From a virus: DNA of 20,661 nucleotides. Of this stretch, positions 1 through 20,661 are shown one piece after another (position 1 is the first letter of the stretch; the number at the start of each line of letters is the position of its first letter). The notes below the pieces were generated by a model that worked only from the letters and a program-made list of their open reading frames with translations, had not been told where the DNA came from and searched no databases. Where the stretch lies: positions 1-20,661 of IMG/VR virus record IMGVR_UViG_3300030117_005275. One strand, 5' to 3'. The translations under genes were made by a program, and so were the position numbers.

Positions 1-299
1 TAAAATACATCGATTCCCATATTCTGCGCATTAGAAGCGATTTGTGCGGCCATATAAGACTTGCCAGTAGCTTCTAGGCCGGCAATTTCTACAATCTTTC
101 CAACAGGAATTCCAGCTAAACGACCTCGACAAATAATAGAATCAAGCCACCTAGAACCAGTTGGAATCCATTCCTCAACCTCCGTAGGGTTATCTTCATT
201 TAAATTAAACGCAACTTCGCATCCAGCCTGCTTATTAATTAAAGCACGCATATCACTCATCGATAGTTTACCAGTAGTCACTTTTCTCGCTCTTGCCAT
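1..299 (-). CDS. RecA/UvsX-like recombinase, N-terminal 99 residues (cut by window edge)
   Basis: This is the strand-exchange recombinase of the phage recombination/repair system, which forms ATP-dependent filaments on ssDNA and would work with the ssDNA-binding protein encoded just upstream. The visible part starts MARARKVTTG and has the RecA-type Walker A GLEATGKS at residues 74-81 (G74, G79, K80, S81), preceded by PTGSRWLDSII (46-56), which matches the 'tGi..LD.al' segment before the RecA core. The ATG at 299 is well supported by GGAGG on the minus strand (304-308). The rest of the ATPase core, including Walker B and the DNA-binding loops, lies outside the window. Whether it is closer to bacterial RecA or to T4 UvsX cannot be settled from 99 residues. 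The Walker A is nearer to RecA GPESSGKT than to the divergent UvsX loop. Confidence 0.88.
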   Translation of the reverse strand, partial: MARARKVTTGKLSMSDMRALINKQAGCEVAFNLNEDNPTEVEEWIPTGSRWLDSIICRGRLAGIPVGKIVEIAGLEATGKSYMAAQIASNAQNMGIDVF

Positions 300-315
300 T
301 ATTCCTCCAGGACAA

Positions 316-333
316 GGGGCCTTAAACGGCCCC
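316..333 (-). other. GC-rich intercistronic hairpin between the ssDNA-binding protein and recombinase genes
   Basis: GGGGCC (316-321) and GGCCCC (328-333) form a perfect 6-bp all-GC stem with a 6-nt loop, placed between the ssDNA-binding gene stop (351) and the recombinase RBS (304-308). On the transcribed strand it is followed by TTGTCC, not a U-run, so it is not a standard intrinsic terminator. It may stabilise or separate the two messages, since gp32-type proteins are needed in larger amounts than recombinase. The hairpin is seen; its role is inferred. Confidence 0.6.
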
Positions 334-350
334 AAGTCAAATGTTTTTAA

Positions 351-1106
351 CTATGCGTTCATTAGCTCCTTGAACGCTTGATCAACAGAATTTCCTCCAT
401 TGTTATTATAGTGAACAGATTCCGAAGATGAAGACTCTGCATCTACATCCTTAGACATAAATTCGTCAAGAATTACCTGGACCTCTTGTGTCGACTTACG
501 CTCAAAAAGCTGTTCAACGTCAGGAATAGCATCTAGAGTTTCAGTAATTGCCTCTTCGCTTTCCATCATCGGAGATGTTCTACGACGAGGTTGTAGCTTT
601 GTCTGTGGGAATGAGGCCCCAGGAGGCTTTCCATAGCTGAGTACAATATCAGTTCCCTCTTCTGGGTCGGTGATGTCGCCGTAGTCAGGGTTCAGCACGA
701 GGCTAAGAAGTGTCTCGTAGGCCATCTTGCCATAACCCCACCAGCGAGGCCCCTCGTTCTCCTCACCTCGCACCATCACAGGGCTAAAGAATCGCTGCCT
801 TGCAAAGAGACTCTTCGCCATCCTCTTGGATGCGTCGTCATTATTATTTGACCCCTCTCGCCACAGATTTGAAGCAAACTCACAAATTGGACAGTCGTCA
901 CCATAGTTACGCTTTGGGCAAACAATTCCACCCTTAGCTACGTTATAGTGAAAATACACCTCCTTGAAAGGGTCTCCATCCTCTGTCGGGATGATTCTAA
1001 TAGTCTGGTCTCCGTCCTCTGGTCGCCAGAAAGCACTCTTACTTGAATCGCCACGGTTCTGTACTGCGGCAAGCTTCTCTCGCATCTTATCTAGATTGAT
1101 TCCCAT
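351..1106 (-). CDS. gp32-like zinc-containing single-stranded DNA-binding protein
   Basis: This protein (251 aa) coats ssDNA during replication and recombination, as T4 gp32 does. The N-terminal basic segment is followed by an OB-fold core (about 25-170). That core carries a gp32-type zinc site with H53, C63, C72 and C75 (H-x9-C-x8-C-x2-C), and aromatic residues (Y52, Y54, F101, F106-F107, W122-W123, Y125) suited to base stacking. The C-terminal region from about 215 is Ser/Asp/Glu/Asn-rich and ends in a short helix-like SVDQAFKELMNA, the kind of tail gp32 proteins use to recruit replication partners. The start at 1106 has AAGGAG eight bases upstream. It lies downstream of the polymerase and FtsZ-like genes and upstream of the recombinase, forming a replication/recombination block. 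Confidence 0.87.
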   Translation of the reverse strand: MGINLDKMREKLAAVQNRGDSSKSAFWRPEDGDQTIRIIPTEDGDPFKEVYFHYNVAKGGIVCPKRNYGDDCPICEFASNLWREGSNNNDDASKRMAKSLFARQRFFSPVMVRGEENEGPRWWGYGKMAYETLLSLVLNPDYGDITDPEEGTDIVLSYGKPPGASFPQTKLQPRRRTSPMMESEEAITETLDAIPDVEQLFERKSTQEVQVILDEFMSKDVDAESSSSESVHYNNNGGNSVDQAFKELMNA

Positions 1107-1154
1107 TGTTTTTCTCCTTGTATAGTAAATTGGGCAAATATCCCCAACTTCTGG

Positions 1155-1988
1155 TTAATCTAATTGTTGTATTGTTGAAGAGTATGCTACGCAATAAACG
1201 TAGTCTTCTTCGTATTGAGTAGAGTATATTCCATATGATACCTTGGTGTCAACAGAATTGTCCTTAACTTGAGAAATTATTTTCTTGCGAATGTCGCTCG
1301 ACTCTCTCAACTTGTTCTCATTGATGGCGTAATAATAGACCTTTTCCCTAATGTTGTCAACAGGAAAAAATAGTTTCTCTTCCCCTGTTTGAAAATCAAC
1401 AATTCCATATGTGCATAGCCTACTAACTTCATGCGGTGATGAAATATTATCCATAATACTCTCAGAGCGGTCAAACACATTTATCATATTAATTGTAGAA
1501 ATAAGCAGATCATTCAATTTCTCATGAAAACCTATCACTGGAATGTCTCCCAAGATATCTTCAAGTTGATTGTTGTAGACCAACGCTACTTTATTAAAAA
1601 CCCCAGATCTAGCATATTGTTGAAACACATTTATGGTTAAGCGCTGTTGCATCTTATCCATCTCACCTAGTAGTTCTGGATCTGAACAAACACATAGTAT
1701 TGAGGTGTCGTGTGATTTTATTTGTTCAAGAATCCTCAAAGAAGCACCGGAAACAAAGCCAGAAGCTGCAACAACAAATAAAACTTTGCCCTGCAATGGT
1801 TTGAAAAACCTCTTAAGACTACCAATTGATTGTTCAAACTCTTCAGGAGTGCTGGCTTTTTTTATACCATATGTTCTTGGGGTTCTTTTGAGGCCAACGT
1901 CCATCTTGTAAATATCATACTGGGGGTATTGAGAGAATTTATCAGCTATTCTACAGCCCGCTGCGCCTAATCCAATTATTGAATCCAT
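1155..1988 (-). CDS. Divergent FtsZ/tubulin-superfamily protein, probably without normal GTPase chemistry
   Basis: This 277-aa protein follows the element order of FtsZ/tubulin. Beta-1 and loop T1 are SIIGLGAAGCRIADKF (3-18), like FtsZ 'IkVIGVGGaGgNAV'. The strand and T4-loop region KVLFVVAASGFVSGASL (68-84) lies where FtsZ has 'vfitaGmGGGTGTGAAPV', but the signature is reduced to ASGFVSG. VALVYNNQLEDI (134-145) resembles 'lIvIpNdkLl', and GFHEKLNDLLISTINMI (153-169) resembles the helix leading to T7. The T7 region IMDNISSPHEV (178-188) lacks the NxDxxD pattern. A C-terminal domain ends in VSYGIYSTQYEEDYVYCVAYSST, like the FtsZ 'iifGt..d..l.d.v.vtviaTg' strands. The length is close to phage PhuZ (about 315 aa) without a tail. 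Its start overlaps the polymerase gene by 13 nt. A Rossmann dinucleotide-binding protein is the main alternative, because GLGAAG also fits GxGxxG. The function is unknown. Confidence 0.62.
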   Translation of the reverse strand: MDSIIGLGAAGCRIADKFSQYPQYDIYKMDVGLKRTPRTYGIKKASTPEEFEQSIGSLKRFFKPLQGKVLFVVAASGFVSGASLRILEQIKSHDTSILCVCSDPELLGEMDKMQQRLTINVFQQYARSGVFNKVALVYNNQLEDILGDIPVIGFHEKLNDLLISTINMINVFDRSESIMDNISSPHEVSRLCTYGIVDFQTGEEKLFFPVDNIREKVYYYAINENKLRESSDIRKKIISQVKDNSVDTKVSYGIYSTQYEEDYVYCVAYSSTIQQLD

Positions 1989-3169
1989 TCTCTCATTTCT
2001 CCATAATTCTTGCCATAGTTTACATTAACTTTAAAATTTCCTAAAGGCGTATTTGTAAAATATTCAACCAAAACATTGATTAGCTTGCACTCAACATCGG
2101 TAAGGTCCAAGACTACTTCATCGTGCACACAAAATGCAACAAAAGAGTCCTTATCCTGCAGGTATTTGTTCAACTTAATCATTTGTCTTAACACAACATC
2201 CGAACAGGTACTTTGAATTAGGTAACTCATGGCATGATAATTATCTGCTGAAATGGATCTGTTAAAGGGGTTTGTCACGCTATTGTTTTGATAATACTCT
2301 TCTAAGACCTTTTCTCTACTTTTGCCGTAAATTCTATGAGAAAGGTAATCCTTGGATTCCATATTATAAAGCCACGCAAAAAACCTTTCCTTTACCTCCT
2401 CTCTACTACCAAGTTCATTATAAGCATTAATGCGATTCCACTCATGCACATCTACATCTGGCTGACTAATTCCTGCGAGTGCTAGAAAAGTTCTTAGTTC
2501 AGCGCCATTGAAATCTAGAGATACAAACCAATCGTTTGTTGGCTTAATAATTTTTCTATATCTTTTATCCATTGTAAGTATAGGAAAACTGTTCTTCTTA
2601 GTGGTCAACCTGCCTGTCTTTGTTCCAAAAATATTATAATTACAAGAATGTGAGATGTGGCCCAGCTTATGAGCAAATTTTCTAGTTCTCTCCTCGTGCA
2701 TTAGGTCACGCAATTCAGTTTTATCAATATTCAAATTCCTAAACTTCATGTCATGCGTAATTTTTGTTAGGTTTACCAAAAAATCGTAGTTTTCTGGTTT
2801 GTGATAATTGTTTATCACATACTCAGTAATCTTATTGCGAACAGAGCAGTATTGCTTTAGAAACTTTTGAGGGACTAAGTCAAAAAAGCAGTTTTTAGAC
2901 AAATCTATTTTAGACTCTTTAAAGGCTCTAAGAAACGCTTTAAGACGATTGTTGATGGAGTCCCACTCATCACCCAAGTGCCTGGGGCATGCCTCGTCCA
3001 AGGGCCTCTTAGCATACAGAAATGCATATTCAATACCAGCGTAGTCCTCTAGAAACGAAGAATAAGACCATGTACGAGTAAGATTGTTAGGGACGTTATC
3101 AAAATGCAGTTCTCCATTGAGAAACACACCGACACACTCCCTTTTATTATCGAGCGTTTGGAAAATCAT
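1976..3169 (-). CDS. Short family A DNA polymerase (PolA-type palm/fingers/thumb, no exonuclease domain)
   Basis: This is a template-directed DNA polymerase of the Pol I family, 397 aa. The landmarks are in order: TKTGRLTT (183-190, E. coli TxTGRLSS); motif A SLDFNGAELR with D219 and E224; DVHEWN (240-245, Pol I 'DIHrxTA'); the O-helix R256-x3-K260-x3-F264-x3-Y268, matching E. coli R754, K758, F762 and Y766; YLIQSTCSDVV (316-326, 'pIQGtAADii'); and motif C VHDE (348-351, H349, D350). All catalytic residues are therefore present. The N-terminal ~130 residues are too short and lack the DxE/DxxxD motifs of a 3'-5' exonuclease. The fingers are compressed relative to Pol I, with about 95 residues from motif A to the IQ motif. 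The start codon overlaps the upstream stop as TAATG, so translation is probably coupled. It may be the replicative enzyme if the exonuclease is encoded elsewhere. Confidence 0.9.
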   Translation of the reverse strand: MIFQTLDNKRECVGVFLNGELHFDNVPNNLTRTWSYSSFLEDYAGIEYAFLYAKRPLDEACPRHLGDEWDSINNRLKAFLRAFKESKIDLSKNCFFDLVPQKFLKQYCSVRNKITEYVINNYHKPENYDFLVNLTKITHDMKFRNLNIDKTELRDLMHEERTRKFAHKLGHISHSCNYNIFGTKTGRLTTKKNSFPILTMDKRYRKIIKPTNDWFVSLDFNGAELRTFLALAGISQPDVDVHEWNRINAYNELGSREEVKERFFAWLYNMESKDYLSHRIYGKSREKVLEEYYQNNSVTNPFNRSISADNYHAMSYLIQSTCSDVVLRQMIKLNKYLQDKDSFVAFCVHDEVVLDLTDVECKLINVLVEYFTNTPLGNFKVNVNYGKNYGEMREWIQ

Positions 3170-4389
3170 TAATATGTTGGTTTAGTTTTTATTTTAGTGT
3201 TAGTAAAGTTAATTTTTTCAACTGCTTTAGCGAAAGAGCCGTTGTAGTTATCAAATCCGCGAATAGAAAAGTTAACGTATGATTGCATCGCTGTAGTCCC
3301 ATTGACAGATTGAACATCCCTTGCATTGCGCTTAATTTCATTTAAAGAAGCAGCACTTCCGGGACTTCCTTGCTCAATGTATCTAATATCAATATACATG
3401 TCAACCCAATTTTTATCAGGATACTTTCTATCAAACTCTTGAACTGAGATGGGTGCTCTACACGTCCTGCTTCTAGTTGCAAGCCCACTTACAATAACAT
3501 TTTGAGGGCTTCGAGCTATAAATTTATTATACGTAATATAAGATAGTTTTTGTAAATTTTGAATATCTCTTTCGTATGTTTTTAAAAAATAACCAGCGAG
3601 TATAATTTCGTCGTTATTAAAACCATACCTTGTAGAGTATCGATGCATTGCTGGGCTTGCAATGTCTGCAACTAAAACCCACGGTACATTCTTTGTTATA
3701 GAAAATCCATGCTTTTCTGCTGCTAACTTAAAAAAAGAAAAATTTGGGCTGTTTATAAAATCTTCTTTTGCAGAATCATCAGAGGCGTCTAAATCAGCAA
3801 CGTGAATTGTTAGGCCAGTATTCAATAGATTGCAGAAGCCGCTAGTTATAAATGAATTTAAAGTTATAGGAACATTATTGCTTATTTCTAATAAAAAAGA
3901 AGAAAATAAATTAAAAAAAGAAGAAAAGTCATTAATCTGCTCTCTTCTCTTTTCATTTAAATAAGTTTCTATAAATATGTTGCTAATTTTTTCATTGTAA
4001 AGTTTAAAATTGTTTATAGGATCAATAAAACCTTTGTGAGCCTCAAGTTTATAAAGGTATGGATCTTGAGAATTAAGCTTTCCAGAAAAAGCTGCTTTGT
4101 TTGTTTCTAAAACAAGGCCCTCAAATGCATCTGATACAAAATTAATAGTTTTAATTTTTTTTCTTGGGTCTTTTCTAGACTTTATAGTTGTTAAATTAGC
4201 AGGGTTTACAGTAATAATTTCATGTGTCTTATTTATTCTACCATATAGAGACCTTTCAGCAAAATTAAAATCCTTTACAGCATTATTGTTGGAACCCAGC
4301 TCCGAAACGTTGCCTAAAACTGAATATTTTAGCCTTTCAAAGAATTGTTTTTTTATATTTTGTCCGTTTTTTCCTTGAAAATTAGCCAT
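3169..4389 (-). CDS. Unrecognised 406-aa protein, probably a virion/baseplate component
   Basis: I do not recognise this family. The protein is rich in Asn, Phe, Ile and Lys, has no signal peptide or membrane segment, and shows no clear catalytic motif. It reads as a mixed alpha/beta globular protein. Segments likely to be conserved are the central LVADIASPAMHRYSTRYG (about 241-258) and the aromatic VDMYIDIRYIEQGSPGS (about 328-344). Its start at 4389 has AGGA about eight bases upstream, and it begins 19 nt after the large hub-type gene. Its stop is fused to the polymerase start (TAATG). Position argues for a tail or baseplate protein closing the structural operon, while the coupling leaves open a role beside the polymerase. 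Both are inference. Confidence 0.5.
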   Translation of the reverse strand: MANFQGKNGQNIKKQFFERLKYSVLGNVSELGSNNNAVKDFNFAERSLYGRINKTHEIITVNPANLTTIKSRKDPRKKIKTINFVSDAFEGLVLETNKAAFSGKLNSQDPYLYKLEAHKGFIDPINNFKLYNEKISNIFIETYLNEKRREQINDFSSFFNLFSSFLLEISNNVPITLNSFITSGFCNLLNTGLTIHVADLDASDDSAKEDFINSPNFSFFKLAAEKHGFSITKNVPWVLVADIASPAMHRYSTRYGFNNDEIILAGYFLKTYERDIQNLQKLSYITYNKFIARSPQNVIVSGLATRSRTCRAPISVQEFDRKYPDKNWVDMYIDIRYIEQGSPGSAASLNEIKRNARDVQSVNGTTAMQSYVNFSIRGFDNYNGSFAKAVEKINFTNTKIKTKPTY

Positions 4390-4408
4390 TATAAAATCCT
4401 ATTATTAA

Positions 4409-7400
4409 CTAGCGCATATTTGAAATCATTGAAGAAATTTCTACACGAGTTGGGCCGCAACTTTCCCCATCTTCGGATACTTGTGCTAGCGACTCTCTTG
4501 TATCGACTGAGGAAGCACCGGGAGACTCCCAAATTGCAGTTACAGTTGTTACATACGCGCCTCTTTCGATATAAGACTGAACTTTAGTTACTACATGATA
4601 ACCACCTATCCCAAGAACGTTGGATGCAGAACCTTGTATTGTTGGGTTGCCAAAATCAGGAGACAGGCCAACCGGATTTATGTATATTTTCATCCCTGGG
4701 TGGAACATGGTAGTCCCGTAGCACTCCACTGTTGCATTGTAAACATTAGCCAATACTGCTAGCCCTGTTATCTGCCCAAGGAATTCGTTCTCTAGCCTAG
4801 CTTCTCTTAAGAAAGGAATATCAGTTTTTGTGAAACTGATTCTTTTAATAATGCCCTCTGGTTTTCCAATTCCAAAATGATATATGCCCCTTTCCTTGTC
4901 ACTTGCTAGATCGGCATTTAAGTTTTCAACGGCCCCAGCGTTTATCGCATATAAGAGCATATAATCATATGTCTTCTGTCCTTGACTTTCTGGGGGCTTC
5001 AAGATTGGTCTTCTCTCTTGAGGTATTGTTTCTAGATTAACTCGACTTGCAACAGCCCTTGCAACAACGGACTCGTCGCCTGATAGCAATGCTCCCAACT
5101 CCTCAGTAGAAGGCCTATATAGCTCTTGCTGTTCTGGGGTTAGTTGCGACCCCCGACCAGCCATCAAATAAGTGTCAGGAGGAGGGGGGACATTCCTAAG
5201 AGAATATAGCTTTTCGTCGCCGCCCCTTCCCGTACCGGCTGCAGTAAAAAAGTTGGTCCTAAGTTGCAGATCTTGTCTCGCAACATTTCTTTCACCTCCC
5301 TGTTGCCTCATAGCATTTGCTATTAGATCGCTTGATATTTCCCTAATAAAAGACAATATGGGGTATATTGCTCTTTCTTGAGATACTATTTTCGTTAAAA
5401 ACCAGTCTATAAAATAGGCAACCGATATTGGAATATCAGCAAGACTAATATCATATATTAATTTATTTGTGTATTCTGGGGGGTCTTCCTCGCTTTTTAC
5501 ATTTAGTTTATAGGATATTGGCCCAAGTATAATCCTTGTATTTTCCTTTAGCCTGCTTATAGATCCGTACCTATCTTGAGTTGGTGAGACATCTGTGTGG
5601 ACAACCTCCAAAGCAGATTGCAATAAATCTCCAAAATAAAAAAATTGCAAATGGTATTGATCATCGTCCTGGTTATAAGTAAGATTTTTAAGACTGTCCA
5701 AAACAGAGGCTGAACCTGAAAGTTCCGATCCATCCAAGGTACTAGGAATTCTGTTGGTGATTTCCTCTGTCGTTGGTCCACTATTTACATTTGAATTAGC
5801 CTCTGCATCAAAATTAGACACTGGGCCTCTCACGCCCAATTCCTCCAAAAGAGGTTGGGACCGATCGGCCCTACTTCCAGCTAGATATAGGTCAAGCAAG
5901 CTCGGATCAAGTTTTGTATAGAAAATCTTGTCTTGTTCATATAAGCTATTTAAAATTCTACTCCAACTTTCAACATTTTGTTGTCTAACCTTTCTCTTGT
6001 ATTCCTCCTCTAGATCAGCAATATATTGATCTGGGCATCCGCCTTTCTCCGCTTCTGTCAGAACCCTTAGTGCCTGAAGTCTATCTGCTCTTCTTTCTGG
6101 GGTCGACAAAATATCAGAGTCTGGTCCCTGATAAATGCCCTCTTGCCAAGCAAGATATTCAATTACTAGAGTTACATTTCCTTGATCGTTTATGTTTATT
6201 TCATGATCATAGGCAGATAAATGCAAAAACATAGTTGAGCTATTTATCGCCTGTCTTGTTCCCTCGGATAAAAATGTACTAGCGTCCCCGGTTCCTTGAG
6301 GCATATGCCACCCAACTTCTGCCTCTATCTTATAGTAGTCGGGGTTCCATATGAAATTCTTTTCGGGATGGGCCATGCCTATATTTACCAAGTCAACATA
6401 CCTAAATTCTAATGGATTATCTTCATCATCGTACTCTTCTCCATTATCTACATATCTGGGACGAGGAGCGCCTCTAACTTTGATAAATTCATCCATGCTT
6501 TGAAAGTATAATTCCAACCTTGCAAAGATATCTCGACGTGCCGCAAATGGATCTCTGCCCTCAAGTCTCCATTCAAACTTTTTAACACCAGCACCCTGTC
6601 CTCTGTCGAAGGTTTTGTTTAGCATGTCAGATATTTCTTGCTGGTGGACGTATGTTCTAAATGGTATTTCGTGCTTTATTTCTCTGCCTCTAAGGTAATC
6701 GCTGGTTGGCAGAAAACTTGATTTAAAAAGTTTTATTTTTGGCACCAAGCCAGACAACTCGGATGTTTTAATTTTATCTAATTCCTCCATTGAAGGGTCA
6801 TACATTAACTGATTGACTATTGTGTCAGTCTTTCCATGAACCATGATAAAATGAGGATCACCATCTTCGCTTAGGTATTTTTCATTTCTAGTTTGATTTT
6901 GTTTTGCATAAATATCTAAGAAATCTAATAGAAACATTTGCTCTGATAGTCTTCTTTGTTGTGCAAGCTCCGCCTCACTTAAGTCTGATTCATCCTCATC
7001 GTCTGTCGACAATCCCACAAGTTCTTCAAGTATTCCTTGTTGGCCTAGTGCTAACTGCTCCTCGACTTGCTCAAGATCTTCTCTTATATTCCTTTGAAAG
7101 ACTAAATCAGCTTCTCTTTGCCTTTCGAGAAGCCTCTCTTTCTCTTGCTCCAAATGTTGGTGAATATTTATGGACGCTATCAATAATTGGTGAACCAAGG
7201 CATCCTTATATACCTCAGATAATTGCCTAGCTGGCTCCATAACGTCGCGTGCACTGAGCTGTGTTGTGTTTTGGGACTGATATACATAATATAGCCAGAT
7301 ATAATGGCCATAAAATGCTTCTCTGGCTTCTTCGGCTTCCCTCAAAAGCTGCTCAGATGATTGTGGTGTAAAATCAGTAATTGAGGCTTCGTCACCTCCC

Positions 7401-8050
7401 GAAAAGAGACCAGCTCGGCGCCCTCGCGCTCGATCAATACCCTGGACACTAATCTTTACATCATCTGGCAAATTAACATCTAGATTGACATTATCGACAA
7501 ACTCCTCGAATAATAAAGTTGATTCCTCTAATAGACCGCTTTCTAGCTTAACAACATTTTCAGAGTTTGCATACAAGCCAAGAAGGTCGTCGCTCCCTTC
7601 TGCTGCAAAAGGTGGGGGAGTTTGATTGGATAAAGATCCGTTCTCGGAACCTTGTCTAGCGGTGTAATAAGTTACACCATTAAGTGCTATATTTCGAAAA
7701 TTATATGTTTCTCTTTTGATATCTCCAGCATATCTCTGTGCTTCGGGGCCTTGGCGCGGAGGCCTCACCCAAGTTGGGTATTGCTGTTTGTTTATATTAC
7801 CGTTAAACCAATTCCTAACAATATCTAAGAAAGTGTCCTCTCTAACTTCTTGAAGAAAATCAAGATTGTTTTGTAATCTTGTTCTTATGTCAACTATAGT
7901 ATATCTATTGCTATAACCAGCATCCACTATTTGTTTGTCTGGCCCTGATAATTCCTCACGATCGTTGAGGTTAGCCTCCCCGGCAACGCCCTCCCCCCAG
8001 GCTCGCAATTCATCATTGGCGTTTCCGCTTCCGCCTTCTTCCAAGCTCAT
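4409..8050 (-). CDS. Large (1213 aa) baseplate hub/tail structural protein
   Basis: This is the largest gene in the window. The N-terminal ~270 residues are polar with few features. Residues about 275-385 form a long charged helical/coiled-coil stretch rich in Glu, Gln, Arg and Leu, with an acidic break near 350-358. The middle is mixed alpha/beta. Linkers rich in Ser, Asn and Thr appear around 770-815. The C-terminal region, about 1045-1185, has the strand-turn pattern of tail hub proteins of the gp27/late-control-D type, with NATVECYGTTMFHPGMKIYI, then GYHVVTKVQSYIERGAYVTT; this is a 'polar displacement / H..x..G.y.T.v' layout. The ATG follows the upstream stop directly (TAAATG), with GAGG about nine bases upstream. 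The order tape measure, tube-associated protein, LysM protein, hub supports a baseplate role. The hub assignment rests on a remote pattern. Confidence 0.62.
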   Translation of the reverse strand: MSLEEGGSGNANDELRAWGEGVAGEANLNDREELSGPDKQIVDAGYSNRYTIVDIRTRLQNNLDFLQEVREDTFLDIVRNWFNGNINKQQYPTWVRPPRQGPEAQRYAGDIKRETYNFRNIALNGVTYYTARQGSENGSLSNQTPPPFAAEGSDDLLGLYANSENVVKLESGLLEESTLLFEEFVDNVNLDVNLPDDVKISVQGIDRARGRRAGLFSGGDEASITDFTPQSSEQLLREAEEAREAFYGHYIWLYYVYQSQNTTQLSARDVMEPARQLSEVYKDALVHQLLIASINIHQHLEQEKERLLERQREADLVFQRNIREDLEQVEEQLALGQQGILEELVGLSTDDEDESDLSEAELAQQRRLSEQMFLLDFLDIYAKQNQTRNEKYLSEDGDPHFIMVHGKTDTIVNQLMYDPSMEELDKIKTSELSGLVPKIKLFKSSFLPTSDYLRGREIKHEIPFRTYVHQQEISDMLNKTFDRGQGAGVKKFEWRLEGRDPFAARRDIFARLELYFQSMDEFIKVRGAPRPRYVDNGEEYDDEDNPLEFRYVDLVNIGMAHPEKNFIWNPDYYKIEAEVGWHMPQGTGDASTFLSEGTRQAINSSTMFLHLSAYDHEININDQGNVTLVIEYLAWQEGIYQGPDSDILSTPERRADRLQALRVLTEAEKGGCPDQYIADLEEEYKRKVRQQNVESWSRILNSLYEQDKIFYTKLDPSLLDLYLAGSRADRSQPLLEELGVRGPVSNFDAEANSNVNSGPTTEEITNRIPSTLDGSELSGSASVLDSLKNLTYNQDDDQYHLQFFYFGDLLQSALEVVHTDVSPTQDRYGSISRLKENTRIILGPISYKLNVKSEEDPPEYTNKLIYDISLADIPISVAYFIDWFLTKIVSQERAIYPILSFIREISSDLIANAMRQQGGERNVARQDLQLRTNFFTAAGTGRGGDEKLYSLRNVPPPPDTYLMAGRGSQLTPEQQELYRPSTEELGALLSGDESVVARAVASRVNLETIPQERRPILKPPESQGQKTYDYMLLYAINAGAVENLNADLASDKERGIYHFGIGKPEGIIKRISFTKTDIPFLREARLENEFLGQITGLAVLANVYNATVECYGTTMFHPGMKIYINPVGLSPDFGNPTIQGSASNVLGIGGYHVVTKVQSYIERGAYVTTVTAIWESPGASSVDTRESLAQVSEDGESCGPTRVEISSMISNMR

Positions 8051-8389
8051 TTATAGATACCTCAGCATGCCCACCACTCTATCCAAAGGAAGTGGTATAC
8101 GGATCACGTCTCCAGTATTGCAGTGCCCCTCGGTAGGCCTCAAATTATACCACGCGATAATCCACCACAATTTTGGATCACCATAATATTGGTTTGCTAA
8201 TTTGTAAAATCTGTCACCAAGTTTCCAAATATGTCTTACATTTTGCAATGTAGCTCTTTCTTTTGCCGTGGGATGTCGTAGCTTTCCACTTCGAAATTGC
8301 TTAATATATTTTACGTTTCTTTCCTCAAACATCTCTTCATAAAACTCAGAATTATTCAAGAAAGGGATCTCATTTGCATATCTAGACAT
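8051..8389 (-). CDS. LysM-containing baseplate wedge protein (T4 gp53-type)
   Basis: This small protein (112 aa) has an N-terminal ~45 residues that are polar and helical. A LysM-like fold covers about 52-101: RHIWKLGDRFYKLANQYYGD, then PKLWWIIAWYNLRP, then GDVIRIPLP. This is the usual 'v..GD.l..iA..yyGd...ww.I...N....i..G..l.IP' pattern of phage baseplate LysM proteins. T4 gp53 and P2 gpX family proteins use such a domain inside the tail, where it binds other baseplate proteins rather than peptidoglycan. No Shine-Dalgarno is visible before the ATG (upstream GGTAAACATT), which lies five bases after the preceding stop at 8395, so translation is probably coupled. The next gene begins immediately after its stop. 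Confidence 0.78.
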   Translation of the reverse strand: MSRYANEIPFLNNSEFYEEMFEERNVKYIKQFRSGKLRHPTAKERATLQNVRHIWKLGDRFYKLANQYYGDPKLWWIIAWYNLRPTEGHCNTGDVIRIPLPLDRVVGMLRYL

Positions 8390-8394
8390 AATGT

Positions 8395-9360
8395 TTACCG
8401 ACCGACTGGGCCTCCTCTCCTTCTCAAGAGTGTTTGGTATTCCTGCGGGGTTAAGCCAAGACGCGCTGCCGCTCTTGCACTACTAGATGCAGAATCGGCC
8501 ACTCTTTGGCCAGCATCAAATTCTCTCATAAGTTCTTGTTCATCAGACCGACTAAACACGTCAAAGGATTCTTCCTGTGCGTCTGAAAATACTGTTTCCG
8601 CTGCCTCATTGGCTCTTTCCGCTTCTGTTGGATCTATTGGGGCCACAATCCTGTCGGGATCTGGATTCTGGCCTTCGTTGGCAGCCAAAGTTTGCCCCCC
8701 AGTTGTAGTATTTAGCGCACTTGGCAAGACTGCTTCGCCGAATGGAAAATCTTGCAGCTCTGAGGAATTAAATCCAATTCCTGGGCCCCATCCCATATCG
8801 TGTTCATGAAGAACAGTGAAATCGCAACTAATTGTAATTAATTTTGGATAAAGACGTCCAACGCCCTCATCAAAAAACCCACTCGTATCATCGAAAGATG
8901 GGTTTATAGACACCGCATTAACAGCAGCAAGCAACCCTGACACTCTAGCGCCTGGATCGGGGCCTCTCTTTGCATTTTTAATTAGATTGGCAAATCTAAT
9001 TTTCATAAGCGGGGGTTTTGATAGTGTAGCGGCACTCCCCCCTGTATAGGCAGGGTACATAAATTGTGATAATAGATTGCATCTACCAAGGTTTGTTTTA
9101 GCCTCCGCTAGAGAGGCTGCAGGCACATCCCAACTAACTGAAATTCTTCTGGCTGTTGATTTGAATGTAGCAATTGGATCATTACGGCCAAAAACCTGCT
9201 CCAGATTCCAGTCTGATGCAAATGTCTCACTATAGTTGGTGATAAATGCCTTGAAGTTTACTTCTTTTTGGCTTGCAAGGTGAAAGAAACTTAAATATAA
9301 GGCTCTTTGGTTAGCATATGCGTCAGAAGCATCACCATTTCTAAATATTTGTTGCGCCAT
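8395..9360 (-). CDS. Baseplate / tail-tube-associated structural protein (gp48/gp54 position)
   Basis: The N-terminal two-thirds (about 30-200) is a globular beta-rich domain containing FITNYSETFASDWNLEQVFG, RISVSWDVPAASLAEAKTNL and PPLMKIRFANLI, then ITISCDFTVLHEHDMGWGPG. The layout resembles phage tail-tube or tube-initiator proteins that sit on the hub. The last ~100 residues are a different composition: acidic and alanine-rich (AERANEAAETVF, SASSSARAAARLG), ending in a basic QTLLRRRGGPVGR tail, probably flexible or helical. The gene lies between tape measure and LysM baseplate protein, where T4-like phages place proteins joining tube to baseplate. No Shine-Dalgarno precedes the ATG, and the 30-nt gap after the tape-measure stop is AT-only apart from a few bases. 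The family is assigned by pattern and context only. Confidence 0.55.
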   Translation of the reverse strand: MAQQIFRNGDASDAYANQRALYLSFFHLASQKEVNFKAFITNYSETFASDWNLEQVFGRNDPIATFKSTARRISVSWDVPAASLAEAKTNLGRCNLLSQFMYPAYTGGSAATLSKPPLMKIRFANLIKNAKRGPDPGARVSGLLAAVNAVSINPSFDDTSGFFDEGVGRLYPKLITISCDFTVLHEHDMGWGPGIGFNSSELQDFPFGEAVLPSALNTTTGGQTLAANEGQNPDPDRIVAPIDPTEAERANEAAETVFSDAQEESFDVFSRSDEQELMREFDAGQRVADSASSSARAAARLGLTPQEYQTLLRRRGGPVGR

Positions 9361-9390
9361 AATAGTATATAATCTAAAGTTTAAAAAATT

Positions 9391-11229
9391 CTATACATAA
9401 CCATCGGAGTAATCCTTGATTATCCTTTTTACAGGTGTTTCAAGCGCTCGTCCGTCGATTTCTAATACAAATTTTACCCCATTCATCCCACCGTTCATGC
9501 CCTTAATTGCATTCTTTATTTCTTTTAATTCTCTAGCCAATACACCACCTTCTTTTGCGGCGACAACTGTATCATCTGCAGCGGGTATCATGTTTCCGCC
9601 ACCTCTAGTTCGAATACCACTAACGTCTGCACCACTCACAGAGGCGTCCCCAACTTCCGTTCCAACACCAGTGGCAGCAGCAAGGCCCAGTCCACCTGCT
9701 GTAAGTCCACCAATAGCCGACACCGTGGCGAGAGCGGCTCCGACTGGGCCTCCTAGCGAGATAGCGCCCATTACGCCAATAATACCACCAAGGGCACCGA
9801 TTACGCCTACGATTGTCCCCATTCCACCGGGTACAACTTCAACAAAATCTAAGAAGCCCTGTACGATTTTTGCAAACGCATCAACAAGAGGAGTGACAGC
9901 AACTGCCAATTGCATAAATACGAATTTTAATTTATCCGAACTCGCTGTAGCCGCTTGAGTCATCTCTTCCATTTCTGCCATCGAGAAGCTAGTATCGCCA
10001 ATACGCATGGCAACTTGTTCTTGAGAATCACCCAATATTGCTGCGGCTTGTGCGACATCCCTAATACCTAAAGCATTTGCAATGTAAAGTTTTTCATATC
10101 TTTCTAGATTTTTAAATTCTACTCCAGACAATCTTAGTCCTTCTTTGATCATCCTTTGTCTCTCGGCAGTGTCAGCCATCAAAAGCTCCATACCGCTAAA
10201 TACGTCCGATCTTAGAGCCTGGTTTAACCTTCCGGCTGCCCCTACCGCACCTTCAAAAGTATTAAACTGATCTCCAAATACACCCGTTAGGTCTGAGACA
10301 GAAACGCCAGCCTGGCGGGCTGCGACACTAAGTTCCTCGAAGACTCGAACTGCTTGATCACCAAATTGTGCTAATTGTGGGAGCGCTTGTGCAAAATCAC
10401 GAGCAATAACCGCAGGGGGTATTTTTAAGGCTTGCCCTAAACCTATTATTTGTCTTTGCGTTGCTGCAGCCTCTGAGGCAGATTGTCCAAATGACATTGT
10501 TAGGGTATTCATTATTGTTGCCGTTGTTCCGGCATCAACACCAAGCTTTTGCAATTGGGCACCTTGTAGAGTTATACTTTCCCTAACGCTGTCAGATAAG
10601 AATCCAAACTGCGCAAACTGTGTCCTAAGATTCACTTGAGCCTTTGACATTTCACCAAAAGATATTGCTAAATCTAGATTGCTAAGAGTTAGTCTTTCGG
10701 CCATTCTCATCGCATCAGATGTATCGGCTGTGACTCCAACAAACCCAGCTCTTACTCTATCGACCTCTATTACCACGTTTTTGGTGGCTTCCACCATGGA
10801 CTTCAATGAATTGACTGCAACGGACAAGCCAATTACTATTCGTCCAACTGCTTTGTTTGATGCATTCAGAGGGTCTACCATTTTGATGAAAAAATCAACA
10901 CTTTCCTTTGTTTTTGCGTTGACAAGACCAAGTTTTTCTCCAATGCTGCCCATTAAGGAGTCAGTCCGTTCCTGAATTTTTTCCTGTCTTTCGAGTTCCC
11001 TCCTTCTTTCTTCAATGAGTTGGTTTTGGTCTTTTACATCCTGCAGGGTCGCCTGTCCAAGCTGTTTTTGTAGTTTAATAATTTTTAATGTTTCTTCTTC
11101 AACTTTCAATTCTCTTTCTAATTGTTCAGCCACAGATCCAACGTTACGAAGACGCTGCTCTGAGTCTTCTAACAATTGCTTGTTTAATATAGCCGCAGCT
11201 CGCAGATTTTCTAATTCTTCTTTTGTCAT
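9391..11229 (-). CDS. Tail tape measure protein
   Basis: This scaffold sets tail length and later leaves with the DNA, the analogue of T4 gp29. Residues 1-100 form a strongly charged coiled coil (Glu/Lys/Arg/Gln/Leu). Alanine- and glycine-rich helices follow (about 130-460), typical of TMP repeats: TIMNTLTMSFGQSASEAAAT, ALPQLAQFGDQAVRVFEELS, AARQAGVSVSDLTGVFG. A hydrophobic Gly/Ala/Ile/Val stretch covers about 469-525 and is a candidate membrane-active segment. The C-terminus VLEIDGRALETPVKRIIKDY is the usual TMP end ('i.iDGr.l...v'). At about 0.15 nm per residue, 612 aa predicts a tail tube near 90 nm. The start has no Shine-Dalgarno and follows a terminator-like hairpin (11282-11305). Confidence 0.85.
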   Translation of the reverse strand: MTKEELENLRAAAILNKQLLEDSEQRLRNVGSVAEQLERELKVEEETLKIIKLQKQLGQATLQDVKDQNQLIEERRRELERQEKIQERTDSLMGSIGEKLGLVNAKTKESVDFFIKMVDPLNASNKAVGRIVIGLSVAVNSLKSMVEATKNVVIEVDRVRAGFVGVTADTSDAMRMAERLTLSNLDLAISFGEMSKAQVNLRTQFAQFGFLSDSVRESITLQGAQLQKLGVDAGTTATIMNTLTMSFGQSASEAAATQRQIIGLGQALKIPPAVIARDFAQALPQLAQFGDQAVRVFEELSVAARQAGVSVSDLTGVFGDQFNTFEGAVGAAGRLNQALRSDVFSGMELLMADTAERQRMIKEGLRLSGVEFKNLERYEKLYIANALGIRDVAQAAAILGDSQEQVAMRIGDTSFSMAEMEEMTQAATASSDKLKFVFMQLAVAVTPLVDAFAKIVQGFLDFVEVVPGGMGTIVGVIGALGGIIGVMGAISLGGPVGAALATVSAIGGLTAGGLGLAAATGVGTEVGDASVSGADVSGIRTRGGGNMIPAADDTVVAAKEGGVLARELKEIKNAIKGMNGGMNGVKFVLEIDGRALETPVKRIIKDYSDGYV

Positions 11230-11281
11230 AATAAATAAACCAAACTGTGGTGTTTAAAGTAATTAGTTTTAAATAAAAATA

Positions 11282-11305
11282 AAGCCGGAACATGTGTTCC
11301 GGCTT
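11282..11305 (-). terminator. Intrinsic terminator between the gp51-like and tape measure genes
   Basis: AAGCCGGAAC (11282-11291) and GTTCCGGCTT (11296-11305) form a perfect 10-bp stem with a 4-nt loop. On the transcribed minus strand the stem is followed by TATTTTTATTTA. The last two bases of the stem overlap the stop codon of the gp51-like gene (TAA at 11304-11306). This would end or reduce transcription before the tape measure gene, possibly setting its lower dose. Confidence 0.75.
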
Positions 11306-11507
11306 AGTAATCAGGCAAGTTAGATGGTATTGTATGAGTTTTCTTGTTGCTTGAGGCACTTTCTCGTGCTTCTTTTTCGTCCTCTAGTTGCTTTAGAAGC
11401 CTCTTGGTGAACCACTCTCTTAGACCAACTGGTAAATTATAAGACTGTTGAAAATCCCACTTCCCATGATACATTAGGAAGAAGAATTGTTCATAAACGT
11501 TTTCCAT
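11304..11507 (-). CDS. gp51-type small tail/baseplate assembly protein (67 aa)
   Basis: This short, probably helical protein has the core FFFLMYHGKWDFQQSYNLPV then GLREWFTKRLLKQLEDEKE. The 'YHG.W.f...YNLPiGLR.WF..Rl' pattern matches small proteins that T4-like marine phages carry next to gp26 and annotate as baseplate hub assembly (gp51). Its position directly before the tape measure is where tail assembly chaperones occur. The ATG lies five bases beyond the TAA of the gp26-like gene, in the +1 (equivalently -2) frame, with no Shine-Dalgarno. It is therefore made by re-initiation/coupling or by frameshifting. The stop codon lies in a terminator stem. Confidence 0.6.
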   Translation of the reverse strand: MENVYEQFFFLMYHGKWDFQQSYNLPVGLREWFTKRLLKQLEDEKEARESASSNKKTHTIPSNLPDY

Positions 11508-11511
11508 GTAT

Positions 11512-12369
11512 TTATCTGTTAGGCCAAAAGAAATCCGTTGTAAACGGCACCTCCATTTCTTGTTCGTGATTGCACTCTGAACATTGATAGTGTTGTGTCA
11601 AGTCTATATTTGGGGTAACTGCTTTAATTGCGTTCCTCATATGGCGAGAATCAAAAGCAGGCATTAACTCAACAAACTGATTGATGATGGATTTATCAGT
11701 GTCATCATTCAGGGCCACAATACATCTAGCCAATTGTGTGGTTAAATTTGTCTCAAGGGCTGAGGCCTTCTTTCTTCTAGCGTTGTTACGAGCAATAAAG
11801 GATTCATCCTCACCAGTAAGAAGCCTAAATTCTGCGCTAATCTTTGTCATCGGAAGCGTTGTAATAAAAGTGCCACGATCAGTTTCATCAATTTCTAAAT
11901 CACCCAAGTCATCGCCACCATATACAGAGCCATCATTTAAATTAAAAGCAAATACGCTCTTGTTTCCGCACGCTGGGCATGGCGTGTTTGTCTCATAGTT
12001 TGGACCATAGCCTGTGACTCTGGCAGCAACCAAAATAGCATTTCGATCTCCAATTAAAAGACTTGCAGGGTTAATTGATTTATCAATTAGAACGTTTTGA
12101 AGAAACTTTTCCAATGCCATTCCCTTGCGAAGCAAGGTTTGGCTTGTGAGAATATCCTCATCCTTTGCAGTCATGAAACGAATTTCAACTGTCTCTTGAC
12201 GATGAAGAGGGTGTGATGTATCATAAAACCTACCAGCACTTGGTAGTTCAACGAACTCAGTTGGTGTAACAAAATCTAAAACTGATTTTTTAACCGGAGG
12301 AGGAGTTTGATCCTCCTCGGTCTTTTTAGTTTTGGCGGCTTTAGTTCGCCCTGAATTATTCCTTGCCAA
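11512..12369 (-). CDS. gp26-type baseplate hub / tail assembly protein with split zinc ribbon; TTG start
   Basis: This 285-aa protein has a basic, disordered N-terminus (1-28, Lys/Thr/Pro). A conserved core follows: VELPSAGRFY (40-49), VEIRFMTAKDEDIL (61-74) and ALEKFLQNVLIDKSI (85-99), resembling T4-like gp26 ('iriRpmTt.dEd.L.s...l..g.alekil...i'). Two CxxC pairs, C131-x2-C134 and C263-x2-C266, are 128 residues apart and probably make one zinc ribbon. The start codon is TTG at 12369, supported by GAGG (12376-12379) six bases upstream. No in-frame ATG occurs until residue 66, inside the conserved core. gp26-type proteins help build the baseplate hub or act as tape-measure chaperones; the chaperone role here is inferred from its place between tube and tape measure. 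Confidence 0.7.
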   Translation of the reverse strand: MARNNSGRTKAAKTKKTEEDQTPPPVKKSVLDFVTPTEFVELPSAGRFYDTSHPLHRQETVEIRFMTAKDEDILTSQTLLRKGMALEKFLQNVLIDKSINPASLLIGDRNAILVAARVTGYGPNYETNTPCPACGNKSVFAFNLNDGSVYGGDDLGDLEIDETDRGTFITTLPMTKISAEFRLLTGEDESFIARNNARRKKASALETNLTTQLARCIVALNDDTDKSIINQFVELMPAFDSRHMRNAIKAVTPNIDLTQHYQCSECNHEQEMEVPFTTDFFWPNR

Positions 12370-12375
12370 TTTATA

Positions 12376-12379
12376 CCTC
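12376..12379 (-). promoter_or_regulatory. Ribosome binding site that fixes the TTG start at 12369
   Basis: GAGG on the minus strand lies six bases before TTG. It is the only Shine-Dalgarno-like site near the 5' end of the gp26-like gene, and it decides the non-ATG start. Confidence 0.6.
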
Positions 12380-12418
12380 GTACTTTACATGGCATTATAT
12401 ATTAATAAAAAATATTTT

Positions 12419-13018
12419 TTAAGAGAGTGGGGTGGGATTATCCGGAGTAAATAGTCTTCTTAGGACCGTTCCACCTGGGGCTTGCGGACGACCATCGGGA
12501 ATGACATAAGAGGCCCAATCGTATCGAAGCTCTAGGTCCACTGTTGACAACTCTTCGCCACTATAATCATAGTTGTTGAAGGAAACACCAACAATAAACG
12601 GGTTGTTTAATCTCCACTCCTCAAGGAAGTTGCCGTCCTCGTCTAGAGCACGAATAACGACCTCGCCAAGAGCTGCATTTGCATTGCCCTTACCAATGGT
12701 GGATAGCGATTCATTTCCTGATGTTGCATCTAAGTTGGAAGGGACATTATATCCACTTCTTCTTAGAATGGAGAGAATATCACCTGTTGCATCTGGACTA
12801 ACTGGATCAACCAAGGAAACTGTAACCGTGTTCCACTCAACCTTGCCAGGATAATAGAAGGTGTGATTTAGGAACTTATGTTGTGCTTGCGTAACAGTAA
12901 ACGCAGGCTTTGAAACGCTACGAGCATAGAATTGAGCTGCATCAGACATGTTTGGAATACTTACCAAAAATCTAAATTGTCTCTTAGGCTCAACTTGACC
13001 AGAACTCCAGAATGGCAT
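12419..13018 (-). CDS. Tail tube protein (T4 gp19-like)
   Basis: This 199-aa protein polymerises into the inner tube of the contractile tail around the tape measure. The T4-like tube pattern is clear. KRQFRFLVSIPNM (12-24) begins the tube fold. YARSVSKPAFTVTQAQHKFL (31-50) is the typical loop and strand ('ak.v.kP.f.v.e..h.yln'), and FYYPGKVEWNTVTVSLVDPV (54-73) is its continuation ('f.yPG...W..itvtl.Dp'). The sequence then continues with a BT/helix segment GDILSILRRSGYN and C-terminal strands GVSFNNYDYSGEELSTVDLE. The length is slightly above T4 gp19 (163 aa). AAGGAG precedes the ATG by about 10 bases. It lies immediately after the sheath gene, as in most myoviruses. Confidence 0.9.
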   Translation of the reverse strand: MPFWSSGQVEPKRQFRFLVSIPNMSDAAQFYARSVSKPAFTVTQAQHKFLNHTFYYPGKVEWNTVTVSLVDPVSPDATGDILSILRRSGYNVPSNLDATSGNESLSTIGKGNANAALGEVVIRALDEDGNFLEEWRLNNPFIVGVSFNNYDYSGEELSTVDLELRYDWASYVIPDGRPQAPGGTVLRRLFTPDNPTPLS

Positions 13019-13066
13019 TTTTTATTTTCTCCTTACAATTTAAATAGTGTTAACTATTTTTTTTCC

Positions 13067-15979
13067 TTAGTCATCAAATGAGGCGCCAGTCCTTGTGATA
13101 ATAAAGTCTAGTGCAATAAACTCAATAGCACGAGCTGGCTTTAGATAGATCTTAGCGTATAGAATGTTTCTATCGATTAGATCGTCCGTTGTTGTGGTGT
13201 TGTCAAGGACAACCCTAAAGTCTGTAAGGCCAAATCTTGCCTTAACATCACCCAAGAAGGGATTCACTGCTGCAGTAAAACGATCCCATGTGGCTTGGAC
13301 ATTTGGCTCAAATAGAATTCCATTTGCAATTCTAGAAACTTCCTTTTTGAGGAAGATGAGCAAACGACGCACATTGATTCTATCAAGCGCTGATCGTTGG
13401 ACCTGCAAGGTCTTTTGTCCGAAGATTACGATGCCCTCACTCGGGAAGGAAGCGATTGGGTTAATGTTTACCGCATAAAGGTTATCACGATCCTTGGATG
13501 TTAGTCTTAGCTTAACATTTGTTACAGGAATGCCAGCGGCACCGTTAGACAATCCACCTCTAACGAATCCAGCGGGAGCAAACCAAACCTCTGTTCTAGC
13601 CTGAGAACTTCCAAAGGTTCCGAGCGCTGGAACTGAAGGCGGAACATTTATAAGCCTCCCTGTACCAGTGTCCCGAATTTGAACGAATGGGAAGAAGCAA
13701 CAGCCATAACTAGAATTGATACTCCTTGATTTTAGACTTGTAATTGCACTGCTCACACTTGGAAGCCTTGCGGTCAAATCTGATGTATTTTCAGTGAAAG
13801 GAACAAAGTCGTTCTCAAGATCAATGATTGCTATTGCATCTCCTCTATTTTCACAGGTGTCAATTAAACGCTTTGTCAAAACAGAGTTTGTGATTCCAGG
13901 AGCAGTCATGATGTTGGTTTCAACAAATTCCGGGTCAGCAACTGTATCGATTGCCCTTTGGATGGTATTAAAAGCGTAGCTTGTCTCTTGCGTTTTATCA
14001 GCAAGGCCAGTGTTTCTAAATGGCTCCTTCTCTGTAATGTCAAGGCCATCAAACCCACCGTGCATTGGCGCTGTATACCTATCGTATCCGGCATCTAACA
14101 GATCCTTATAGGTCTTACCTGATTGGGCAGATAAAGAATCCCCTCTTGCTCTGGAGCCCGAATCGTAGTGGAAACCAGTTGTGCCTGATACAATGTCATC
14201 CATTGTAAAGATAAATGAAGACTCAGTCCTCGCACCAACTGTAAATGTGTTGACATCAGGGGTTAGAGGTCTAGTTAGATCAATGTAACTAAAGTCAAAC
14301 CTGTTGCTGTCTTTGTCTCTTGTTGTTTGAATTCCGAAGTATGCGTCTGTGGGGTCATTTAGCCCTCCATCACTCGCACTAACTCTGACTCTCATGCTGG
14401 GGAATACAAAGCCAATCTTTTGGGCAGCTGAAACACCGCCAACAAGATTAGCAGCGTCTTGTGAACCACTAAATGCAATATCAGCGCCTCCCTTAACAAC
14501 TGTTAAAATGTCGTTCCCCTCGTTAGCTAGCTGAACAGGAAGAGCACTACCTGATTTAGCTGTAAAGCCATTAAATCTTGGGGGCCCAAGATACCCGAAA
14601 GGAATAAGTTCTGGGTTGATCGCCCCATCAGCCACTGCATCGTCTATAACAACACGAACATAGCTTGAGTTGTTAGGATAATCACCATATTGACGCATCC
14701 TTCTATCAGAGTCACTCCATTGTAGGAAAGAATCTCCAATTCTTCTGCCAATATAATTAACAGAGTTTGGGTTTAGATTGAGATTATCAAATCTTTCTAA
14801 GACCCTAACCTCCTCATCTCTGTCTTTTACTGACCTTAAAACCACTGAGAAGCTTCCGTATGGATCAACATCAGGATAATCAGCGGCTCTTAAGTTTTCG
14901 ATAGAGACTTTAATATTTCTATTAGCCCACTCTCCATATTCAAGAGCAACTAATTTAAACAAGTTAGAGGTCCTGCTCATATCAAAGCTAGTGGCATCTC
15001 CTGTATCTTGTGATCGGAAATAGGGAGACTCAGCATTTTGGAAACCTCTATTGTTATCGTAATATTCAACTGTTCCCGAAACTAACCCCAATAGCACACC
15101 GTTAACGCTACCAGCTTCAGAACTAACAGAAGTTGAGCCAGTTACTTGGGCCGTGCCAGTAAAGCCATCTCTCAAGAATCCTTCAAATGTTGGGCCAAGC
15201 CAGTAAGTATAATAGTTTGGGTTATTGCTAGTGGATACAACACTAGAATTGGTTTGAGAAGGGTTCGTGTTGAACACTTTACGAATAAACTTTTCACTAT
15301 CAGGGTTGAAGTTGAAGCAAATCTTTTCTTTTAGATCTCCAAAGCCCGTTACTGTACCATCTGTAAAAATCTCAGCAATGAACTCTGCATGTGCCCCGTT
15401 GGATTGGAAAGCCTTGCCAGTTCCTGCGCCTTCTGCACGTCCGGTAACATCAGCAGCTTGATATGCCCCAGATAGCCTAATTGAGGTCCCTTGGTTGGTA
15501 TACCAAACAGCAGCCAAAGATCCTGTTGTAACAGCTGCATCATCAGCTAAGAATAGGCCGTAAGCTCCACCATTATCTATCATGTGGGCCGTTGGGGCGC
15601 CTGTAGGTTTCCATCCAGCTAATGCAGCAGAGGTTCCATCATTGTCTTCATGTTGCGCACCAAGGAGCCTAATCATTGTAACTGGTGCCTCACCAGACTT
15701 CAGCCAAGCTTGGGCAGCGTAAGCGCCATAAGTGGGGCCATCAAAGTCTCCCTCTCTCCAATTATCGCCACCGTCAGCACCGGGAACAGGGGCGCCAAAG
15801 ACTCTTGTAAACTCTTCAAAAGAGGATACCTTTGTAGGCACCATACCAGGGCCTCTTTCAGTGCGCCCAATGATTACTGGACCCATGGCTGTTGGTTCTG
15901 CTGGCAACTGTGAACGATCAATTTCGTTTATATAGACACCAGGGGAAATGAACTTAAATCTTCTAGCTCCACTTGCCAT
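13067..15979 (-). CDS. Tail sheath protein (T4 gp18-like), unusually long
   Basis: This is the contractile sheath subunit. The N-terminal SPGVYINEIDRSQLP (12-26) is the sheath signature, followed by GPVIIGRTERGPGMVPTKVS (33-52) and FTRVFG. The C-terminal domain has the conserved 'nvRrLliflkkev.r......fepN...tw' block (RINVRRLLIFLKKEVSRI, then FEPNVQATWDRF) and ends in PARAIEFIALDFIITRTGAS, the typical strand that links subunits. At 970 aa it is much longer than T4 gp18 (659 aa). The extra length is in the middle, Ser/Thr/Gly/Asn-rich and beta-like, consistent with extra surface domains on the sheath. AAGGAG lies 10 bases before the ATG. The 94-nt region upstream of it has short repeats. Confidence 0.93.
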   Translation of the reverse strand: MASGARRFKFISPGVYINEIDRSQLPAEPTAMGPVIIGRTERGPGMVPTKVSSFEEFTRVFGAPVPGADGGDNWREGDFDGPTYGAYAAQAWLKSGEAPVTMIRLLGAQHEDNDGTSAALAGWKPTGAPTAHMIDNGGAYGLFLADDAAVTTGSLAAVWYTNQGTSIRLSGAYQAADVTGRAEGAGTGKAFQSNGAHAEFIAEIFTDGTVTGFGDLKEKICFNFNPDSEKFIRKVFNTNPSQTNSSVVSTSNNPNYYTYWLGPTFEGFLRDGFTGTAQVTGSTSVSSEAGSVNGVLLGLVSGTVEYYDNNRGFQNAESPYFRSQDTGDATSFDMSRTSNLFKLVALEYGEWANRNIKVSIENLRAADYPDVDPYGSFSVVLRSVKDRDEEVRVLERFDNLNLNPNSVNYIGRRIGDSFLQWSDSDRRMRQYGDYPNNSSYVRVVIDDAVADGAINPELIPFGYLGPPRFNGFTAKSGSALPVQLANEGNDILTVVKGGADIAFSGSQDAANLVGGVSAAQKIGFVFPSMRVRVSASDGGLNDPTDAYFGIQTTRDKDSNRFDFSYIDLTRPLTPDVNTFTVGARTESSFIFTMDDIVSGTTGFHYDSGSRARGDSLSAQSGKTYKDLLDAGYDRYTAPMHGGFDGLDITEKEPFRNTGLADKTQETSYAFNTIQRAIDTVADPEFVETNIMTAPGITNSVLTKRLIDTCENRGDAIAIIDLENDFVPFTENTSDLTARLPSVSSAITSLKSRSINSSYGCCFFPFVQIRDTGTGRLINVPPSVPALGTFGSSQARTEVWFAPAGFVRGGLSNGAAGIPVTNVKLRLTSKDRDNLYAVNINPIASFPSEGIVIFGQKTLQVQRSALDRINVRRLLIFLKKEVSRIANGILFEPNVQATWDRFTAAVNPFLGDVKARFGLTDFRVVLDNTTTTDDLIDRNILYAKIYLKPARAIEFIALDFIITRTGASFDD

Positions 15980-16073
15980 TATTTAATTTCTCCTTGCTCA
16001 AATTTATATACCGTAGTAATTATTACTTGGGGTTCTCGTAGTAAATAGTAACTCTTGTACGCAAAGTCCAAAT
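15980..16073 (-). promoter_or_regulatory. Intergenic region before the sheath gene with direct repeats; possible promoter
   Basis: This 94-nt gap is large for the window. It holds two copies of CGTAGTAA (16012-16019 and 16037-16044, 25 bases apart) and, on the minus strand, TATATAAATT (16001-16010), which resembles both a -10 element and the T4 late box TATAAATA (7 of 8). No matching -35 is seen. The box lies so close to the Shine-Dalgarno (15991-15996) that the leader would be very short. A separate promoter for the abundant sheath and tube is plausible but unproven. Confidence 0.3.
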
Positions 16074-16928
16074 TTACTCACGATAAAAGGCTCCAGAGAC
16101 AGTAGTTGGGATATCCCCTAACATCACACGTTCTCTAGGGAACTTAATGTCGACAAAGTTTTCCCTAACAGCTATCTTGGGGCGTTCTTCATTGACGCCC
16201 GCCCCTAGCAAATACCCAAGTATTCTAACATCCATCTTGGTTTCAAACACTCTCTCGTCGTCTCCAAGATTTGCAACGTTGTTATTTTGCGAAAAGTCTT
16301 GAGGCAAAAAGCCTTCAAATTTGTGACCATCATATTCAATAAAGAAGTTGTTTATCTGGCCGGTTCTAACCAGAAAAGGAGTCAACATTTCGTTTATCTG
16401 TTGAAAATATTCTCCCTTTAACACAACAGAATATGTGACGTTCACGTAAGTTGGCACCGGTATGGACAAGGTTTCATAAACTATTTTCTTATTATTAAAT
16501 TTAAAGTTTTGTTGACCAGCAAGTGGGGCCTGGGCACCAAAACTAGGAACCTCTTTGTACGAATCGGCATTTGCAAAGTCACCGGTCTTAGTTTGATTTA
16601 TTCTAGTTGATAGTGTAATCGCCCCTCCCTTTGCATCGTTTTTAGGAGGAATGTGGGCCTGATATATCCCTTTTCTGTTTGGATCTTTAACTATAGAAGT
16701 TCTTTCAATTGATATAAGAGGTAACTTTAAGACACCATAGTCGTCTCTTAAGTCCTTGTCCCGCTTGACTTGAAAAGACCTCTCAGCAGAAACCCAAATA
16801 AGGGGGACCTTTTTAAATCCAGCATTTGTTGAAGAAAAAACATTAAGACTTTCATCCACCCATTCATAAAAGGCTCTATCTATAGTTTCAAGAGTTGATG
16901 GCATAATTTTCTTAATTCTAGGTTCCAT
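16074..16928 (-). CDS. Tail completion / sheath stabiliser protein (T4 gp15-like)
   Basis: This 284-aa protein shows the gp15 layout. An early helix FYEWVDESLNVF is followed by VPLIWVSAERSFQVKRDKDL and GVLKLPLISIERTSI (about 42-80), matching gp15 'vPItyaskehfm.k.........ilPri...l'. Then comes KIVYETLSIPVPTYVNVTYS with YFQQINEMLTPFLVR (about 148-188), matching 'iYeLsif.ry...mfqiveqilp.f'. VFETKMDVRILGYL (about 228-241) corresponds to the last strand. In T4, gp15 caps the finished tail and joins it to the neck. The ATG lies inside the end of the preceding gene (11-nt overlap) with AGGAG six bases upstream. Being between the neck genes and the sheath gene fits the T4 order 13-14-15-18-19, without gp16/gp17 terminase between. 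Confidence 0.7.
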   Translation of the reverse strand: MEPRIKKIMPSTLETIDRAFYEWVDESLNVFSSTNAGFKKVPLIWVSAERSFQVKRDKDLRDDYGVLKLPLISIERTSIVKDPNRKGIYQAHIPPKNDAKGGAITLSTRINQTKTGDFANADSYKEVPSFGAQAPLAGQQNFKFNNKKIVYETLSIPVPTYVNVTYSVVLKGEYFQQINEMLTPFLVRTGQINNFFIEYDGHKFEGFLPQDFSQNNNVANLGDDERVFETKMDVRILGYLLGAGVNEERPKIAVRENFVDIKFPRERVMLGDIPTTVSGAFYRE

Positions 16929-17409
16929 TGAACACTCCTGGCCGCGCTCTCACGCATTTAGCTGATATCTCTATGCTATGATCAACTTGTCCATATATTT
17001 TTCTAGGTTCGGCCCAATCGACCAGCTCATAATAGATACCACCATATAAGACGAAATCGCCCGCTCGAACATAGAGGTCTTGATCCTCTTGAAGTCTTCT
17101 CTCGTGAAAGTGAACAGTTATCTCAACTCTTTGATCAACACCAATATTTTGTGAATACTCTGTACCATAGGCATTCCATTCGACCAAAGCATACACCCTG
17201 ATTGGCGGGAGAAAGTTCTTTTCAATGGCTTCTCCGTAAATTGGATGAAAATTGGTCCTCTCAACATCTATTGGGTAATATAATATTGCCTGGCCAACGA
17301 CTCTCTCTATGAGTTCATCATTGACCTGCTTTATCAGATCCCTTTCCTTTTTCCCAACAAACAAAGGAGGGGGTGGACTATCGGGTTGTTTCCACTTTTT
17401 GTCTGACAT
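16918..17409 (-). CDS. Neck / head-tail connector protein (T4 gp14-like)
   Basis: This 163-aa protein has the gp14 pattern: AILYYPIDVERTNFHPIYGE (about 41-60, gp14 'yyPr......D.iyGE'), then a strand PPIRVYALVEW, then GVDQRVEITVHFHERRLQ (about 88-105, 'l.v.Dqitftvsr.rf'). VRAGDFVLYGGIYYELVDWA (about 114-133) matches 'rp.eGDliyfp....feI..ve', and IYGQVDHSIEISAKCVRA matches 'fyq.G....y.l.celf'. The N-terminus has a proline run, PPPP. gp14 forms part of the neck that closes the filled head and receives the tail. The ATG at 17409 is preceded by GGGGGAG, and the gene overlaps the gp15-like gene by 11 nt. Confidence 0.66.
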   Translation of the reverse strand: MSDKKWKQPDSPPPPLFVGKKERDLIKQVNDELIERVVGQAILYYPIDVERTNFHPIYGEAIEKNFLPPIRVYALVEWNAYGTEYSQNIGVDQRVEITVHFHERRLQEDQDLYVRAGDFVLYGGIYYELVDWAEPRKIYGQVDHSIEISAKCVRARPGVFNGT

Positions 17410-17421
17410 TCATTACTCCCC

Positions 17422-18690
17422 CTATCCTTGGAAAATTGGCAAAGGAGCCTGCTGTTTAACAGTGCTTATATTGCCAGCCATCGCAGCATCCTTTTCAGCA
17501 AGTGCTGTATAAACCATTTCGTCTAATACTGTCTTTAATTCTTCCCTCAGTGCGTTCTGTTCCGTCTGAGCTTGCGATAGCAAATCAGAAGCATTCAGCG
17601 TCAGATTCTCACCAGGGATTGGTATTGTCCCAAATTTTCCTCTAATTTGGCCGAGAGTCTCTTTTGACAAAGCCAGTGCAAATCTTCGAATCCACTGTTT
17701 TCCAACAGAGTTTATATTCTCATAAGGGATGTTTGCGAAAGGTATAGTGTTCAAGTTATTTATTCCCTCAACGCCGTCCTTTCTAGTTTCATCAACATCC
17801 CAAGCATCGTCTAGAACTTGGAATGTAAACCACATTTGACTTATTTCGCTTGTCACCGGTTGGGGAAAAATTCTAAGCCTGTTGTCCCTAAGTTCATAAG
17901 AGAAGTGTGAAGTTCTCGTGTATATCATATCTTCAAAGTTCATTGCTTGAAGTTTATTTTGCCATACTGGAATCACCTCGAATGTGGAATCATCGGCATA
18001 TTGTCCGTAGGTAGCCAAGTTCCCAACGACATTTAGTCCACCGTAATAGCCATAAAACCTCCACATAGAGCGAGGAGTTTTGTAAAATACTCTGTTGATT
18101 ATAATTCTTTTACTAGTATCAATAGAAGCAAAATCAACATTACCTGCTGCAGCAGCAGTAGTAACTACCTCTTGCAAGTCATAGTCTTGTCTACTATCGT
18201 CTATGCTAAATGAGGCAGAATACTCACGAACAGTTCCGCCAAGGCCAGCGTCAAATGCGACAGCGTTACCAATACGCCTAGCATATTCGAACCTTAATTC
18301 GGGATAGGCCAATTCAACACGCCTTCCTCCCAAGCTTGAAGAAAGCGTTCCAGATTTCATTTCGCCTCTGTGATCAAAAGATCCCGTGGTGCCACCCAAA
18401 ACAGTTGAGAGAATATTCTTACCTTGGTGAGTGTTTACTAGGTAGGAATATTCTAAAACTGCTTCTTCAAAGTTCGCATAAACATTTTTTGCAGTTAGTT
18501 CAATATCTAGAACGTCTCCGCCAAGTTTTCGATATGTGTACTTAACTTGTGACGCTGCCCCAGATAAAAAATCTAGAGACCCAGTATACATGCCCAATGG
18601 CACTGCAGTGGCAACATCAGCCTCGCTTCCACTAGCAGGAAGCACCACTGGGCTGGTGTTTTGTTTTGGTGTTAAGGTGGGCACAGACAT
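17422..18690 (-). CDS. Neck protein (T4 gp13-like)
   Basis: The N-terminal ~300 residues of this 422-aa protein are beta-rich and include a MWRFYGYYGGLNV segment and a VIPVWQNKLQAMNFED segment. The C-terminal helical part carries the recognisable gp13 ending: VGKQWIRRFALALSKETLGQ, IRGKFGTIPIPGENLTLNAS, then DLLSQAQTEQNALREELKTVLDEM (about 330-392). This matches gp13 'w.r.YalAlskE.LG.iRgKf..iP.Pg..vtLng..Ll..a...k..L.eeL...L..m'. It is longer than T4 gp13 (309 aa), mostly by the N-terminal part. GAGGAG lies about 10 bases before the ATG. It is followed after 12 bases by the gp14-like gene, so neck components are co-expressed. Confidence 0.68.
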   Translation of the reverse strand: MSVPTLTPKQNTSPVVLPASGSEADVATAVPLGMYTGSLDFLSGAASQVKYTYRKLGGDVLDIELTAKNVYANFEEAVLEYSYLVNTHQGKNILSTVLGGTTGSFDHRGEMKSGTLSSSLGGRRVELAYPELRFEYARRIGNAVAFDAGLGGTVREYSASFSIDDSRQDYDLQEVVTTAAAAGNVDFASIDTSKRIIINRVFYKTPRSMWRFYGYYGGLNVVGNLATYGQYADDSTFEVIPVWQNKLQAMNFEDMIYTRTSHFSYELRDNRLRIFPQPVTSEISQMWFTFQVLDDAWDVDETRKDGVEGINNLNTIPFANIPYENINSVGKQWIRRFALALSKETLGQIRGKFGTIPIPGENLTLNASDLLSQAQTEQNALREELKTVLDEMVYTALAEKDAAMAGNISTVKQQAPLPIFQG

Positions 18691-18739
18691 GCTTAGAGTT
18701 CTCCTCTAGGTAATTAGTTGGGATAACTATAAAGGGCTT

Positions 18740-19111
18740 CTAGCTTGCTGTTTTTGCTCTGGTTGTTCTTTTTCTTCTAGTTTTCTTAGGTGTAGTCGCG
18801 GAAACTTGGGTGCCCTCTTTAGGCTTCCTAGTTATTTTCCGACGAGTGGTTGTTTTCTTGACAGCCTTTACTACCGGGTCTTCTTTCGTGACCTCGGCGA
18901 CTGGGGCCGCCTCGATAACAGGCTCTGGGGTGGGTTCAACAATTGGCTCAATGACAGGCTCCGGAGCGACCAATATAGCTGGCTCTGCTTTCAAAACTGT
19001 CTCAACAACTACTTCCTCCTCTTGTTTGGCGTTTTTATTAAGGCCATACTTTAAGCCATATTTTTGTCCAAACTTCTGTGGGAAGCTTCTATATCTTCTT
19101 TTTTTACCCAT
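18740..19111 (-). CDS. Small Pro/Glu-repeat, Lys/Arg-rich protein of unknown function
   Basis: I do not recognise the family. The protein has 123 aa from the ATG at 19111. That start is preferred because GGAGG (19117-19121) lies five bases upstream, while the ATG at 19123 has no Shine-Dalgarno and would add only MEDP. There are three parts. A basic N-terminus, MGKKRRYRSFPQKFGQKYGL, has a KYGLKYGL near-repeat. An acidic Val/Ile/Pro middle contains two PEPVIE units and related EP spacing. A Lys/Arg/Thr-rich C-terminus (KKTTTRRKITRKPK, then PKKTRRKRTTRAKTAS) resembles histone H1 or AlgP tails. All of it looks disordered. It could bind nucleic acid or be a head/neck-associated scaffold peptide; its neighbours are virion genes. 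Confidence 0.6.
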   Translation of the reverse strand: MGKKRRYRSFPQKFGQKYGLKYGLNKNAKQEEEVVVETVLKAEPAILVAPEPVIEPIVEPTPEPVIEAAPVAEVTKEDPVVKAVKKTTTRRKITRKPKEGTQVSATTPKKTRRKRTTRAKTAS

Positions 19112-19116
19112 GGGGT

Positions 19117-19121
19117 CCTCC
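19117..19121 (-). promoter_or_regulatory. Ribosome binding site choosing the start at 19111
   Basis: GGAGG on the minus strand is centred inside the four extra codons of the longer reading and five bases from the second ATG. It argues that translation begins at 19111, not 19123. Confidence 0.7.
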
Positions 19122-19172
19122 ATTTGATATAAATAGTCTTTTATCGTAGAAAATGTATTTTGCGAGGGTATG

Positions 19173-19796
19173 TCACATTTTTGGGTTAAACCCTAAGTAG
19201 AAATTACAAATGTATTTATCATTAGATTTTGGAGCCATGCCTTTATGCATGTGAGTGAAGTATGGAGGAAAGATAACCATCTTTCCCTTCTCTGGTTTAA
19301 TCTTCAAGTTCTGATGAAAGAAGCATGTCTCGCCGCCCTCGGAGACATCATTTAAATATACCATTGCGACGAGAACTCTTCTAGCTTGGATTGGAAGTAG
19401 TCCGTAGTCTTGGTGCCAAGCATGATAACCTTGATCTGGACAGCTGTATCTTTTAAGTTTTGGCGGCTGTAATAAAGTAAAAGCTTGTCTTACATGCTCC
19501 TCCAGTAAATAATTCTGCTGTCCTTTTGGGCTAATAATATAAGAATTTACGTAATTTGTTGCTGGCCCATATAATAATGTATCGAAATTTTTAAAAAGTT
19601 GCTGGTTGGTCCCATCTGTTTTCCCTGGTAGTAGATCTAAGTCTACGCTATCCTTTTTAGTAATGTTTGATTTATCATTTCCTAGTAACCCAACATGAGC
19701 ATCGCCAGATGCAATGTTGTTTTCCAATATTTGTATCAAGGTATCACAGAGTTGATTTGAAAATGCGTTATGATATTCTTTTATAAAAGTGTCCAT
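19173..19796 (-). CDS. 2-oxoglutarate/Fe(II)-dependent oxygenase, prolyl-4-hydroxylase-like
   Basis: This 207-aa single-domain enzyme would hydroxylate a protein or other substrate using O2 and 2-oxoglutarate. The double-stranded beta-helix motifs are all visible. HxD is in YHAWHQDYG (H128, D130). YLNDVSEGGETCFF (147-160) is the conserved turn. The distal His is in FPPYFTHMHKG (H182), and KYICNFYLGF (194-203) supplies the basic residue for 2OG (K194). The pattern is the one seen in many phage-encoded P4Hc proteins ('FP..wTHtHrG....tKYi.tgw'). The substrate is unknown; the setting among virion genes suggests a structural protein. A near-consensus promoter sits so close to the ATG that the mRNA would be leaderless, and no Shine-Dalgarno is present. 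Confidence 0.87.
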   Translation of the reverse strand: MDTFIKEYHNAFSNQLCDTLIQILENNIASGDAHVGLLGNDKSNITKKDSVDLDLLPGKTDGTNQQLFKNFDTLLYGPATNYVNSYIISPKGQQNYLLEEHVRQAFTLLQPPKLKRYSCPDQGYHAWHQDYGLLPIQARRVLVAMVYLNDVSEGGETCFFHQNLKIKPEKGKMVIFPPYFTHMHKGMAPKSNDKYICNFYLGFNPKM

Positions 19797-19801
19797 GTCT
19801 T

Positions 19802-19831
19802 ATTATACAAACAATGTTTTTCAAGTGTTAA
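19802..19831 (-). promoter_or_regulatory. Sigma70-type promoter of the oxygenase gene, giving a leaderless mRNA
   Basis: On the minus strand TTAACA (19826-19831, 5 of 6 to the -35 consensus) and a perfect TATAAT (19802-19807) are 18 bases apart. The TATAAT ends only five bases before the ATG at 19796, so the expected start of transcription falls at or next to the initiation codon. It lies just downstream of the terminator at 19851-19878, as a new transcription unit would require. Confidence 0.65.
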
Positions 19832-19850
19832 CTTAATTTAATAAACTAAA

Positions 19851-19878
19851 AAGCCCTGTCTCCGAAAAGACAGGGCTT
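19851..19878 (-). terminator. Intrinsic terminator with UUCG tetraloop after the 173-aa gene
   Basis: On the minus strand AAGCCCTGTCTT and GAGACAGGGCTT pair over 12 positions (one U-G closing pair) around a UUCG loop, followed by TTT in the RNA as part of a U-run (A-run at 19848-19852 on the plus strand). It is 30 bases after the stop at 19908. Confidence 0.88.
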
Positions 19879-19907
19879 AATAGTGTGAGTAACAAATTTA
19901 TTAAGGA

Positions 19908-20429
19908 CTAAATTTGAGCATCACCAAATGGGGTTGCGGGATCACCAGTGCAAACTAGTTGTCCACTTACAGCCCAGTTTTCTCCATCAATACAGACAAC
20001 GGTGATTCTTGAGCCAGCAAGACCACCAGTTGTGCTTCCGTTTAGCGTAATGAAGTCATTAGACCCATCAGCATCCGCACTAAAAGCATCTGCCTTTGTA
20101 ACCGTTGTGGAGTTTGAGATACAACCACCCAAGAATCCATCCGTGTTAAGAGTGGCTGTTTTAATAACGTGATCTGCTGTTGCTGTAACAGTTGTGATAA
20201 AAGTAAATGTTAGGCCAACTTGTGGTGCTGGCAACGTAACAGCAGTGGCAGCAGCAGCTGCAAAGAGGCAGTAAGCTCCACTGTCGCCCGCTGACAAAAC
20301 AAGACCATCACTCATGGTCAAAACCTTCGCCTTTTGTCCAACAAGCGTAGCTTGATTGAGCTGAATTTCTCTCTTTAAATTTTCTAGTAATGCCTTGGTC
20401 CTTGCCAAGCCAACTCTTTTAGTTCCCAT
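19908..20429 (-). CDS. Small beta-rich virion-type protein (possible head decoration), function unknown
   Basis: This protein has 173 aa from the ATG at 20429. That start is chosen because AAGGAGG lies nine bases upstream, while the ATG at 20456, nine codons earlier, has none. The N-terminus MGTKRVGLARTKALLENLKR is a basic helix. The remainder is Ala/Thr/Gly/Val-rich and beta-like, with LSAGDSGAYCLFAAAAATAV and VTLPAPQVGLTFTFITTV, then DGFLGGCI and a closing CIDGENWAVSGQLV strand. This 'saGdSGa.y.l...a..vtLPap..Gl.ftfi....' layout is common among small structural proteins of marine phages. It lies directly after a probable capsid gene and carries its own terminator, implying high expression. 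A decoration role is inference. Confidence 0.6.
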   Translation of the reverse strand: MGTKRVGLARTKALLENLKREIQLNQATLVGQKAKVLTMSDGLVLSAGDSGAYCLFAAAAATAVTLPAPQVGLTFTFITTVTATADHVIKTATLNTDGFLGGCISNSTTVTKADAFSADADGSNDFITLNGSTTGGLAGSRITVVCIDGENWAVSGQLVCTGDPATPFGDAQI

Positions 20430-20458
20430 AGTTAAAAACCCTCCTTTTATAATCATGT

Positions 20459-20500
20459 CTGCTTAATGCAGGGTGGACCATATCCACCTAGTAACCAGGT
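20459..20500 (-). other. Structured leader of the 173-aa gene: three small hairpins, two mutually exclusive
   Basis: CTGC/GCAG (20459-20471, 5-nt loop) and GGTGGA/TCCACC (20472-20488, 5-nt loop) are back to back. ACCT/AGGT (20486-20500) uses the same ACC bases as the second stem, so those two cannot form together. They end about 10 bases before the Shine-Dalgarno at 20439-20448. No promoter was recognised in this 155-nt gap, so the leader may come from read-through of the terminator at 20527-20560. Confidence 0.45.
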
Positions 20501-20526
20501 ACTTCTAAATAGACTATAGAAAGACA

Positions 20527-20560
20527 AAACCCTCGGCTCTCCGAAAAGAACCGAGGGTTT
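20527..20560 (-). terminator. Intrinsic terminator with UUCG tetraloop after the partial right-edge gene
   Basis: On the minus strand AAACCCTCGGTTCTT and GAGAGCCGAGGGTTT pair over 15 positions (two U-G pairs) around a UUCG loop, followed by TGTCTTTC. The loop-proximal 12 bases (20538-20549) are identical to those of the terminator at 19859-19870. It lies 24 bases after the stop of the right-edge gene. Confidence 0.85.
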
Positions 20561-20584
20561 GACTATTATTTAACTAATCAGAGA

Positions 20585-20661
20585 TTAGGCAGTTGCGCCA
20601 GCCTCACCAATTAGGCCACGGCAGATAACTAGACCGTACATATCAGGACGGACCATCTTCT
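20585..20661 (-). CDS. C-terminal 24 residues of a virion gene, possibly major capsid protein
   Basis: The open frame entering from the right edge reads KMVRPDMYGLVICRGLIGEAGATA and stops with TAA at 20585-20587. It is too short to assign by motif. A hydrophobic-aromatic strand followed by a Gly/Ala end, a very strong terminator directly behind it, and the following order decoration-type protein, neck, sheath, tube make the major capsid protein the most natural candidate. This is inference from position. Confidence 0.4.
   Translation of the reverse strand, partial: KMVRPDMYGLVICRGLIGEAGATA

Follow-up and report, generated by a model that had tools for sequence, protein, structure and literature searches.

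Tubulin and FtsZ are usually seen as expressions of one idea, the GTP-driven filament. Their T4 loop carries the signature GGGTGTG and their T7 loop an NxDxxD motif with the catalytic acids; in FtsZ, T7 and helix H8 make the lower subunit interface. All members of the superfamily characterized as of 2010 formed filaments (PMC2875224). The PhuZ tubulins of nucleus-forming jumbo phages organize phage DNA, and PhuZ of phage RAY keeps both the T4 signature and the aspartate on which its GTP hydrolysis and dynamics depend (PMC10299810). A strongly diverged cellular group, FtsZl1 (Makarova and Koonin, 2010), found with vWA and membrane-linked genes, keeps GGGTG(S/T)G (PMC2875224). The second system relevant here is the divergent family-A polymerase divPolA1, whose palm is intact and whose 3′-5′ exonuclease is inactivated, the catalytic aspartates being replaced. 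Phages with divPolA1 have genomes of 155–190 kb, possess one more DNA polymerase, and have been reported to carry GroEL; tubulin and FtsZ are not mentioned in the description of divPolA1 (PMC11348598).

The DNA analyzed here (the window) comprises 20,661 nt of IMG/VR record IMGVR_UViG_3300030117_005275. We use the name TubL for the product of the open reading frame at 1155–1988. GGAG precedes its ATG, and its start sits within the end of the polymerase ORF (1976–3169), so that the two frames overlap by 13 nt. The genes of this region are:

3..299, minus strand, RecA/UvsX-like recombinase, N-terminal part, running off the window (from the translation; start the same as in RecA of the close relative G001, L155:14580-15692)
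351..1106, minus strand, gp32-like ssDNA-binding protein, SSB (PF08804, E 6.6e-18; phrog_1192, E 2.6e-25)
1155..1988, minus strand, TubL, predicted degenerate tubulin/FtsZ-fold protein of 277 aa (ORF call, AlphaFold2 model, structural matches)
1976..3169, minus strand, family-A DNA polymerase, divPolA1-like (PF00476, E 2.5e-13)
3169..4389, minus strand, conserved gene of 406 aa (family 3), directly upstream of the polymerase gene in most relatives

The polymerase family of the window keeps D216 of motif A, R253, K257, F261, and Y265 of the O helix, and H344 and D345 of motif C (A7 numbering), and in Flavobacterium phage immuto it is the divergent PolA that the PolA profile of TubL phages matches (E 6e-17). 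G001 (161,719 bp) encodes DNA polymerase III alpha and GroEL. The PolA palm residues, the SSB/RecA/exonuclease/DnaB operon, and the second polymerase of G001 mark the neighbor of TubL as divPolA1-type; by analogy with divPolA1 (PMC11348598), its exonuclease is taken to be inactive. The role of the divPolA1-like polymerase itself is uncertain because G001 also has DNA polymerase III alpha. The window phage is contractile-tailed, as a reading made earlier from the letters of the window (below, the sequence-only reading) had claimed: a tail sheath was found (PHROG, E 2.4e-62).

With 86 diverse TubL relatives as input, AlphaFold2 gave a model with a pLDDT of 96.4 and a pTM of 0.93 (six close relatives alone gave a pLDDT of 57). 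When the model was compared with the PDB by Foldseek, the best 50 matches were FtsZ and TubZ only (E 1e-13 to 1e-11). The VIA aligner matched it to CetZ with Z 25.0 (256 of 277 residues, rmsd 2.9), to TubZ with Z 23.9, to FtsZ with Z 23.0, and to beta-tubulin with Z of about 21.9, PhuZ being absent among the VIA matches listed. The matches to CetZ, TubZ, FtsZ, and tubulin span residues 1–271 to 1–277. The best-matching predicted viral protein came from an uncultured phage and is annotated as FtsZ (TM-score 0.80 on the query). TubL is thus predicted to have the full two-domain tubulin/FtsZ fold, with its elements in tubulin order, H7 and the C-terminal domain included. The sequence-only reading had proposed this fold and had named a plain Rossmann domain as the outcome that would speak against it; the structural searches did not return one.

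Identity of TubL to FtsZ and to relatives with solved structures is 10%–16%. Profile-profile comparison with FtsZ, a check suggested together with the fold, gave a score of 37.7 over 158 columns, with T1, T4, T6, and H7 aligned in order, against at most 25.3 for 60 column shuffles, 18.1 for the reversed profile, and 16.9 for the neighboring polymerase. The sequence link between the two families is faint but real. Single-profile searches were less telling. PF00091 had no hit in the window protein and weak hits in 11 of 86 relatives (best E 0.0055); the match in one genome, G003, scores 13.2 bits against a curated cut-off of 33 and spans profile positions 4–37 only, i.e., the first glycine loop, so that by this profile TubL would not be placed among tubulins. 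TrkA_N was matched about as weakly (best E 0.00023) by a similar number of members, and plain HMM matches are therefore unspecific. Both the TrkA_N matches and the confinement of the Tubulin match to positions 4–37 would be in keeping with a common Rossmann protein of the NAD type, or with a resemblance by chance. We find such a reading scarcely credible: the structural matches, at Z 21–25, run through residue 277 and take in the tubulin C-terminal domain, and the fold search contradicts it. Given the spread of the family and the full-length fold, the resemblance of TubL to tubulins is more than chance.

The alignment of 86 sequences and the model place the following elements in TubL:

1953..1973, minus strand, T1 loop, residues 6–12, GLGAAGC (aligned with FtsZ GVGGAGC)
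1746..1766, minus strand, T4 equivalent, residues 75–81, ASGFVSG, in the family (G)[SA]Gx[IV]S[GA] (alignment columns)
1605..1622, minus strand, end of H5, residues 123–128, QQYARS, in the family QEYARS (the family's strongest conservation)
1572..1574, minus strand, N139, counterpart of the guanine-contact Asn of FtsZ T6 (81/86; co-aligned with IPN)
1512..1514, minus strand, N159 in H7, counterpart of the guanine-contacting FtsZ Asp/tubulin Asn (81/86; co-aligned)
1419..1469, minus strand, H7-S7 linker, residues 174–190, at the place of FtsZ T7 and H8 (model and alignment)
1158..1418, minus strand, C-terminal domain, residues 191–277, beta-alpha-beta-beta, with REKxYYY and SYGIYSTxY (within the structural matches)

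All the elements singled out by the sequence-only reading are present in the ORF (GLGAAG at residues 6–11, ASGFVSG at 75–81, NNQL at 139–142, SYGIYST at 251–257, and YCVAYSST at 265–272), and the changes that it described in T4 and T7 hold across the family. In T1, G6 is conserved in 83, G8 in 86, and G11 in 81 of 86 sequences; judged by the alignment, TubL retains the glycine loop together with the guanine-contact residues of T6 and H7. The T4 equivalent is conserved in a different form (G75 71/86, G77 65/86, I/V79 74/86, S80 79/86, G81 49/86), with a bulky I/V where GGGTGTG would have glycine. Within the linker (about residues 173–190), no position is more than 56% acidic. Positions 182 and 185, the counterparts of two FtsZ aspartates, are acidic in about 1% of sequences and otherwise hydrophobic or proline, and helix H8 is absent from the model. 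Neither the T4 signature of an active GTPase nor a T7 NxDxxD was recognized in the alignment. Since T4 is degenerate and the catalytic acids of T7 are gone along with H8, FtsZ-type GTP hydrolysis by TubL is improbable, and its lower protofilament face would be unlike that of FtsZ. Nucleotide binding and nucleotide-dependent polymerization are possible, because the guanine-contact Asn residues are conserved. The strongest conservation lies at the end of H5 (Q123, R127, and S128 each 86/86, Y125 85/86). In the C-terminal domain, position 215 (E215 in TubL) is acidic in 98% of sequences, Y218 is found in 85/86, and T257 in 81/86. These H5 residues, near-invariant H167, R190, Y218, and the acid at 215 make up the most strictly conserved set, which lies away from the FtsZ catalytic elements.

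Could TubL still polymerize in the manner of PhuZ and TubZ, through remodeled interfaces, its filaments positioning or enclosing the phage replication site? The complete fold, the retention of T1, N139, and N159, the uniformly filament-forming superfamily as characterized by 2010 (PMC2875224), and the phage DNA organization by PhuZ tubulins (PMC10299810) all fit; however, T7 and H8 are missing and T4 is altered, so that a GTPase cycle is not expected, and TubL, unlike PhuZ, is tied to a polymerase gene. We consider polymerization of this kind unlikely. A different use of the old pocket would be as a sensor of guanine nucleotides (GTP, dGTP, or GDP), or for some unrelated activity, regulating nucleotide supply or the polymerase. 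Such a function draws on the conserved T1 glycine loop and the two guanine-contact Asn, on the invariant polar residues Q123, R127, and S128 and near-invariant H167, and on the nucleotide-metabolism genes of the near-relative genome G001, but the phosphate contacts of T3/T4 are changed and searches recognized no catalytic motif typical of known enzymes, and we hold it to be quite doubtful.

TubL thus shares with FtsZ, CetZ, and TubZ the full-length two-domain fold (Z 23–25), T1, the guanine-contact Asn positions, and a co-linear profile match, whereas its T4 is reduced, NxDxxD and H8 are absent, the protein is shorter, and the gene belongs to a phage replication operon. Like PhuZ, it is a tubulin-fold protein encoded by phages and connected with the replication of their DNA. 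The relation would be distant and through the fold only. TubL lacks the T4 signature and the aspartate kept by PhuZ of phage RAY, and it is polymerase-coupled in phages of about 160–200 kb. FtsZl1 is likewise strongly diverged, and neither protein was found to have the elements that known filaments require; in contrast to FtsZl1, TubL retains equivalents of T6 and H7 as well as the C-terminal domain, though not T4.

Searches of IMG/VR, with the protein and then with alignments, listed 5, 70, and 80 TubL loci, and the last search confirmed at least 570 relatives. Identity within the family to the window protein is 30%–96%. All eight long contigs examined (161–204 kb) carry TubL. The dN/dS between the window gene and its nearest relatives is about 0.05, and TubL is under strong purifying selection. 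Searched singly, the window protein had no match better than chance in Pfam, in PHROGs, or among the collected phages; tblastn against 50,697 phage records, PhuZ phages included, gave no match at E 10, and sequence searches of the PDB gave chance matches only. A weak tblastn match of FtsZ in Marine virus AG-345-E08 was set aside, the ORF being unrelated and reading like a 2OG-Fe oxygenase. The single match among 84,980 bacterial and archaeal genomes is a phage fragment flanked by runs of N in a WOR-3 MAG (L072, CP070664.1:2245234-2258046). We took this seeming cellular homolog as a chimera because the scaffold stretch between the N runs holds the whole phage operon; the public chromosome CP070664.1 is probably a scaffolding chimera. 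No description of the TubL family was found in the open-access literature searched.

The sequence-only reading had coupled TubL to the polymerase and to the SSB and recombinase genes, and had called for a survey of the neighborhoods of its homologs. The coupling was confirmed in the window and at the loci of relatives. A gene of the polymerase family lies directly upstream at 111 of 148 TubL loci, with overlapping frames in 90 of the 111; 13 more loci have no upstream gene, and the rest have a different gene there. Downstream of TubL, the operon continues with SSB (gp32), RecA, 5′-3′ exonuclease, and DnaB. Seen from the polymerase side, TubL lies within 2.5 kb downstream at 75 of 78 testable loci, and two of the three remaining polymerase loci are on contigs carrying TubL elsewhere, behind long inserts (L119, L106). 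We conclude that the linkage between TubL and the polymerase is near-obligate. When the distance matrices of five operon proteins were compared, TubL and PolA were the most similar pair (r 0.75, partial 0.49); gp32 and RecA gave a comparable partial correlation of 0.54, and adjacency, shared ancestry, and linkage all contribute to such values. divPolA1 was assigned to replication by the same neighborhood argument (PMC11348598).

These observations also bear on the suggestion, made from the sequence, that TubL caps or poisons host FtsZ and so blocks cell division. A decoy of this kind could profit from a fold similar to that of FtsZ, and, with an upper face like that of FtsZ but no corresponding lower face, it could in principle sit on the end of a filament as a cap. 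Identity to FtsZ is, however, as low as given above, the gene occupies a near-invariable place between those of the polymerase and SSB under strong constraint, and nothing points to contact with FtsZ. With nothing specific found in its favor, we regard the decoy as highly improbable.

In cultivated sister phages the operon is retained, but the slot of TubL is taken by a small protein unrelated to it. In immuto, Microcystis phage Mel-JY01, and the 484-kb LR756508, a conserved protein of about 130–150 aa is encoded between PolA and SSB:

NC_055915.1:1346-1801; PP395634.1:51674-52063; LR756508.1:243784-244170; L291-L370, slot protein, assigned to no family, consensus HRKKESNTLYTINALN

The slot protein is very common, with at least 522 IMG/VR stretches confirmed; of 80 IMG/VR loci listed, 79 have a PolA-like match and none has TubL. 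The divPolA1 neighborhood of Immutovirus and its relatives thus shares with that of TubL phages the order PolA, slot, SSB, RecA, 5′-3′ exonuclease, DnaB, as well as a second polymerase elsewhere, and differs from it in the occupant of the slot. Immutovirus, Mel-JY01, LR756508, Pelagibacter phage Mosig, and a Bacillus phage had no TubL match. The idea that the slot protein of Immutovirus is a detached C-terminal domain of TubL was rejected, as profile comparison, with scores of 12.8 and 18.1, revealed no similarity. The existence of two alternative occupants behind divPolA1 suggests a job tied to the polymerase or its SSB.

Strict conservation, near-invariable linkage to the polymerase, and the alternative occupant of the slot favor a replication role over that of a host-takeover toxin. 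On balance, we lean toward TubL being a core replication protein, a tubulin-derived, non-dynamic accessory of the divPolA1-like polymerase. Judged by model and alignment, TubL has kept both domains of the fold in full, with part of the guanine pocket, and has lost the T4 signature, the T7 acids, and H8; most likely it has no FtsZ-type GTP cycle. It would be made together with the polymerase, on which it probably acts in company with the SSB and RecA of the phage. Most likely it would work as a subunit or a small assembly, binding the polymerase and/or SSB through putative surfaces formed by the conserved QEYARS and REK-YYY, and it may hold or position the polymerase on DNA. That the superfamily members characterized by 2010 all formed filaments counts against an accessory of this kind. 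More tentatively, we propose that in a large uncultured phage lineage a tubulin-superfamily protein free of a GTPase cycle and of dynamic filaments may serve as a polymerase accessory, and so as a replisome subunit. If this is true, the tubulin fold is usable as a static building block, and an unexpected part is added to phage replisomes. TubL would also be a concrete candidate partner for divPolA1, a polymerase type that its 2024 description left without a settled role.

Several further features of these genomes were recorded. The family of the 406-aa gene (window 3169–4389, minus strand) is the second upstream gene at 101 of 148 TubL loci, a linkage nearly equal to that of TubL, but it is fast-evolving; its product had no family match in searches that included Pfam and PHROG HMMs. 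A few phages (L119/L120/L214, L115, L232) have large ORFs, of 641, 793, and more than 800 aa, inserted precisely at the junction of the PolA and TubL genes. One TubL subclade encodes a protein of 84–91 aa (family 8) between TubL and the SSB gene (L042:6845-7117, L072:6846-7100, and about 30 other loci); its sequence shows several cysteines and, at the N terminus, what looks like a membrane helix, and its gene comes next downstream at 33 loci. In the window, a 207-aa ORF (19173–19796, minus strand) looks by eye like a 2-oxoglutarate/Fe(II) oxygenase (HQDYG...GGETCF...GKMVIFPP...H). In the G001 genome (L150-L158), one protein has a match to phrog_1211, “2-aminooxy adenylosuccinate synthetase” (E 3e-72), and there is a protein match to PF00709 (4.6e-86); going by these family matches alone, this is a possible PurZ, i.e., a 2-aminoadenine genome. 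Finally, the identifier of one TubL locus, L097 (IMGVR_UViG_2786546787_000016), differs in form from the 3300... identifiers of the others; the record may be of genome or single-cell rather than metagenome origin and might reveal a host.
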